The translations under genes and the position numbers were made by a program. Source: Dielma fastidiosa (lineage in GTDB: Bacteria; Bacillota_I; Bacilli_A; Erysipelotrichales; Erysipelotrichaceae). Taken from it: a stretch of 54,955 nucleotides of DNA. Under the pieces are notes generated by a model. It was not told the DNA's origin, ran no database searches, and was given only the letters and a program-made list of their open reading frames with translations. Location: assembly GCF_000313565.1 (NCBI RefSeq), contig NZ_HE578925.1, positions 225,245 through 280,199 on the forward strand, written 5' to 3'. Within the stretch, counting starts at the first letter, position 1; the number at the start of each line of letters is the position of its first letter. Below are positions 1 to 54,955 of this stretch, piece after piece.

Positions 1-15
1 GCTTCAATTTTTTTA

Positions 16-2676
16 TTATTCATCGGTTGGATCTAAAGGCTCTTCAGTATTTGGATCATCCTTGTGATTGTTTTGAGGATCGTTTTTATCTGTATCTGAA
101 GGAGTTTGATTGCCTGGACCAATTGGTTCATTTGGATCAGTAGGATCGGTTGGACGATTTGGCCGTTCATCATCATCTTTAGACTCAATTGTTGTACAGA
201 TCTTATTGCTGGCGGCGATACCGTTCTTGTAGGCGTAACTGCCGCAGACCTCAACCTTTTGTCCCGGCATGATCGGCAGTAATTCAGACGCTGTATCAGT
301 GGCATAATCGAAGGAACCAAGACTAATGTTATTGCTGGTTACTTCAACACGGTAAACAACCTCACCGAAGATTGCACTTGGATCGTAAAGCTTTGTACCG
401 GAGAAGTTCGGATAACCTTCAACGCCGTGATATTTGCCGTCAAATGGTTCGAGCTTTTCTGCTTCCGGATATGGCGTGAACTTGAAGTTAACCTTAGAGG
501 TAGCATCGTCAAGCTCAGCAGTAAACGTTTTTAATTCAGATAATTCATCAGGCTTTAATTCATTCAATGTCGCAAATTCACTCTTAATTAAACCGGTCGA
601 AATCATTTCATCCGGGGTTCCTTCAGGAACTGCGTAATAACCATTATCGAAGGCACCCTTCACATGGGTTACTGATACAATGCCTGACGGCTGTTGAATT
701 GCTGACGGATAATTATTTTGATGGATAAAATCAAAGAGTTTTTTATTGATTTGTCCTGGTACATTCAAGAGCATTTTATTCGTATCAAACCAAGTAAACT
801 TACCAGCAACTGGTTCATCATAACCTGCCCATGTAGCGGCTGTATACTTAGAAGTATAAACAACCATCCATTTATCTTTCATGGCAACTTCTGGGATACC
901 GTATGCGAGTCCATCCTGTGCCCAGTCTGTCGTACCGGTCTTACCATAAACAGGATATGGTGAAATCATGATTTGAAGCAGATTCTGCCAATTTGTGCTG
1001 ACTGCATCTTCAAGCAATACTGACATCAAATAAGCAGCCTGCGGTGAAATTACATTTACAGATTCATAATTAGGTTCAATGCTTTCGGTTTTGCCGTCTT
1101 TAAATACAATCTTGCGGATCGTATGCGGCTCAATGTAGTTACCATTATTGGCAAAGATGGAGAAGGCGCCGGCCATTTCAACAGGAGTCGTCGTCATATC
1201 AGCACCGCCGATACCATAACCGAAGGAGAAGTCTTCGGCAGTCAGATTTTCAAAGGCTGAGAAGCCGAGCTTTTTCATATGTTCCAGAACTTTGTCAACA
1301 CCGATTGTATCACACAGTTCCTGAAGGGCTGTAATCGCTGTTGTATTTAAGGAAACAGCTACGGCATACTGATAAGTCACATCACCGCGGTTCTGACCGT
1401 CGGCATTATAGAATGGCGTATTTGTACCACGGTATTTCATCGGGGCATCAAGCAGGATATGATCAGTTGCCCAGCCCAGATAATCAAAGGTCAGACAGTA
1501 ATCAATCAACGGTTTAATTGAAGATCCGGACTGCTTAACTACACCATAAGCACGATTTCGCCGATTGTCGCCGTCATAGCCGCGGCCGCCGCCCAATGCG
1601 ATGATCTCACCGTTTTGATTATTCATCAGAGAGAAACCAACCTGGAATAGTTCATCATTTTCAGGATAATTAATACCTGCTTCACCATTTAGAATCTGAT
1701 CCGCTAATTCCTGCGCACCGCGATCCATACTCGTATAGATTTCCATACCGACTACCGTTGGATCAAGGCCGCCGGTCAATTCAATAATTTCTTCACGTAC
1801 TTTATCGATATAGCTTAAATAAGGAGAGGTTTCAAATACGATAGGCCCGCTCAGCTGGAACGCCAATTCAGTATTGGCTGCTAATTCATGCTCTTCTTCA
1901 GTAATATAGCCGTGATACAGCATCAAGTCGAGCGTTTCATTGCGCCGTTCAATGGCTGCGTCATAGTTGTAATATGGATCAAATCCGTTTGGCGCGTTGA
2001 TAACACCGGCCAGGAAGGCTGCTTCGGATAACGTAACCTGCGAGACATCCTTGCCAAAATAATATTGAGCTCCTTTTTGAATGCCGCGGGCTGGACCGCC
2101 AAAGTTGATCAGATTGAGGTACTTCTCAAGAATTTGCTGCTTTGAGATATGACTTTCAGCCTGCATACTTAAGAAAATTTCCTGCACCTTACGGGCAATG
2201 CGGACAAAGCCGTTCGGCGCTTTTTCAAGCTTTGACATATGAGATACGTCAATCATCTGCATGGTCAGCGTTGAACCGCCCTGACCAAGATTTCCTTGTT
2301 TGACATTTTCAAGCGCTGATTTTATAAAGCGGGGAAGGTCAAAACCATTATGCTTATAGAAACGGGAATCCTCGATAGAAAGGAAGGCATCGACGACAAC
2401 CTGAGGTATCTGATCATAAGACACATTTTCACGCGTGCCATCCTCACGGCTTAATTCAATAATAACGTTGCCGTCAGTATCATAAATTACCGAGCTTTCC
2501 TGAGTTTCTAATGAACTGGCATCATACTTTGGTGCATCAGGATCATTCAGAATGCCATCCAGCAAGTAGAAAGCCGAAACACTGCCGATCAGGACCAGCG
2601 AAAGAATAACGATAATGATCGAATTCAGTACCTTAACCCCTTTGCTGCCTTTTTTTATATTGTTGTTATTTTCCAT
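16..2676 (-). CDS. ponA: Class A penicillin-binding protein (PBP1A/PonA type)
   Basis: Bifunctional peptidoglycan synthase that polymerises lipid II and crosslinks stem peptides outside the membrane. I start it at 2676 (886 aa) because GGAGGAT lies 4 bases upstream; an in-frame start at 2709 has no such site. There is one transmembrane anchor at about residues 17-39. The GT51 transglycosylase follows, with catalytic Glu102 in the IEDSRFYKHNG motif and GGSTLTMQ near 133-140. The transpeptidase has SSIK (Ser385, Lys388), SLN and KTG (579-581). The C-terminus holds a beta-rich segment and then a Pro/Asp/Asn-rich tail, probably an unstructured wall-side linker. It overlaps the end of recU by 11 bp, the recU-ponA pairing seen in Bacillus. 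All key residues are present. Confidence 0.95.
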   Translation of the reverse strand: MENNNNIKKGSKGVKVLNSIIIVILSLVLIGSVSAFYLLDGILNDPDAPKYDASSLETQESSVIYDTDGNVIIELSREDGTRENVSYDQIPQVVVDAFLSIEDSRFYKHNGFDLPRFIKSALENVKQGNLGQGGSTLTMQMIDVSHMSKLEKAPNGFVRIARKVQEIFLSMQAESHISKQQILEKYLNLINFGGPARGIQKGAQYYFGKDVSQVTLSEAAFLAGVINAPNGFDPYYNYDAAIERRNETLDLMLYHGYITEEEHELAANTELAFQLSGPIVFETSPYLSYIDKVREEIIELTGGLDPTVVGMEIYTSMDRGAQELADQILNGEAGINYPENDELFQVGFSLMNNQNGEIIALGGGRGYDGDNRRNRAYGVVKQSGSSIKPLIDYCLTFDYLGWATDHILLDAPMKYRGTNTPFYNADGQNRGDVTYQYAVAVSLNTTAITALQELCDTIGVDKVLEHMKKLGFSAFENLTAEDFSFGYGIGGADMTTTPVEMAGAFSIFANNGNYIEPHTIRKIVFKDGKTESIEPNYESVNVISPQAAYLMSVLLEDAVSTNWQNLLQIMISPYPVYGKTGTTDWAQDGLAYGIPEVAMKDKWMVVYTSKYTAATWAGYDEPVAGKFTWFDTNKMLLNVPGQINKKLFDFIHQNNYPSAIQQPSGIVSVTHVKGAFDNGYYAVPEGTPDEMISTGLIKSEFATLNELKPDELSELKTFTAELDDATSKVNFKFTPYPEAEKLEPFDGKYHGVEGYPNFSGTKLYDPSAIFGEVVYRVEVTSNNISLGSFDYATDTASELLPIMPGQKVEVCGSYAYKNGIAASNKICTTIESKDDDERPNRPTDPTDPNEPIGPGNQTPSDTDKNDPQNNHKDDPNTEEPLDPTDE

Positions 2677-3280
2677 TTTTATCCTCCATGAAATAAAGCT
2701 CATCAACATTATCCAGATAGTTCAGACGCGGTGTCAAACCTTCTCTGATCAGTGATCCGTGAGCGCGAATCTCCTGAATCGTTAATGATTTTTTTGTTTC
2801 ATTGTTATAAGCATCAATCACATATGCAGCATCTAAAAGATAAGTTTCATTCAGGCATGTAAAGCGGATTATGACAAATCCGATACCGCCGTGAAGCAAT
2901 ACTTTTTCAAGATGCTTGATTTGATGCGGGTGAATTGCTTTAAATGTAAAGCTGGTCCGGTTTTTGGTTTCTTTAGCCTCAAAATCAATCGCTTTACCCC
3001 GGTAGATGCCGTTATAATCTGTTGTTGAGGGCGTTTTATAATAAGCCTCAACGATCTTGGCGCTGCTTCGTTTGGGATAATCAACTCTTACAACCTGAAT
3101 CGGCGTCGGTTTCTTATGTATCAAAGCACGGTCAATTTCAATATAATAGTCATTGCTGGCGTTGATATCACTTTCCAGCGTCATGCCGCGTCCCATATGA
3201 CTGAGCCGGGCATCGACTTTCAGCGCTTCCGCCGCGGACGTCTGCAAAACATTTGTTTTTTTGGTTGGATAACCAATCAT
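2666..3280 (-). CDS. recU: Holliday junction resolvase RecU
   Basis: Cleaves four-way junctions in recombination and chromosome segregation; the Firmicute counterpart of RuvC. The protein is 204 aa, close to the usual 200-206. The start at 3280 is chosen because AGGTGAT precedes it and because the likely -10 box (3297-3302) falls within the longer reading from 3307. The nuclease core is visible: YNGIYRGKAIDFEAKETKN carries the PD-(D/E)XK-type acidic and lysine residues Asp89, Glu101 and Lys103. It is the first gene of a two-gene operon with ponA and is divergent from gpsB, matching the Bacillus arrangement. Confidence 0.95.
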   Translation of the reverse strand: MIGYPTKKTNVLQTSAAEALKVDARLSHMGRGMTLESDINASNDYYIEIDRALIHKKPTPIQVVRVDYPKRSSAKIVEAYYKTPSTTDYNGIYRGKAIDFEAKETKNRTSFTFKAIHPHQIKHLEKVLLHGGIGFVIIRFTCLNETYLLDAAYVIDAYNNETKKSLTIQEIRAHGSLIREGLTPRLNYLDNVDELYFMEDKNGK

Positions 3281-3296
3281 AGTATCACCTTTTACT

Positions 3297-3302
3297 ATTA
3301 TA
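3297..3302 (-). promoter_or_regulatory. Probable -10 box of the recU-ponA promoter
   Basis: Read on the minus strand this is TATAAT, preceded by TTGGT and lying about 17 bases upstream of the recU start. No convincing -35 box is seen at the right distance, so the call rests on the -10 match and its position. Confidence 0.45.
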
Positions 3303-3403
3303 ACCAATTTGCTTTCTTATTTCCATAGCAAACTAAATTGCTTCTGATTTTACTTGATTTTTGTGCAAAGATTTGAGAAACTATTAGGGTGGAAGGTGAT
3401 TGT

Positions 3404-3718
3404 ATGGACAGAAGATTCAATTTAAAGGTCGAAGATGTGCTTGAAAAGCAGTTTAATATCGATTTTAAAGGTTATGCCGCCAGTGAAGTTGATGAATTTC
3501 TGGATATGGTGATCCAGGATTACCAGCAGTATGAGGAAATGATTCAGGAGCTTGGCGCGACGATGCAGAAGTATGAAAATACAATTGAAACCATGAAAGC
3601 CAAAATATCTGAATTGGAAACCAGCAGTAAAAATGCTGAAGAACACGTGGCTGCTTACAGCAATGTGGATATTTTAAAACGTCTTTCACGTTTGGAAGCT
3701 GAAGTTTTCAAACGCTAA
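3404..3718 (+). CDS. gpsB: Cell division regulator GpsB (DivIVA-like)
   Basis: Small cytoplasmic coiled-coil protein that links class A PBPs such as PBP1 to the division and elongation machineries. The 104-aa protein has the DivIVA/GpsB N-terminal membrane-binding domain (about residues 1-60, with DFKGYAASEVDEFLD), a coiled coil, and the short C-terminal multimerisation helix ending in LKRLSRLEAEVFKR. The start at 3404 (ATG) is preferred to the in-frame GTG at 3389 because GGAAGGTGA lies just ahead of it. It sits opposite recU-ponA and directly before rnpB, a conserved Firmicute neighbourhood, and its PBP client is encoded 1 kb away. Confidence 0.93.
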   Translation: MDRRFNLKVEDVLEKQFNIDFKGYAASEVDEFLDMVIQDYQQYEEMIQELGATMQKYENTIETMKAKISELETSSKNAEEHVAAYSNVDILKRLSRLEAEVFKR

Positions 3719-4067
3719 AGTTAACATTTGGGCAACCGCTGACTGCCTGCAGTTAGAGGAAAGTCCATGCTCGCACGTCCTGCGATGGACGTAGTGTTTG
3801 TGCTGGCTGAATCAATAAGGCCAGGCAGAGAAATCTGACGGCCGGTAATTCGCCTAAGGGAAACTATGGCGGAACCGTTAATGTGCCACAGAGACGAGCG
3901 CTGAAGAAATTCAGCGGATGGAACGGGTAAACCCCACAAGCGAGAAACCCAAATTTGGTAGGGGAATCTGTGTGAATGAACTGAAAGGATCACAGGACAT
4001 AGCAATATGTAGATAAATGGTTGCCACTTCTTAGGAAGGACAGAACATGGCTTACAAAATGTTGACT
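3719..4067 (+). ncRNA. rnpB: RNase P RNA, type B (Bacillus-like)
   Basis: Catalytic RNA of RNase P, which matures the 5' ends of tRNAs. Conserved core elements are readable in order: GAGGAAAGTCCATGCTCGCA near the 5' end, GTAGTGTTTGTGCTGGCTGA and CAATAAGGCCAGGCAGAG typical of type B, AAACCCCACAAGCGAGAAAC in the middle, and ACAGAACATGGCTTACA at the 3' end. The closing P1 helix can be drawn between 3720-3729 and 4057-4066. The gene begins right after the gpsB stop and ends at a terminator hairpin, so the boundaries should be right within a few bases. Confidence 0.96.
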
Positions 4068-4069
4068 TT

Positions 4070-4093
4070 AAACACTCCTTGTGAGTGTTTTTT
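4070..4093 (+). terminator. rnpB terminator
   Basis: Perfect hairpin AAACACTC / GAGTGTTT with a CTTGT loop, followed by a T run. It sits 3 bases after the P1 helix of RNase P RNA. Confidence 0.9.
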
Positions 4094-4371
4094 AATTTCA
4101 TCAAAAATGAGGATGATTTTTTAGTGATATTATAGAATATACCCATTCACTTATGACAGCAGCTTGTATGAAAGGAATAAAATTGGCATAAATACAATAT
4201 TTTTCTTTATGGAATTGCATGTTTAAATGATGATTGGCATTTTACTTAATTTTAGAAGAAAATGGTAAAATTATGTTTTTTCTTGTTGTTTTGATAAATC
4301 CGTGCTTTTCTATAAAAAATCGGTTATACTAAATGAGGCAGGTGAGTGGTTCTTGTGTTTATTTACTTTCC
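4094..4371. other. AT-rich intergenic stretch upstream of rodZ
   Basis: Between the rnpB terminator and the rodZ promoter I see no plausible gene, tRNA or repeat. The sequence is strongly AT-rich with homopolymeric T and A tracts, including TTGATA at 4291-4296 and TATACT at 4325-4330, which are too far apart (28 bp) to act as one promoter. Confidence 0.6.
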
Positions 4372-4400
4372 TTGCTGAAATTGATATAATAAATTATAAT
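4372..4400 (+). promoter_or_regulatory. Sigma-A-type promoter of the rodZ operon
   Basis: TTGCTG (4372-4377), a 17-bp spacer, then a consensus TATAAT (4395-4400), 29 bp before the rodZ start. Confidence 0.8.
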
Positions 4401-4429
4401 GAATTAAAATACCGACAAAGGGTGATTAA

Positions 4430-5341
4430 ATGAAAGAAATAGGAGAACTTCTAAAACAAAAAAGACTTGAAAAAGGTTACACCATAGATGAAGTCAGTGA
4501 CAAGACTCGTTTATCTATTCCTCATATTAAAGCGATCGAAGCCGGCAATGTAGATTATTTTAAAAATGATTTACCTTATCTTCGGTATTTTCTGCGTTCT
4601 TATTGTGAATTGGTTGATGTTGATTTTGATTCAATCAAGGATCAGCTGCAGGATGTTGTAGAGGAGTATACGCATACTTTTTCTATTAAATCCATGGAAG
4701 AACATAAAAAAATTGAAGAGCATGTACGCACGCATAATGCCGAACAGAAGAAAACCCAAAAGAGCAAGAAGCGTAAATCACGCCAGCATATTGATTTTTC
4801 ATTGATATCTTTTCTGACCATTGTTATTATCGTGATTGCTTCGGTTATATTTGTAGCGGGATTCTTTATTTTAAGAAATATGCAGACACCGCTGCAGCCT
4901 AATCCACCGATTGTTACACCGACGCCAAGCGATCAAGTTCCTGATCCTGTACCTGTTGAACCAGAACCTGATCCTGAACCAGAAGCCACGCTGAATGTTT
5001 CTGCGAAGGATGCGACGACTTATGTGATCAGCGGTTATGGTGACGCGGAAGAATTGACGCTGACTGTTGAATTTGTGCCGCGCGCGTGGTTCCAGGCTAC
5101 CAAGGATGGTGTAGTGCTGAGTGATCCAACGGCGAAAATCTATGAATCCGGTGAGACGCTGCAGTTAAAGCTGAATCCGAGTGTGGATAAGGTGCTGGAT
5201 CTTAGAATTGGTTATTTTGCGGGAATGAAATTTAAAGTGAATGATGTAGAAGTGAAGCTGGATGATTCAATTGCTAATACACCTGGATCATTGACAATCA
5301 GCTTTGAAATTGGAGGAAAATCTAGTGAATCTGCCGAATAA
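4430..5341 (+). CDS. rodZ: Cell-shape protein RodZ
   Basis: Bitopic membrane protein that couples the cytoplasmic shape cytoskeleton to the wall-elongation machinery. The 303-aa product has an N-terminal XRE-like helix-turn-helix (about 1-65, GELLKQKRLEKGYTIDEVSD), a basic stretch just before one transmembrane segment (about 124-148), a Pro/Glu-rich linker (about 152-187) and a beta-rich RodZ C-terminal (DUF4115-like) domain to the end. The ribosome-binding site is AAAGGGTGATTAA. It leads the rodZ-pgsA-cinA-recA operon; the Bacillus homologue YmfM also precedes pgsA. Confidence 0.9.
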   Translation: MKEIGELLKQKRLEKGYTIDEVSDKTRLSIPHIKAIEAGNVDYFKNDLPYLRYFLRSYCELVDVDFDSIKDQLQDVVEEYTHTFSIKSMEEHKKIEEHVRTHNAEQKKTQKSKKRKSRQHIDFSLISFLTIVIIVIASVIFVAGFFILRNMQTPLQPNPPIVTPTPSDQVPDPVPVEPEPDPEPEATLNVSAKDATTYVISGYGDAEELTLTVEFVPRAWFQATKDGVVLSDPTAKIYESGETLQLKLNPSVDKVLDLRIGYFAGMKFKVNDVEVKLDDSIANTPGSLTISFEIGGKSSESAE

Positions 5342-5918
5342 ATTATCTTGTTTCAGAATGGCAATTGTGCCGCTGATCGTTCTTGTTATGCTGTTTCCTT
5401 ACGCACAGTTCTCAATTGCAATGCCGGATTTTCAGTTTGGCTTTGTGACCTTGCCATTAAAGAATATTTTAGTGCTGGTGCTTTTCGCAATTGCTTCGTT
5501 TACGGATTTCCTTGATGGTCATATTGCCCGTTCAAGAAATCTGATAACTTCTTTTGGAAAATTTATCGATCCTATTGCGGATAAGCTGCTGGTAAATACA
5601 ATGTTTGTGATGTTTGCCGCAACTGCGGTTGTACCGGTAGTGCCGGTCATTATTATGATTTGGCGGGATACGATTGTAGATGGCCTGCGAATGAATGCGG
5701 CGCAGAAGGGAAAGGTTGTAGCTGCCGGTTTCCTTGGTAAACTGAAAACAGTTACGCAGATGCTGGCGATTATAGTGATACTGCTGAATAATCTGCCGTT
5801 TGAATTAGTTCGTTTTCCGATGAGTGATTTTTTACTTTGGTTTGCGACATTGATTTCGGTGGCGTCAGGAATTTCTTATTTTATGCAGCTTAAGGATATT
5901 ATTATGGAGTCAATGTAA
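5325..5918 (+). CDS. pgsA: CDP-diacylglycerol-glycerol-3-phosphate 3-phosphatidyltransferase
   Basis: Makes phosphatidylglycerol phosphate, the committed step to the anionic phospholipids phosphatidylglycerol and cardiolipin. The CDP-alcohol phosphotransferase signature is exact: Asp64-Gly65-x2-Ala68-Arg69-x8-Gly78-x3-Asp82-x3-Asp86. Several hydrophobic helices make it an integral membrane protein. I place the start at the GTG at 5325 (197 aa) because GGAGG lies 8 bases upstream and the family begins with a short Asn-Pro-Asn/Leu-rich leader like MNLPNKLS; an ATG at 5304 would put that site inside the gene. It overlaps rodZ by 17 bp and the next gene by 1 bp. Confidence 0.93.
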   Translation: MNLPNKLSCFRMAIVPLIVLVMLFPYAQFSIAMPDFQFGFVTLPLKNILVLVLFAIASFTDFLDGHIARSRNLITSFGKFIDPIADKLLVNTMFVMFAATAVVPVVPVIIMIWRDTIVDGLRMNAAQKGKVVAAGFLGKLKTVTQMLAIIVILLNNLPFELVRFPMSDFLLWFATLISVASGISYFMQLKDIIMESM

Positions 5919-6481
5919 TGCAGGCATTGGTTGATGCATTGAAAGCAGAAGCGCTGAGTATCGGCACCTGTGAGAGTTTAACCGGCGGTATGTTTGCCTC
6001 TGAGCTGACTTCAGTGCCGGGGGTATCTGCTGTTTTTAAGGGTGGGTTTGTTACCTATTGGAATACATGTAAAATTGATGTTGTGCATGTAAGTGCGGAA
6101 ACGATTGATAAATACGGTGTTGTGTCAGCACCGACCGCAATTGAAATGGCTGAAAAAAGCCGGCTGCTGCTTGAATGCGGCTGCTGTATCTCTTTTACTG
6201 GCAATGCCGGTCCTGATGTTTTGGAAGGTAAACCGGCTGGCCTTGTTTACAGCGCGGTGGCTTTTGATGACGCGGTTTATGTTTATAAGCTTCAGTTAAG
6301 CGGCGAGCGAAACGCGTTAAGGCATCAGGTATGTGAAGTAATGAAAGAAATTCTGCGGCAGCTTGTGGGAAGCCGGCATGCAGCTGATTTTGAAAAGCAG
6401 CATCAAAGATTAATAGAAAATTTAGGCATTATGGAGTATAACGCATATATAAAAAGTGTGAAGGAGCAGAATCATGGATGA
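5918..6481 (+). CDS. CinA C-terminal domain protein (PncC-type nicotinamide-nucleotide amidase)
   Basis: The family deamidates nicotinamide mononucleotide to recycle the pyridine nucleotide released, for example, by NAD-dependent DNA ligase. The 187-aa protein contains only the C-terminal domain of CinA. It has CESLTGG (catalytic-serine region at Ser20), a [16 protein letters not shown] segment and the SFTGNAGPD...KPAGLVY motif. The N-terminal molybdopterin-like COG1058 domain of full-length CinA is absent. About 30 residues after the conserved domain are not recognisable. It starts in the pgsA stop (TAATG) and overlaps recA by 8 bp, the classical cinA-recA coupling. Confidence 0.85.
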
Positions 6482-7499
6482 AAAGAAAACAGATAAGATG
6501 TTAGAGAAGGAAGCGGATAAAAAGGATTCACTGCTTCAAGATACAATTAAACAAATTGAGAAACAATATGGCAAGGGTTCAATTATGAAATTAGGGGACC
6601 GTGCCAATGTGGATATTGATGCGATTCCTTCCGGTTCAATTAAACTGGATTTAGCATTGGGTATCGGCGGGTATCCGAAGGGCAGAATTATTGAAATTTA
6701 TGGTCCTGAATCAAGCGGTAAGACAACCTTAGCGCTGCATGCGATTGCGGAGGTGCAGAAACGCGGCGGCCGCGCGGCTTTTATCGATGCTGAAAATGCG
6801 ATTGATCCGCTTTATGCACAGAATTTGGGTGTGCAGATTAATGATTTGATTCTGTCACAGCCGGATAGCGGTGAACAGGCTCTTGAAATTACTGAATTGC
6901 TGATTAAATCGAATGCAATTGATTTAGTTGTCATTGACTCAGTCGCTGCCTTGGTGCCGCAGGCTGAATTAGATGGTGAAATGAGTGATTCACAGGTTGG
7001 CCTTCAGGCACGTTTAATGTCAAAGGCGATGCGTAAGCTGGCGGGAGTGATGAACCGCAGTGAATGTACGGCGATTTTTATTAATCAGCTGCGTGAGAAG
7101 GTAGGCATCATGTTCGGTAATCCGGAGACGACGCCGGGCGGCCGTGCTTTGAAATTCTATTCTTCTGTGCGCCTTGATATCCGTAAGAGTGAGGCAATTA
7201 AGAATGGCTCTGATATCATCGGTAATAAAGTGAATGTCAAAGTAGTTAAAAATAAGGTAGCGCCGCCATTTAAGGTCGCAGCGATTGAAATTATGTATGG
7301 CGAAGGAATTTCCTTTGTCGGCGAGCTTGTCGATTTATGTGTTGATTATGAAGTCATTCAGAAGAGCGGTGCTTGGTTCTCTTATAAGGGAGACAAGATC
7401 GGTCAGGGCCGTGAAGCGGTTAAGGCTTATCTTAAGGCGAATAAGGATGTTCAGGATGAAATTTACGGTTTGCTGAAAGAAAAACTGAATGCCAGATAA
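6474..7499 (+). CDS. recA: Recombinase RecA
   Basis: ATP-dependent strand-exchange protein that forms filaments on single-stranded DNA and triggers LexA self-cleavage. The protein is 341 aa. It has Walker A GPESSGKT (77-84), the Walker B region [12 protein letters not shown], the DNA-binding loop with [12 protein letters not shown], and [22 protein letters not shown]. The N-terminus is slightly long and lysine-rich before the conserved QYGKGSIM. Translation is coupled to the preceding gene by an 8-bp overlap with GGAG upstream. I see no clear LexA box ahead of the gene; none would be expected inside the operon. Confidence 0.98.
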
Positions 7500-7500
7500 C

Positions 7501-7524
7501 AAGAGATGCACAGCATCTCTTTTG
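7501..7524 (+). terminator. recA operon terminator
   Basis: AAGAGATGC / GCATCTCTT stem with an ACA loop and T run immediately after the recA stop codon. Confidence 0.9.
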
Positions 7525-7562
7525 CATTTTCAGGAATACTTGTTAAGTTTAAATAATTTGGG

Positions 7563-7591
7563 TTGTGAAATGTGTGAGAATTGTGTAAAAT
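7563..7591 (+). promoter_or_regulatory. Promoter of rny-ymdB
   Basis: TTGTGA (7563-7568), 17-bp spacer, TAAAAT (7586-7591). A reasonable but not perfect sigma-A match, 53 bp before the rny start. Confidence 0.6.
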
Positions 7592-7644
7592 AATAAAGGG
7601 AGTTTTATTTACTCTCTCATAAAATGACAAAAGGAGGTCAGAGG

Positions 7645-9198
7645 ATGGAAAATCCTATTACTTTTCTCTTGTCAGGGATGATAGGTTTAGTTCTTGGTAT
7701 CGTCATTATGGCGATCAGATCAAGGGCTGGTTTAAATAGGGATCAACAAAAGGCGGAGGAAATCCTGAAGGAAGCGAAGGCGAAAGCTGATAATACGCTG
7801 AAACAGGCAATCCTGGATGGCCGCACACAAACTCATGAAATGAAGCTTGCTGCTGAAAAAGAAATTAAAGAACGTAAACAGGAAGTTTCGGATATGGAAA
7901 ATAAATTGCTTCGCAGAGAAGATAATTTGAATTTTCGTGATGAAACTTTAACAACTAAAGAACAGCAGATTGATCAGAAAAACAGTCAATTAACTAAAAA
8001 AATGTCTGAACTAGACGAGATGGAAAAGAAACTTCAGGAGAAAATCGATGTCCAGGTAACGGAATTGGAAAGAGTTGCCGCTATGTCGACGAATGAAGCG
8101 AAGAAAGAATTATTTGATATCGTTGAAAAACGTATGGAGAATGAAGTAGTTGCATATATCAAAGAAAAAGAAGATGAGGCGAAGAGTGTTGCTGCTGAAA
8201 AGGCGCGCAATATCATTGCTTTATCCATTCAGCGTTTATCTCAAGATGAAGCGGTGGAACGGACAGTTTCTGTTGTAACGCTGCCGACAGAAGAGATGAA
8301 GGGACGTATTATCGGCCGTGAAGGACGCAATATCAAGGCAATTGAACAGGCTACGGGTGTTGATTTAATTATTGATGATACACCGGAAACTATTACCGTT
8401 TCATGCTTTGATCCAATCCGCCGTGAGGTAGCCCGCATCGCTCTTGAAACTTTGATTCGTGATGGCCGCATCCAGCCGGGCAGAATCGAAGAAGTTGTAA
8501 ACAAGGTGCGTAATGAAATTAATGCCAACATTGTTAAGGTTGGTGAGGATACCGTATTTAAGCTGGGTATCGGTAAGATCGACCGTGAGATCGTTAAATT
8601 GATCGGCCGTCTGAAATATCGTTACAGCTATGGTCAAAATGCCCTCCAGCATTCTATGGAGGTTGCTTATCTGACTGGCATGATGGCCGCTGAATTAGGC
8701 TTGAATCAAAATCTTGCAAAACGTGCGGGTTTACTGCATGATATTGGCAAGGCACTTGATTTTGAAGTGGAAGGCAGTCATATTGAGCTTGGTTATAAAT
8801 TCTGTAAGAAGCATGGTGAAAGTGACGTTGTGCTGAATGCAATACAGTCGCATCACGGTGAAGTAGAACCTACTTATCTGATTTCTAATCTTGTACAGGC
8901 TGCCGATACATTAAGCGCGGCTCGTCCGGGTGCCCGTTATGAGGCAATGCAGAATTATATCAACCGCCTTGAGGAATTAGAGAAAATTACTAAGAGCTTT
9001 GATGGTGTTGATCAATGCTATGCGATTCAGGCAGGCCGTGAGATTCGTGTGCTGGTTCATCCGGATAAAGTGGATGATAACGCATGTACGAAGCTGGCCC
9101 GCGGTATTCGTGATAAGATTGAGGCTGAGCTTACTTATCCAGGCCAAATCAAGGTTACGGTTATTCGTGAATTAAGAGCGAGTGAATTGGCTAAATAA
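7645..9198 (+). CDS. rny: Ribonuclease Y
   Basis: Membrane-anchored endoribonuclease that starts decay and processing of many mRNAs in Firmicutes. The start at 7645 (517 aa) follows AAGGAGG with a 7-base gap. The order is one N-terminal membrane segment (about 5-23), a long charged coiled coil (about 30-200), a KH RNA-binding domain with GRIIGREGRNIKAIE, and an HD metal-dependent phosphodiesterase domain with His365-Asp366 in LLHDIGKALD. The C-terminal region contains HHGEVEPTYL. Length and domains match the Bacillus enzyme (520 aa). It forms an operon with ymdB, as in Bacillus. Confidence 0.97.
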   Translation: MENPITFLLSGMIGLVLGIVIMAIRSRAGLNRDQQKAEEILKEAKAKADNTLKQAILDGRTQTHEMKLAAEKEIKERKQEVSDMENKLLRREDNLNFRDETLTTKEQQIDQKNSQLTKKMSELDEMEKKLQEKIDVQVTELERVAAMSTNEAKKELFDIVEKRMENEVVAYIKEKEDEAKSVAAEKARNIIALSIQRLSQDEAVERTVSVVTLPTEEMKGRIIGREGRNIKAIEQATGVDLIIDDTPETITVSCFDPIRREVARIALETLIRDGRIQPGRIEEVVNKVRNEINANIVKVGEDTVFKLGIGKIDREIVKLIGRLKYRYSYGQNALQHSMEVAYLTGMMAAELGLNQNLAKRAGLLHDIGKALDFEVEGSHIELGYKFCKKHGESDVVLNAIQSHHGEVEPTYLISNLVQAADTLSAARPGARYEAMQNYINRLEELEKITKSFDGVDQCYAIQAGREIRVLVHPDKVDDNACTKLARGIRDKIEAELTYPGQIKVTVIRELRASELAK

Positions 9199-9200
9199 CG

Positions 9201-9977
9201 ATGAAAATTTTATTTGTTGGTGATGTGGTTGGCAGTGTCGGCCGCCAGATGGTGATCGATACAATTCCGCATCTAAAAGAAGAAAAAGCGATTGATATGG
9301 TGATCTGCAACGGTGAAAATGCTGCCCATGGCAAGGGGATTACCAAGAAGATCTACAATCAGCTGATCGCCGCCGGCATTGATGTGATTACAATGGGAAA
9401 TCATACTTTTTCTAAAAATGATATCCTGCTGTTTATCGATGAAGCCGATCGGCTGGTCAGACCGATGAATATGGAGCCGACGGAACCTGGGCAAAGCACT
9501 TGTGTGGTCCAAATCGGCGGTAAAAAAATCGCAGTAAGCAATCTCAGCGGTGAGGTGTTTATGAATAATATCACAGATTCACCGTTTGCCTGCATGGAAG
9601 ATATTTTAGAGGCATATGAAGATTGTGATCTGCATGTTGTTGATTTGCATGCCGAGGCTACCAGTGAGAAGATAGCGTTTACTTATTGCTTCGCGAACCA
9701 GCTGGCTGCCGTTGTCGGTACGCATACCCATGTACAGACTGCCGATGAACGGATCGTTGACGGCTGTGCCGCGATCAGTGATCTTGGCATGTGCGGCCCT
9801 TACAACAGTGTGCTGGGGCGTGATATTGATGAAGTGATCGCGCGTTTTACCGGTGAAAAGACGAAATATACAATGGCGTCAGGCCCTGGTATCTTCTGTG
9901 GCTTGATCGTAGAAATTGATGATATCAGCAATCGCGCAGTCAGCGTTGAACGGATACAAATTAAGGAAGAAGTGTAA
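9201..9977 (+). CDS. ymdB: YmdB-family metallophosphoesterase
   Basis: Dimetal calcineurin-like phosphodiesterase; in Bacillus the homologue influences biofilm and motility switching and hydrolyses 2',3'-cyclic nucleotides or cAMP in vitro. The 258-aa protein shows the expected metal ligands: Asp8 in FVGDVVG, Glu39-Asn40 in NGENAAHG, Asn67-His68 in MGNHTF, and GTHTHVQTAD further on. It begins 2 bases after the rny stop. The neighbourhood with RNase Y suggests a shared role in RNA turnover, which is inference. Confidence 0.93.
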   Translation: MKILFVGDVVGSVGRQMVIDTIPHLKEEKAIDMVICNGENAAHGKGITKKIYNQLIAAGIDVITMGNHTFSKNDILLFIDEADRLVRPMNMEPTEPGQSTCVVQIGGKKIAVSNLSGEVFMNNITDSPFACMEDILEAYEDCDLHVVDLHAEATSEKIAFTYCFANQLAAVVGTHTHVQTADERIVDGCAAISDLGMCGPYNSVLGRDIDEVIARFTGEKTKYTMASGPGIFCGLIVEIDDISNRAVSVERIQIKEEV

Positions 9978-9999
9978 ATTTGCACTTCTTCTTTTTTTT
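9966..9999 (+). terminator. rny-ymdB terminator
   Basis: GAAGAAGTG / CACTTCTTC stem (9 bp) with an 8-T tail. The ymdB stop codon lies in the loop. Confidence 0.92.
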
Positions 10000-10041
10000 C
10001 TTCAGTGATTGATTTTTATTCAGTTTCCAGGCTTAAAATAC

Positions 10042-10069
10042 TTGCAGTAGATACAACTTATGTTATAAT
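10042..10069 (+). promoter_or_regulatory. Ferredoxin gene promoter
   Basis: TTGCAG (10042-10047), 16-bp spacer, TATAAT (10064-10069). Confidence 0.75.
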
Positions 10070-10097
10070 AGTTAAGAAAGAAAAAGGAGGATTTATC

Positions 10098-10271
10098 ATG
10101 CCAGTAAAAATTAACGAAGATACTTGCATCGGTTGCGGTGCTTGTGTAGGTGTTTGCCCAGTTGGTGCATTGTCAATGAACGATGACTCTAAATCAACAT
10201 GTGATGAAGGAACATGTATTGATTGCGGTGCTTGTGTATCAACTTGCCCAGTAGAAGCCATTTCACAATAA
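10098..10271 (+). CDS. 2[4Fe-4S] bacterial ferredoxin
   Basis: Small soluble electron carrier of clostridial type. The 57-aa protein has two CxxCxxCxxxCP motifs, Cys10/13/16/20 and Cys40/43/46/50, plus a spare Cys35. The start at 10098 follows AAAGGAGG; the upstream reading would run through the promoter. It is monocistronic, between its own promoter and terminator. Such ferredoxins serve as low-potential donors in anaerobes, and radical SAM enzymes such as MiaB (downstream) and the YjjW-type activase need reduced clusters, but a dedicated link is only inference. Confidence 0.95.
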   Translation: MPVKINEDTCIGCGACVGVCPVGALSMNDDSKSTCDEGTCIDCGACVSTCPVEAISQ

Positions 10272-10294
10272 ACCAAGCCTTGCTTGGTTTTTTT
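10270..10294 (+). terminator. Ferredoxin gene terminator
   Basis: AAACCAAGC / GCTTGGTTT with CTT loop and T run. It starts at the ferredoxin stop codon and ends 28 bases before miaB. Confidence 0.92.
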
Positions 10295-10322
10295 GGGCTT
10301 TAATTTTAAAGGAGAAAATAGA

Positions 10323-11771
10323 ATGAAAGTACATGAAGATTGGATGAAGCCTTCTTTAAAGGAAGCACAAAAAAGAACGGATCAACAGGCTGCGATTGAA
10401 AAGAGTCTGTTTAATATACCATTTGAAGCACGTAATATCGGCTGCGGCCGTAAATATTTCCTGCGTACCTACGGCTGTCAGGCTAATGAACGCGATGGTG
10501 AAACCATTGCCGGTATTCTTGAGGAATTAGGCTTTGAACAATGTCATACACCAGAAGAAGCTGATTTTATTTTGCTGAACACATGTGCGGTGCGAAAAAA
10601 TGCTGAAGATAAGGTTTTGGGAGAGCTGGGTTCATTAAAACGCCTGCGCAAGACAAATCCTGATCTATTATTCGGCATGTGCGGCTGTATGGCTCAGGAA
10701 GAGGAAATCGTCGATACAATCATCAAAAAATATCCGCATGTGGATTTGGTGTTTGGTACACATAATATTCATCGTCTGCCGATTCTGCTGTATCAGGCAA
10801 TGATGGCCAGAGAGAAAACGATTGAAGTTTATTCAAAAGAGGGCGAAGTTATTGAAAATCTGCCGGTGAAACGCTTTGGTACCCATAAGGCATGGGTCAA
10901 TATCATGTATGGCTGTGATAAATTCTGTACATACTGCATTGTTCCGTATACCCGCGGCAAAGAGCGTTCGCGCACCGTTGAGGATATTTTGGATGAAGTG
11001 AGAGAACTAAAGGCGGAAGGCTTTAAGGAAGTGACGCTGTTAGGGCAGAATGTCAATTCCTATGGGAAGGATCTGCAGCTGGTGGGCGGCTTTGCCGGCT
11101 TGCTTGAAGAAGTCGCGAAAATCGGTATCCCTCGAATTCGTTTTACAACCTCGCATCCATGGGATTTTACAGATGAAATGATTGATGTAATCGCTCGTTA
11201 TGATAATATCATGCCGTTTATTCATCTGCCGGTTCAATCAGGCAGCAATGAAATTCTTAAAATCATGGGACGCCGCTATACGGTAGAACAATACCGCACA
11301 CTGTTTGATAAGATTGTGTCTAAAATTCCAGGCGTTGGTTTTTCAACGGATATCATTGTTGGTTTTCCAAATGAAACTGATGAACAGTTCCAAAAAACTT
11401 TAGAGCTTGTTGATTATTGTCAGTTTGATAATGCCTTTACCTTTATTTATTCACCGCGTGCCGGTACACCGGCAGCCGCGATGGCGGATAATGTCAGCTT
11501 AGAAGTAAAACAGGATCGTCTGAATGAATTAATGGAGCATACAAATCGTTATGCCCGCTTGAAGAATGAGGCTTATGCAGGCCGCGTCGTGAAGGTCTTG
11601 GTCGATGGACCGTCTAAGAAAAATGAGCGAGTTTATTCAGGCTATACAGAAACTAATAAGCTTGTCAACTTCACAGCTGATCAGTTGATTCAGCCAGGTG
11701 ATATCGTCGAGGTTCAGATCACGGATGTAAAGACTTGGTCGTTGGACGGAGAGGCAATTAAAAGTGAATAG
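10323..11771 (+). CDS. miaB: tRNA-2-methylthio-N6-isopentenyladenosine37 methylthiotransferase MiaB
   Basis: Radical SAM enzyme that adds a methylthio group to i6A37 of tRNAs reading UNN codons; the Phe and Ser(UGA) tRNAs in this window are of that class. The protein is 482 aa from the ATG at 10323, 8 bases after GGAG. It has the N-terminal UPF0004 cluster cysteines Cys52, Cys88 and Cys122, the radical SAM motif Cys198-x3-Cys202-x2-Cys205 (CDKFCTYC), and a C-terminal TRAM domain (about 415-482). An N-terminal extension of about 40 residues is normal for Firmicute MiaB. Confidence 0.95.
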   Translation: MKVHEDWMKPSLKEAQKRTDQQAAIEKSLFNIPFEARNIGCGRKYFLRTYGCQANERDGETIAGILEELGFEQCHTPEEADFILLNTCAVRKNAEDKVLGELGSLKRLRKTNPDLLFGMCGCMAQEEEIVDTIIKKYPHVDLVFGTHNIHRLPILLYQAMMAREKTIEVYSKEGEVIENLPVKRFGTHKAWVNIMYGCDKFCTYCIVPYTRGKERSRTVEDILDEVRELKAEGFKEVTLLGQNVNSYGKDLQLVGGFAGLLEEVAKIGIPRIRFTTSHPWDFTDEMIDVIARYDNIMPFIHLPVQSGSNEILKIMGRRYTVEQYRTLFDKIVSKIPGVGFSTDIIVGFPNETDEQFQKTLELVDYCQFDNAFTFIYSPRAGTPAAAMADNVSLEVKQDRLNELMEHTNRYARLKNEAYAGRVVKVLVDGPSKKNERVYSGYTETNKLVNFTADQLIQPGDIVEVQITDVKTWSLDGEAIKSE

Positions 11772-11787
11772 TTGTTCACTTTTTTTG
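11761..11787 (+). terminator. miaB terminator
   Basis: AAAGTGAA / TTCACTTT stem with a 7-T tail, overlapping the miaB stop codon. Confidence 0.88.
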
Positions 11788-11813
11788 TTATTTTTAGCAA
11801 GTAGTGGTATAAT
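11785..11813 (+). promoter_or_regulatory. Promoter of the rnjB-ftsK-yjjI-yjjW operon
   Basis: TTGTTA (11785-11790), 17-bp spacer, TATAAT (11808-11813). It directly abuts the preceding terminator. Confidence 0.75.
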
Positions 11814-11879
11814 ATGCATAGCGACTTATACTAATAGATTTGAAATATAATTTGATAGAAGAGCATAAAGGAGGAACTT

Positions 11880-13544
11880 ATGGATCAAGTACGCATTTTT
11901 GCGCTTGGTGGACTCGATGAAAACGGCAAGAACATGTTTGTAGTCGAAGTAAATGAAGCGATTATTCTGATTGAGGCAGGATTGAAATTTCCTGATTCTG
12001 ATCAGCTGGGGGTGGAGTTTGTCATCCCTGATTTTAGTTATTTAATAAAAAATAAAGACCGTGTAAAGGGGATATTTATCACTCATGGACACGACGATGT
12101 GATAGCGGCGCTGCCTTATCTGCTTAAGCAGATCAAGATACCGGTTTATACTGGCGCGCTGACCGCTAATATTCTGCATGATATGCTGAAAAAAGAAGGC
12201 ATCCGCGATGTGAAAATTCACAAAATAAAGCGAACCAGCCGTCAGAATGTCGGTGGTGTAACCGTGAGAACATTCCCGATGACGCATGCTTATCCGGACA
12301 ATTTTGGTGTAGCTATTGAAAGCAGTCAGGGGTATATCGTTTATACCGGTGAGTTTATCATCGATTATGATGTTCTTGAAGAAGAATATATGTGTGATTT
12401 GAATGAGCTAAGTGAAATTGGTAAAAAGGGTGTTTTGTGTCTTCTGAATGAATCGGTTTCTGCAGATAAGGAAGGCCATACAGCGCCGAAGCATCGCGTT
12501 ACGAATCTGATTGAACCGATTTTTGAAGGTGCAGAGCATCGTATTGTGATTTCTGCTTATCGTCAGAGCTTATTCAGAATCATTGAAATCATCGATCTGG
12601 CTAGAAAATTTAATCGTAAGATTTTCTTTTATGATAAAGAATTGCGCGCATTGTTAAATCAGATGGAGATATTAGGCTATTATAAGCTGCCTCGTGAAAT
12701 TGAATTAACTGAAAAACAATTTGATGATGCGATGGATGATGTTGTTGTCTTGATTTCTGACAGCGGTAAGAATTTGTTCAGGAAGATTCAAAACATTGCT
12801 ATGCATGAAGATAAGAATATTAATTTCCGCAGTGATGATACGATTATTATTGCTTCACCGGTGGTTAGCGGTACAGAATTAGAAGCGGCGAATATGGAGA
12901 ATGAGATTTACAAGGAAGGCGGCAAGCTGTTTTCTTTGAAATCGAAGACGGTTTATTCTATGCATCCGTCCAGTGAAGACTTAAAAATGATGCTGTATCT
13001 GTTTAAACCAAAATATTACATTCCGGTTAAAGGTGAATATCGTCATTTAGTTGTGAATGCTAATCTTGCGACTAAAATGGGTTATCGGCCGGATAAAATC
13101 GTGATTTTAGATAATGGTCAGATTGCGGCTTTTGAGAATAAGGTGCTTAAGTCAGTGGCTGATCATATCGAGCTGGAAGATACGATGATTGACGGTAAGG
13201 AAAACTGGGATGTTACCGGTGTTGTTTTAAAAGATCGTGAGCTGCTTTCAACGGATGGGGTAATGATTGTTGGTGTATCAATCGATGCTAAAACGAAGAA
13301 AATTATCGGCGGCCCGGATGTTCAGACACGCGGCTTGATTTATTTGAAGGATGCGGACTATATCGTGAAAGAAGTCGGCAATATCTGTGAAAATACGATT
13401 GAAGCTGAGGTTAAGGATCATGTCTATGAGAATTTGGCAACCCGCACGAATATTCGTGATAAAGTAACTAAATATTTAATGAAAGAAACTGGCAAGCGGC
13501 CAATGGTTCTGCCGGTCATTATCGAGATTAATAATAAAGCTTAG
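11880..13544 (+). CDS. rnjB: RNase J2-like metallo-beta-lactamase/beta-CASP protein with degenerate active site
   Basis: RNase J proteins are 5'-3' exonucleases and endonucleases of mRNA and rRNA. This 554-aa protein has the whole RNase J fold: the MBL domain, a beta-CASP domain, the PKYYIPVKGEYRH segment and a C-terminal domain. The zinc site is incomplete. The usual HGHEDH is HGHDDV (His69, His71, Asp73 kept, second-site His74 replaced by Val), TGDF is TGEF, and the beta-CASP histidine segment is SAYRQSLFRI. That pattern resembles Bacillus RNase J2, the weakly active partner of J1, whose gene also lies just upstream of the ftsK homologue. A catalytic J1 is expected elsewhere in the genome. 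Confidence 0.88.
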   Translation: MDQVRIFALGGLDENGKNMFVVEVNEAIILIEAGLKFPDSDQLGVEFVIPDFSYLIKNKDRVKGIFITHGHDDVIAALPYLLKQIKIPVYTGALTANILHDMLKKEGIRDVKIHKIKRTSRQNVGGVTVRTFPMTHAYPDNFGVAIESSQGYIVYTGEFIIDYDVLEEEYMCDLNELSEIGKKGVLCLLNESVSADKEGHTAPKHRVTNLIEPIFEGAEHRIVISAYRQSLFRIIEIIDLARKFNRKIFFYDKELRALLNQMEILGYYKLPREIELTEKQFDDAMDDVVVLISDSGKNLFRKIQNIAMHEDKNINFRSDDTIIIASPVVSGTELEAANMENEIYKEGGKLFSLKSKTVYSMHPSSEDLKMMLYLFKPKYYIPVKGEYRHLVVNANLATKMGYRPDKIVILDNGQIAAFENKVLKSVADHIELEDTMIDGKENWDVTGVVLKDRELLSTDGVMIVGVSIDAKTKKIIGGPDVQTRGLIYLKDADYIVKEVGNICENTIEAEVKDHVYENLATRTNIRDKVTKYLMKETGKRPMVLPVIIEINNKA

Positions 13545-13557
13545 CAGGAGGTAGACC

Positions 13558-15900
13558 ATGGCCAAAACGAAGAGGAAGACACGTCCGGCAGCAACTAAAG
13601 AAGATAAAGAGGTTTTGATTTATATTTATGCGCTGCTGATTATCACATTATCGATCATTGGTCTTTTGAATATAGGGATTGTCGGTGAATTTTTGAATCA
13701 GGTTGTCCGTTATTTCTTCGGCAGTCTGTATGGTGTAGTTTATGCCGGTATTATTTTTGCTGCGGTGATGATGATGCTTCGCCATGACATCAAAAAGTTA
13801 AAGCTGAGGCCTGCATTTGGCGCCTTCTGTCTGTTTTGCGCATGGCTGCTGCAGACATCAGCTCCCCAGGACACTTCAATCACTGGCATGACAATATTTA
13901 GTGAATATGTGAAGAACTCGTTTATGATATTTCGCGGCCAGCTGCCTACAACGGTTGGCAACGGCGGTTTGATTGGGGCTTTTCTTTATTCATTGTCAAC
14001 CCTGCTGTTTGATAAGATTGGTACTTTAATCTTCAGTGTGGCATTATTGCTGCTGGGTGTGTTAATGTTTGCCAATAACAAATATGTTCAGGGCTTTTTC
14101 AAACGCTGTACGTTATTATTTAATTCTTTGATGAATAAGCGTCAAAAACAAAAGCGTGAAGCGAAGCCAAAGAAGACAAAGACGGTTAAAGTCATGGAAG
14201 ATCAGGAAGAATTTGATATGGATGTCTTAAACGCAAATCAAAATCAGAGTAAATTTGATTTTCTTGATCTTGAGGCAGATGAATTTAATGATCTTGAGGA
14301 GCCGGCAGTTCATGAAGAACCAGCAGCTCATTATGAAACATTATCTGCAGAGCCGCTTAAGCATGCAGAACCAGTTGAACAGGATATTTTAAAAAGTGTG
14401 GAAATCCCGCAGGTTAAAGAGGAAAAGCAGGAAGAGGCTTTTGTTTCAGTATTTGAAGAGGATTACACAAATTATAAATTACCAAGAATTACCTTGCTGA
14501 ATGAGAATGCAAAGAATACAAGATCATCCGTGAACATAAAGGCCGCTAAAGAGAGCGGTGATAAGCTGATGCGGATTCTTGATGAATTTGGCGTAAAAGC
14601 TACATTGATGGAAACACATATTGGGCCAAGCGTTACTAAGTTTGAGGTAAAACCTGATTTAGGTGTTCGTGTCAGTAAAATCAGCAATCTTCAGCATGAT
14701 ATAAAAATGGGATTGGCGGCCAAGGATATTCGTATCGAAGCTCCGATTCCAAGCAAGTCTGCCGTTGGTATAGAAATTCCTAATATTGAGAAGACGACGG
14801 TTGGCATGAAGGAATTGATGAAAAATGTCCCTGAAAAATATGCGGACAGTAAATTGCTGTTTGGTTTAGGGAAGGATTTATTAGGCAATTGTGTTTACGG
14901 CGAATTAAATAAGATGCCGCATTTGCTGATTGCCGGGGCTACCGGTTCAGGGAAGTCGGTATGTGTGAATTCAATCATCGTTTCTATCTTAATGCGGGCT
15001 AAGCCGGATGAGGTTAAGCTGCTGCTGATTGATCCGAAGAAGGTTGAGTTTACGATGTACGCACAGGTTCCGCATTTGCTGGGGCCGGTGATCACTGATG
15101 GTACAGAGGCGTCTACCGCGTTAAAAGTTGTTGTTAATACGATGGATAACCGCTATGAATTGTTCTCTCAGGCGGGTGTCCGCAATATCAGCGGTTATAA
15201 CAAATATATTGAAGAGCATCCAGAAGAAGGTTTGAAGAAAATGCCATGGATCGTTGTTGTGATCGATGAGCTTGCTGACCTGATGCTGGTTGCCGCTAAA
15301 GATGTTGAAGCAAGTATTCAGCGTATCACTCAGCTGGCTCGGGCTGCCGGTATTCATTTGATTGTCGCTACTCAGCGGCCTAGTGTGGATGTTATTACCG
15401 GTATCATCAAAGCCAATATTCCAAGCCGTATTGCCTTTGCGGTATCCAGTGCGATCGATTCAAGAACGATATTGGATCAGCAGGGAGCTGAAAAGCTGCT
15501 TGGTATGGGAGATATGTTATATATTCCTGTCGGTGAGCAGGTTGTGACCCGTGTTCAGGGTGTGTTTGTTTCAGATGAGGAAGTGCGTAAGGTCTGTGAT
15601 TTTGTCAGCGCTCAGGCACGGCCGAAGTTTGATGATGCGTTTATTCGACTGCAGCTGATCGATAGTGGAAGCGGTTTAATTGATTCTTCTGATGATCCGT
15701 TGTATGATGAAGTTAGGAACTTTGTCATTCAGTCACAAAAGGCCAGTACCTCGTTTATCCAGCGTAAATTCAGCATTGGATATTCCCGGGCTGCCCGGCT
15801 GGTGGATGTGCTGGAGGAGAATGGCGTAGTTGGGCCTGCAAGAGGAAGCAAGCCTCGTGAAGTTTACATAAAGAAAGAGAGGACGGATAGCGATGAGTAA
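13558..15900 (+). CDS. ftsK: DNA translocase FtsK/SpoIIIE
   Basis: Septal ATP-driven pump that moves chromosome ends clear of the closing division site. The protein is 780 aa. It has about four to five N-terminal membrane helices between residues 19 and 173, an acidic low-complexity linker (about 190-310), the alpha domain, the RecA-like beta motor with Walker A GATGSGKS (460-467) and VVVIDELADLM, and a winged-helix gamma domain at about 705-765 (SFIQRKFSIGYSRAARLVDV), which would read KOPS/SRS-type sequences. RBS AGGAGGT. It overlaps the next gene by 8 bp. Confidence 0.96.
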   Translation: MAKTKRKTRPAATKEDKEVLIYIYALLIITLSIIGLLNIGIVGEFLNQVVRYFFGSLYGVVYAGIIFAAVMMMLRHDIKKLKLRPAFGAFCLFCAWLLQTSAPQDTSITGMTIFSEYVKNSFMIFRGQLPTTVGNGGLIGAFLYSLSTLLFDKIGTLIFSVALLLLGVLMFANNKYVQGFFKRCTLLFNSLMNKRQKQKREAKPKKTKTVKVMEDQEEFDMDVLNANQNQSKFDFLDLEADEFNDLEEPAVHEEPAAHYETLSAEPLKHAEPVEQDILKSVEIPQVKEEKQEEAFVSVFEEDYTNYKLPRITLLNENAKNTRSSVNIKAAKESGDKLMRILDEFGVKATLMETHIGPSVTKFEVKPDLGVRVSKISNLQHDIKMGLAAKDIRIEAPIPSKSAVGIEIPNIEKTTVGMKELMKNVPEKYADSKLLFGLGKDLLGNCVYGELNKMPHLLIAGATGSGKSVCVNSIIVSILMRAKPDEVKLLLIDPKKVEFTMYAQVPHLLGPVITDGTEASTALKVVVNTMDNRYELFSQAGVRNISGYNKYIEEHPEEGLKKMPWIVVVIDELADLMLVAAKDVEASIQRITQLARAAGIHLIVATQRPSVDVITGIIKANIPSRIAFAVSSAIDSRTILDQQGAEKLLGMGDMLYIPVGEQVVTRVQGVFVSDEEVRKVCDFVSAQARPKFDDAFIRLQLIDSGSGLIDSSDDPLYDEVRNFVIQSQKASTSFIQRKFSIGYSRAARLVDVLEENGVVGPARGSKPREVYIKKERTDSDE

Positions 15901-17398
15901 AGTTTCAGAAATTATTTCTAATCCAACTTTAACTTATGCTCAGCAGGTTTTGGCGTTAGCCAGACTTGCGGAAAGTGAAGATGACACATTAAAACTCGAT
16001 GATGAATTCAAATTAGCATTAAAAGAACATACGATTTGTGACTTGGGTGAGGGAAATGCGCCGTATCGGCCGCGTTATATTGTTCCTGATTATGATTTGT
16101 TCATGGAGAAGGGCTGTAAATTTTTAGAGCTGGATCCGCCTAAAGATCTGTTAGAAGCTGTAAATAATCTGTTGATTTTTTATAAGCATGTACCTTCTAT
16201 TACTTCATTCCCTGTCTATTTGGGAAACTTTACTACAATGTTTGAAAAATTTGATGTGGATGAAGCAGAAACAAGAAAAGTAATGCGTTTGTTTTTAAAG
16301 CATATCGATAAAACGCTGACTGACTCTTTCGTACATGCGAATATCGGTCCTAAGGATAATCGTGTAACACGTATTATTCTTGATTTGACAGAGGAAATGC
16401 AGCTTGCAATTCCAAATATTTCTTTATTATATGATGAAAACGAGACTAGCGATGAATTAGCTTTAGCCTGCATTAAATGTATGCTTGCTACTTCAAAGCC
16501 AAGCTTTGCAAATCATGCGATGTATAAAAAAGAGCATGAAGGACCCTATGCGATTGTCAGCTGCTATAATGCGTTAAAGGTTGGCGGCGGCGGATATACA
16601 TTACCGCGTCTGCGTCTCTATGAAATCTCATTAAAGGCTGCTAATGTTGATCAATTTATGAATGAGGTACTGCCGCATTATTGTGAATTGATTTTCCGCA
16701 ATATTGATGCGCGTATCCGTTATATTGTTGAGGAAAGCTCCTTCTTCAAATCAAACTTCTTAGCTACTGAAGGCTTTGTAAAGCGTGAAAACTTTACGGG
16801 TATGGTGGGTGTCGTAGGTCTTGCAGAGTGCTGCAATCATTTGCTTGGCATTGATGATAAGGCTAAGGGCTTCGGCAATAATGAAGAAGCAAATGCTTTA
16901 GGTGAGCGTATCTTAGATAAAATCAATGAATTGGTACATGCACATCACGGCGTTTATTGTGAAGGCTGCAACAACATGTATGTGATGCATGCACAGGTAG
17001 GTATCGATACTGACGGCATGGAGGATTCACCAGGCGCCAGAATTCCAGTAGGCTTTGAACCAGAGCTCTATAAGCACATTCAGGTTGAAACAAAGATGCA
17101 TAAGCATTTTGTATCCGGTATCGGTGATATTTTCAAATTTGATGATACATGGAATAATTCAAAGGGTGCGGTGCTTGATATTATCAAGGGAGCCTTTAAT
17201 TCAGGAATGCGTTATTTCACAGCTTATAATGCGGATAATGATGTTGTGCGCGTCACCGGTTATCTGGTAAAGAAGAGTGAAATTGAAAAGCTGAACAATA
17301 ACAAGACCAGTCTTAATAACTGCAGTGCCTTCGGTCAGGGAGCTGCCAGAGATTCACATGCTTTAGACCGCCGTGTTTATAATGAAAGCGGCAGTTAA
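15893..17398 (+). CDS. yjjI: YjjI-family glycyl radical enzyme (substrate unknown)
   Basis: Anaerobic enzyme of the glycyl radical class; the YjjI family has no established reaction. The 501-aa protein carries the C-terminal radical motif RVTGY with the predicted radical Gly456, 45 residues from the end. A cysteine-bearing segment VGLAECCNHLLG lies in the middle, where glycyl radical enzymes have their active-site loop. It is shorter than pyruvate formate-lyase (about 760 aa), as expected for YjjI. Its partner activase follows with a 17-bp overlap. The gene overlaps ftsK by 8 bp, so it is embedded in a division/RNA-decay operon, which is unusual. It should be destroyed by oxygen, supporting an anaerobic host. 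Confidence 0.85.
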   Translation: MSKVSEIISNPTLTYAQQVLALARLAESEDDTLKLDDEFKLALKEHTICDLGEGNAPYRPRYIVPDYDLFMEKGCKFLELDPPKDLLEAVNNLLIFYKHVPSITSFPVYLGNFTTMFEKFDVDEAETRKVMRLFLKHIDKTLTDSFVHANIGPKDNRVTRIILDLTEEMQLAIPNISLLYDENETSDELALACIKCMLATSKPSFANHAMYKKEHEGPYAIVSCYNALKVGGGGYTLPRLRLYEISLKAANVDQFMNEVLPHYCELIFRNIDARIRYIVEESSFFKSNFLATEGFVKRENFTGMVGVVGLAECCNHLLGIDDKAKGFGNNEEANALGERILDKINELVHAHHGVYCEGCNNMYVMHAQVGIDTDGMEDSPGARIPVGFEPELYKHIQVETKMHKHFVSGIGDIFKFDDTWNNSKGAVLDIIKGAFNSGMRYFTAYNADNDVVRVTGYLVKKSEIEKLNNNKTSLNNCSAFGQGAARDSHALDRRVYNESGS

Positions 17399-18218
17399 TA
17401 AGATTATTTCGTTTTCTAATGTAGACGGTCCCGGCAACCGCTGCTCAATCTTTTTTCAGAGCTGCCCGTTTCGCTGTTTATATTGTCATAATCCTGAAAC
17501 GATTAATATGTGCGTCAACTGCGGCGAGTGTGTAAAAACATGTCCGGTGCAGGCGCTTCAAATGGTAGACGGCAAAGTGGTTTGGGATAAGAAGCTATGC
17601 GTTGAATGTGATACATGCATTAAAACATGCAAGCATTTGGCATCGCCTAGAATCAGCTGGATGAGCGTTGAGGATGTGGTTGAGCATATCAAATCAATTA
17701 AGCCGTTTATCCGCGGTATTACAGTAAGCGGCGGTGAATGTATGAACCATGCTGATTTTCTTCTGGAATTATTCAAGGAAACGAAAAAACTTGGCTTAAC
17801 TTGTCTGATTGACAGCAATGGCTACTATGATTTTGAAGATTATCCTGAATTGATGGCTGTTTGTGATGGCGTCATGCTTGATGTTAAAGCGATTTCTGAT
17901 GATTTTCATTATTTTGTCACGGAACAGCATAATGCGATGGTTCTGAAAAATCTGCGTACCTTATTGGCAATGCATAAGCTTGAAGAGGTCAGAACCGTTG
18001 TTCTGCCGGGTTACGAAGATGAAAATACAAAAACTGTAACTGGTGTTTCTGAAATCATCAAGAGTGAATGCCGTTATAAATTACTGAAGTATCGTTATTT
18101 TGGTGTACGGGATGCCGGCGTGAAGATTTTTGGCGAGAGTATCGTAAGCCATGATGAGCTTGTGCGCTGTCAGAAAATCTGTGAAGAGCATGGCTGTTCA
18201 ACAAGCGTTATTATATAA
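17382..18218 (+). CDS. yjjW: YjjW-family glycyl radical enzyme activase (radical SAM)
   Basis: Uses S-adenosylmethionine and a [4Fe-4S] cluster to make the glycyl radical on its partner YjjI. The 278-aa protein has the radical SAM triad Cys28-x3-Cys32-x2-Cys35, then two ferredoxin-like quartets, Cys44/47/50/54 and Cys73/76/79/83, that likely deliver electrons. The usual GGE-type SAM-binding motif follows as VSGGECM. I use the ATG at 17382 rather than a GTG at 17373. There is no strong ribosome-binding site, so translation is probably coupled to yjjI by the 17-bp overlap. Confidence 0.88.
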   Translation: MKAAVNKIISFSNVDGPGNRCSIFFQSCPFRCLYCHNPETINMCVNCGECVKTCPVQALQMVDGKVVWDKKLCVECDTCIKTCKHLASPRISWMSVEDVVEHIKSIKPFIRGITVSGGECMNHADFLLELFKETKKLGLTCLIDSNGYYDFEDYPELMAVCDGVMLDVKAISDDFHYFVTEQHNAMVLKNLRTLLAMHKLEEVRTVVLPGYEDENTKTVTGVSEIIKSECRYKLLKYRYFGVRDAGVKIFGESIVSHDELVRCQKICEEHGCSTSVII

Positions 18219-18247
18219 AAATTAAAGACTGATTTGTTTCTCTCTTG

Positions 18248-18271
18248 AGAGGCTCATTGAGCCTCTTTTTT
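18248..18271 (+). terminator. Terminator of the rnjB-ftsK-yjjIW operon
   Basis: AGAGGCTC / GAGCCTCT stem with ATT loop and a 6-T tail, 30 bases after yjjW. Confidence 0.92.
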
Positions 18272-18350
18272 GTTAATTTACCTTTATTTTTACTGTGTCA
18301 TGCGTTAAAATAAGAATATTGTTTATACTAAGAAACAAGGAGGATTTTCG

Positions 18351-19619
18351 ATGAAAATAAAAATCAGAGAGGGGGTAACTTTAAATTTTATCCAAAGTGA
18401 TAAATTTAAAGATATCGCTGTTTATATTGACTTTCTGCATGAGTTAAATGAAAAAGATGCCACCGAGCGTTCGGTGCTGTCAATGATGATGACTGACCGC
18501 TGTGAAAAATATGATACGAAACAGAAAATGTCAAATGTATGTGATGAACTATATGGTGCTACCTTGTCATGCCGGACCATTGGCTGCGGCGGCGGCCATG
18601 TGGTAGAATTTCGCAGTAAAATCATTAATCCAATGTATGTTGAGGGGAGTGCGAATTTGCTTCGTGATCAGCTATGTCTGATTAAAGAGATTCTATTTAA
18701 TCCTTATTATGAGCAGGGACACTTCAGTAAGGAGATTTTTGATGAGGCTGTGCGGCTGCTTAAATCAAAAATCATGCGCCGTCTTGATGATGCTCAGACA
18801 TACTCACTGCTGCTGGCTTTTCAAAAGGCTGGTGAGCAGCAGCCGTTAAGTATATCGGCACTGGGCAGTCTTGATATATTGTCAAAACTGACGATTGAAG
18901 ATGTTGAAAAGCAATATCAAAGCATGCTGACTAATGATCCTGTTGAAATCATGGTTTGCGGCCAGTTTGATGAATTGCAGATGGGACGCATGATTGAATC
19001 TATTTTTGACTTTACACAGCGCTCATCGAAGGTAAATACACACTACTGTCTTAATACGGCTGCCAGTGATGAAATTACCAAGGTTGAAAAGGATATCCCG
19101 CAGACCAATATCGCTATGATCTGGAAAAACGGTATCGATGTCGTAGATGAACAATATGCAGCATTGCGGGTAGCTAATGGTATTTTTGGTCAATACTCAA
19201 CGAGCTATCTGTTTCAGGAAGTTCGTGAGAAACACAGCCTTTGTTACTCCATTTTTTCTAATTTGATTTCTTTTGACGGGGCCTTAGTGGTAAGCACCGG
19301 TATTGAACATCAAAATATCGATCAGACAATACAGCTGATTAAAGAGCAGTTTGAACGCTGCAAAAAGGGTGAATTCAGTGATGAATTAATTTCAGTTACC
19401 AAGAAAATGATTATCAATTCACTGAAAGCGAGCCGTGATGATATGAATTCAATGATGTCTTATGCATACAACAATTCACTGCTTAATCGTGAATTAACCA
19501 TTGAAGAAAATATTGAAAGAATCAGCAATGTCAGTAAAGAGGCAATTCTTAAGGCATTTAATGCCTGTGAGCTGCTGGCAACAGTCGTGCTGACAGGGAA
19601 GGAGAAGGCGCATGAATAA
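18351..19619 (+). CDS. M16-family peptidase-like protein, non-catalytic partner (YmfF type)
   Basis: The 422-aa protein has the two-half M16 (pitrilysin/insulinase) fold, recognisable from segments such as YLFQEVREKHSLCYSIFSN. It lacks the zinc motif HxxEH: the corresponding region reads SVLSMMMTDRCEKY. In Bacillus the pair YmfF/YmfH sits downstream of spoIIIE in the same order. By analogy with two-subunit M16 enzymes, this would be the structural subunit and the next gene the catalytic one. It starts at 18351 after CAAGGAGGA and overlaps the next gene by 8 bp. Confidence 0.85.
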   Translation: MKIKIREGVTLNFIQSDKFKDIAVYIDFLHELNEKDATERSVLSMMMTDRCEKYDTKQKMSNVCDELYGATLSCRTIGCGGGHVVEFRSKIINPMYVEGSANLLRDQLCLIKEILFNPYYEQGHFSKEIFDEAVRLLKSKIMRRLDDAQTYSLLLAFQKAGEQQPLSISALGSLDILSKLTIEDVEKQYQSMLTNDPVEIMVCGQFDELQMGRMIESIFDFTQRSSKVNTHYCLNTAASDEITKVEKDIPQTNIAMIWKNGIDVVDEQYAALRVANGIFGQYSTSYLFQEVREKHSLCYSIFSNLISFDGALVVSTGIEHQNIDQTIQLIKEQFERCKKGEFSDELISVTKKMIINSLKASRDDMNSMMSYAYNNSLLNRELTIEENIERISNVSKEAILKAFNACELLATVVLTGKEKAHE

Positions 19620-20889
19620 GGTAATCAGCAATAAATATCAAGAGTCTTATATCGAAGAGACGCTGCCTAATGGATTAAAGGTTGTACTGTGGCAGAAAAA
19701 AGGCTATGAAAAAAGCTATTTCATGATGACTACTCCTTTGGGTGCCTTAGATATTGAACAGGTGGATGCTGACGGCAAGGCTTTTCAGTTTGAACCGGGT
19801 ACTGCGCATTTTCTCGAACATAAAATGTTTGAAGATGAAGATAAAGATGTAATGAATCTGTTTTCGGAAATGGGAGCCAATGTCAACGCCTTTACTTCCT
19901 ATACAGAAACCGCCTATCATTTCACAACTTCAGAAGATCCTGAAGCGCCATTGAATCTCTTACTTGATTTTGTACAGCGATTAACGATCAGTGAGGAATC
20001 GGTAGAAAAGGAAAAGGGAATTATCATTCAGGAGCTGCAGATGTATCAGCAGATGTCTGATTCACGGCTGATTAATGAAACTTTCTCATCACTTTTTCAT
20101 GAGCATCCGCTGCGTTTTGATGTCGGCGGCTCACCGGAATCAGTGAATCGGATAACTAAATCAAGTCTGGAAGAATGCTATGCTTTAAATTATCATCCTT
20201 CTACGATGATTTTAGTCGGGGTTACCGGCCGCGAGCTTGAGCCCTTGCTGGAAATCATTAAAAACAATCAAATGAAGAAGCAATTTAAGCCAATCAAAAA
20301 CGTAACCCGCAAACAATTCAGTGAACCGCAGACCGTAAAGCGTCCATACTACCAATTTAATATGGATGTGACAACACCCAAGGTAAATATTGCCTATAAA
20401 CTTCAGGGAATTAAAGATGGTATGCAGCGGCTTAAGATGGAATGGTGCTTAAAATTTATTTTAGATGCTTCCTTCACTTCCTTAAGCGAGGATTATCAGC
20501 AATGGCTGATTGATGGAACAATCAATGATTTCTATGGCTTTGAACTTGAATTTGGCGAAGATTTTGGTTATATGATGTTTTATACGGAAACTGAGAAGCT
20601 GGATGAATTCAAACGAATTGTTGAGCTGACATTAGAAAAAGCAAAAGCTAATGGTATCAGTGAAACAACGCTTAATCAGCTGAAGCGCCGCTATTATGGG
20701 CAGTCAATCCGTGATTTAAACAGTTTTGATGATATAGCCTTTACTTTTATGAGAGATTATTTCAATAAAATCGACTTCTTTGAAGCTTTAGACGTAATCA
20801 ATACGATTACAATGGCTGATATTCAGGCGGCTGCTGAATTGATGGATCTTGAACATCAGGCTATTCTCCATCTGATGCCAATTGAGTAA
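19612..20889 (+). CDS. M16-family zinc metallopeptidase (YmfH type)
   Basis: The 425-aa partner of the preceding protein retains the inverted zinc motif His66-Phe-Leu-Glu69-His70 (AHFLEHKMFE) and the third ligand Glu141 in IIIQELQMY. It has no signal peptide, so it probably acts in the cytoplasm. The substrate is unknown; M16 peptidases usually degrade peptides or process precursors inside a closed chamber made by both halves. Its stop codon abuts the stop of the convergent ssb gene with no terminator between them. Confidence 0.88.
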   Translation: MNKVISNKYQESYIEETLPNGLKVVLWQKKGYEKSYFMMTTPLGALDIEQVDADGKAFQFEPGTAHFLEHKMFEDEDKDVMNLFSEMGANVNAFTSYTETAYHFTTSEDPEAPLNLLLDFVQRLTISEESVEKEKGIIIQELQMYQQMSDSRLINETFSSLFHEHPLRFDVGGSPESVNRITKSSLEECYALNYHPSTMILVGVTGRELEPLLEIIKNNQMKKQFKPIKNVTRKQFSEPQTVKRPYYQFNMDVTTPKVNIAYKLQGIKDGMQRLKMEWCLKFILDASFTSLSEDYQQWLIDGTINDFYGFELEFGEDFGYMMFYTETEKLDEFKRIVELTLEKAKANGISETTLNQLKRRYYGQSIRDLNSFDDIAFTFMRDYFNKIDFFEALDVINTITMADIQAAAELMDLEHQAILHLMPIE

Positions 20890-21210
20890 TTACTTATAGC
20901 TCAGAAAATCTACTTTCTCGGCAATCATATCGTAATTAATAAACGCATTGCCTTCCTGCGACTGGTAGGTTCTTGATTGAATGCGGCCCTTGATACCCAT
21001 CATGTCACCGACTTTACAATAATCTACGACCGTTTCTGCACTGGCACGCCAGACTTCGACAGCAATTTGGTCATATTCATAAACCCCTTCGGAATTGCGG
21101 AAACCGCGCTCTACATTTAAGAGCAGGGTAGTATGCTTTGTTCCATTAGGGGTTTCTTTCATTTCCGGCTTTTCCAGAACTTTGCCGATAACTACAAATA
21201 CATTGATCAT
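20890..21210 (-). CDS. Short single-stranded-DNA-binding (SSB-like) protein
   Basis: The 106-aa OB-fold protein has an SSB core: MINVFVVIGKVLEKPEMKET, TLLLNVERGFRN, an EVWRASAETVVDYCKVGDMMGIKGRI segment, then RTYQSQEGN. It ends right after the OB fold, with no Gly/Gln-rich linker and no acidic DDDIPF-type tip through which housekeeping SSB recruits partners. It is therefore probably a second, specialised SSB like the short Firmicute paralogues used in competence or unknown roles. Good RBS AAAGGAGA. It is convergent with the M16 operon. Confidence 0.82.
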   Translation of the reverse strand: MINVFVVIGKVLEKPEMKETPNGTKHTTLLLNVERGFRNSEGVYEYDQIAVEVWRASAETVVDYCKVGDMMGIKGRIQSRTYQSQEGNAFINYDMIAEKVDFLSYK

Positions 21211-21238
21211 AATTTGTTCTCCTTTTATGTGTAGCTGT

Positions 21239-21267
21239 ATTATGCCTTAAAAACAAAAAGTTGGCAA
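21239..21267 (-). promoter_or_regulatory. ssb promoter
   Basis: On the minus strand TTGCCA (21262-21267), 17-bp spacer, CATAAT (21239-21244), 29 bp upstream of the ssb start. Confidence 0.65.
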
Positions 21268-21324
21268 AAGTCCGAATTTGCACTTGACAAGCAAAAAAGC
21301 CTGATTTCATCACAGTGGATTCCC

Positions 21325-21361
21325 AAAAAAAGCCCGATTTATGCAAAATCGGACTTTTTTT
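21325..21361. terminator. Bidirectional terminator-like hairpin
   Basis: A-tract, GCCCGATTT / AAATCGGAC, T-tract: a stem that can end transcription from either side. Its right arm (TGCAAAATCGGACT, 21343-21356) is also nearly complementary to AGTCCGAATTTGCA at about 21270-21283, so alternative pairing is possible. It is the first terminator that plus-strand readthrough from the M16 operon would meet. Confidence 0.7.
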
Positions 21362-21371
21362 AATTTTATAT

Positions 21372-21396
21372 AAAAAAAGACACGCTTGTGCGTGTC
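21372..21396 (-). terminator. rpsD terminator
   Basis: On the minus strand GACACGC / GCGTGTC with ACAA loop and a 7-T tail, just downstream of rpsD. Confidence 0.9.
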
Positions 21397-21405
21397 CGTA
21401 AGTGA

Positions 21406-22008
21406 CTATCTGTTGTAGAATTCGACAACCAGCAGTTCGTTTACTTCTTGGTTTAATTCGCTTCTTTCAGGAAGACGAACATAAACACCTTTTTTAGCTT
21501 CTTTATCAACAGTAACAAATGCTTTAGTGTTGATTGTAGCTTCTAAAGCTTCAGCAATTGCTTTCATATCTTTTGAAGTTTCTTTTACTGCAATTGTCAT
21601 ACCAGGCTTAACGATGTAAGAAGGGATGTCCACTTTCTTTCCATCAACAGTGATGTGACCGTGGTTTACAAGCTGACGTGCTGCGCGGCGAGTTCTTGCA
21701 AAGCCCATGCGGTATACAAGGTTATCCAGTCTTGATTCAAGCAGGAACATGAAGTTGTCACCCTTAACACCCTTCATAGCAGATGCTTTTTTGAAAGTGT
21801 TGTAGAATTGACGTTCATTGATTCCATACATATAACGAATTCTTTGTTTTTCTCTTAACTGTAAACCGTAGTTAGTCAGTTTTACTCTCTTCGTTGGTCC
21901 ATGCTGACCAGGAGCATAAGTTCTTTTTTGTAATTCTTCGCCAGTTTCAAGAACTGAGAAACCTAAGCGGCGGGAAACCTTCCAAACAGGTCCATTAATA
22001 CGTGCCAT
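21406..22008 (-). CDS. rpsD: 30S ribosomal protein S4
   Basis: Primary 16S rRNA-binding protein that nucleates 30S assembly. The 200-aa protein matches Firmicute S4 in length. It has the N-terminal [18 protein letters not shown] and the S4 RNA-binding domain with [20 protein letters not shown] and [19 protein letters not shown]. It lacks the zinc-finger cysteines found in some S4 proteins. RBS AAAGGAGG. It is monocistronic, away from other ribosomal protein operons as in Bacillus, and preceded by a structured leader. Confidence 0.97.
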
Positions 22009-22194
22009 TTAAAAATCCTCCTTTAATTGTTTTATGGTTTTTGGCTATAAAACAATAACAGGGCGTAAATCATCATTGACGGGTGTCAATACTTTCGGTA
22101 TCCTCACATATTGCAGCATGCTACCCGATACCCCGCAGAAACTGCGTTATTGACGCCTTAGACAAGACTTTACGAGCTGCCATCATTTTGACGC
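22009..22194 (-). promoter_or_regulatory. rpsD leader, probable S4 autoregulatory RNA
   Basis: About 185 nt of structured 5' untranslated RNA. Nested helices can be paired: an outer stem between 22148-22157 and 22082-22091, a middle stem GGTATC / GATACC between 22127-22132 and 22097-22102, and a small hairpin CGCAG / CTGCG at 22134-22146. Bacillus S4 represses its own mRNA by binding such a leader. The family match is inferred from position and structure, not searched. Confidence 0.7.
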
Positions 22195-22200
22195 TATATT

Positions 22201-22229
22201 ACTATATCATTGATTGAATGTCCAGTCAA
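22201..22229 (-). promoter_or_regulatory. rpsD promoter
   Basis: On the minus strand TTGACT (22224-22229), 17-bp spacer, TATAGT (22201-22206). Confidence 0.82.
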
Positions 22230-22318
22230 TGAAAAAAGTGGAAATGCTGAAAATTTCGTTAATTTATACGCTAATAACGGGTTGATTTATGATACAATAA
22301 ATACAGTGAGGTGTGTTT

Positions 22319-24061
22319 ATGGATAAGATTATGGAAACGCTCAAAGGACTTGGGGAAAACAATAACTTTTTGATAGGTGTAATCGTGGTCGGCGTGATTT
22401 TGATCCTGCTGATTATTTTTACGGTTCTGAACACTAAAAAGGTAAAAAAGCAGCTGAATGAAGCAGAGATGAATTATAATTCATTAAAGAGTATTCCTTT
22501 ACCCTTTAAACTGAACAAGGCAGTAGCTTTGTCAAGAGTCAATTCCGCCGTTGCGGAAAGTGTGGAACGTTCCCGCAATGAATTTGATATCGTTCAGGAA
22601 CAGCTGAAAGAAGCCAGCGTCTATCTCGGTGAAATTGATGATCTGATTTACGTACATAAGGTTAAGCAGGCAAAGCGTCAGCTGAAGGAATTGCAGGAAC
22701 TGCTTGAGAACTGTTCGGTGGGCGTGCATAAATTATCAACCTCTTTGGATAATATTCTGGAACAGGAAAGCGCTCAGCGTGAACAAATCAATAAGCTGAA
22801 AAACCAATTCCGTATCGATAAAGAAATCATTCGTGATAATCGAGAAAATTATAATAGCGGCATCGAAGTTTTGGAAGCGCGGGTAACATCGATTGAAAAG
22901 ATGTTTTCTACCTTTGAAGAATGGATGTTCGCCAGTGAATTTGCCAAGGCAGGCACTCAGCAGGTAGAAATCAGCGAGGCAATGAAGGAGCTTGAACAGC
23001 TGATGGACGAATTTCCTGCCTTGTATGAGGAAGCGAAGCTGTCATTGCCTAAGGCGATTGATGAAACGGGATATGTCTATGCTCAGGCACGTAATCAGGG
23101 TGTCTATCTGGAACATCTTGAAGCAAAACGCAATCTTGAGACGGTAACCGCGATGCTTAAGGACGATCTTGGCCGGTTGGCAGAAGGTCAGATCGAGGGT
23201 GTCATGTATTCCTTGCTTGAATGTGAAAAACGTCTCCAGCAGCTGAAGGAACAAATTGACCGTGAAGTGAAGGCTTCCGAGGACTTTACAGCATCCTATG
23301 AGCCATTGCTGAATGACATTCAAACAATGAATGAGAATATTATTAAGCTGCGTGATTTATATGAAAAGGTAAAGATCCGTTTTGGTTTTGAAAATCTGAA
23401 TGATTCATTAGATGCGATTGACCGCATGATGAGTGAAGTGCTGATAGCTCGGGACAAGCTGAAGGAATCGACCGCTAATCAGGCAATCCCAGCGACTACG
23501 CTGATGCTTTCGATGAATGAATTGAAGCAGCACTGCAAGGAATTGCTGGATGAGCTTGGCAAGGTGAAGAAAAAGCTTGATACGGCATGCGCTGATGAAG
23601 AGCGGGCTAAAAAGCAGCTGCTTAAGCTTCAGCTGATCGTGAATGAAATTACGGTGAAAATCAATAAGAACCGCCTGCCGTCGATCTCTTTAAAATATGA
23701 AGAAGATCTTCGTAAAGCAAATCTGATTATTAATGAAATTAACTGTCTGCTTGAGGCAACACCGCTGGATGTGGCTCGTCTTAATGAAAAATTAAAAGAA
23801 GCGATTGACTTTGTCTATACCTTATTTAACAGTGTCAATAACCTTGTCGGTATGGCAATCATGGTTGAAAATACCATTGTCTTCGGCAACCGTTATCGTT
23901 CCACTTATCCGGAAATTGATTCTGAACTGACAAGGGCGGAATTGTGTTTCAGAAACGGACAATATACGAAAGCATTAAAAATAGCTATCCAAACGATTGA
24001 AAAACTGCATCCTGGTTCTTACGAAAAGCTGATTCGCAAGACGCAGGGAACGGCTGCGTAG
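22319..24061 (+). CDS. ezrA: Septation ring formation regulator EzrA
   Basis: Membrane-tethered spectrin-like protein that restrains FtsZ ring formation and helps recruit PBP1 through GpsB. The 580-aa protein has one N-terminal membrane helix (about 18-37) followed by continuous alpha-helical coiled-coil repeats to the end, the normal EzrA layout and length. The start at 22319 follows GAGGTG by 5 bases; a GTG six bases earlier lies in that site. Neighbouring nifZ and thiI reproduce the Bacillus ezrA-nifZ-thiI block. Confidence 0.9.
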   Translation: MDKIMETLKGLGENNNFLIGVIVVGVILILLIIFTVLNTKKVKKQLNEAEMNYNSLKSIPLPFKLNKAVALSRVNSAVAESVERSRNEFDIVQEQLKEASVYLGEIDDLIYVHKVKQAKRQLKELQELLENCSVGVHKLSTSLDNILEQESAQREQINKLKNQFRIDKEIIRDNRENYNSGIEVLEARVTSIEKMFSTFEEWMFASEFAKAGTQQVEISEAMKELEQLMDEFPALYEEAKLSLPKAIDETGYVYAQARNQGVYLEHLEAKRNLETVTAMLKDDLGRLAEGQIEGVMYSLLECEKRLQQLKEQIDREVKASEDFTASYEPLLNDIQTMNENIIKLRDLYEKVKIRFGFENLNDSLDAIDRMMSEVLIARDKLKESTANQAIPATTLMLSMNELKQHCKELLDELGKVKKKLDTACADEERAKKQLLKLQLIVNEITVKINKNRLPSISLKYEEDLRKANLIINEINCLLEATPLDVARLNEKLKEAIDFVYTLFNSVNNLVGMAIMVENTIVFGNRYRSTYPEIDSELTRAELCFRNGQYTKALKIAIQTIEKLHPGSYEKLIRKTQGTAA

Positions 24062-24068
24062 GTGTGCT

Positions 24069-25202
24069 ATGATTTATTTAGACTACGCATCAACAACGCC
24101 TGTTAATCAGGAAGTATTAAAAGCCTATACCTATGTTTTAGAGAAATACTACGCCAATACAGATTCACTGCATGACGCAGGCTTAAAAGTTGCGGAATTA
24201 ATGGAACAGAGCAGGGAGCAGACAGCTTCCTGCTTAAAAGTGAAAGCGAATGAACTGATGTTTACCTCGGGCGCCAGTGAAGCGAACAACACGGCAATCA
24301 AAGGCAGTGCGTTTGCGCTGCAGCACCGCGGCAAGCATTTGATTACCAGCTGTGTGGAACATTCAAGTGTCGATCAGACAATGAAACAGCTTCAGGAATT
24401 GTTTGGCTTTGAAGTGACTTATCTGCCGGTGAACAGCAGCGGTGTTGTAGAAGCAGAGACATTGCGTCAAGCCCTTCGAAAGGATACGATTCTCGTATCA
24501 ATCATGGCTTTAAATAATGAAGTGGGATCAATCAATGATATTGCTGAGCTGGCAAAAGTGACCCATGAATCTTCACGGGCAGTATTTCATAGTGACTGCA
24601 CACAAATATTAGGCAAGCAGCCGTTAACTTTTTTGCCGGATATTGAGTTAGCCTCATTTTCGGCTCATAAAATCTATGGCTTAAAGGGCAGCGGCCTGCT
24701 TTATCACAAGCAGAATGTGCGTTTAGTGCCATTGATCTGCGGCGGTCAGCAGGAAGCCGGCCTGCGCGGCGGGACAAGCAATGCGCCCTGCAATATTGCA
24801 TGGGCTAAAACGATGCGGATCGCGTTTGAGAAAATGGATGAACACAGCCGGCACGTGTCAGAACTGAATCAGCGCCTGCGTCTGGGATTGGCCGAAATTG
24901 ACGGTGTTGAAATTAATTCACCGCAGGATGCGACACCCTACATCTTAAATTTTTCAGTCAAAGGTATGACCAGCGAGGTCATGCTGAACGCATTGAATCA
25001 TTATGGTATCTGTGTCTCATCAAGAAGTACCTGCTCCTCAAAAACCAAGGCGCCTTCCAGGGTGCTGATGGCTATGGGAATCAGTGAGGAAAGAGCAACT
25101 CATTCACTGCGGATTTCGCTTTCTCATTTGAGTAAGAAATCAGAGGTTGATGAATTGCTGAACGTATTAAAGGAGATATTTAATGACTATCGAATCAAAT
25201 AA
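24069..25202 (+). CDS. nifZ: Cysteine desulfurase (NifZ/IscS-like, ThiI partner)
   Basis: PLP enzyme that takes sulfur from cysteine as a persulfide and hands it on. The 377-aa protein has PLP-binding Lys201 in SFSAHKIYGLKGSG and the catalytic Cys322 in a short SSRSTCSSKTKAPSRVL loop. It overlaps thiI by 20 bp and no iron-sulfur scaffold gene is adjacent. The most likely client is therefore ThiI for 4-thiouridine synthesis, as shown for Bacillus NifZ, rather than general Fe-S assembly. The ribosome-binding site is weak, suggesting coupling to ezrA. Confidence 0.9.
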   Translation: MIYLDYASTTPVNQEVLKAYTYVLEKYYANTDSLHDAGLKVAELMEQSREQTASCLKVKANELMFTSGASEANNTAIKGSAFALQHRGKHLITSCVEHSSVDQTMKQLQELFGFEVTYLPVNSSGVVEAETLRQALRKDTILVSIMALNNEVGSINDIAELAKVTHESSRAVFHSDCTQILGKQPLTFLPDIELASFSAHKIYGLKGSGLLYHKQNVRLVPLICGGQQEAGLRGGTSNAPCNIAWAKTMRIAFEKMDEHSRHVSELNQRLRLGLAEIDGVEINSPQDATPYILNFSVKGMTSEVMLNALNHYGICVSSRSTCSSKTKAPSRVLMAMGISEERATHSLRISLSHLSKKSEVDELLNVLKEIFNDYRIK

Positions 25203-26400
25203 TAAAATGGTTTATGACCACATTTTAGTTCGCTATGGCGAATTATCAACAAAAGGTAAAAATAAAAAGGATTTTATCCGCCGTTTGCATCAGAATATGA
25301 AAAATGCCCTGCGTAATTATCCGGCTTTGGAATTTGAACGTACACATGATCGGATGTATATCCTGCTGAATGGTGTTGATCCTGATGAAATAGCGCCGAT
25401 TATCAGCCGTATTTTCGGAATCAGTTCATTTTCTTATGCGCTCAAGGTGAACAGTGAGATTGAAGATATTATCGCAGCGGCTTATCATTCCGCAAGCCAA
25501 AGCGGCGCTAAGACTTTTAAGGTGGAAGCCCGCCGTCATTACAAGCTGTTTGGCATGATTTCTGATGAAATTAATCGGGCGGTTGCTACTGAGATTTTAA
25601 AGAATACGGAAATGAAAGTTGATGTTCATCATCCTGAGCTGAGAATTATGATTGAAGTGCGTCAGTTTGAAACTTATATCATGACCAATAAATTATTGGG
25701 AGCCGGGGGTTATCCGGTAGGTGTCGGCGGCAAATCGATGGTTATGCTGTCCGGCGGTATCGATTCACCTGTGGCTGCTTATTTGATGATGAAACGCGGT
25801 ATCACAGTAGAATGCATCCATTACGCATCACCGCCGTATACATCACCGCGTGCTCAGCAGAAGGTCGTGGATTTAGCTAAAATCTTAGCCGCTTATCAAG
25901 GCCATATCCGAATTCATGTGATTCCCTTTACTGAATTACAGCTGGCTATTTATAAGCATGCGGATGAAAGCTATTGCATTACCTTAATGCGCCGTATGAT
26001 GTATCGCATCGCAGAGCGTCTCGCTCAGCGTCAGAACTGTTTGGCGATTGTTAATGGCGAGAGCATCGGTCAGGTGGCTTCACAGACATTAGAGAGTATG
26101 AATGTAATCAATGAAACAGTGACCATGCCGGTAATCAGACCGGTTGTGACGATGGATAAACTTGAAATTATTGCTTTATCAGAAAAAATCGGCACTTATG
26201 AAACATCAATTCAGCCGTTTGAAGACTGCTGTACGATCTTTACGCCAAAAAATCCGGTAACGCATCCAGTAAGCCGTAAAGCGGCTGCTTTTGAACAAAA
26301 ATTTGATTATGATGCATTGATTGAGGATTGCCTGAATAAGATTGAAATCATTGATGTTTATCCAAATCAAAAAAATAACACAGAAGAAGATTTATTTTAG
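25183..26400 (+). CDS. thiI: tRNA 4-thiouridine synthetase ThiI
   Basis: Adenylates uridine 8 of tRNA and inserts sulfur to give s4U; some homologues also serve thiamine synthesis. The 405-aa protein begins at the ATG at 25183 after AAGGAGATA. It has the N-terminal ferredoxin-like and THUMP domains (about 60-165) and the PP-loop ATPase motif SGGIDS (190-195). The C-terminal rhodanese domain of the E. coli enzyme is absent, as in Bacillus (about 400 aa), so sulfur is probably received directly from the adjacent NifZ. Confidence 0.95.
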   Translation: MTIESNNKMVYDHILVRYGELSTKGKNKKDFIRRLHQNMKNALRNYPALEFERTHDRMYILLNGVDPDEIAPIISRIFGISSFSYALKVNSEIEDIIAAAYHSASQSGAKTFKVEARRHYKLFGMISDEINRAVATEILKNTEMKVDVHHPELRIMIEVRQFETYIMTNKLLGAGGYPVGVGGKSMVMLSGGIDSPVAAYLMMKRGITVECIHYASPPYTSPRAQQKVVDLAKILAAYQGHIRIHVIPFTELQLAIYKHADESYCITLMRRMMYRIAERLAQRQNCLAIVNGESIGQVASQTLESMNVINETVTMPVIRPVVTMDKLEIIALSEKIGTYETSIQPFEDCCTIFTPKNPVTHPVSRKAAAFEQKFDYDALIEDCLNKIEIIDVYPNQKNNTEEDLF

Positions 26401-26445
26401 TATAAAGTTTTAGGGTGGAGATAAACTATTCTTGAGGTGATAAAA

Positions 26446-26712
26446 ATGGACCACAAGAGAGAATATCAAAACCAAAATCTGAATCAGAATTTGAATCAAA
26501 ATCAAAACCAGAGACAAAATCAGAATCAGAATCAAAGACAAAATAACTCAGTTCAAAACAACTTGTATCAGTTTGAAATGGGTTATGAATTAGGCGCTGA
26601 TATTGAAGAAGCTAAAAACATGCACAAACAGGAATACTGCAAGGATGAGCTTCAAAACAATATGAGAAAGCTTAATGAAAAACAACAAAACAACCAAAAT
26701 AACAATCGATAG
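26446..26712 (+). CDS. Gln/Asn-rich small protein of unknown function
   Basis: I do not recognise the family. The 88-aa product starts at 26446 behind GAGGTGA. Residues about 8-36 are almost only Gln and Asn with a few Leu and Arg in a repeating (N)QNQ pattern. A middle segment FEMGYELGADIEEAKNMHKQ looks helical and acidic and is followed by a single Cys, and the C-terminus is again Gln/Asn-rich. There is no signal peptide or membrane helix. The composition recalls gamma-type small spore proteins, but the repeat motif of those is not present. It has its own strong terminator and lies alone between thiI and rluD. Confidence 0.7.
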   Translation: MDHKREYQNQNLNQNLNQNQNQRQNQNQNQRQNNSVQNNLYQFEMGYELGADIEEAKNMHKQEYCKDELQNNMRKLNEKQQNNQNNNR

Positions 26713-26724
26713 TTTATTTTGAAG

Positions 26725-26760
26725 AAAAATACCGCCGGCAATACAGTCAGCGGTATTTTT
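26725..26760 (+). terminator. Terminator after the Gln/Asn-rich gene
   Basis: AAAAATACCGC / GCGGTATTTTT, an 11-bp stem with a 14-base loop and T-rich 3' arm. Confidence 0.88.
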
Positions 26761-26789
26761 ATTTGCTTGTAAGTCATTGGTAATCCCGC

Positions 26790-26818
26790 TTTCATTTTAG
26801 GAATAGAATGGTTATAAT
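26790..26818 (+). promoter_or_regulatory. rluD-like gene promoter
   Basis: TTTCAT (26790-26795), 17-bp spacer, consensus TATAAT (26813-26818). Confidence 0.6.
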
Positions 26819-26842
26819 TAAAAGATAGGAAAGAGGTGAAGC

Positions 26843-27784
26843 ATGAGAGAATTTGTAGTTAATAAGAATGATGCTGATCAGCGTGTAGATAAATATCTGA
26901 GTAAGAGTCTCAAGCGTTTGCCTAAGAGTTTGATGTATAAATATATTCGCAATAAAAAGATAAAAGTGAATCGTCAGCGCTGTGAAATATCTCAGCGGTT
27001 AAATGTCGGGGATACTATTCAGATGTATATCAGTGAAGAGTTTTTTGATGAACAGCTGGATACTTCATTTATGCAGGCATCAAAGCTGCAGAATGTGGTT
27101 TATGAAGATGATCATTTATTAATTGTCAATAAGCCTGCCAACTTGCTTGTGCACAGTGATGAGGCGGATCAGACGGATACTTTAATCAACCGCATCCTGA
27201 AATATTTAGTTGAGCATAAGGCTTATGATCCGGTTTCTGAAAAAAGCTTCATGCCGGCTCTATGCCATCGCATTGACCGTAATACAGAAGGTCTTGTGAT
27301 TGCGGCGAAAAGTGCTGAGGCATTGCGGATGATGAATGAAAAAATCAGAGAACGTGAAATTGAAAAGCATTATTTATGTATTGTCGAAGGTGAACTTTAC
27401 GGCAGTGGTACGTTAGTTCATTATTATCGTAAGGATGAGCAGCAAAATAAGGCATATCTCGCGCAAAAACCATCGGCTGGAATGAGTGAGGTCAGACTGA
27501 GCTATCGCTCATTAGCGGTAAAGCATGGCTATTCTTTGTTAGATATTGATTTGCTGACCGGTAAGAGTCATCAGATCCGAGCTCAGCTTTCTTTTATTGG
27601 TCATCCCTTGGTCAATGATGTGAAATATCATGGTAAAGCGATGAAAAAGCTTGAAGGACAGGCGCTGTGTGCTTATAAGCTTTGTTTTGCCTTTAAAAGC
27701 GATGCCGGCTGTTTGAGTTATTTGAAAAATAAGGAAATACAAATTGTAGAACCAGCGCTGTTAAAGTTGTTTGAACAATTGTAA
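26843..27784 (+). CDS. RluA/RluD-family 23S rRNA pseudouridine synthase
   Basis: Isomerises specific uridines in structured RNA. The 313-aa protein has an N-terminal S4-like RNA-binding domain (about 12-62) and the RluA catalytic core with the nucleophile Asp145 in CHRIDRNTEGLVI. LLTGKSHQIRAQL near residue 240 is the conserved Arg/Gln-containing motif of the family. Several RluA paralogues occur per genome, so the target site cannot be assigned (RluC/RluD-like, YjbO-like in Bacillus). RBS GAGGTGA. It is preceded by its own promoter. Confidence 0.88.
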   Translation: MREFVVNKNDADQRVDKYLSKSLKRLPKSLMYKYIRNKKIKVNRQRCEISQRLNVGDTIQMYISEEFFDEQLDTSFMQASKLQNVVYEDDHLLIVNKPANLLVHSDEADQTDTLINRILKYLVEHKAYDPVSEKSFMPALCHRIDRNTEGLVIAAKSAEALRMMNEKIREREIEKHYLCIVEGELYGSGTLVHYYRKDEQQNKAYLAQKPSAGMSEVRLSYRSLAVKHGYSLLDIDLLTGKSHQIRAQLSFIGHPLVNDVKYHGKAMKKLEGQALCAYKLCFAFKSDAGCLSYLKNKEIQIVEPALLKLFEQL

Positions 27785-27828
27785 ACGGCTTCATTTTAGA
27801 GTGATTTATAATTGAGCAAGATTGTTGA

Positions 27829-27857
27829 TTGTTTTAGCGAATAAAAAGGTTTATACT
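27829..27857 (+). promoter_or_regulatory. V-type ATPase operon promoter
   Basis: TTGTTT (27829-27834), 17-bp spacer, TATACT (27852-27857), 41 bp before the first subunit gene. Confidence 0.65.
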
Positions 27858-27898
27858 ACATTTGGCCTGAATTTTAAGACCAGTAAGGAGGGAATTAT

Positions 27899-28210
27899 TT
27901 GGATAAATTTATAGAAGCTATCGTAAAAGCAGATCATGCCGCAAGTGAGCGTGTTGATGCTGCCAGAAAACAGCGGCTGCAGCTTAGAAGCCAAACGGAA
28001 GCCAATCGTGATGAGGTATATAAGCAGCTGATGGATGAAGAAAAGCAAGCCATTGCAAAGCATCAGCAATTGGTTGCGAAAAGGCTTCAGGATCAGCAGG
28101 AAGAGAATCAGAAACGCTATGAAGCATCCTTAATTTCACTTCAGAAAATTTACGATGAAAACCGGGAACAATGGGTAAAATCAATTGTTGAAGCCTGTCT
28201 TCATGTGTAA
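27899..28210 (+). CDS. ntpF: V-type ATPase peripheral-stalk subunit G/H (NtpF-like)
   Basis: The 103-aa, highly charged, fully helical protein pairs with subunit E to form the peripheral stalk that holds the catalytic head still. It starts with TTG at 27899, chosen because AGGAGGG lies 7 bases upstream and no ATG is available in frame. The sequence is low-complexity heptad (Gln/Glu/Lys/Ala), so the family call leans on position as first gene of the operon and on size. Confidence 0.78.
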   Translation: MDKFIEAIVKADHAASERVDAARKQRLQLRSQTEANRDEVYKQLMDEEKQAIAKHQQLVAKRLQDQQEENQKRYEASLISLQKIYDENREQWVKSIVEACLHV

Positions 28211-28246
28211 AAATCTGCTTATTATAAACAGAATCGAGGTGAAATT

Positions 28247-29284
28247 ATGACATCATTATCCGCCAATGCCATTACTACCAAAGCTAAGGCAATGTATGGC
28301 CGGCGGCTTAGAAGCGAGGATTATCACGCGCTTGTGCATAAGAAAAGTGTGGCTGAAATCGCTGCTTATTTAAAGAATGAAACAGATTATGCCAGCACCT
28401 TTGCCAATGTGAAGGAAAGTGAGATTCATCGAGGTGATCTGGAAGCGCTGCTTAAAAAGGATATGTTTGAGCGCGGCTGCAAGTTAGCTCATTATGCTGA
28501 CGGCAAAGATAAAGAGCTTTATGAAATCGGTATCTTTAAGAGTGAAATTGATTTGATTTTAGGAAAACTGCGGCTCTTCAATTCATCGCTGTATTCCGAG
28601 TTTGAATCACAGATTCCATTCTATCTGAATCGCTATACTTCCTTTGATTTGCATAAGCTTAAGGAGGCACAGACGTATTCAGCTCTGTGTGAAATACTGG
28701 CACGTACCGATTATGCTAAGATTTTATTGAAGTATCAGCCCAAGGGCAATGAATTAATTGATTATCCTCAAGTTGAAACCGCGCTGACGAAGTATTATTA
28801 TGACCGTGTACTGCTGACGATTAAACGACATTTAAGGGGAAAAACACAGAGTGATTGTCTGACAATCTTTCTGACCGGCATTGAGCTGCAGAATATTTCC
28901 AAGATTTATCGTCTGAAAAAGTATTATCATGCAGATGCTGAAACGATTCGGCCGACTTTGATGCTTGATTATCTCAGAATTTCTAAAAGCAAAATGGAGG
29001 AATTGATTGAGGCAGCGGATGCGGAAAGTTTTTTAAGAATATTGGCTGATTCACCTTATCGTGTATTTGCTGATAATCATGATTATGTATTTATTGAATA
29101 CTATGCAGATCGGATTAAATATCATTTGGCTGAACGGCATATGCGTTTTTCTACAAGTCCGGCGATTGTATTTCTGACTTATACGATCCTGCATGAAATT
29201 GAAATGAGTAATCTTGTTAATATTATTGAAGGGGTGCGTTACGGTGTCTCTGCCGATCATATTGAAAAGACTTGTATTTATTAG
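28247..29284 (+). CDS. ntpC: V-type ATPase subunit C (d-type)
   Basis: The 345-aa soluble subunit caps the rotor ring and connects it to the central stalk. All-helical vATP-synt_AC39 family features are present: an N-terminal NAITTKAKAMYGRRL segment, internal repeats, and the C-terminal IVFLTYTILHEIEMSNLVNIIEGVRYGV, where the conserved Glu-x-x-Asn-(I/L) segment linking to the ring lies. RBS GAGGTGA. It precedes the membrane subunit by 20 bases when the latter's GTG start is used. Confidence 0.9.
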   Translation: MTSLSANAITTKAKAMYGRRLRSEDYHALVHKKSVAEIAAYLKNETDYASTFANVKESEIHRGDLEALLKKDMFERGCKLAHYADGKDKELYEIGIFKSEIDLILGKLRLFNSSLYSEFESQIPFYLNRYTSFDLHKLKEAQTYSALCEILARTDYAKILLKYQPKGNELIDYPQVETALTKYYYDRVLLTIKRHLRGKTQSDCLTIFLTGIELQNISKIYRLKKYYHADAETIRPTLMLDYLRISKSKMEELIEAADAESFLRILADSPYRVFADNHDYVFIEYYADRIKYHLAERHMRFSTSPAIVFLTYTILHEIEMSNLVNIIEGVRYGVSADHIEKTCIY

Positions 29285-29304
29285 AAATTGAAAGGAGGAA
29301 TAAT

Positions 29305-31224
29305 GTGGCAATAACTAAAATGAGGCTGATGAATATTATAACGGATAAACAGCATCTTGAAGAAATGCTGCTGCGTTTCAGTACGCTGGATAATTTTCAT
29401 CCTGAGCTTGCCAATAAAATAGTTGATCGGGTCAGTGGATTAGCGGTCTTGAATGATGCCAATCCGTATGCCGATCTATTGTCAAAGGTTTCAGAGCTAT
29501 GCGCTGAAATGGATTTGACTTTAGTTAAAAAGCCAATCGATTCTTATTTCATCAATCTTGATGAAACAAATAAAATGATTAATGAAATCAAAGCGAAGTT
29601 TGATCAGATTCATGAAATAAAGAAAGAATTGCAAACCGTAATCGAAGAAAATAAAATGGCGGTCATTCAAGTAAAGAATGTATCAGCGATGAATATTAAT
29701 TTTGATGATTTGTTCTCTTGCCGCTATTTGAAAATCAGAGTTGGCAGAATGCCTAAACAAAGTGTAGATAAGCTTCAGTATTATAATAACCGCCCTTATA
29801 TATTTAAGGAATTTAATAAGGATGAGCATTTCTGCTGGTGTATGTATATTACAACCATGAGATATGAGGGTGAAGTCGATAACATTTTCTCCAGTCTGCA
29901 CTTTGAACGTGTGCGGATTCCTGATTTTGTTCATGGTACGCCAGAGGGTGCAATAAAAGAATTGGAAGAGGATATGAAGCAGGATCAAGAGCATCTTGAT
30001 CATGTGATTGAAACTGAGAAGAAATTTGTAGAAGAGAGCGCTGAGCGGCTGTCTGAGCTTTATACTAAGCTGCAGTGTCTGAATCAAACCTATGAGGTAC
30101 AGAAATATGTGGTACTGCTGGGTGAGCGCGCTTCAATTTCCGGCTTTGTGCCTGAGGAAGATGTAGAGCGGGTGAAACAGCAATTTGCTGATATTGCAAA
30201 TGTTGAGGTTGAAGTAAGACCGGCGCATAGTGATTCACGGTTAACGCCGCCGACTAAATTAAAAAATAATTGGTTTGTCCGTCCTTTTGAAATGTTTGTA
30301 GAAATGTACGGCATGCCTTGCTATGAGGATTTTGATCCAACTCCTTTTGTGGCGCTGACCTATTGTCTGCTGTTTGGTATTATGTTTGCCGATGTCGGCC
30401 AGGGTCTGGTGCTTTCATTAGTCGGCTATATTGCTTATAAGAAGATGAATATGCGGCTTGGTGAGGTCGGGATGCGGATCGGATTGTTCTCAGCTTTCTT
30501 TGGTTTGATTTTTGGATCAGTCTTTGGCAATGAGGAACTGTTGAATCCGATGTTTCATGCGCTGGGCTTTGCGGAAAAACCGTTTGAAGTCATGGCACCT
30601 AGCTTTGTTATGCCGCTTTTGATCAGTGCGATTGCGATTGGCGCGGTTTTGATTTTAGTATCTATGCTGATCAATGTGACACAGAGTCTAAAAAACAAGC
30701 AGTTGGGTAAGGCGCTGTTTTCACAAAACGGCATTGCTGGATTCATATTGTATGGCTCATTGTTAGTGGGGATTGCATTACAGATGGGTGCCGGCATTCA
30801 GGTGCTGACGCTGCCTTATATTTTGATACTGATTGGTATTCCAGCTGTCTTGATTTTTATGCAGGAGCCGCTGGAAAGGCTGTTAGAACATGAAAAACTA
30901 TTCCCGAATGGTTTTGGCGGTTTCTTTATGGAAGCCTTCTTTGAGATGTTTGAAATCTGTCTGACCTTTTTGGCAAATACAATGTCATATTTGCGTGTCG
31001 GCGGTTTCGTATTATCCCATGCCGGTATGATGCTGGTTGTCAGCACTTTGATGAGCATGGTTGGTAATGCCAGTCCGCTTGTCTTCGTCTTAGGAAATAT
31101 TTTCGTAATGGTACTTGAAGGTATGATTGTAGGTATTCAGGTACTGCGTCTTGAATTCTATGAAATGTTCTCACGTTACTTTGATGGTAACGGCATCGCT
31201 TTTAAAGCGCTGAATAACAATTAA
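29305..31224 (+). CDS. ntpI: V-type ATPase membrane subunit I (a-type)
   Basis: Stator subunit that forms the two ion half-channels beside the c-ring. The 639-aa protein has an N-terminal cytoplasmic coiled-coil half (about 1-330) and a C-terminal half with about seven to eight membrane helices. The essential channel arginine is Arg564 in NTMSYLRVGGFVLSHAGM. The GTG at 29305 is taken as start because AAAGGAGG is 6 bases upstream and the resulting MAITKMRLMNI matches the family start; a reading from 29272 would include that site. Confidence 0.93.
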   Translation: MAITKMRLMNIITDKQHLEEMLLRFSTLDNFHPELANKIVDRVSGLAVLNDANPYADLLSKVSELCAEMDLTLVKKPIDSYFINLDETNKMINEIKAKFDQIHEIKKELQTVIEENKMAVIQVKNVSAMNINFDDLFSCRYLKIRVGRMPKQSVDKLQYYNNRPYIFKEFNKDEHFCWCMYITTMRYEGEVDNIFSSLHFERVRIPDFVHGTPEGAIKELEEDMKQDQEHLDHVIETEKKFVEESAERLSELYTKLQCLNQTYEVQKYVVLLGERASISGFVPEEDVERVKQQFADIANVEVEVRPAHSDSRLTPPTKLKNNWFVRPFEMFVEMYGMPCYEDFDPTPFVALTYCLLFGIMFADVGQGLVLSLVGYIAYKKMNMRLGEVGMRIGLFSAFFGLIFGSVFGNEELLNPMFHALGFAEKPFEVMAPSFVMPLLISAIAIGAVLILVSMLINVTQSLKNKQLGKALFSQNGIAGFILYGSLLVGIALQMGAGIQVLTLPYILILIGIPAVLIFMQEPLERLLEHEKLFPNGFGGFFMEAFFEMFEICLTFLANTMSYLRVGGFVLSHAGMMLVVSTLMSMVGNASPLVFVLGNIFVMVLEGMIVGIQVLRLEFYEMFSRYFDGNGIAFKALNNN

Positions 31225-31238
31225 ATTAGGAGGAACTT

Positions 31239-31682
31239 ATGAACTTACTAGAACTTTTATTACCAGCTTTAATTATTGTTTTAATTTCACTGCCTTTGGT
31301 CAATGTATTTAAGGGAAAGACTTCTTTGAAACAAGCCAGAACACGTTTGGCTGCTCATACAAGTATGTTCTTTGCGGTATTATGCGCATTTGTTTTATTT
31401 GAAATCAACGGCTTTCACGTATTTGCGGAAGGTGATGTAAATGCTGTGAATTCAATTGTTGGCACAGCGGCTCAGGGCATGGGCTTCTTAGCGGCAGCAT
31501 TAGCTACCGGGATGTCTGCTTTAGGGGCTGGTGTGGCTGTTGCGGCAGCAGCGCCGGCAGCAATCGGTGCTTTCTCTGAAAATGAGAAGAACTTTGGTAA
31601 ATCAATGATTTTCGTAGCCCTTGGTGAAGGTGTTGCGATTTATGGTGTATTAATTTCAATCCTGATTATCAATAAGCTGTAA
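31239..31682 (+). CDS. ntpK: V-type ATPase rotor proteolipid subunit K (c-type)
   Basis: The 147-aa membrane protein forms the ion-carrying ring. It has four hydrophobic segments (about 3-23, 42-62, 75-105, 122-144). The second pair is a typical Gly/Ala-rich c-hairpin with the ion-binding Glu130 in FVALGEGVAIYG. The first pair lacks the Gly motif and has no buried carboxylate in the expected place, so each protein likely supplies one ion site; this form is common in clostridial operons. Whether Na+ or H+ is carried cannot be decided by eye. Confidence 0.92.
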   Translation: MNLLELLLPALIIVLISLPLVNVFKGKTSLKQARTRLAAHTSMFFAVLCAFVLFEINGFHVFAEGDVNAVNSIVGTAAQGMGFLAAALATGMSALGAGVAVAAAAPAAIGAFSENEKNFGKSMIFVALGEGVAIYGVLISILIINKL

Positions 31683-31699
31683 GATGGGATGTGAGGACG

Positions 31700-32008
31700 A
31701 TGAAATTTTTCTTGATCAGTGACAATATTGATACCCAGATGGGATTGCGGCTGGCAGGAATTGAAGGCGTTGTAGTACATGAACGGCATGAAATGCTGGA
31801 AACCTTGGAAAAGGTAATGCATGATGATGAGGTTGCAATCGTGTTGCTGACGACCAAACTGATTGAACTGTGTCCTGATGTAATATCTGAAATCAAATTG
31901 AAACAAAAGAAACCGCTGATTGTTGAAATTCCTGACCGTCATGGCGACAGCAAAATCGGTGAAAAGATTGACCGCTATGTCAGTGAAGCAATCGGTGTAA
32001 AACTATAG
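31700..32008 (+). CDS. ntpG: V-type ATPase central-stalk subunit F
   Basis: The 102-aa Rossmann-like protein is part of the rotating central stalk with subunit D. MKFFLISDNIDTQMGLRLAG at the start and VAIVLLTTKLIELCPDVI in the middle fit the ATP-synt_F family. I use the ATG at 31700, not the in-frame GTG at 31691, since GTGAGG precedes it. It sits between the proteolipid and subunit E genes. Confidence 0.9.
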   Translation: MKFFLISDNIDTQMGLRLAGIEGVVVHERHEMLETLEKVMHDDEVAIVLLTTKLIELCPDVISEIKLKQKKPLIVEIPDRHGDSKIGEKIDRYVSEAIGVKL

Positions 32009-32018
32009 AGGTGAAGCG

Positions 32019-32615
32019 ATGAAAAATATAGAAGAAGTCGTTCGCTACATTGAAGATGAAATTTCAAAGACTGCCGATGCGGAATGCAGCAGTATTTTAG
32101 CCGAGGTAAATGAAGCTAAGGCAAAGGCGGAAGAAGAGCTTTATAAGGAAGCTAAGAAGGATACGCAGCTGCAGCTTGCCAGTCAGCTGGCGGAAATCGA
32201 GGCTGAAGCGGCCATTGAAATATCAAAAAGCAATAGTGAGACTACAAAGAAATTAATTGCGAAACGGGAAGTTTATACAGAAATGGTGTTTGCGGAAGTA
32301 ATCCGTACGTTAAATGAATTTACGGCGAGTAAGGATTATGAGGCATTTCTGATTAAAAAAGCTAAGAAGATGGCAGCTGTCTGCTCGCTTGACGGCTCAG
32401 CGTTCCTGATTCGCAAGCAGGATGAAAAATATGCGGCAGCAATCAGCAGCGCTTATGGTCATCAGTGTGAGGTTAAAATTGATGCGTCGATTGCGATGGG
32501 CGGTTTTATTTTTGAGAATGTCCTCAGTCATGCAGTTTATGATGAAACACTGGATGCCGCGTTTAAGGATCAGCATGAATGGTTTGCTAATCATTCAGGT
32601 CTAATTATCCAATAA
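32019..32615 (+). CDS. ntpE: V-type ATPase peripheral-stalk subunit E
   Basis: The 198-aa protein has a long N-terminal helix rich in Ala/Glu/Lys (about 1-100) and a small globular C-terminal domain that binds the catalytic head. SIAMGGFIFEN near residue 160 corresponds to the conserved (I/D)xxxGG(F/V) patch of subunit E. It pairs with the NtpF-like subunit at the start of the operon. RBS AGAGGTGAAGCG. Confidence 0.88.
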   Translation: MKNIEEVVRYIEDEISKTADAECSSILAEVNEAKAKAEEELYKEAKKDTQLQLASQLAEIEAEAAIEISKSNSETTKKLIAKREVYTEMVFAEVIRTLNEFTASKDYEAFLIKKAKKMAAVCSLDGSAFLIRKQDEKYAAAISSAYGHQCEVKIDASIAMGGFIFENVLSHAVYDETLDAAFKDQHEWFANHSGLIIQ

Positions 32616-32646
32616 GAAAGCAGGCAAACCTGCAAGAGGTGATAAA

Positions 32647-34398
32647 GTGAGTGAAAATGTAATTTATTCAATCAACGGGCCTGTTATAACTGTTAAGGAT
32701 GCAACTGATTTTTCAATGCTGGAAATGGTTTATGTCGGCAATGCCCGATTAATTGGTGAAGTTATTTCAATCAATAAGGGTAAAACGACAATTCAGGTTT
32801 ATGAATCAACGACCGGTCTGCGGCCGGGTGAGCCTGTATTCAGCACAGGAAATCCAATCAGTTTAACACTTGGACCTGGTATTTTAAGAAATATTTTTGA
32901 CGGCATTGAACGGCCGTTAAAAGAAATAGAGAAAGAATCCGGCGCGTTTATAGCGACCGGCAGTGCGGTGGCACCGCTTGATGAGGAGCAATTATGGGAT
33001 GTGACATTATGCGTCAAGCCTAATGAAGAAGTTGCGGGCGGTACAATTTATGCCACTGTTCCTGAAACGAAACTGATTGAGCACAAATGTATGGTGCCTC
33101 CTTATCAGCAGGGAAAGGTAACTTGGGTTGCACCTAATGGTCAATATAAGATTAATGATGTGGTTATGAAATTTGCGGATGCTGAGGGCAACGAGCATGA
33201 ATGTACACTTTGCCAGAAATGGCCGATTAAAAATGCCCGTCCAGTTAAGCATCGTCTGCCGATTTCGATTCCATTGATTACCGGCCAGCGGGTTGTTGAT
33301 ACACTGTTCCCAATTGCGAAGGGCGGTACGGCAGCTGTGCCGGGCGGCTTTGGGACAGGGAAGACAATGATGCAGCATCAGCTTGCTAAATGGTGTGATG
33401 CGGATATTATCGTTTATGTCGGCTGCGGTGAGCGCGGTAATGAGATGACTCAGGTTCTTGAAGAATTTCAGGAGCTGATCGACCCGAAGAGCAACTGCCC
33501 GCTGACTGACCGTACCGTTTTAATTGCGAATACGTCTAACATGCCGGTAGCTGCCCGTGAGGCTAGTATCTATACGGGAATTACGCTGGCTGAATACTAT
33601 CGTGATATGGGCTATCATGTAGCAATCATGGCTGACTCAACGTCACGCTGGGCTGAAGCTTTGCGTGAAATCAGCGGCCGTTTGGAAGAAATGCCGGCTG
33701 AAGAAGGCTTCCCAGCTTATCTGCCGTCAAGGATTTCTCAATTCTATGAACGTGCCGGCTATATGGAAACATTAAACGGACAGGAAGGTTCGGTTTCAAT
33801 TATCGGTGCCGTTTCGCCGCAAGGTTCAGATTTCTCAGAACCGGTAACACAGAATACAAAACGCTTTGTGCGCTGCTTCTGGGCTTTGGATAAGGCGTTG
33901 GCTTATGCCCGCCATTATGCGGCAGTAAACTGGACATTGAGTTATAGTGAATATATTCCGGATTTAGAAAAATGGTACAGCAAACACGTTGATCCGCGTT
34001 TTATGCGTGACCGTCAGGAAATCGCATCAATTCTTGCGGAAGAAACTAAATTGATGGAAATTGTTAAATTGATTGGTTCTGATGTATTGCCTGATGATCA
34101 GAAATTAACGATTGAAATTGCTAAACTGATTCGTGTAGGTTATCTGCAGCAGAATGCTTTCCATCCGGAGGATACGTATGTACCGCTTGAAAAGCAGCTG
34201 AAGATGATGGATGTTATTCTGCATTTAAATCGCCGCTGCAAAGAAGCTATCGCTAAAAATATACCGGTGAGCACAATTATGCAGCTGGGGTTATTTGATA
34301 AGGTTGTCAAGATGAAATACGATGTGCCTAATAATAATCTTGCACTTCTTGATACTTATAAGGATATGATCGATAAAGCGATGCTGACGATCCAATAG
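32647..34398 (+). CDS. ntpA: V-type ATPase catalytic subunit A
   Basis: The 583-aa nucleotide-hydrolysing subunit. Walker A is GGFGTGKT at 233-240. The family-specific non-homologous insert lies before it (about 110-190), and [22 protein letters not shown] carries the arginine-rich catalytic segment. The start is GTG at 32647 after AAGAGGTGATAAA. Bacterial V-type enzymes may run as ATP-driven Na+/H+ pumps or as synthases. No F-type ATPase genes are present in this window, so its direction in vivo is open. Confidence 0.97.
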
Positions 34399-34415
34399 AA
34401 GGGAGGAATTCGTTA

Positions 34416-35858
34416 ATGAGCCTTCAATATGTAGGTTTAAGTGAAATAAATGGCCCGCTTGTCGTGCTTGATAATGTTGAAAATGCCAGCTTTGATGAGA
34501 TGGTAGAAATCGCATTAAAAGATGGCCGCACAAGAATGGGCAGAATTGTAGAAATTGAAGGAAAGCGATGTGTGATTCAGGTTTTTGAAGGAACTAATAC
34601 ACTTTCTTTAACAAATACCAAAACCAGATTGCTGGGTCATCCGATGGAGATGCCGCTTTCTAAGGAAATTTTAGGCCGTACATTTAATGGTGCTGGGGTA
34701 CCTATCGATGGACTTGGCAGTGTATTTGCGGAAAAACGGGCCGATATCAACGGCCAGCCGCTGAATCCGGTATCCCGTGTTTATCCGCGTAACTATATTA
34801 ATACGGGAATCTCATCCATCGATTGTCTGATGACGCTGATCCGCGGTCAGAAGCTGCCGATTTTCTCTGGCAGCGGTTTGCCGCATAATCAGTTGGCAGT
34901 GCAGATCGTCAAGCAGGCCAAGGTTGCCGATGATGAAGGAAAAGGCTTTGGTGTTGTCTTTGCAGCTATGGGTGTTACCAATGATGTCGCTGATTATTTT
35001 AAACGTTCTTTTGAAGAAGCAGGAGTTATGGAAAGAGTTGTGATGTTTATCAATCTTTCTAATGACCCGATTATTGAACGTATTTTAACACCGCGCTGTG
35101 CCTTAACAGCCGCTGAGTATCTTGCTTATGAGCATGATATGCATATTTTGGTCATCAATACTGATATCACATCTTATTGTGAAGCATTGCGTGAATTCTC
35201 TTCCAGTAAAGGAGAGATTCCAGGCCGTAAAGGCTATCCGGGCTATCTGTACTCAGATCTGGCATCACTTTATGAAAGAGCAGGTATTATTAAGGGCGCT
35301 AAAGGATCGGTGACGCAGATTCCAATTCTGACCATGCCAAATGATGATATTACGCATCCGGTACCCGATTTAACCGGCTATATCACGGAAGGGCAGATTT
35401 CGCTGGATCGTAATTTAACAGCGATGGGGATTTATCCGCCGGTAGGTGTACTGCCTTCTTTATCACGACTGATGAAGGACGGCATCGGTGAAGGGTATAC
35501 AAGAGCCGATCATTCAGCGGTAAGCAATCAGCTTTTTGCCTGCTATGCCAAGGTACAGGATGCCCGCTCACTTGCCTCAGTTATCGGTGAGGATGAGCTT
35601 TCTGATGCGGATAAGCAATATATGCAGTTTGGCAAGCTTTTTGAACAGCATTTTATCAATCAGGGATTTGATGAGAATCGCTCAATCGATGAAACGTTGG
35701 ATCTTGGCTGGTCACTGCTATCCGTCTTGCCTAAAAATGAGCTGGACCGTGTAGATGATGCAGTCCTTGATCAATTCTATGATCATGAAGCAGCAGTTAA
35801 ACGGTTTGATCTAAAAGAAGAAACGATCATTAAAGAATTAGCAAACCAGGGAGCGTAA
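34416..35858 (+). CDS. ntpB: V-type ATPase regulatory subunit B
   Basis: The 480-aa non-catalytic partner of subunit A in the hexameric head. As expected it lacks a Walker A sequence: the corresponding place reads [12 protein letters not shown]. It keeps the family motif [15 protein letters not shown] and the C-terminal helical domain. RBS AAGGGAGGAATT. It is placed between A and D, the standard A-B-D order. Confidence 0.97.
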
Positions 35859-35862
35859 GCCT

Positions 35863-36495
35863 ATGGCTAATCAGGTAGCTCCGACAAAAGGTAATTTGAT
35901 TGCCACTAAGAAATCACTGTCATTAGCATCTTTAGGTTATGATCTGATGGACCGTAAGCGTAATATCTTGATTCGTGAAATGATGGAGCAGGTTGAAAAT
36001 GTGAAAATGCTTCGTGATGAAATAACCAAGACGTATGCTGTCGCTTATTATGCTTTGCAGGAGGCCAATATGTCATTGGGTCTGATTACTGATATCGTCG
36101 ATGCGATACCGGTAGATAATGGGCTTCAAGTCAGTTACCGCAGTGTTATGGGTGTGGAACTGCCGAAGATTCATTATGAAAAGCAGCCGATGGAATTGAC
36201 CTATGGACTGGAGCGAGCAAATTCTAAGCTGGATTATGCCTACCGCTGCTTTGCAAAGGTTAAGGAAATGACAATTGTACTGGCAGAGGTTGAAAACAGC
36301 GTTTATCGGCTTGCCAATACGATACGCAAGACGCAAAAGCGGGCTAACGCTTTGAAGAATATTGTGATTCCTGATTTTAAGCTGACGGTAAAGAATATCA
36401 GTGACGCGCTTGAAGAAAAAGAGCGTGAAGAATTCTCGCGTCAGAAGGTAATCAAAACAACTAAGGATAAAATAAAAGAGGAAGCTGCCGAGTAA
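35863..36495 (+). CDS. ntpD: V-type ATPase central-stalk subunit D
   Basis: The 210-aa subunit is the rotating shaft inside the A3B3 head. It is an antiparallel coiled coil: the N-terminal APTKGNLIATKKSLSLA segment and the C-terminal NALKNIVIPDFKLTVKNI are both diagnostic of ATP-synt_D. It begins 4 bases after subunit B and ends the operon. With it the nine genes G/H-C-I-K-F-E-A-B-D make a complete bacterial V-ATPase. Confidence 0.95.
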   Translation: MANQVAPTKGNLIATKKSLSLASLGYDLMDRKRNILIREMMEQVENVKMLRDEITKTYAVAYYALQEANMSLGLITDIVDAIPVDNGLQVSYRSVMGVELPKIHYEKQPMELTYGLERANSKLDYAYRCFAKVKEMTIVLAEVENSVYRLANTIRKTQKRANALKNIVIPDFKLTVKNISDALEEKEREEFSRQKVIKTTKDKIKEEAAE

Positions 36496-36512
36496 AATCG
36501 GCGGTTTTCTTT
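36484..36512 (+). terminator. V-ATPase operon terminator
   Basis: CTGCCGA / TCGGCGG stem (one G-T pair) across the ntpD stop codon followed by TTTTCTTTT. Confidence 0.7.
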
Positions 36513-36710
36513 TGCGTTTTTTATGATTTGGGAATAAAAGTGTTTGCTTCAGGGCATACTTGATACGGAAAGTTACAGACAGAAAAGCTGTTTTAGTGAA
36601 TATGGGTTTCAGCCTTTTAAGCATCAAGTGTGAGAATCCGCCTATTTAAAGGCTTCTGCGGCAATCGGGAAATTATTGATTAAAAAAATTAAAAAAAGTT
36701 AAAAAAATAC

Positions 36711-36739
36711 TTGCATTATCTAAAGGTATTTGGTATTAT
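36711..36739 (+). promoter_or_regulatory. Promoter of the tRNA cluster
   Basis: TTGCAT (36711-36716), 17-bp spacer, TATTAT (36734-36739), preceded by an A-rich tract (36681-36708) that could act as an UP element. The rest of the 36513-36710 gap shows no gene. Confidence 0.8.
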
Positions 36740-36774
36740 AAATGGGCACTGATGAGACAGTGCGAAACACCGAT

Positions 36775-36851
36775 GCGCCATTAGCTCAACTGGATAGAGC
36801 GTTTGACTACGGATCAAAAGGTTGTGGGTTCGATTCCTGCATGGCGCGCCA
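36775..36851 (+). tRNA. tRNA-Arg (ACG)
   Basis: 77 nt, with acceptor GCGCCAT / ATGGCGC, anticodon ACG in TTTGACTACGGATCAAA, T-arm GGTTCGATTCC and encoded CCA. The A34 would be deaminated to inosine by TadA to read CGN codons. Confidence 0.95.
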
Positions 36852-36871
36852 TTTAATTTAATGTTTGTCGA

Positions 36872-36948
36872 CGGGATGTAGCACAGCTTGGTAGTGCACT
36901 TGATTTGGGATCAAGGGGTCGCAGGTTCGAATCCTGTCATCCCGACCA
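36872..36948 (+). tRNA. tRNA-Pro (TGG)
   Basis: 77 nt, with acceptor CGGGATG / CATCCCG, anticodon TGG in CTTGATTTGGGATCAAG and encoded CCA. The C1-G72 pair is typical of tRNA-Pro. Confidence 0.95.
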
Positions 36949-36955
36949 TTAATTT

Positions 36956-37032
36956 GGCTGGGTAGCTTAGTTGGCTAGAGCATCCGGTTCATACCCGGAA
37001 GGTCGTGGGTTCGAGTCCCACCCCAGCCACCA
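36956..37032 (+). tRNA. tRNA-Met (CAT), elongator
   Basis: 77 nt, with acceptor GGCTGGG pairing with CCCAGCC (one mismatch-free G-C end), anticodon stem CCGGTTCATACCCGG and encoded CCA. The GGTTCATACC anticodon loop region resembles Bacillus elongator Met, unlike the fMet and Ile2 genes nearby. Confidence 0.85.
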
Positions 37033-37056
37033 ACTTATAGATCTAATTAAGGATGC

Positions 37057-37133
37057 GGACCCTTAGCTCAGTTGGTTAGAGCATCCGGCTCATAACCGGC
37101 GGGTCGTAGGTTCGAGTCCTACAGGGTCCACCA
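37057..37133 (+). tRNA. tRNA-Ile2 (CAT, lysidine-modified)
   Basis: 77 nt, with acceptor GGACCCT / AGGGTCC and anticodon loop GGCTCATAACC with encoded CCA. The body is very close to Bacillus tRNA-Ile(CAU), so C34 is expected to be converted to lysidine by TilS to read AUA. Its CAU anticodon would otherwise be called Met. Confidence 0.85.
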
Positions 37134-37153
37134 GCTTATTTTAAATTGAATAT

Positions 37154-37244
37154 GGAGGAATACCCAAGTGGCTGAAGGGTCCGGTCTTGAAAACCGGTAG
37201 GTCGTGCGAGCGGCGCCTGGGTTCGAATCCCAGTTCCTCCGCCA
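37154..37244 (+). tRNA. tRNA-Ser (TGA)
   Basis: 91 nt with the long variable arm of class II tRNAs (GTCGTGCGAGCGGC). Acceptor GGAGGAA / TTCCTCC, anticodon TGA in CCGGTCTTGAAAACCGG, discriminator G and encoded CCA. Confidence 0.96.
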
Positions 37245-37287
37245 TTAAAAAAAAGGTTAACAATTTCCTTAAAATTGTAATATATAT

Positions 37288-37364
<77 letters not shown>

Positions 37365-37367
37365 AAT

Positions 37368-37443
37368 GGTTCCGTAGCTCAGTCGGTAGAGCAAAGGACT
37401 GAAAATCCTTGTGTCGTTGGTTCGATTCCGACCGGAACCACCA
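37368..37443 (+). tRNA. tRNA-Phe (GAA)
   Basis: 76 nt, with acceptor GGTTCCG / CGGAACC, anticodon GAA in AAGGACTGAAAATCCTT and encoded CCA. Last gene of the cluster; a substrate type for MiaB. Confidence 0.96.
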
Positions 37444-37455
37444 TTTGAAAACAAT

Positions 37456-37497
37456 CCCTAGAAGTGAGGATAAGCCTTATTTCTAGGGCTTTTTTTA
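37456..37497 (+). terminator. tRNA cluster terminator
   Basis: A 14-bp stem CCCTAGAAGTGAGG / CCTTATTTCTAGGG (two G-T pairs) followed by a T run. Confidence 0.92.
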
Positions 37498-37633
37498 TGT
37501 TCTTCAATTTTTGTAAGCATATTTCAAATTGATAAACAACAAGAATACGACAAGAGTTTTCCATAGTAAGTGGTGCTAAAAATTGATTCAGCGTGTTTAA
37601 TCGGTGAAACTGATGATCATAAAGCTTAAAAGT

Positions 37634-37662
37634 TTGATTGCTTTATGAATTTTTGGTATAAT
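37634..37662 (+). promoter_or_regulatory. Promoter of the EAL-domain gene
   Basis: TTGATT (37634-37639), 17-bp spacer, TATAAT (37657-37662) with an extended TGG in front. Confidence 0.82.
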
Positions 37663-37691
37663 TATCTAAATGCTGATGTGAGGTATTTTCA

Positions 37692-39005
37692 ATGGTAAAG
37701 CAAACAACAAATAACGATCAAATTGATGAAATAACAGGCCGACCTAGTGCAGTGTGGCTAAGGCATATATATAAAGAAACAGTTTCGAAGGATTGTCAGC
37801 ATTATGTATTTGCTACTGCAAATATTAAAGATTTTCGTTACTTCAATCTCAAATATGGTTTTGAACAGGGTAATCAAATCCTTAAAATAGTGCTTGACTG
37901 TCTTTATCATCATCTTGATGATAAAAGCTATGCGGCAAGAGTCTATGCTGATGAATTTCATCTTTTAATCTATTGTGAAGACTGTGATGCTTTTGTAGAT
38001 AAGTTTTTAGTGCCATTTGTTGATGAGCTTTTTGATGTGGACGAGCCAATGCTTTATCATAATATTTATATGTCTTTTGGTCTTTATAAGCTGGAGCATC
38101 CTAATGAGGACTATGCTCATATCTCGAATAAGGCTGAAATAGCCCGCTTGGAATGCCGTGAGCTTAAGCACCGCTCATTTAGCTTTGATGATTTGAATAA
38201 ACAGAAGTATGAGGAATACATGATGCGCCATGCCTTAAATGGCAAGCTGACAGAAGCGCGGCTAAATAAAGAATTTGTTCCTTATATCCAGCCAAAAATT
38301 GATCTGTCCAGCGAGCAGATAGTTGGCGGCGAGATTTTAATGCGTTGGATCAATGAAAAGGGTGAATTAATCCCTTTAACGAATTTCTTTTTTTCATTAA
38401 ATGAAAAAGGTGATATTTATTTGATTGATTTATATTTGTTTGATCAGGTTTGTCATTGGATGAATCAGCGTTTGAAAGCGAAGCAGCCTTTGGTGCCGGT
38501 AAGTTTTAATATAACCAATACCTCTTTCTTTGATATTAATTTTCTTGATGATTATTTAAATATTCTGCATCAATATGAGATTCCCAAGGAATATATTGAA
38601 TTTGAATTTTTAGAGGATATTCAATATGGCTTGAATGAGCAGGTCATTGAAACCATTGAGAAGCTGAAAGCGATTGGTTTTACATGTTCTCTGGATGATT
38701 TTGGCAGCGGTTATTCTTCTTATAATGTATTATTAAAAACACAGGTTGATATTATCAAGCTGGATCGAATGTTTTTCCAGAAGCAGTTAACTGAGAAGTA
38801 TGCGAAGATGCTGAATTACACCATTCTTGCATTAAAGGAAATGAATCTAAAAATTCTTGCGGAAGGTGTTGAAACTAAGGAATATGTTGACTTTCTTAAG
38901 TCTGCAGGCTGTGATTATGTGCAGGGATTCTATTATTATAAACCGATGCCGCTTGATGAATTCCAACAGCTGATTGATAAACAGGCAGAGGTTCAAACAG
39001 CTTAA
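37692..39005 (+). CDS. Cytoplasmic degenerate-GGDEF/EAL protein, probable c-di-GMP phosphodiesterase
   Basis: The 437-aa protein joins a diguanylate-cyclase-like domain (about 15-165) whose signature is VYADEF at 84-89 instead of GGDEF, so cyclase activity is unlikely, to an EAL domain (about 185-430). The EAL catalytic set is largely intact: Glu214 (as EIL), Asn273, Glu305 or Glu303, Asp335-Asp336 in LDDFGSGYSS, Lys356, Glu391 in AEGVET and Gln411. It should be able to cleave cyclic di-GMP, with the GGDEF remnant perhaps sensing GTP. There are no membrane helices or sensory domain. It is monocistronic. Confidence 0.88.
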   Translation: MVKQTTNNDQIDEITGRPSAVWLRHIYKETVSKDCQHYVFATANIKDFRYFNLKYGFEQGNQILKIVLDCLYHHLDDKSYAARVYADEFHLLIYCEDCDAFVDKFLVPFVDELFDVDEPMLYHNIYMSFGLYKLEHPNEDYAHISNKAEIARLECRELKHRSFSFDDLNKQKYEEYMMRHALNGKLTEARLNKEFVPYIQPKIDLSSEQIVGGEILMRWINEKGELIPLTNFFFSLNEKGDIYLIDLYLFDQVCHWMNQRLKAKQPLVPVSFNITNTSFFDINFLDDYLNILHQYEIPKEYIEFEFLEDIQYGLNEQVIETIEKLKAIGFTCSLDDFGSGYSSYNVLLKTQVDIIKLDRMFFQKQLTEKYAKMLNYTILALKEMNLKILAEGVETKEYVDFLKSAGCDYVQGFYYYKPMPLDEFQQLIDKQAEVQTA

Positions 39006-39017
39006 AGGTTAGAATAA

Positions 39018-39061
39018 GGCAGAAGCTATTGAGGGTTATAACTCAAGCGGCTGCCTTTTTT
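39018..39061 (+). terminator. Terminator of the EAL-domain gene
   Basis: GGCAG / CTGCC outer stem (39018-39022 with 39051-39055) enclosing TTGAG / CTCAA, followed by six T. Confidence 0.82.
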
Positions 39062-39125
39062 GATTGCCAGAGTGTTTTTTGTGATAAGAAAAAGGTATAA
39101 TATAAAAAAGTATAGGAGGTTTACA

Positions 39126-39854
39126 ATGAAAAGGACAGCGGCATTTTTTGATATTGACGGAACGATTTATCGGGAAGGTCTAATTACTGAATTATTTAAG
39201 AAATTTGTGACCCATGAGCTTGTTGATCAGACACGCTGGCATGATGATGTCCGGCCGGTTTTTATGAAATGGGATCGCCGGCAAGGGGAATATGATGATT
39301 ATTTGATGAAAATGACAGATATATTTAAGGAAACCATTGTGGGTCTGTCTGAGGAACATGTTAAATTTATTGCCGCTAAGGTCATTGAACAGAAAGGAGA
39401 TCGAGTATATACATTTACCCGTGATGAAATTTTGATGCATCGCAGGCTGGGGCACTTGGTGATTGCGATATCGGGGTCACCTTATGAATTGGTTAGTGAA
39501 ATGGCGGCTAAGTATGCGTTTGATGATTTTCGCGGTACAGTATATAAAACAGATGAAAAGGGTTGTTATACAGGTGAAATCATACCGATGTGGGATTCCC
39601 GCAGCAAGCAGAAAGCGATTCAGCAATTATGCAGTGAATATGATCTTGATTTGAATGAATGTTATGCTTATGGAGATACGACAGGTGATTTCACGATGTT
39701 TCAGCATGTGGGACATCCCTATGCGATAAATCCTACCAGAGAGCTGCTGAATCGGATTATGAACGATCCTGAGGTAAAAGCTAAAATTCAGGTAATTGTG
39801 GAGCGTAAGGATGTTGTTTATGAAATGGATATTCATAATATGAAACTGCGCTGA
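39126..39854 (+). CDS. HAD-IB family phosphatase (SerB-like)
   Basis: The 242-aa haloacid dehalogenase superfamily hydrolase has Asp9 and Asp11 in FFDIDGTIYREG (motif I), AISGSPYELV (motif II), a lysine in DSRSKQKA (motif III) and YGDTTGDFTMF (motif IV). The helical cap between motifs I and II fits subfamily IB, which includes phosphoserine phosphatase and phospholipid-head-group phosphatases. The substrate cannot be assigned. The start at 39126 follows AGGAGGT; a longer reading from 39060 would enter the preceding terminator. Confidence 0.85.
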   Translation: MKRTAAFFDIDGTIYREGLITELFKKFVTHELVDQTRWHDDVRPVFMKWDRRQGEYDDYLMKMTDIFKETIVGLSEEHVKFIAAKVIEQKGDRVYTFTRDEILMHRRLGHLVIAISGSPYELVSEMAAKYAFDDFRGTVYKTDEKGCYTGEIIPMWDSRSKQKAIQQLCSEYDLDLNECYAYGDTTGDFTMFQHVGHPYAINPTRELLNRIMNDPEVKAKIQVIVERKDVVYEMDIHNMKLR

Positions 39855-39972
39855 TTTAGATGTTGGTGCTGAGGTAATCTAACATTATGCTTGTAAGAAA
39901 TTGGAACCAGTCAGCGTCAGACTGTAAATTAGCTCAATCATCGTTTATAATAAATGTGTCAGGAGAGAAGAT

Positions 39973-41058
39973 ATGAAGTATATTGGAAAAGTGTTGATGA
40001 TGCTGCTGCTTATTCTTGGTGTCAGCGGCTGTCAGTCTTCTAGGGCTTATGAGGCGAAGCAGCCGCCGATGTCAGATCAGCTTGCGGAAGCGGTGAATGA
40101 AGATGCAGAAAATACAGAGGGTGAATTGGAAATTTACTTTTTGGATACGGGTAATTCTGACTGTATTTTCATTAATGCAGAGCAAAAGGTGCTGATTGAT
40201 GCCGGAGATAATGATGATGAATCGATGATCGTTGATTTTTTGAAAGCATTGAAGATTGAGAAAATAGATTATTTAGTGAATACACATCCTGATGCGGATC
40301 ATGCTGGCGGTTTGGATGCGGTTATTGAGAATTTTGCGATTGGTACGGTTTTTATTTCAAATGGTTCCGCAGAATCTAAAACATATCGTGATTTTGTCAA
40401 TGCGGCGGTGGACAGGGGATTATCACCTTCGGTTCCGTTAGCTGATAAGCTGTTTTATCTGCAGCCAGAGATGTTTATGCGTTTCTATAATACAGAAGCT
40501 AAGGGAAGCGGCAATGAGGTATCGTTAATTGTTGAATTAGTTTATAAGCAGCAGCGTTTCTTGTTTATGAGTGATGCTGAAAAGGCACAGGAGCTGGCTG
40601 TCTTAGATCAGCTTGATGATGTGGATCTTGTTAAAATCGGACACCATGGTTCAAGAACCTCCACCAGTCAAGAATTGTTAGAACGTATAAAACCGGAAAT
40701 AGCGGTCATTCTGTGCGGTAAGAACAATTCCTATGGTCATCCGCATCAAGAGGTGCTGGATCGGCTGACGGCTTATGGCATTGAGGTGTATCGAACAGAT
40801 CTGCAGGGTACGCTTCATGTGCATAGTGATGGCGTAAATCTCAGCATTGAGGCAATGGCAGAAAGTGATAAGCTGTCTAATGATAAGGATACATCAGCTG
40901 CAGAAGAAGCAGAATATTATATTGGGAATCTTAATTCTAAGAAATTTCATTTAGCAGAGTGTAATTCATTGCCTGCTGAAAAGAATCAAATTATATTTGA
41001 TAGCTATGAGGATGCGGTTAATCAAGGTTATACGCCTTGTAAAGTATGTAATCCATAA
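39973..41058 (+). CDS. Secreted lipoprotein with ComEC-type metallo-beta-lactamase domain and C-terminal Cys/His domain
   Basis: The 361-aa protein has a lipoprotein signal peptide (lipobox LGVSGC, lipidated Cys20) and then an MBL domain with His105-Pro-Asp107-Ala-Asp109-His110 and further metal ligands in SDAEKA and IGHHGSRTS. This resembles the soluble hydrolase domain of the competence protein ComEC. The final 47 residues form a small separate domain with His326, Cys330, Cys356 and Cys359, similar to the Ada-type zinc-binding module often attached to secreted nucleases. It would act on the outer membrane face, possibly on nucleic acid; the substrate is inferred. First gene of a run with rarA and the MBL/VOC genes. 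Confidence 0.82.
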   Translation: MKYIGKVLMMLLLILGVSGCQSSRAYEAKQPPMSDQLAEAVNEDAENTEGELEIYFLDTGNSDCIFINAEQKVLIDAGDNDDESMIVDFLKALKIEKIDYLVNTHPDADHAGGLDAVIENFAIGTVFISNGSAESKTYRDFVNAAVDRGLSPSVPLADKLFYLQPEMFMRFYNTEAKGSGNEVSLIVELVYKQQRFLFMSDAEKAQELAVLDQLDDVDLVKIGHHGSRTSTSQELLERIKPEIAVILCGKNNSYGHPHQEVLDRLTAYGIEVYRTDLQGTLHVHSDGVNLSIEAMAESDKLSNDKDTSAAEEAEYYIGNLNSKKFHLAECNSLPAEKNQIIFDSYEDAVNQGYTPCKVCNP

Positions 41059-41073
41059 GGAAGAGGTGAAAAA

Positions 41074-42393
41074 ATGGTTCAGGAATCATTATTTGATGAT
41101 CGTGAGATGAGTGATCCGCTGGCAAGCCGGCTGCGGCCGAAGACCTTGGATGAATATGTGGGACAAAAGCATCTTTTGGGTGAAGGAAAGGTGCTTGCTC
41201 AGTTAATTAAGAACGATCAAGTATCTTCAATGATTTTCTGGGGTCCGCCGGGTGTCGGCAAGACTACGCTGGCAAGAATTATTGCCGGTAAAACGAAAAG
41301 CCGTTTCATTGATTTCAGTGCTGTTACGAGCGGTATAAAAGAGATTAAGGAAGTAATGAATAAGGCTGAAAGCGCACGATTAATGGGTGAACGGACGATT
41401 TTGTTCATTGATGAGATTCATCGTTTCAATAAGGCTCAGCAGGATGCTTTTCTGCCGTTTGTGGAAAAGGGAAGCATTATATTGATTGGCGCGACAACTG
41501 AAAATCCTTCCTTTGAGATTAATTCCGCGTTATTGTCCCGATGCAAGGTTTTTGTGCTTCAGGCCTTATCAGCAGATGATCTGTCTGAATTAATTCGTCA
41601 TGCTATCAGTTCACCAAAGGGATTTGGTAATTTTAAAATCAATATCAGTGATGAAATGATATATATGATTGCTAATTTTGCTAATGGTGATGCTCGTGTG
41701 GCATTAAATACATTAGAAATGGTTGTGCTGAATGGTGAACGTCAAGGTATTGAGATTACGATTACCAAGGAGACTTTGGAACAATGCATCAGTAAAAAAT
41801 CATTGCTTTATGATAAAAAAGGGGAGGAACATTATAACCTTATCTCAGCGCTTCATAAATCAATGCGTAACAGTGATGTTGATGCGTCCATCTATTGGCT
41901 TGCGAGAATGCTCGAAGCGGGCGAGGACCCGCTTTATGTGGCCCGCAGGGTCGTGCGTTTTGCCAGTGAGGATATCGGCATGGCTGACAGCCGGGCATTG
42001 GAAATTGCGGTTGCTGCTTATCAGGCCTGTCATTTTCTGGGGATGCCGGAATGTAATGTGCATTTGACGCATGCGGTTACGTATATGGCATTGGCTCCAA
42101 AATCAAATGCTTTATATGTTGCCTATGGTAAAGCTGCTGATGATGCTTCAAAGATGCTGGCTGAACCGGTACCGCTGCAGATACGCAATGCACCAACCAA
42201 GCTGATGAAGGATTTAAATTATGGGGCAGGCTATCAGTATGCTCATGATACCGAAGATAAACTTACCAATATGCGCTGTCTGCCTGATTCTTTGCTGAAT
42301 CATTCTTATTATCATCCAACAAATCAAGGATCAGAGGCACGTGTACAGGAACGGATGAAGCAAATTAATGAATGGCGTAAAAAACACCAATAG
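41074..42393 (+). CDS. rarA: Replication-associated recombination protein RarA (MgsA)
   Basis: AAA+ ATPase related to clamp-loader subunits and the Holliday-junction motor RuvB, acting at stalled replication forks. The 439-aa protein has Walker A GPPGVGKT (57-64), Walker B ILFIDEIHRFNKAQQDA and sensor-1 GATTENPSFE. The C-terminal tetramerisation domain contains VARRVVRFASEDIGMAD. Length is usual for bacterial RarA. RBS AGAGGTGAA, 15 bases after the previous gene. Confidence 0.95.
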   Translation: MVQESLFDDREMSDPLASRLRPKTLDEYVGQKHLLGEGKVLAQLIKNDQVSSMIFWGPPGVGKTTLARIIAGKTKSRFIDFSAVTSGIKEIKEVMNKAESARLMGERTILFIDEIHRFNKAQQDAFLPFVEKGSIILIGATTENPSFEINSALLSRCKVFVLQALSADDLSELIRHAISSPKGFGNFKINISDEMIYMIANFANGDARVALNTLEMVVLNGERQGIEITITKETLEQCISKKSLLYDKKGEEHYNLISALHKSMRNSDVDASIYWLARMLEAGEDPLYVARRVVRFASEDIGMADSRALEIAVAAYQACHFLGMPECNVHLTHAVTYMALAPKSNALYVAYGKAADDASKMLAEPVPLQIRNAPTKLMKDLNYGAGYQYAHDTEDKLTNMRCLPDSLLNHSYYHPTNQGSEARVQERMKQINEWRKKHQ

Positions 42394-42401
42394 GAGTTCT
42401 T

Positions 42402-43106
42402 ATGAAAGTAACATATATTGATCACAGTGGTTTTATGATTGAATTAGTGCATACAATTTTGGTTTTTGATTATTATCGCGGTGAGATACCAGCTTTTGAT
42501 CAGTCAAAAAAGGTGTATGTTTTTGCTTCTCACACTCATCAGGATCATTTTAATCGTGAGATTCTTGATTGGCAGGGAGATATTCAATGGATATTATCAA
42601 AAGATATCCGAATTAAACCAACCGATAAAATTCATCAGGTAAAAGCTAATAGCAGTTATATAATTGATGAGCTGAAATGTGAAACGCTGCTTTCTACTGA
42701 TCAGGGCGTTGCATTTATGATTGATGCAGAAGGTGTGTCTATTTACCATGCCGGTGATTTGAATTGGTGGCATTGGGAAGGGGAAAACAGCGATGGTGAA
42801 AATAAAGCTGCGAAGAATGCATTTTTAAAGGAAATGGATAAGCTGAAGGACAGAACCTTTGATTTGGCCTTTGTTCCGCTTGATCCCCGTCAGGAAAAGC
42901 AATTCAGCTGGGGGATGCTTGCCTTTTTAAAGAGTGCGGATGCTAAATTGGTTTTTCCAATGCATATGTGGGAAGACTATGCAGTGATTGAACGGTTTTT
43001 AGCGTTGGATGAGGCTGAGGAATATAAGGATAAAATCGTTAAGATTGAACACATGAATCAATTATTTACAATTAAGGAAGGAGAAAATCATGAATTATAC
43101 ATTTAA
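42402..43106 (+). CDS. UlaG-like metallo-beta-lactamase fold hydrolase
   Basis: The 234-aa cytoplasmic protein has the MBL zinc motif His44-Thr-His46-Gln-Asp48-His49 near the N-terminus, a second-shell YHAGDLNWWHW (about 116-126) and FPMHMWEDY toward the C-terminus. The closest family by eye is the UlaG/ YtkL-like group of broad phosphodiesterase or lactonase-type hydrolases. Substrate unknown. It is placed 8 bases after rarA and overlaps the next gene by 17 bp. Confidence 0.8.
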   Translation: MKVTYIDHSGFMIELVHTILVFDYYRGEIPAFDQSKKVYVFASHTHQDHFNREILDWQGDIQWILSKDIRIKPTDKIHQVKANSSYIIDELKCETLLSTDQGVAFMIDAEGVSIYHAGDLNWWHWEGENSDGENKAAKNAFLKEMDKLKDRTFDLAFVPLDPRQEKQFSWGMLAFLKSADAKLVFPMHMWEDYAVIERFLALDEAEEYKDKIVKIEHMNQLFTIKEGENHELYI

Positions 43107-43461
43107 TCATTTAAACTTTAATGTCTGTGATTTACAGAAAAGCTTGACGTTTTATAAGGAAGCATTAGGCTTAGAGGTTGTGCGCAAGAAAGAAGCGGCT
43201 GACGGCAGCTTTATATTGGCTTATCTGGGTGATGGGAAGAGTGATTTTACTCTTGAATTGACTTGGCTGAAGGATCATCCGCAGAAGTATGATCTTGGTG
43301 AAGAAGAGTTTCACTTGGCTTTGACGGTGAATGATTATGAAGCATCTTTTAAGAAGCATCAGGCGATGGGCTGCGTGTGCTTTAATAATGAAGCGATGGG
43401 AATTTATTTTATAAATGATCCGGATGGCTATTGGATTGAAATCGTTCCATTGAAACGCTGA
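43090..43461 (+). CDS. VOC-family (glyoxalase I-like) protein
   Basis: The 123-aa protein has the paired beta-alpha-beta-beta-beta modules of the vicinal oxygen chelate fold. Four metal ligands typical of glyoxalase I can be placed: His7, Glu56, His75 and Glu117 (in DPDGYWIEIVP). This suggests lactoylglutathione-lyase-like chemistry or a bacillithiol equivalent. It overlaps the preceding MBL gene by 17 bp; an MBL hydrolase next to a glyoxalase I-like protein recalls the glyoxalase I/II pathway, although the MBL is not a classic glyoxalase II. Confidence 0.85.
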   Translation: MNYTFNHLNFNVCDLQKSLTFYKEALGLEVVRKKEAADGSFILAYLGDGKSDFTLELTWLKDHPQKYDLGEEEFHLALTVNDYEASFKKHQAMGCVCFNNEAMGIYFINDPDGYWIEIVPLKR

Positions 43462-43480
43462 TAAGTTGATAGAAAAAATA

Positions 43481-43509
43481 GTGCAAAAGAGTGATAAAAA
43501 TGATATTAT
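43481..43509 (+). promoter_or_regulatory. Probable guaA promoter (extended -10)
   Basis: GTGCAA (43481-43486), 17-bp spacer, TATTAT (43504-43509) preceded by TGA. It has the same layout as the promoters of the helicase gene and the second guaA. Confidence 0.55.
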
Positions 43510-43541
43510 AGTTAGGAAATTGTAAAGAAAAGGAGAAGTTT

Positions 43542-45074
43542 ATGGCAGATAAAATTATCGTTCTTGACTTTGGCAGTCAGTATAACCAGCTGATTGCACG
43601 TCGTGTTCGTGAAATGGGCGTATATAGTGAATTGAAATCACGTCATACAAGTGCTGCGGAAATTGCTGCCGATCCTGAAATAAAAGGTATTATTTTTTCA
43701 GGCGGGCCAAATTCGGTATATGATGAGAATGCTTTTAAGGTAGACCCTGAAATTTTTAAGATTGGGAAGCCAATTTTAGGGATTTGTTATGGGATGCAGC
43801 TGATGGCGCATGATTTGGGCGGCAAGGTTGAGTCTTGTGAGCATGCGGAGTATGGCAAAGCGGATATTGAAATTAAGGCTGGCAATGCGTTGCTGAAGGG
43901 TATGGAAAATACTCAGCAGGTTTGGATGTCACATGGTGATCAGGTTACTGCGGTTCCTGAGTGCTTTGAGGTTAATGCTTCTACACAAACTTGTCCAATT
44001 GTTATGATGAGTAATCCTGAGAAGCGTTTTTATGCGATTCAATTCCATCCGGAAGTGCGTCATACAGTTAACGGCACTGCGATGCTGAAGAATTTTGTAT
44101 TTGGTGTATGTGAGGCTAAGAATAACTGGAGTATGAAGGAATTCGTTGATGTAGAGATTGCGAAGATCAAGGAAACAGTCGGTGATGATGAGGTATTGTG
44201 CGCATTGTCAGGCGGTGTTGACTCTGCGGTTGTGGCGGCTTTGCTGCATAAGGCGATTGGTGATAAGCTGACTTGTATGTTTGTTGATCATGGTTTGCTG
44301 CGCTTGAATGAGGCAGAATCTGTAGTAGATACATTTAAGGGACGTTTTGGCATGAATCTTTATAAGATTGATGCGAGAAATGAGTTCATGAGTTTGCTGA
44401 AGGGTGTGAGTGATCCTGAACAGAAACGTAAGATTATCGGTAATGAATTTATTCGTGTGTTTGAACGCGAGTCTGCAAAGTTTACGCAGATTAAGTGGCT
44501 GGCACAGGGAACATTGTATACAGATGTGATTGAGTCCGGAACGGATACCGCGCAGACGATCAAGAGTCATCATAATGTTGGCGGCCTGCCTGAAAATATG
44601 CAGTTTAAGTTGATTGAACCACTGAATACTTTGTTTAAGGATGAAGTGAGAGAGTTAGGTACGCTGCTGGGGCTGCCTGATGAAATTGTGCACCGTCAGC
44701 CATTCCCAGGGCCGGGTCTTGCGATTCGTGTATTGGGTGAAGTGACTGAAGAGAAGCTGGATCTGGTACGCCGCAGTGATGCGATTTTGCGTGAAGAGAT
44801 TGCGCTGGCTGGCTTGGATAAGGAAATTTGGCAGTATTTTACAGCCTTGCCGGATATGAAGTCAGTAGGTGTTATGGGTGATCAGCGTACATATGAATAT
44901 ACGGTTGGTATTCGTGCGGTTACGTCAATTGATGGTATGACTGCAGATTGGGCGCGGATTCCATATGATGTTCTGGATAAGATTTCAAGACGGATCATCA
45001 ATGAGGTGAAGGGCATTAATCGAGTAGTGCTGGATTGTACGTCGAAACCACCAGCGACGATTGAGTGGGAATAG
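43542..45074 (+). CDS. guaA: GMP synthase (glutamine-hydrolysing), canonical
   Basis: Converts XMP, ATP and glutamine to GMP, the last step of guanine nucleotide synthesis. The 510-aa protein has a class I glutaminase domain with Cys82 in GICYGMQ, His169 and Glu171 in FHPE, the ATP-pyrophosphatase P-loop SGGVDS (223-228), and the C-terminal XMP-binding dimerisation domain ending KPPATIEWE. All catalytic residues are in place. I looked for a guanine or other riboswitch in the 80 bases upstream and saw none. Confidence 0.97.
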
Positions 45075-45179
45075 GGTTGTATTTAGCAATTACTGATCTA
45101 TTTCAAATTGATATTATTTCTTACCATGTTTAATATGAAGTTTATCAGATAAAAATGTTATGCTTATAATTAAATAATA
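45075..45179. other. Non-coding stretch after guaA
   Basis: AT-rich, with no gene recognised. Together with the elements listed separately (guaA terminator and attenuator hairpin) it makes up the 314-base gap between guaA and the GTPase gene. TTGATA at 45254-45259 with TACAGT 18 bp later, or TGTGATAAT at 45309-45317, are candidate promoter elements further down the gap. Confidence 0.5.
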
Positions 45180-45214
45180 AAGCTTTGGCTACAAATTGAA
45201 GCCAGGGCTTTTAT
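45180..45214 (+). terminator. guaA terminator
   Basis: AAGCTTTGGCT / AGCCAGGGCTT stem (two G-T pairs) with a 9-base loop and T-rich tail. Confidence 0.8.
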
Positions 45215-45329
45215 TGTCTTTATAGACTTGTAATTAACTTAGATTATAAATTTTTGATAACGAATTAAGAAATGTTGTACAGTAAATTATTTTAAAAATA
45301 ACGAACAATGTGATAATATTATAAATGCT

Positions 45330-45392
45330 ATGAAAATTAGACAGGCAACTGACCTGTCTTTTTGGATAAGAAATCAGGAGGTAATCAAATGA
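45330..45392 (+). CDS. Possible 20-codon leader peptide upstream of the ribosomal GTPase gene
   Basis: ATG at 45330 opens a 20-codon frame that runs through the attenuator hairpin and stops at TGA 45390-45392, overlapping the ATG of the GTPase gene (ATGA). Resistance genes that act on the ribosome are often controlled by such leader peptides. No ribosome-binding site precedes it and it could be leaderless or chance, so this is tentative. Confidence 0.25.
   Translation: MKIRQATDLSFWIRNQEVIK
45339..45363 (+). terminator. Terminator-like hairpin in the leader of the ribosomal GTPase gene (putative attenuator)
   Basis: Perfect 7-bp stem AGACAGG / CCTGTCT, loop CAACTGA, then five T. It lies 26 bases before the start codon and well after the guaA terminator, so it would stop transcripts of the GTPase gene itself unless antitermination occurs. 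Confidence 0.65.
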
Positions 45393-47980
45393 AGCATGTA
45401 GTAATCGGAACTCTGGCACATGTAGATGCCGGCAAGACAACATTATCAGAAAGTATGCTTTATTTGAGTGGGAGTATCCGAAAATTGGGGCGTGTCGATC
45501 ATGGTGATGCTTTTTTAGACTATGACAAACAAGAGAGAAGTCGCGGAATTACTATATTTTCAAAACAAGCTATTTGCCAATGGAAAGACATCGAATTTAC
45601 CTTGCTTGATACGCCGGGTCATGTCGATTTTTCAAGTGAAATGGAACGCACCCTACAGATTCTGGATTATGCAATTTTGATCATTAATGGTGTTGATGGT
45701 GTGCAGACACATACGGAAACAATTTGGAAATTGCTGGAGCATTATCAAATACCTGTATTTATTTTTATTAATAAGATGGATACGGCATATCTAACGAAAG
45801 AAGTATTGCTGACTGAGTTACGTAAACGGTTAGATGAGAGATGTATTGATTTTACAGCTCCATCTGATGAAATGATGGAACAGGCGGCCATGTGTGATGA
45901 TGAATTGCTGGAAGATTATATGGAACATACGATTATAAACAAATCTTTGTTATTAGCTAAAATACATGAAAGAAAGGTATTTCCATGCTATTTTGGTTCA
46001 GCATTAAAAAGGCAAGGCATAGAGACTTTTCTTGATGGTTTAAGTGAATTTATTGTAATGCATGATTACCCTGAGGAATTTGGTGCGAAGGTATACAAAA
46101 TAACTCGAGATGAGAATGGCAATAAGCTGGCACATATGAAAATCACTGGCGGCAGCTTAAAAGTTAAAGCTAAACTGATTGAAAGTGAGAAGGTTGACCA
46201 GATTCGTAAATATTCAGGCAGTAAATTTACTGTGGTTAATGAAGCTATAGCCGGTGAGGTATGTGCGGTTAAAGGACTGCAGAATGTCTATGCGGGCGAA
46301 GGACTTGGTTTTGAAAAAAAATCTGAAAAGCCTTTGCTTTCTTCCTATATGAACTACCGGATGCAGCTGCCTGAAGGCTGTGATGCATTTACTATGCTTA
46401 GAAATTTAAAACAGCTAGGAGAGGAAGACCCACAGCTTCATATTACATATAATGAACGGTTAAAAGAAATCAGAGTTCAGATGATGGGAGAGATTCAGAC
46501 TGAAATATTAAAAAATATCATCAGCAATCGTTTTAATGTTGATGTGTCTTTTGATCATGGTGCTATCAGCTACCGTGAAACAATATTGGAGCCCGTTGAA
46601 GGCGTAGGGCATTATGAGCCATTAAGGCATTATGCTGAAGTGCATTTGCTGCTTGAACCAGGGGATGAAGGCAGCGGTATCCAAATTGCTAGTGCATGTC
46701 CTGAAGATGAACTGGATCGTCATTGGCAGCGGCTGATATTGAGCCATCTTGAAGAAAAAGAGCATTTAGGAGTGTTAACTGGATCACCTATTACCGATAT
46801 GAAGATAACTTTATTAAGCGGTAGGGCTCATCAAAAGCATACTGAAGGCGGAGATTTTCGTGAAGCAACTTATCGGGCTGTGCGTCAAGGGCTGAAATCT
46901 GCCAAATCAATCGTATTAGAACCTTATTTCAAATTTAAATTAGAAGTACCTACAGAATATTTAAGCCGTGCTGTTTTTGATGTTGAACAGATGAATGGGA
47001 GTTTTGTAATCGATGATACTGTCAATGAAATGACGGTACTGAGCGGCAGCGCGCCAGTAGCAAAAATGCAGAACTATCAAAGCGACTTAGTTGCTTATAC
47101 AAAGGGCAAAGGAAAATTAGCCTGTGTGATGGAAGGCTATAAGCCATGTCAAAATCAAGATGTAATCATTGCTGAAGCAGGCTATGATAGTGAAACCGAT
47201 ATCGATAATCCAACAGGTTCAATTTTTTGTTCACACGGCGCCGGTTATTTTGTACCTTGGCATGAGGTAAAGAAGCAGATGCATGTTACAACCAGTTACA
47301 GCAAGACGGAAAAGAGACAGCAAAGTGCCCCGACCAAGGAAATGAAAAAGTTAAATGATGAAGATTTAGATGCGATATTTATTAAGACATATGGACCAGG
47401 AAAACGGCGCTTGGAAAATAATTCAAAGAAAGCTAAAGAAGAAAGTGTTCAAGGTTTGTTGGCCAGTGTGAAACGTCGGCCTTTATGTTATTTGATTGAT
47501 GGTTATAATATTATTCATTCTTGGCCTGAATTAAAGGAACTGGCTGCCGATAATTTGGATGCTGCTCGTTCGAGACTGATGCAGCTGATGGGAGATTTTC
47601 AAGGCTATAAGCAATGTCTGTTAATTCTTGTATTTGATGCCTATAAGGTATCTGAAGGTGTTGGCCAAATGTTTAAAGATCACAGTATTTTTGTAGTGTA
47701 TACGGATCAGGCGCAGACAGCTGATATGTATATTGAGCGGGCAACGCATAAATTGAGCAGTGATTATCGAGTTGTTGTCGCAACCTCTGATGCAATGGAA
47801 CAATTGATTGTCAGCGGTCAGGGAGCACATAGAATGTCAAGCCGCGAACTGCTGTTAGAGGTAGAAGGACTGCGTAAACGAAGACAGCAGGAGTTTGAAG
47901 AAAGTCAGCGAAAGGGATATAATCAGCCACTTGAAAAAATTCGCGATTTATATAATGATGAGTTAAAAAAATCAGATTGA
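45389..47980 (+). CDS. Tet(M)/EF-G-like ribosomal GTPase fused to a Rae1/YacP-type NYN nuclease domain
   Basis: 863 aa from the ATG at 45389 (AGGAGGT 6 bases upstream). Residues 1-about 640 follow the ribosome-protection protein layout: P-loop GTLAHVDAGKTT (7-18), switch-II DTPGH (74-78), NKMD (128-131), then EF-G-like domains II-V with EVPTEYLSRAVFDVEQM in domain IV. A linker of about 50 residues follows. Residues about 698-863 form a YacP/Rae1-like NYN (PIN-like) domain with acidic residues Asp704 (LIDGYNIIHSWP), Asp750 (LVFDAYK), Asp779/Glu783 (TADMYIERAT) and Asp801 (VATSDAMEQ). Bacillus Rae1 enters the ribosomal A site and cuts mRNA, the same region that Tet(M) visits. Joined, the two parts suggest a GTPase-delivered A-site nuclease; the fused function is inference. 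Tetracycline resistance cannot be assumed. Confidence 0.88.
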   Translation: MKHVVIGTLAHVDAGKTTLSESMLYLSGSIRKLGRVDHGDAFLDYDKQERSRGITIFSKQAICQWKDIEFTLLDTPGHVDFSSEMERTLQILDYAILIINGVDGVQTHTETIWKLLEHYQIPVFIFINKMDTAYLTKEVLLTELRKRLDERCIDFTAPSDEMMEQAAMCDDELLEDYMEHTIINKSLLLAKIHERKVFPCYFGSALKRQGIETFLDGLSEFIVMHDYPEEFGAKVYKITRDENGNKLAHMKITGGSLKVKAKLIESEKVDQIRKYSGSKFTVVNEAIAGEVCAVKGLQNVYAGEGLGFEKKSEKPLLSSYMNYRMQLPEGCDAFTMLRNLKQLGEEDPQLHITYNERLKEIRVQMMGEIQTEILKNIISNRFNVDVSFDHGAISYRETILEPVEGVGHYEPLRHYAEVHLLLEPGDEGSGIQIASACPEDELDRHWQRLILSHLEEKEHLGVLTGSPITDMKITLLSGRAHQKHTEGGDFREATYRAVRQGLKSAKSIVLEPYFKFKLEVPTEYLSRAVFDVEQMNGSFVIDDTVNEMTVLSGSAPVAKMQNYQSDLVAYTKGKGKLACVMEGYKPCQNQDVIIAEAGYDSETDIDNPTGSIFCSHGAGYFVPWHEVKKQMHVTTSYSKTEKRQQSAPTKEMKKLNDEDLDAIFIKTYGPGKRRLENNSKKAKEESVQGLLASVKRRPLCYLIDGYNIIHSWPELKELAADNLDAARSRLMQLMGDFQGYKQCLLILVFDAYKVSEGVGQMFKDHSIFVVYTDQAQTADMYIERATHKLSSDYRVVVATSDAMEQLIVSGQGAHRMSSRELLLEVEGLRKRRQQEFEESQRKGYNQPLEKIRDLYNDELKKSD

Positions 47981-48000
47981 CATATCAATTTGATTTTTTA
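47965..48000 (+). terminator. Terminator of the ribosomal GTPase gene
   Basis: A 15-16-bp A/T-rich stem (47965-47980 with 47985-48000) around a CATA loop, ending in a T run, overlapping the stop codon. Confidence 0.85.
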
Positions 48001-48002
48001 TG

Positions 48003-48031
48003 ATGCAAACGCTTACAAAATATGATACATT
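48003..48031 (+). promoter_or_regulatory. Probable promoter of the helicase gene (extended -10)
   Basis: ATGCAA (48003-48008), 17-bp spacer, TACATT (48026-48031) preceded by TGA. The spacer and -10 closely match those ahead of the second guaA (22 of 29 positions over the whole element). About 145 bases of AT-rich leader without another recognisable element separate it from the gene. Confidence 0.5.
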
Positions 48032-48175
48032 ATTGATGCAGAGGGTTGGTATGGGGATATTAAAAATTTACATATTCATAATTTAATTATCTAACTCATA
48101 TTTGCTGCTGAAGGGGATGGGAATAAAGATTTAGTTTTTAGTATAGTTTTTTCATTTTACACATGGGGAGGAATT

Positions 48176-51100
48176 ATGAATACTATTAATGATGTATTAG
48201 ATTATTATATAAATTTTGAGTTAGAGGAAAGATTATATAAAATTGCGATTAACAAAAATAATTATCTAAATTTAAGTAAAAATAAATTAACTGATTTATC
48301 TAGCATAGAATTTTTACTAACAAGTAAGAAAATAACTTTAATTAAGACGATTATAAATGCGATTAAGTTCAAAAATGAAGATAGGAAAAAAGATTTAATC
48401 AAATTATTAAATACGATTGAAAATGGTAGCCTAACATTAAAGGAAGGATTTGATTTTAATAATTTAGTCAGCAAAAGCGAGTATAAATATGGCGATAATT
48501 ATGCAAAAGATAATCTAGAAATTAATAAGATAATAAATGATAATAAAATTTATATCCTTTATCCTGTTTTTGCGTTTGGAAAACAAAAAATACCACTTAT
48601 TAGTTTCCAGGTCGAAATTAAGGATAATAAAATAATTGTAGAAAATTATCGTGTTCAAATAGAAGCATTGAGAACGATTATATCCCAAATTTTATCATGT
48701 GATAGAGCCGATGTAGAATACGCTATGCCTGATTTTGAAAAATTCTATGAAGCGATATCAGTATATGAAAATACAGATATTTTTGAATTGATTACTATAA
48801 TAGAAAATGAATTAATGGGTAAATTTACGAAAGAGTTATTTACAGGTTTTTGGTCGTATAAAGATTATGGTAACTGGGCTGTTACAGAAGAAATTATTCT
48901 TACAATGGAATCATTTGGTGAAATGATTTTACCTCCATATCAGGAAGAAATTGAGGAAGTTAAATTTCATTTAAAAGATAAAAATTCTAAATTGTTAGAC
49001 CAATATTTATTTGGTTGTGATACATCATTATATTCTGAAAACATAAAAATTAATACTCACTACGGTAGTTACACATCAGCTTATCCAATTAATGAAAAAC
49101 AGGCAAAAGTAATTAATAGTTATAAAATCTCTAATTTGTTAGCAGTCAGTGGCCCACCCGGTACAGGAAAAACAACTGTGATTAAAGAAGTCATAGCGAA
49201 TAATATTGTTGAGAAAGCGATAAAAATACTTGGGATTTGGAATCAAAGTTGGGAAAAAATAGGTTGGGATAATCAAGAGGTTTATCAATCTCCATTAAAA
49301 GGTAAATGTGATTATTCTATGCTGATTGCCAGTGGTAACAATAAAGCAGTAGATAATATCGGGTTAGAATTACTTGAAGAAATTGATTATTTTTCGGAAG
49401 CATTGGACACTAACAAAACTGGATATAAAGGAATACTTTGTGCCAGACTTGGAAATCAAGATAATACTGAGAGCTTTAAAAATGATATCCTTAATCCCTT
49501 GATTAATTACTTAGAAAAAGAAACAATCTACGATGAACAAAAAGCGAATGAAACAATCGTTTCGTTTAAAGCGTCTGTAAATAATTTGTTAAGTTTGAAA
49601 GAGACGATATCTGATTTTAGTAAACATCGAGAAATTCTCTGCAATAAAATGTTAGCTTCAAATGTGTTTGATAGAGAACTAGATGAGCAAATAATTGAGA
49701 AAGCGAGATCTAAGTACAATCATGAAGTCAGCATTCTTATTGAAACTATTAAGCAATTAGAAAACAAATTGTCCGCATTAGAAAAAAGAAAAGTTATTAT
49801 AATTAATGAAATTGCTAAAAAATCTAATAATCTAAAGAAAATCAATGAAGAATTAGACAAAAAACGGCAATATGTACAATTAATTGATAAGAAGGCGAAA
49901 ATTATTCTCATAGGTCATTTTCTAGCACGTTCTTTGGAAAATAAATATGGTAGTAGGTCAAGTATATACGAAAATGTAAACTTATTAGAAAATGATTATA
50001 ATTTAGAAAAAATATTGTATAATCAGCAAGAAGCAGAGTTTAATACTTTGGAAGAGCAATTAACCGATGCTCACAATTTATTAGAAAATAGAAAAAGAGA
50101 AATTGATAAGGTCAAGGAAATCTTATTGTTGATTGATGAATTTGAGAAGTTAAAGGATAAGGCGGATGATTTAATCAAACTTGGTTTAAAAGATGTCAAT
50201 TGGAATAGCTCAGAGTATGATTTATTTAATAATAACTACATAGTTCAATTGAGATATGATTTATTTAAAAAATCACTATTGTTAATAAAGTTATACATAT
50301 GTAAAAATGCACGTTATATTCATTTTAATCTTGAAAAAGTATATCCTGATAAATGGTTTCAAGCATTTTATCGACGTGATTTTCGATACGATATTAAATA
50401 TGAAGGGTATCTAAAGGCCATGTGGGAAACATTGTTTCTTTGCTTTCCAGTTGTGACAACAACACTATTTTCATTAAATAGAATGAAATTTCCTTTAATA
50501 CAAGGATTGTACGATACAATATTAATTGATGAAGCTGGACAGTATTCCATACATACTGTTATAGCGCCAATATACAGATGCCGTAAGGCAATAATAGTTG
50601 GTGATACTAAACAAATTGAGCCAATACGAAATCAGAATAATTATGTTATTGAAAATAGCAAATTAAGTGATCAAATGAAACAACTATTTGATGTAAATTT
50701 GAATAGTATACAAAATGCTGCAGATAGGGCAAGTGATGTTTATGATATTTTGGACGATAAAAAAGTTGGAATAATTCTTAATGAACATCGACGTTGTGAG
50801 AGGTCAATTGTAGAATTCTCTAATCGATATGTATATAAAAATCAATTGAAAATTATAAAAGAGGATACTGTAAAGCCGTTTCTTAAATATAGTTTATGCA
50901 TGATAGATGTTAGAAGTGTTGAAGTAAAACGTCATATTAATAATACAGAAATAGATATGTGTGTTAAAATAATCGACAGACTTTTAGCGATATATGGAAA
51001 TGACTATAAGAAAAATATTGGTATTATAACACCATTTAGAAAACAAGCTGATGCATTAAAAGCGAGGATTCCAGAAATAGAATGTGGTACTGTTCATTTA

Positions 51101-51946
51101 TTTCAAGGTCGTGAAAAAGATATAATTTTATTTAGTATTGTATCTGGCGGTACTGATAGTCGAGGTAGTATGAATTTTATTGGTAAACAAGCAAATAATT
51201 TGAATGTAGCATTTACACGTGCTAAAAAGCAGTTAATTTTGATAGGTAATTATGAAGCTTGTGTTAATGCAAAGAATTATATGAGCTTAGCTATGAATGT
51301 TCTGAAAGAAAGCGGTAAATTATTTTCCATTTACGAAGGTGATATCTTTGAGGAAAATAATCTTGAAGAAGGGTACAAAGAACAATTTTACTCTTTGTTT
51401 ATTGAGTCTAATGTAACGCAAAAACTGGTTGATCTCGAATTAGCGAATTATGTTGAAAATGGTTTGATCGTAACACCTCAAAAACATAACCTTTTATTGT
51501 TAGGTGTTCTAACAAAATTAGAAAATTCACTTCGAATAGTCACGCCTTGGATTCGGTCAAGTGTTGTAAATGCTTCATTTTTAGATTCTTTAAGATTATT
51601 ATTGAATGAGAAAAAGGAAGTGAATATTAGTTTTGGTTATCATAAAACAAATTATGATTTGTCTAATATAGCAGCAATAGTAAAGAGGGATAATTACGGA
51701 AGTGAAGAAAAAGATATCAAGAGTATTCAGGAATTGCATGATTTAATAAAAGATCATCTCGAATATATTCCACCTATTCATTGTAAAATTTTAATCATTG
51801 ATGATAGAATCATGATAATAGGTTCACACAACTGGCTTTCAAATTCAGGAAAAGCAATAAATGCAAAAGACGAGATTAGTTGTATAATTTATGATAAAAA
51901 TATGATTCAATATGTAAAAGAAAGATACTTTAATACATTAAATTAA
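48176..51946 (+). CDS. SF1 helicase (COG1112/DNA2-NAM7 type) with C-terminal phospholipase D nuclease domain; Mokosh type II-like defence protein
   Basis: 1256 aa, starting at 48176 after GGGGAGGA. Residues 1-about 310 are an unrecognised N-terminal region. Walker A GPPGTGKT lies at 326-333, a long coiled coil at about 410-680, and Walker B LIDEAGQ with DEAGQ at 785-789. Then come VGDTKQIEP, LNEHRRCE, IITPFRKQ, VHLFQGREKDI and NVAFTRAKKQL, the SF1B helicase motifs. The last 150 residues hold one PLD motif, His1202-x-Lys1204-x4-Asp1209-x6-Gly-Ser-x-Asn1219. A COG1112-type helicase and a PLD nuclease in one chain is the description of Mokosh type II (MkoC), an anti-phage system. The gene is visibly more AT-rich than its neighbours and uses AT-ending codons, suggesting horizontal gain. 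No integrase, IS or tRNA junction is seen beside it. Confidence 0.8.
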   Translation: MNTINDVLDYYINFELEERLYKIAINKNNYLNLSKNKLTDLSSIEFLLTSKKITLIKTIINAIKFKNEDRKKDLIKLLNTIENGSLTLKEGFDFNNLVSKSEYKYGDNYAKDNLEINKIINDNKIYILYPVFAFGKQKIPLISFQVEIKDNKIIVENYRVQIEALRTIISQILSCDRADVEYAMPDFEKFYEAISVYENTDIFELITIIENELMGKFTKELFTGFWSYKDYGNWAVTEEIILTMESFGEMILPPYQEEIEEVKFHLKDKNSKLLDQYLFGCDTSLYSENIKINTHYGSYTSAYPINEKQAKVINSYKISNLLAVSGPPGTGKTTVIKEVIANNIVEKAIKILGIWNQSWEKIGWDNQEVYQSPLKGKCDYSMLIASGNNKAVDNIGLELLEEIDYFSEALDTNKTGYKGILCARLGNQDNTESFKNDILNPLINYLEKETIYDEQKANETIVSFKASVNNLLSLKETISDFSKHREILCNKMLASNVFDRELDEQIIEKARSKYNHEVSILIETIKQLENKLSALEKRKVIIINEIAKKSNNLKKINEELDKKRQYVQLIDKKAKIILIGHFLARSLENKYGSRSSIYENVNLLENDYNLEKILYNQQEAEFNTLEEQLTDAHNLLENRKREIDKVKEILLLIDEFEKLKDKADDLIKLGLKDVNWNSSEYDLFNNNYIVQLRYDLFKKSLLLIKLYICKNARYIHFNLEKVYPDKWFQAFYRRDFRYDIKYEGYLKAMWETLFLCFPVVTTTLFSLNRMKFPLIQGLYDTILIDEAGQYSIHTVIAPIYRCRKAIIVGDTKQIEPIRNQNNYVIENSKLSDQMKQLFDVNLNSIQNAADRASDVYDILDDKKVGIILNEHRRCERSIVEFSNRYVYKNQLKIIKEDTVKPFLKYSLCMIDVRSVEVKRHINNTEIDMCVKIIDRLLAIYGNDYKKNIGIITPFRKQADALKARIPEIECGTVHLFQGREKDIILFSIVSGGTDSRGSMNFIGKQANNLNVAFTRAKKQLILIGNYEACVNAKNYMSLAMNVLKESGKLFSIYEGDIFEENNLEEGYKEQFYSLFIESNVTQKLVDLELANYVENGLIVTPQKHNLLLLGVLTKLENSLRIVTPWIRSSVVNASFLDSLRLLLNEKKEVNISFGYHKTNYDLSNIAAIVKRDNYGSEEKDIKSIQELHDLIKDHLEYIPPIHCKILIIDDRIMIIGSHNWLSNSGKAINAKDEISCIIYDKNMIQYVKERYFNTLN

Positions 51947-51999
51947 TATTTAGGTTCTGTTAATTATTAACCAAGATGCTATGTTTCTATTTTATTAGA

Positions 52000-52028
52000 T
52001 GCAGCGATTGTCAAAATATGGTACATTA
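52000..52028 (+). promoter_or_regulatory. Probable promoter of the second guaA (extended -10)
   Basis: ATGCAG (52000-52005), 17-bp spacer, TACATT (52023-52028) preceded by TGG, 31 bases before the start codon. Confidence 0.55.
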
Positions 52029-52059
52029 ATAGTAGTTTAAAAGGTAAAGGAGAGACGGA

Positions 52060-53367
52060 ATGAAACAAGATATGATTGTAATATTGGATTTAGGCAGCAG
52101 CGATAACACGCGTTTAGCCAGAGAAATTCGTGAATTAGGTGTATACAGCGAGATTTATCCGCATGATATTACTAAGGAGGAATTGGCAAAACTGCCAAAT
52201 GTTAAGGGAATTATTATTAACGGCGGTCCAAATCATATGATTGATGGAGAACGGATTGATGTATGCCATTGTGTATATGAAGCTGGTTATCCGGTAATGG
52301 CAGTTGAACATGAACCAGCAATTTGTGAAGAAAAATTAGCTTGCTGGCCTGAGGATAAGGATGCTCGCACTGACTTGCTTAAAAAATTTGTTTTTGACAC
52401 ATGTCACGCCGAAGCTAATTGGAACATGAAAAACTTTGTTGCTGATCAAGTGGAATTAATTCGTCAGCAGGTGGGTGATCGTAAGGTTTTACTTGCATTG
52501 TCTGGCGGTGTTGACAGTTCAGTTGTTGCGGCATTATTGGTTAAGGCTATCGGCAAACAATTGGTTTGTGTACACGTGAACCATGGGCTCATGCGCAAGG
52601 GTGAGTCAGAAAGCGTTGTTGAAGTATTTAAGAATCAGCTTGATGCCAATTTAGTTTATGTTGATGCGAGTGAAAGATTTTTAGGCAAGCTGGCGGGTGT
52701 CGCTGACCCTGAAGAAAAACGTAAAATTATCGGTGCGGAATTTATCCGTGTTTTTGAAGAAGAAGCGAGAAAACTTGAGGGCATTGACTTTTTAGCACAG
52801 GGAACTATTTATCCAGATATCGTGGAAAGCGGTACAAAGACAGCGAAGGTTGTTAAATCACATCATAACGTAGGAGGACTGCCTGAAGATTTAAATTTTG
52901 AATTAGTAGAACCATTACGTCAATTATTTAAAGATGAGGTACGTGCCTGCGGTTTAGAGTTAGGATTACCTGATGAAATGGTTTTCCGTCAGCCATTCCC
53001 TGGACCTGGACTTGGTGTTCGCTGCTTAGGAGCAATTACTAAAGAACGTCTTGAGGCGGTAAGAGAAGCAGATGCAATTTTACGTGAAGAGTTCCACAAT
53101 GCTGGCTTGGATAAAAAGGTATGGCAGTATTTTACTGTTGTTCCTGATTTTAAATCGGTGGGTGTTAGAGATAACGCAAGATCATTTGAATATCCAGTGA
53201 TTTTAAGAGCAGTAAATACGGTGGATGCAATGACAGCCTCTATCGAACAAATTGATTGGCCGGTATTGCTGAAAATCACAGATCGTATCTTAAAGGAAGT
53301 TGCCAATGTAAATCGTGTTTGCTATGATTTATCACCAAAACCGACGGCAACAATTGAATGGGAATAG
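52060..53367 (+). CDS. GMP synthase paralogue with degenerate glutaminase domain
   Basis: The 435-aa protein is 75 residues shorter than the upstream GuaA, all lost from the N-terminal glutaminase half. The remaining approximately 110-residue N-terminal region still starts like GuaA (VILDLGSSDNTRLARE, INGGPN), but the nucleophile site GICYGMQ is AVEHEPA and the FHPE segment is missing. The ATP-pyrophosphatase P-loop SGGVDS (148-153), [11 protein letters not shown] and the C-terminal KPTATIEWE domain are intact. It should still aminate XMP using free ammonia, or an unlinked glutaminase subunit, or have taken another role. RBS GGAGAG. It has its own promoter and terminator. Confidence 0.9.
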   Translation: MKQDMIVILDLGSSDNTRLAREIRELGVYSEIYPHDITKEELAKLPNVKGIIINGGPNHMIDGERIDVCHCVYEAGYPVMAVEHEPAICEEKLACWPEDKDARTDLLKKFVFDTCHAEANWNMKNFVADQVELIRQQVGDRKVLLALSGGVDSSVVAALLVKAIGKQLVCVHVNHGLMRKGESESVVEVFKNQLDANLVYVDASERFLGKLAGVADPEEKRKIIGAEFIRVFEEEARKLEGIDFLAQGTIYPDIVESGTKTAKVVKSHHNVGGLPEDLNFELVEPLRQLFKDEVRACGLELGLPDEMVFRQPFPGPGLGVRCLGAITKERLEAVREADAILREEFHNAGLDKKVWQYFTVVPDFKSVGVRDNARSFEYPVILRAVNTVDAMTASIEQIDWPVLLKITDRILKEVANVNRVCYDLSPKPTATIEWE

Positions 53368-53378
53368 AAAATGATATC

Positions 53379-53407
53379 AAAAAGTGCTGATTAATGGCAC
53401 TTTTTTT
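53379..53407 (+). terminator. Terminator of the second guaA
   Basis: AAAAAGTGC / GCACTTTTT stem with a 9-base loop and T tail. Confidence 0.88.
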
Positions 53408-53553
53408 CATGATTTAAAAATTTATTTAATTGAGATAAATACCGAAAGCTTTTTATTTGCTTCAACATTGAGTATAATAATACAATACAGACTGTTGAGT
53501 AGGCAGGCTTTAAAAGAATGCCTACTAAATTTTTTGAAAGTGAGGAAAATAAA

Positions 53554-53907
53554 ATGGAAAAGCCTAAGGCATACACAATGTTATTTAGCAAAATATATCC
53601 GTTGTACGTCAATAAAGCGGTAAAGAAAGGACGCACACAAGATGAAGTAAATGAAATCCTCTTTTGGCTGACGGGTTATAATGAAGACACGCTTCAGCAG
53701 CAAATCAATTCTGAAGTTGATTTAGAAACCTTCTTTAATCAAGCTCCGCACTTTAATCCAAATGCGGTTTTGATCAAGGGGAGTATATGCGGTTGCCGTG
53801 TTGAGGAGATTGAAGATGATGTTCTGCGTAAAATACGCTATTTAGATAAATTGGTTGATGAACTGGCAAAAGGTAAATCAATGACAACGATTCTAAGAAA
53901 AGAATAG
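53554..53907 (+). CDS. DUF2200 family protein
   Basis: The 117-aa protein is of a widespread family without known function. Conserved stretches include FSKIYPLYVNKAVKKGRT, EILFWLTGY, DLETFFNQAPHFNPN, GSICGCRVEEIED and IRYLDKLVDELAKGKSM. There is no signal or membrane segment. The start at 53554 is preferred because GTGAGG lies upstream and the family begins with this short leader; an ATG at 53518 adds 12 unconserved residues. TATAAT at 53473-53478 probably marks its promoter. The GNAT gene follows after 31 bases. Confidence 0.85.
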   Translation: MEKPKAYTMLFSKIYPLYVNKAVKKGRTQDEVNEILFWLTGYNEDTLQQQINSEVDLETFFNQAPHFNPNAVLIKGSICGCRVEEIEDDVLRKIRYLDKLVDELAKGKSMTTILRKE

Positions 53908-53938
53908 TTTATTATGGTTAAAGAAATGGAGCGATTCG

Positions 53939-54397
53939 ATGAATATAAAATTTATTCCGATTACATCTCATAATTATGATGAGGTCAAAAATTTACATAT
54001 TAGCGCATCACAGAAGGGAAATGTAGAAACGGTGGAAGAATGCTGCCGGGAAGCAGAGGAGTTTTCTTTATGGCATCCTATCGCTATTGCCGATGGTGAA
54101 CAGTTGATTGGTTTTGCTATGTATGGTCTTTGGATCAATGAAGGTGAACGCGGAAGAGTGTGGCTGGATAGATTCTTTATTGATGAACGTTTTCAGGGCC
54201 GAGGATATGCAAAGCCTGTTTTAATTCAGCTAATAAGAAAAATCCATGAAGAGTATGGATACGATGAGGTTTATTTAAGCGTTTATGAGTCAAATCAGCT
54301 GGCGATAAAAGTCTATCAATCCCTTGGCTTTGCATTTAACGGTGAACGCGATATTAATAATGAACTTGTAATGGTGTTGGATATCAAAAATCACTAA
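53939..54397 (+). CDS. GNAT-family N-acetyltransferase (spermidine/diamine acetyltransferase-like)
   Basis: The 152-aa acetyl-CoA-dependent transferase has motif A DRFFIDERFQGRGYAKPVL (the QGRGYA pyrophosphate loop) and a C-terminal YQSLGF-like segment with Asn/Tyr in VYESNQLAIKVYQSLGFAF. The early HISASQKGNVETVEEC segment resembles polyamine acetyltransferases of the BltD/PaiA type. The substrate is therefore a guess at polyamines. It is probably co-transcribed with the DUF2200 gene. Confidence 0.82.
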   Translation: MNIKFIPITSHNYDEVKNLHISASQKGNVETVEECCREAEEFSLWHPIAIADGEQLIGFAMYGLWINEGERGRVWLDRFFIDERFQGRGYAKPVLIQLIRKIHEEYGYDEVYLSVYESNQLAIKVYQSLGFAFNGERDINNELVMVLDIKNH

Positions 54398-54439
54398 TAT
54401 CTGAATGCGAAATTAAGACAGATTGAGATTTATTATGAG

Positions 54440-54468
54440 TTGATTAAGCGGACATCTTATTATATACT
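54440..54468 (+). promoter_or_regulatory. Promoter of the c-di-AMP receptor-like gene
   Basis: TTGATT (54440-54445), 17-bp spacer, TATACT (54463-54468). It rules out translation starts before about 54475. Confidence 0.72.
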
Positions 54469-54505
54469 TAATAGGGTAAAGCATGAAAGAATGGATGTGG
54501 TAAAA

Positions 54506-54808
54506 GTGAATTTACTGATGATAATTGTAAATGATGAATTTCAGGAGGAAATGCTTGAACTGCTGGGTGAAAATGATTATATGGCAACAATGGTAGCTTC
54601 TACTGGTGAGTTCCTTCAATATGGCAATACTACGTTTATTCTTGGTGTTGATGATGAAGAAACTGATAAATTGGTACAGCTCATTGATAAAAAAACAAGT
54701 AAAAATCGAAATCAATATGAAGATTCAATAGGAGTTAAGGATATTCATAACAGAAAAAATATTGCGACGATTTTTATCATGAAATCAGAACAATTCATTA
54801 AGACTTAG
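54506..54808 (+). CDS. Cyclic-di-AMP receptor-like PII family protein (DarA/PstA, DUF970)
   Basis: The 100-aa PII-like signalling protein belongs to the family that binds cyclic di-AMP in Firmicutes. NDYMATMVASTGEFLQYGNTTFILGVDD matches the DarA signature TKLATTGGFLKxGNTTFMIGVED almost throughout. The start is chosen at the GTG at 54506, since MNLLMIIVND aligns with the family N-terminus; an ATG at 54491 is the alternative (105 aa). The region between the beta strands is shorter on the C-terminal side than usual, but the family core is complete. Its target is unknown, as in Bacillus. Confidence 0.85.
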   Translation: MNLLMIIVNDEFQEEMLELLGENDYMATMVASTGEFLQYGNTTFILGVDDEETDKLVQLIDKKTSKNRNQYEDSIGVKDIHNRKNIATIFIMKSEQFIKT

Positions 54809-54836
54809 ACGAAGTGGAACCTTCGTTTTCTTTTTG
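54809..54836 (+). terminator. Terminator of the c-di-AMP receptor-like gene
   Basis: ACGAAG / CTTCGT stem with TGGAAC loop followed by TTTTCTTTTT. Confidence 0.78.
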
Positions 54837-54907
54837 CATCAGATTTATACAATGATAATCAGTTTTAAAAATCTGAGCTTTTTTAATCAAAAAAATTTAA
54901 AAAGCTG

Positions 54908-54936
54908 TTGACATTTTTGCCTAATTCCTGTAAGAT
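54908..54936 (+). promoter_or_regulatory. Strong promoter at the window end
   Basis: Consensus TTGACA (54908-54913), 17-bp spacer, TAAGAT (54931-54936), with an upstream A/T tract. The transcript it drives lies outside the window. Confidence 0.8.
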
Positions 54937-54955
54937 AAATGAGCAATCGAAAGAT

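Follow-up and report, generated by a model that had tools for sequence, protein, structure and literature searches.

The fusion gene and its surroundings

The window (the whole 54,955-nucleotide stretch of Dielma fastidiosa DNA that was analysed) carries one open frame of 863 amino acids, starting at ATG, in which an EF-G/Tet-like translational GTPase is followed by a tail, a linker and a nuclease domain of the NYN_YacP, or Rae1, type (Table 1). That the GTPase and the NYN domain lie in frame in one protein, as the sequence-only reading had it, is borne out, since Pfam recovers all the domains in this single frame. That reading had also given the GTPase about 640 residues; it is a GTPase by its Pfam domains, but the GTPase proper ends near residue 590, after which come the tail and the linker. 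A frame error or a chimera joining two genes is ruled out because dozens of independent genomes share the same in-frame fusion.

Table 1. Features of the fusion gene and its neighbourhood, in window coordinates.
Feature	Position	Strand	Evidence
guaA (GMP synthase)	43542..45074	+	
Region upstream of fusion, extended -10-like TGTGATAAT	45309..45392	+	
Terminator-like hairpin with T run, 29-50 bases 5′ of the fusion start codon	45339..45359		
Shine-Dalgarno AGGAGG, seven bases 5′ of ATG	45376..45381	+	sequence
Fusion gene: EF-G/Tet-like translational GTPase, tail, linker, NYN_YacP (Rae1-type) nuclease	45389..47980	+	
G domain, residues 1-221	45389..46051	+	Pfam GTP_EFTU 2-221, 9e-51
Domain II, residues 232-304	46082..46300	+	Pfam EF-G_D2
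Domain III, residues 335-388	46391..46552	+	Pfam EFG_III
Domain IV, residues 392-506	46562..46906	+	Pfam EFG_IV
Domain V, residues 509-590	46913..47158	+	Pfam EFG_C
Subfamily-specific tail, residues 586-634, NPTGSxFCSHGAG motif	47144..47290	+	
Linker, residues 635-699	47291..47485	+	modelled with low confidence; mean pairwise identity 23%
NYN_YacP nuclease domain, residues 702-860	47492..47968	+	Pfam, YacP structure match
Asp704 codon (DGYN)	47498..47500	+	aligns with Asp7 of YacP chain
Asp750 codon (VFDA)	47636..47638	+	aligns to YacP
Asp779 codon (QTAD)	47723..47725	+	aligns to YacP
Asp801 codon (TSD)	47789..47791	+	aligns to YacP
Downstream gene, 1256 aa, AAA_11/AAA_12 helicase and PLD nuclease domains	48176..51946	+	PADLOC MkoC, 458 bits
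Second guaA, apparently without part of the glutaminase domain	52060..53367	+	

Between the first guaA gene and the fusion there is, besides the hairpin, a short frame of 20 codons whose stop overlaps the fusion start codon. Hairpin and short frame together form a possible attenuator. A hairpin within 70 bases precedes 12 of 98 fusion genes and 31 of 635 control genes, a weak enrichment with controls that are unmatched for operon position. Rfam gave no match in the window from 42000 to 54955.

The gene that follows the fusion is, to judge from its profile match, probably a Mokosh type II anti-phage gene. The two guaA genes bracket the fusion and this gene. The guaA gene is an integration site of mobile elements, and the pair could mark the boundary of an island.

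The two halves of the protein

The fusion protein is a member of the EF-G family, with domains G, II, III, IV and V and the GTPase motifs all present; the G motifs AHVDAGKT (P-loop), DTPGH and NKxD are kept in homologues. The PDB relatives of residues 1-588 are EF-G and TetO/TetM. The GTPase part is 29% identical to TetM and 27% identical to the EF-G encoded in the same genome, which also carries an EF-G paralogue. The order of the domains is the same as in EF-G and in the Tet(M)/Tet(O) ribosomal protection proteins, but loops I-III of domain IV and the region at the C-terminus are unlike those of the Tet proteins, which carry no nuclease, and the domain IV tip and the tail differ from those of EF-G. 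Judged by sequence, the GTPase half does not belong to the Tet proteins: NCBIfam tet_protect scores 394.8 bits, below its 775-bit cut-off.

Of the domains of the fusion family, domain IV, which in EF-G and Tet proteins is the one that reaches into the A site, is conserved best, with a mean pairwise identity of 74%, against 60% for G, 58% for II, 52% for III, 52% for V, 58% for the tail, 23% for the linker and 62% for NYN. Where the Tet loops would stand, its tip has the motifs GVGH(F/Y)EPLRHYAEV and AHxKHTEGGDFR, so that EPLRHYAEV takes the place of the Tet loop EVPPNPFWAS, and AHxKHTEGGDFR that of the Tet loop YYSPVSTPADFR; loop I differs too. Domain IV is under strong constraint, and it is unlike that of Tet proteins or EF-G. 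P509 and Y506 of Tet(M) align to Lys483 and Ala480 of the fusion. Pro509 of Tet(M) is located in the tetracycline site (PMC8161019). Since, however, a Tet(M) S508A/P509A/V510A triple mutant remains active (PMC4750697), the letters of the loops cannot by themselves exclude drug release. The non-Tet domain IV argues against plain tetracycline protection. Judged by profile scores and alignments, the GTPase half is a distinct branch of the EF-G family, separate from the Tet proteins. A separate tet(M)-type gene is present elsewhere in the genome (G000:C6:86951-88770) in two overlapping frames, which reflect either a real break or a sequencing error.

The tail is missing from TetM, TetO and EF-G and is found in unfused relatives as well. 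One of these, from Ligilactobacillus salivarius (pMP118), has 48% identity over residues 1-632 and shares the domain IV motifs and the tail; unlike the fusion, it stops after the tail, without NYN. A putative zinc site (Cys587/Cys614/His616/His632) was rejected, as its residues are nearly invariant in 48 sequences but lost in divergent members from the phylum of D. fastidiosa. The linker is poorly conserved, with a median of 73 residues across aligned homologues and a short conserved helix near residues 657-669. An AlphaFold2 model built from 48 sequences (mean pLDDT 82, pTM 0.60), whose best Foldseek matches are EF-G structures, has both halves well modelled; segments 640-661 and 666-694 fall below a pLDDT of 50, and the position of NYN relative to the GTPase is not fixed. 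Docking on the 70S ribosome would decide little, because the linker lets NYN range far over the ribosome surface and because domain IV and NYN could hardly occupy the A site together.

The NYN domain, said to be complete when only the letters had been read, proves to be so: NYN_YacP (PF05991) matches at 155 bits against a cut-off of 24.6 (E 2.3e-45) over nearly the whole model, and in the PDB residues 701-836 match Bacillus subtilis YacP (5mq9, E 8.8e-27). The four acidic positions had also been picked correctly. All four are Asp in 34 of 34 aligned homologues from the same phylum and in 48 of 48 of a second set (82/82), with no loss. By these matches the NYN domain is a Rae1-type nuclease with intact acidic residues, and both halves of the fusion look active. 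Rae1 is a ribosomal A-site endoribonuclease that cuts mRNA (PMC6613710). The Rae1/YacP of B. subtilis (PDB 5mq8/5mq9) resembles the fusion in its NYN sequence, in the same four acidic positions and in its number of about one copy per genome. It is, unlike the fusion, a free protein without a GTPase, encoded beside rlmB (yacO).

Fused and free Rae1-type nucleases

In the D. fastidiosa genome, a whole-genome search found a single NYN_YacP, the fusion itself. To compare fused and free forms elsewhere, each NYN was classed according to how long its surrounding open frame is. Among 245 genomes of Clostridia, 161 are NYN_YacP-positive (85 fused, 71 free, 5 in truncated frames), and none of the 161 has both a fused and a free NYN_YacP above the cut-off. 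The class of Desulfosporosinus gives the same picture, with 30 fused, 9 free, 2 truncated and none with both. In the phylum of D. fastidiosa, 38 genomes score over the cut-off, and every one of them carries either the fused form or an obvious derivative of it (36 with one long frame, one with two overlapping frames, G250, and one without domains IV-V, G058); no clear free copy was found in this phylum. A further 18 genomes, reached via named loci, have exactly one NYN apiece, and 71 of the 80 best named loci in GTDB are fused in frame. Weak second NYN matches were rejected: two inspected by sequence resemble DNA polymerase I, and those in G679, G744 and G785 score under the cut-off.

The chance of no overlap is 6e-14 for 80 fused and 64 free among the 245 Clostridia genomes, a plain figure that ignores kinship. 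Because lineages with the one or the other form cluster in the phylogeny, the number of independent events behind the exclusion is smaller than the number of genomes. The fusion is common not only in its own phylum but also in Clostridia and in relatives of Desulfosporosinus. In the survey of fused against separate rae1, taken across hundreds of relatives, the fused form stands in for a separate Rae1.

Gene neighbourhoods differ between the two forms. In B. subtilis, yacO (rlmB) and rae1 are neighbouring and co-transcribed (PMC6613710). Free rae1 directly adjoins rlmB in 8 of 11 loci examined, and in a further locus the two are about 3 kb apart; at most one of the fused loci lies beside rlmB, and there the neighbour is a weak rlmB-like one. 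The fusion studied here does not have the rlmB-operon placement either, its upstream gene being guaA. A conserved operon partner of the fusion was sought and rejected, as the commonest family of neighbours recurs at 13 of 113 loci, in mixed positions.

A profile built from domains IV-V and the tail and run over 60 genomes gives three levels: fused proteins score 446-461 bits, unfused members of the subfamily (in eight of the 60) 312-352 bits and other EF-G-type proteins at most 120 bits. Seven of the eight genomes with an unfused subfamily GTPase also carry a free Rae1; in the genomes searched, the unfused GTPase is present in 7 of 41 with free Rae1 and 1 of 12 without NYN, which are small numbers. 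In the GTPase tree, eight unfused clostridial proteins and the Tet/EF-G rows fall on one side of a supported branch; the L. salivarius protein falls among the fused ones, and one unfused row (L199) is a misplaced long branch. Nine free copies are separate in the NYN tree, where L206 stays with the fused ones. From these trees, a single fusion in one branch of the GTPase subfamily, followed by a few losses, is likely.

Two records deserve mention. The relative in G058 that lacks domains IV and V (L054, 4846-6690, minus strand) has G-II-III joined straight to NYN in a 615-aa frame, without IV, V and tail; this single-genome case may be real or an assembly fault. Another fusion gene (L176, 5421-7958) is found in an unverified faecal ‘bacteriophage’ scaffold, MT835563.1, which is probably host DNA.

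The architecture itself has already been published. Atkinson 2015 (PMC4342817) described NYN-carrying “Tet” proteins in ten clostridial species, with a Tet/EF-G-like GTPase and a YacP-like NYN in one chain as here, and suggested an RNase-based resistance mechanism. These proteins and the fusion very probably belong to the same family, matched by the published description. They were called Tet proteins; here the GTPase proves to form a separate branch that lacks the Tet loops, is widespread and does not occur together with free Rae1. New here are this exclusion, a domain IV unlike that of Tet proteins, and how widely the family is spread. In the literature searched, which mostly left subscription papers outside its reach, no later work on the GTPase-NYN fusion and no experimental test of any such fusion was found.

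A proposed role on the ribosome

What would such a protein do? The simplest reading is that it would do the same job as Rae1 with a built-in ribosome-binding motor. The likeliest account, to which we give even odds, is that the fusion serves these bacteria as their Rae1, and that its own GTPase takes it to ribosomes to cut mRNA at or near the A site. On a 70S ribosome with a free or blocked A site, the EF-G-like half in its GTP form would dock at the factor site, and its specialised domain IV would enter the decoding centre. On GTP hydrolysis domain IV would withdraw, and the NYN domain, tethered nearby by the flexible linker, would then cut the mRNA in or beside the A site; alternatively, it might act on a neighbouring ribosome, the linker being long enough for either. 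The message would thereby be destroyed and the ribosome handed over to the usual rescue route. Since domain IV and NYN would compete for the A site, this account needs an ordered mechanism. We infer ribosome binding from the EF-G family and mRNA as the substrate from Rae1; the sequence of events and a preference for slow or stalled ribosomes are likewise part of the proposal. The first interpretation of this locus, a nuclease delivered to paused or drug-blocked ribosomes, is upheld in part, by the Rae1-type NYN, the lack of any sampled genome with both forms and the distinct GTPase branch.

The GTPase is not obviously needed for entry into the A site, since free Rae1 works in B. subtilis without a fused GTPase, and it has a use of its own, since unfused GTPase relatives exist in some genomes. 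A bolder proposal, possible but on the doubtful side, is that these proteins form a separate class of bacterial ribosome-rescue factor, in which domain IV would sense and clear a blocked A site and the tethered nuclease would cut the mRNA, all in one chain. It is also conceivable, though we think it improbable, that the halves are independent and that fusion merely sets their ratio or puts the nuclease on ribosomes generally. The long, weakly conserved linker would fit this, as would the unfused GTPases of L. salivarius and of the eight sampled genomes, seven with free Rae1, and the one relative that retains the nuclease without domains IV-V; very divergent lineages have, however, held on to the fusion with its two active sites intact, and the short linker helix is conserved.

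The 2015 suggestion would make the protein an antibiotic-resistance or drug-stress factor, with the GTPase displacing an A-site drug and the RNase helping. Its closest characterised GTPases are indeed EF-G and TetM/TetO, NCBI labels some members as TetM/W/O/S family, and the terminator-like hairpin before the start recalls drug-inducible attenuators. The low Tet model score and identity, the three altered domain IV loops (with Lys for Pro509 and Ala for Tyr506), the presence in the genome of a distinct tet(M)-type gene, albeit split over two frames, the lineage-wide spread of the fusion and the weak enrichment of the hairpin speak against it, and we hold it unlikely. A substrate other than mRNA has a similarly low probability: NYN would cut rRNA or tRNA, in maturation, ribosome inactivation or a stress response. 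YacP was first predicted to be an rRNA/tRNA maturation enzyme, as cited in PMC4342817, and the A-site tRNA and the 16S decoding bases would be within reach of the linker. Against this, the characterised relative Rae1 cuts mRNA (PMC6613710), and the fusion is not an essential maturation enzyme, because many genomes of the same family are without the gene.

If the preferred reading of a GTPase-borne Rae1 is true, common gut Clostridia and relatives of the D. fastidiosa family bring an mRNA nuclease to ribosomes by a GTP-driven factor, and the natural fused and free forms permit a direct test of how Rae1 picks ribosomes. Some genes of commensals that are annotated as tetracycline resistance (TetM/W/O/S family) would then probably be misnamed, which bears on resistome counts.

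What the first reader, a model, noticed from the sequence alone, without database searches (positions are those of the whole stretch)
48176..51946. Single-gene Mokosh type II-like anti-phage candidate
Seen: COG1112-like SF1 helicase motifs (Walker A 326-333, DEAGQ 785-789, later RecA2 motifs) and one PLD nuclease motif (His1202, Lys1204, Asp1209, Asn1219) in one 1256-aa protein. Known: Mokosh type II is a single protein with exactly this pairing. Seen: the gene is much more AT-rich than flanking genes and sits alone between two housekeeping-type genes. Inference: a horizontally gained defence gene.
Basis: partly seen in the sequence, partly recalled or inferred. Interest (0 to 1): 0.75.

Follow-up and report, generated by a model that had tools for sequence, protein, structure and literature searches.

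The report
Divergent one-gene anti-phage helicase-nuclease candidate
A gut-type bacterium carries a single foreign-looking gene that joins a nucleic-acid motor to a DNA/RNA-cutting domain; it looks like a distant relative of the known anti-phage protein Mokosh type II, so it is a probable phage-defence gene of a known kind, from a little-sampled Gram-positive branch.

Summary
In detail: 48176-51946 (+) encodes an intact 1256-aa protein with SF1 (AAA_11/AAA_12) helicase domains and a C-terminal single-HKD PLD domain. It matches PADLOC MkoC end to end (458 bits, 24-1132 of 1136), and the PLD part models like PLD nucleases. The gene is the most AT-rich of 81 ORFs over about 115 kb (27.6% GC against 41.7 +/- 3.0%) and was found in 1 of 315 genomes of its order, so it is accessory, not a fixed housekeeping helicase. 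Full-length relatives exist in Enterococcus larvae (beside type I restriction genes), a second genome of that family, and beside tandem inovirus prophages; all keep HxK(x4)D(x6)GSxN. Two cautions: the MkoC model also rings for PLD-less helicases (193-502 bits), so score alone is not diagnostic; and the helicase core of this Gram-positive group does not form one clade with enterobacterial MkoC (1520-1696 bits): PLD-less helicases fall between them (AU p 5e-72), so the fusion may have arisen twice or been lost repeatedly. Anti-phage function and an empty site were not shown. Verdict: a divergent Mokosh type II-like member, modest novelty.

The parts
48176..51946 (+). MkoC-like gene, 1256 aa: SF1 (UPF1/DNA2-like, COG1112-type) helicase with C-terminal PLD nuclease domain
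   Evidence: ORF; PADLOC MkoC 1.4e-137 over 24-1132/1136; Pfam AAA_11, AAA_12, PLDc_2
47977..48004 (+). promoter-like TTGACA-16-TATGAT (11 of 12), directly after the stop of the upstream gene; suggests the gene has its own promoter
   Evidence: consensus scan only; 42 sites found in the region against 31 expected, so weak evidence
48165..48172 (+). ribosome-binding site GGGGAGGA
   Evidence: sequence
48176..49075 (+). N-terminal region (residues 1-300) of unknown fold, conserved with the Gram-positive relatives
   Evidence: alignment; structure model unreliable, mean pLDDT 41
49151..49174 (+). Walker A, GPPGTGKT, residues 326-333
50528..50542 (+). Walker B, DEAGQ, residues 785-789
51200..51226 (+). 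RecA2 motif VI, LNVAFTRAK, residues 1009-1017
51524..51925 (+). PLD-like nuclease domain (residues 1117-1250)
   Evidence: Pfam PLDc_2 2.3e-8; model of residues 1035-1256 matches Zucchini, NucT, Nuc at E about 1e-6 to 2e-5
51779..51832 (+). HKD motif HCKILIIDDRIMIIGSHN, residues 1202-1219
   Evidence: conserved in L115, L122, L138, E. coli, Serratia, Xenorhabdus and a phage-contig copy
47993..48032 (+). imperfect direct repeat, left copy (73% over 40 nt with 51989-52028); possible but unproven insertion footprint or shared promoter-type sequence
   Evidence: with 3 mismatches allowed, matches to its core are no more frequent than in shuffles, though the two best core copies flank the gene
51989..52028 (+). 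imperfect direct repeat, right copy

Best explanation
A horizontally acquired, single-gene anti-phage defence protein of the Mokosh type II kind, from a divergent Gram-positive branch. Shown: intact gene, helicase plus PLD domain order, conserved catalytic residues, accessory distribution, foreign composition. Inferred: the UPF1/DNA2-like SF1 motor loads on phage-derived RNA or single-stranded DNA and uses ATP; two chains come together so that two single HKD motifs form one metal-independent PLD active site, which cuts the bound (or bystander) nucleic acid and stops the phage, either directly or by abortive infection.
For: MkoC is the best PADLOC family, covering both domains. PLDc_2 and PLD-nuclease fold support. 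Nearest solved helicases by sequence are SEN1, SMUBP-2, DNA2, UPF1, which act on RNA or ssDNA (family knowledge). The 40% identical full-length relative L122 and 34% identical L115 keep every catalytic residue. L115 sits beside hsdS and hsdM genes of a type I restriction system. A canonical-type relative lies between phage-type genes and an integrase (L127), and E. coli copies lie in islands at tRNA genes beside annotated anti-phage genes or an integrase. Present in 1/315 genomes of the order and 2/105 of the Enterococcus larvae family. GC z = -4.6. The PLD domains of the two groups match each other profile to profile, probability 96.8%.
Against: No phage assay. In this genome the gene is not in a visible defence island, and no integrase or transposase was seen beside it. 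MkoC scores of 193-502 bits are also reached by helicases without any PLD domain, so the HMM alone would not establish membership. Its helicase core groups apart from enterobacterial MkoC (AU p 5e-72). Single-HKD dimerisation is assumed from PLD-family knowledge, not modelled.
Confidence: 0.72

Rival explanations
1. A COG1112-type helicase-nuclease with a cellular role (RNA or DNA repair/processing) unrelated to phages; the PLD domain trims the nucleic acid that the motor unwinds.
For: Nearest solved helicases are eukaryotic housekeeping enzymes; PLD-less relatives are common in the class.
Against: Extremely patchy distribution and foreign composition; relatives sit beside restriction genes or in phage-type contigs.
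Confidence: 0.15
2. The gene belongs to a mobile element or prophage remnant and serves that element (competition between mobile elements, exclusion) rather than the host.
For: Foreign composition; the L122 copy lies immediately beside tandem inovirus genes; the L127 copy lies between phage-type genes and an integrase; relatives of the downstream guaA2 gene sit beside integrase and excisionase-like genes in other genomes.
Against: No integrase, transposase, phage or conjugation gene seen next to it in the window; the L122 gene lies outside the repeated inovirus unit.
Confidence: 0.1
3. A decayed or non-functional passenger gene.
For: AT-rich and isolated.
Against: Full open reading frame of 1256 codons, all catalytic motifs and a good RBS retained.
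Confidence: 0.03

Closest known systems
Mokosh type II (MkoC), enterobacterial form, e.g. E. coli WP_230133882.1 and WP_000344091.1
   Same: One protein, N-terminal SF1 helicase and C-terminal PLD domain with one HKD motif; full-length MkoC model coverage
   Different: 26% identical over the alignment; MkoC score 458 against about 1690 bits; helicase core in a different supported clade with PLD-less helicases between; longer (1256 against 1171 aa)
Mokosh type I (MkoA + MkoB)
   Same: Related helicase and PLD modules (MkoA 159 bits, MkoB 54 bits with its PLD part)
   Different: In type I the domains are in separate genes with a kinase domain (as described in PMC11672841); here one gene, no kinase domain found
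UPF1/SMUBP2/SEN1/DNA2 SF1 helicases
   Same: RecA core motifs, best solved-structure sequence matches
   Different: The match covers only the helicase part; no PLD domain
PLD nucleases Nuc, NucT, Zucchini
   Same: C-terminal model aligns with Foldseek probability 1.00; single HKD motif as in these dimeric enzymes (family knowledge)
   Different: Here the domain is fused to a helicase
Uncharacterised full-length relatives: L115 Enterococcus larvae, L138 (same family), L122 IMGVR_UViG_2711768659
   Same: Same architecture, 34-40% identity for L115 and L122, HKD conserved
   Different: Different chromosomal neighbourhoods

Membership tests
Mokosh type II | COG1112-type SF1 helicase domain in the N-terminal part | tested here: met
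   AAA_11, AAA_12 above gathering score; Walker A/B and motif VI in place
Mokosh type II | PLD nuclease domain at the C-terminus of the same protein | tested here: met
   PLDc_2 34.4 bits against cut-off 27; PLD-nuclease fold match
Mokosh type II | Catalytic residues of helicase and HKD motif intact | tested here: met
Mokosh type II | Matches the MkoC profile over both domains | tested here: met
   458 bits, 24-1132/1136. PADLOC's own cut-off is not shown by the tool; PLD-less helicases reach 193-502 bits, so coverage rather than score carries the weight
Mokosh type II | One helicase clade with the enterobacterial MkoC proteins (an extra test, not part of the published definition) | tested here: not met
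   PLD-bearing rows are not one clade: 0% of 200 bootstrap trees, AU p 5e-72; deep divergence and long branches call for caution
Mokosh type II | Protects against phage | not testable with these tools
   needs a phage challenge
Mokosh type I | Separate helicase (with kinase) and PLD genes | tested here: not met
   single gene; no partner PLD or kinase gene among the neighbours examined
Lineage-fixed housekeeping helicase | Conserved across the lineage | tested here: not met
   1 of 315 genomes of the order

The most novel reading that the evidence does not exclude
The Gram-positive helicase-PLD proteins (window, Enterococcus larvae, L138, L122) are a separately assembled defence family in which a PLD nuclease was fused to a related helicase independently of enterobacterial MkoC, so that 'Mokosh type II' as called by domain pairing or by the PADLOC model is not one family.
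Probability: 0.3. Interest if true: 0.45.

Novelty: new member of a known kind. Interest (0 to 1): 0.3.

Why it matters
It documents a rare Gram-positive branch of a poorly understood single-gene defence, with conserved active sites that make the test mutants obvious. It also shows that the MkoC profile lights up on PLD-less helicases, so surveys that count Mokosh type II by that profile alone may be inflated. [quoted passage not shown] reading that discrepancy as over-calling is my inference.

Tried and rejected
Same-genus or syntenic empty site: no second genome of the genus is held, and in relatives the TetL-NYN gene, guaA1 and guaA2 are not neighbours, so presence/absence at this exact junction could not be compared. 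Scans of genome contigs and viral contigs with the single protein found nothing; a C-terminal alignment with E. coli MkoC succeeded. Plasmid and phage collections gave no full-length relative of the window protein, only partial matches below 60% identity. The N-terminal region could not be modelled (mean pLDDT 41). The idea that L122's gene is inovirus cargo was dropped: the tandem inovirus unit repeats without it. Rfam found no riboswitch or other RNA at the locus. The imperfect direct repeats flanking the gene were considered as a target-site or att signature; the core motif is not rarer than chance when mismatches are allowed, so it is left as an unproven hint. No solved structure of a Mokosh protein turned up by sequence search.

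Full report
Observation. The ORF at 48176-51946 (+) is intact, starts with ATG and encodes 1256 aa; a GGGGAGGA ribosome-binding site precedes it. Pfam finds AAA_11, AAA_12 and PLDc_2, all above gathering scores. There is one HKD motif. The gene has 27.6% GC; 80 other ORFs of at least 150 aa in the surrounding ~115 kb average 41.7% (sd 3.0, minimum 33.1), z = -4.6.

Identity. Against PADLOC the best family by far is MkoC, 1.4e-137, 458 bits, residues 63-1251 against model positions 24-1132 of 1136. I calibrated this. Enterobacterial proteins with the PLD domain (E. coli, Serratia) score 1520-1696 bits. Helicases without a PLD domain, from plasmids and from a genome of the same family, score 193-241 bits and their match ends before the PLD part. 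One PLD-less helicase from a TGA-reading genome of the class reached 502 bits over positions 130-970. So the score alone does not separate MkoC from its PLD-less cousins; coverage of the PLD part does, and the window protein has it.

PLD domain. AlphaFold2 on residues 1035-1256 with four relatives gave a moderate model (mean pLDDT 70.7, pTM 0.70) whose best PDB matches are the PLD nucleases Zucchini and NucT and, further down, Nuc, all with Foldseek probability 1.00. The PLD domains of the Gram-positive and enterobacterial proteins match each other by profile comparison with probability 96.8%.

Relatives. A scan with a C-terminal alignment found Enterococcus larvae (L115, 1259 aa) and an IMG/VR contig (L122, 1280 aa). 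L122 is 40% identical over the full length, L115 34%. A further full-length relative lies in another genome of the Enterococcus larvae family (L138). All three keep the HKD motif and the helicase domains. In L115 the gene is next to hsdS and hsdM genes. In L122 it lies beside, and outside of, tandemly repeated inovirus genes (Rep, Zot). In the order of the window genome 1 of 315 genomes has a full-length match; in the Enterococcus larvae family 2 of 105; in its order sample 1 of 395. The gene is therefore accessory.

Is it the same family as enterobacterial MkoC? [quoted passage not shown]). The window protein meets this. On a helicase-core tree of 23 proteins the window protein, L115 and L122 form one clade (100/99). 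Enterobacterial MkoC plus a phage-contig copy form another, and two PLD-less helicases (L008 from the same family as the window genome, and L050) attach at the base of that second clade with 98-100% bootstrap support. Holding all PLD-bearing proteins together costs 113.5 log-likelihood units, AU p 5e-72. Either the fusion happened twice or the PLD domain was lost in several lines. The divergence is deep and branches are long, so I give a separate origin a probability of about 0.3 only.

Context. Upstream (45362-47980) is an EF-G/Tet-like GTPase fused to a YacP-type NYN domain; before it is a full-length guaA. Downstream (52060-53367) is a second GMP synthase with a truncated amidotransferase part. 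In relatives these genes occur, but not next to one another, and no second genome of the genus is held, so an empty site could not be demonstrated. A TTGACA-16-TATGAT promoter-like sequence directly follows the upstream stop codon, consistent with a single-gene unit.

Mechanism (inferred). The nearest solved helicases, SEN1, SMUBP-2, DNA2 and UPF1, act on RNA or single-stranded DNA. The most likely scheme is that the motor senses or loads on phage-derived RNA or ssDNA and activates the PLD nuclease, which by family knowledge needs two HKD motifs and here would form them by dimerisation. Whether the outcome is direct destruction of phage nucleic acid or abortive infection cannot be told from sequence.

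Verdict. This is a divergent Mokosh type II-like protein, probably horizontally gained, with untested function. The kind is known, so the interest is modest; the patchy distribution, the over-broad MkoC profile and the split tree are the points of note.

Noticed in passing
window 52060-53367 (+): Second GMP synthase (435 aa) beside the full-length guaA at 43542-45074; its amidotransferase part is truncated and the usual catalytic Cys motif is missing. Its relatives are 75-90% identical in other genera, while guaA1 is only 56-68% identical between two of the same genomes, so it is either unusually conserved or horizontally spread.
   Followed up: partly
L085, L086, L087 (genomes G006, G014, G048): In three relatives guaA2 is followed on its 3' side by a HTH-regulator and then excisionase-like, integrase/recombinase or mobilisation genes, so guaA2 looks like an integration site for mobile elements; guaA is known as such a site.
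   Followed up: partly
window 45362-47980 (+): Tetracycline-protection/EF-G-like GTPase fused to a C-terminal YacP-type NYN domain; present in 40 of 60 relatives, so likely a native gene rather than an acquired resistance gene.
   Followed up: partly
L126 (IMGVR_UViG_2711768659_000001): Tandemly repeated inovirus genes (repeat about 6.2 kb; Rep_trans, Zot, small membrane proteins) directly 3' of an MkoC-like gene.
   Followed up: partly
L127 (IMGVR_UViG_2651869879_000008): A canonical-type helicase-PLD (MkoC-like) gene between phage-type genes and an integrase, apparently carried by a prophage.
   Followed up: no
PADLOC model PDLC03924: The MkoC profile gives 193-502 bits to PLD-less helicases that are common in the class, which may inflate Mokosh type II counts.
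   Followed up: partly
L087:1087-4100: Regularly recurring short sequence (reads as HSNFWLDY or FTFQFLVRLY in frame) near the guaA2 relative in G048; looks like a CRISPR array.
   Followed up: no
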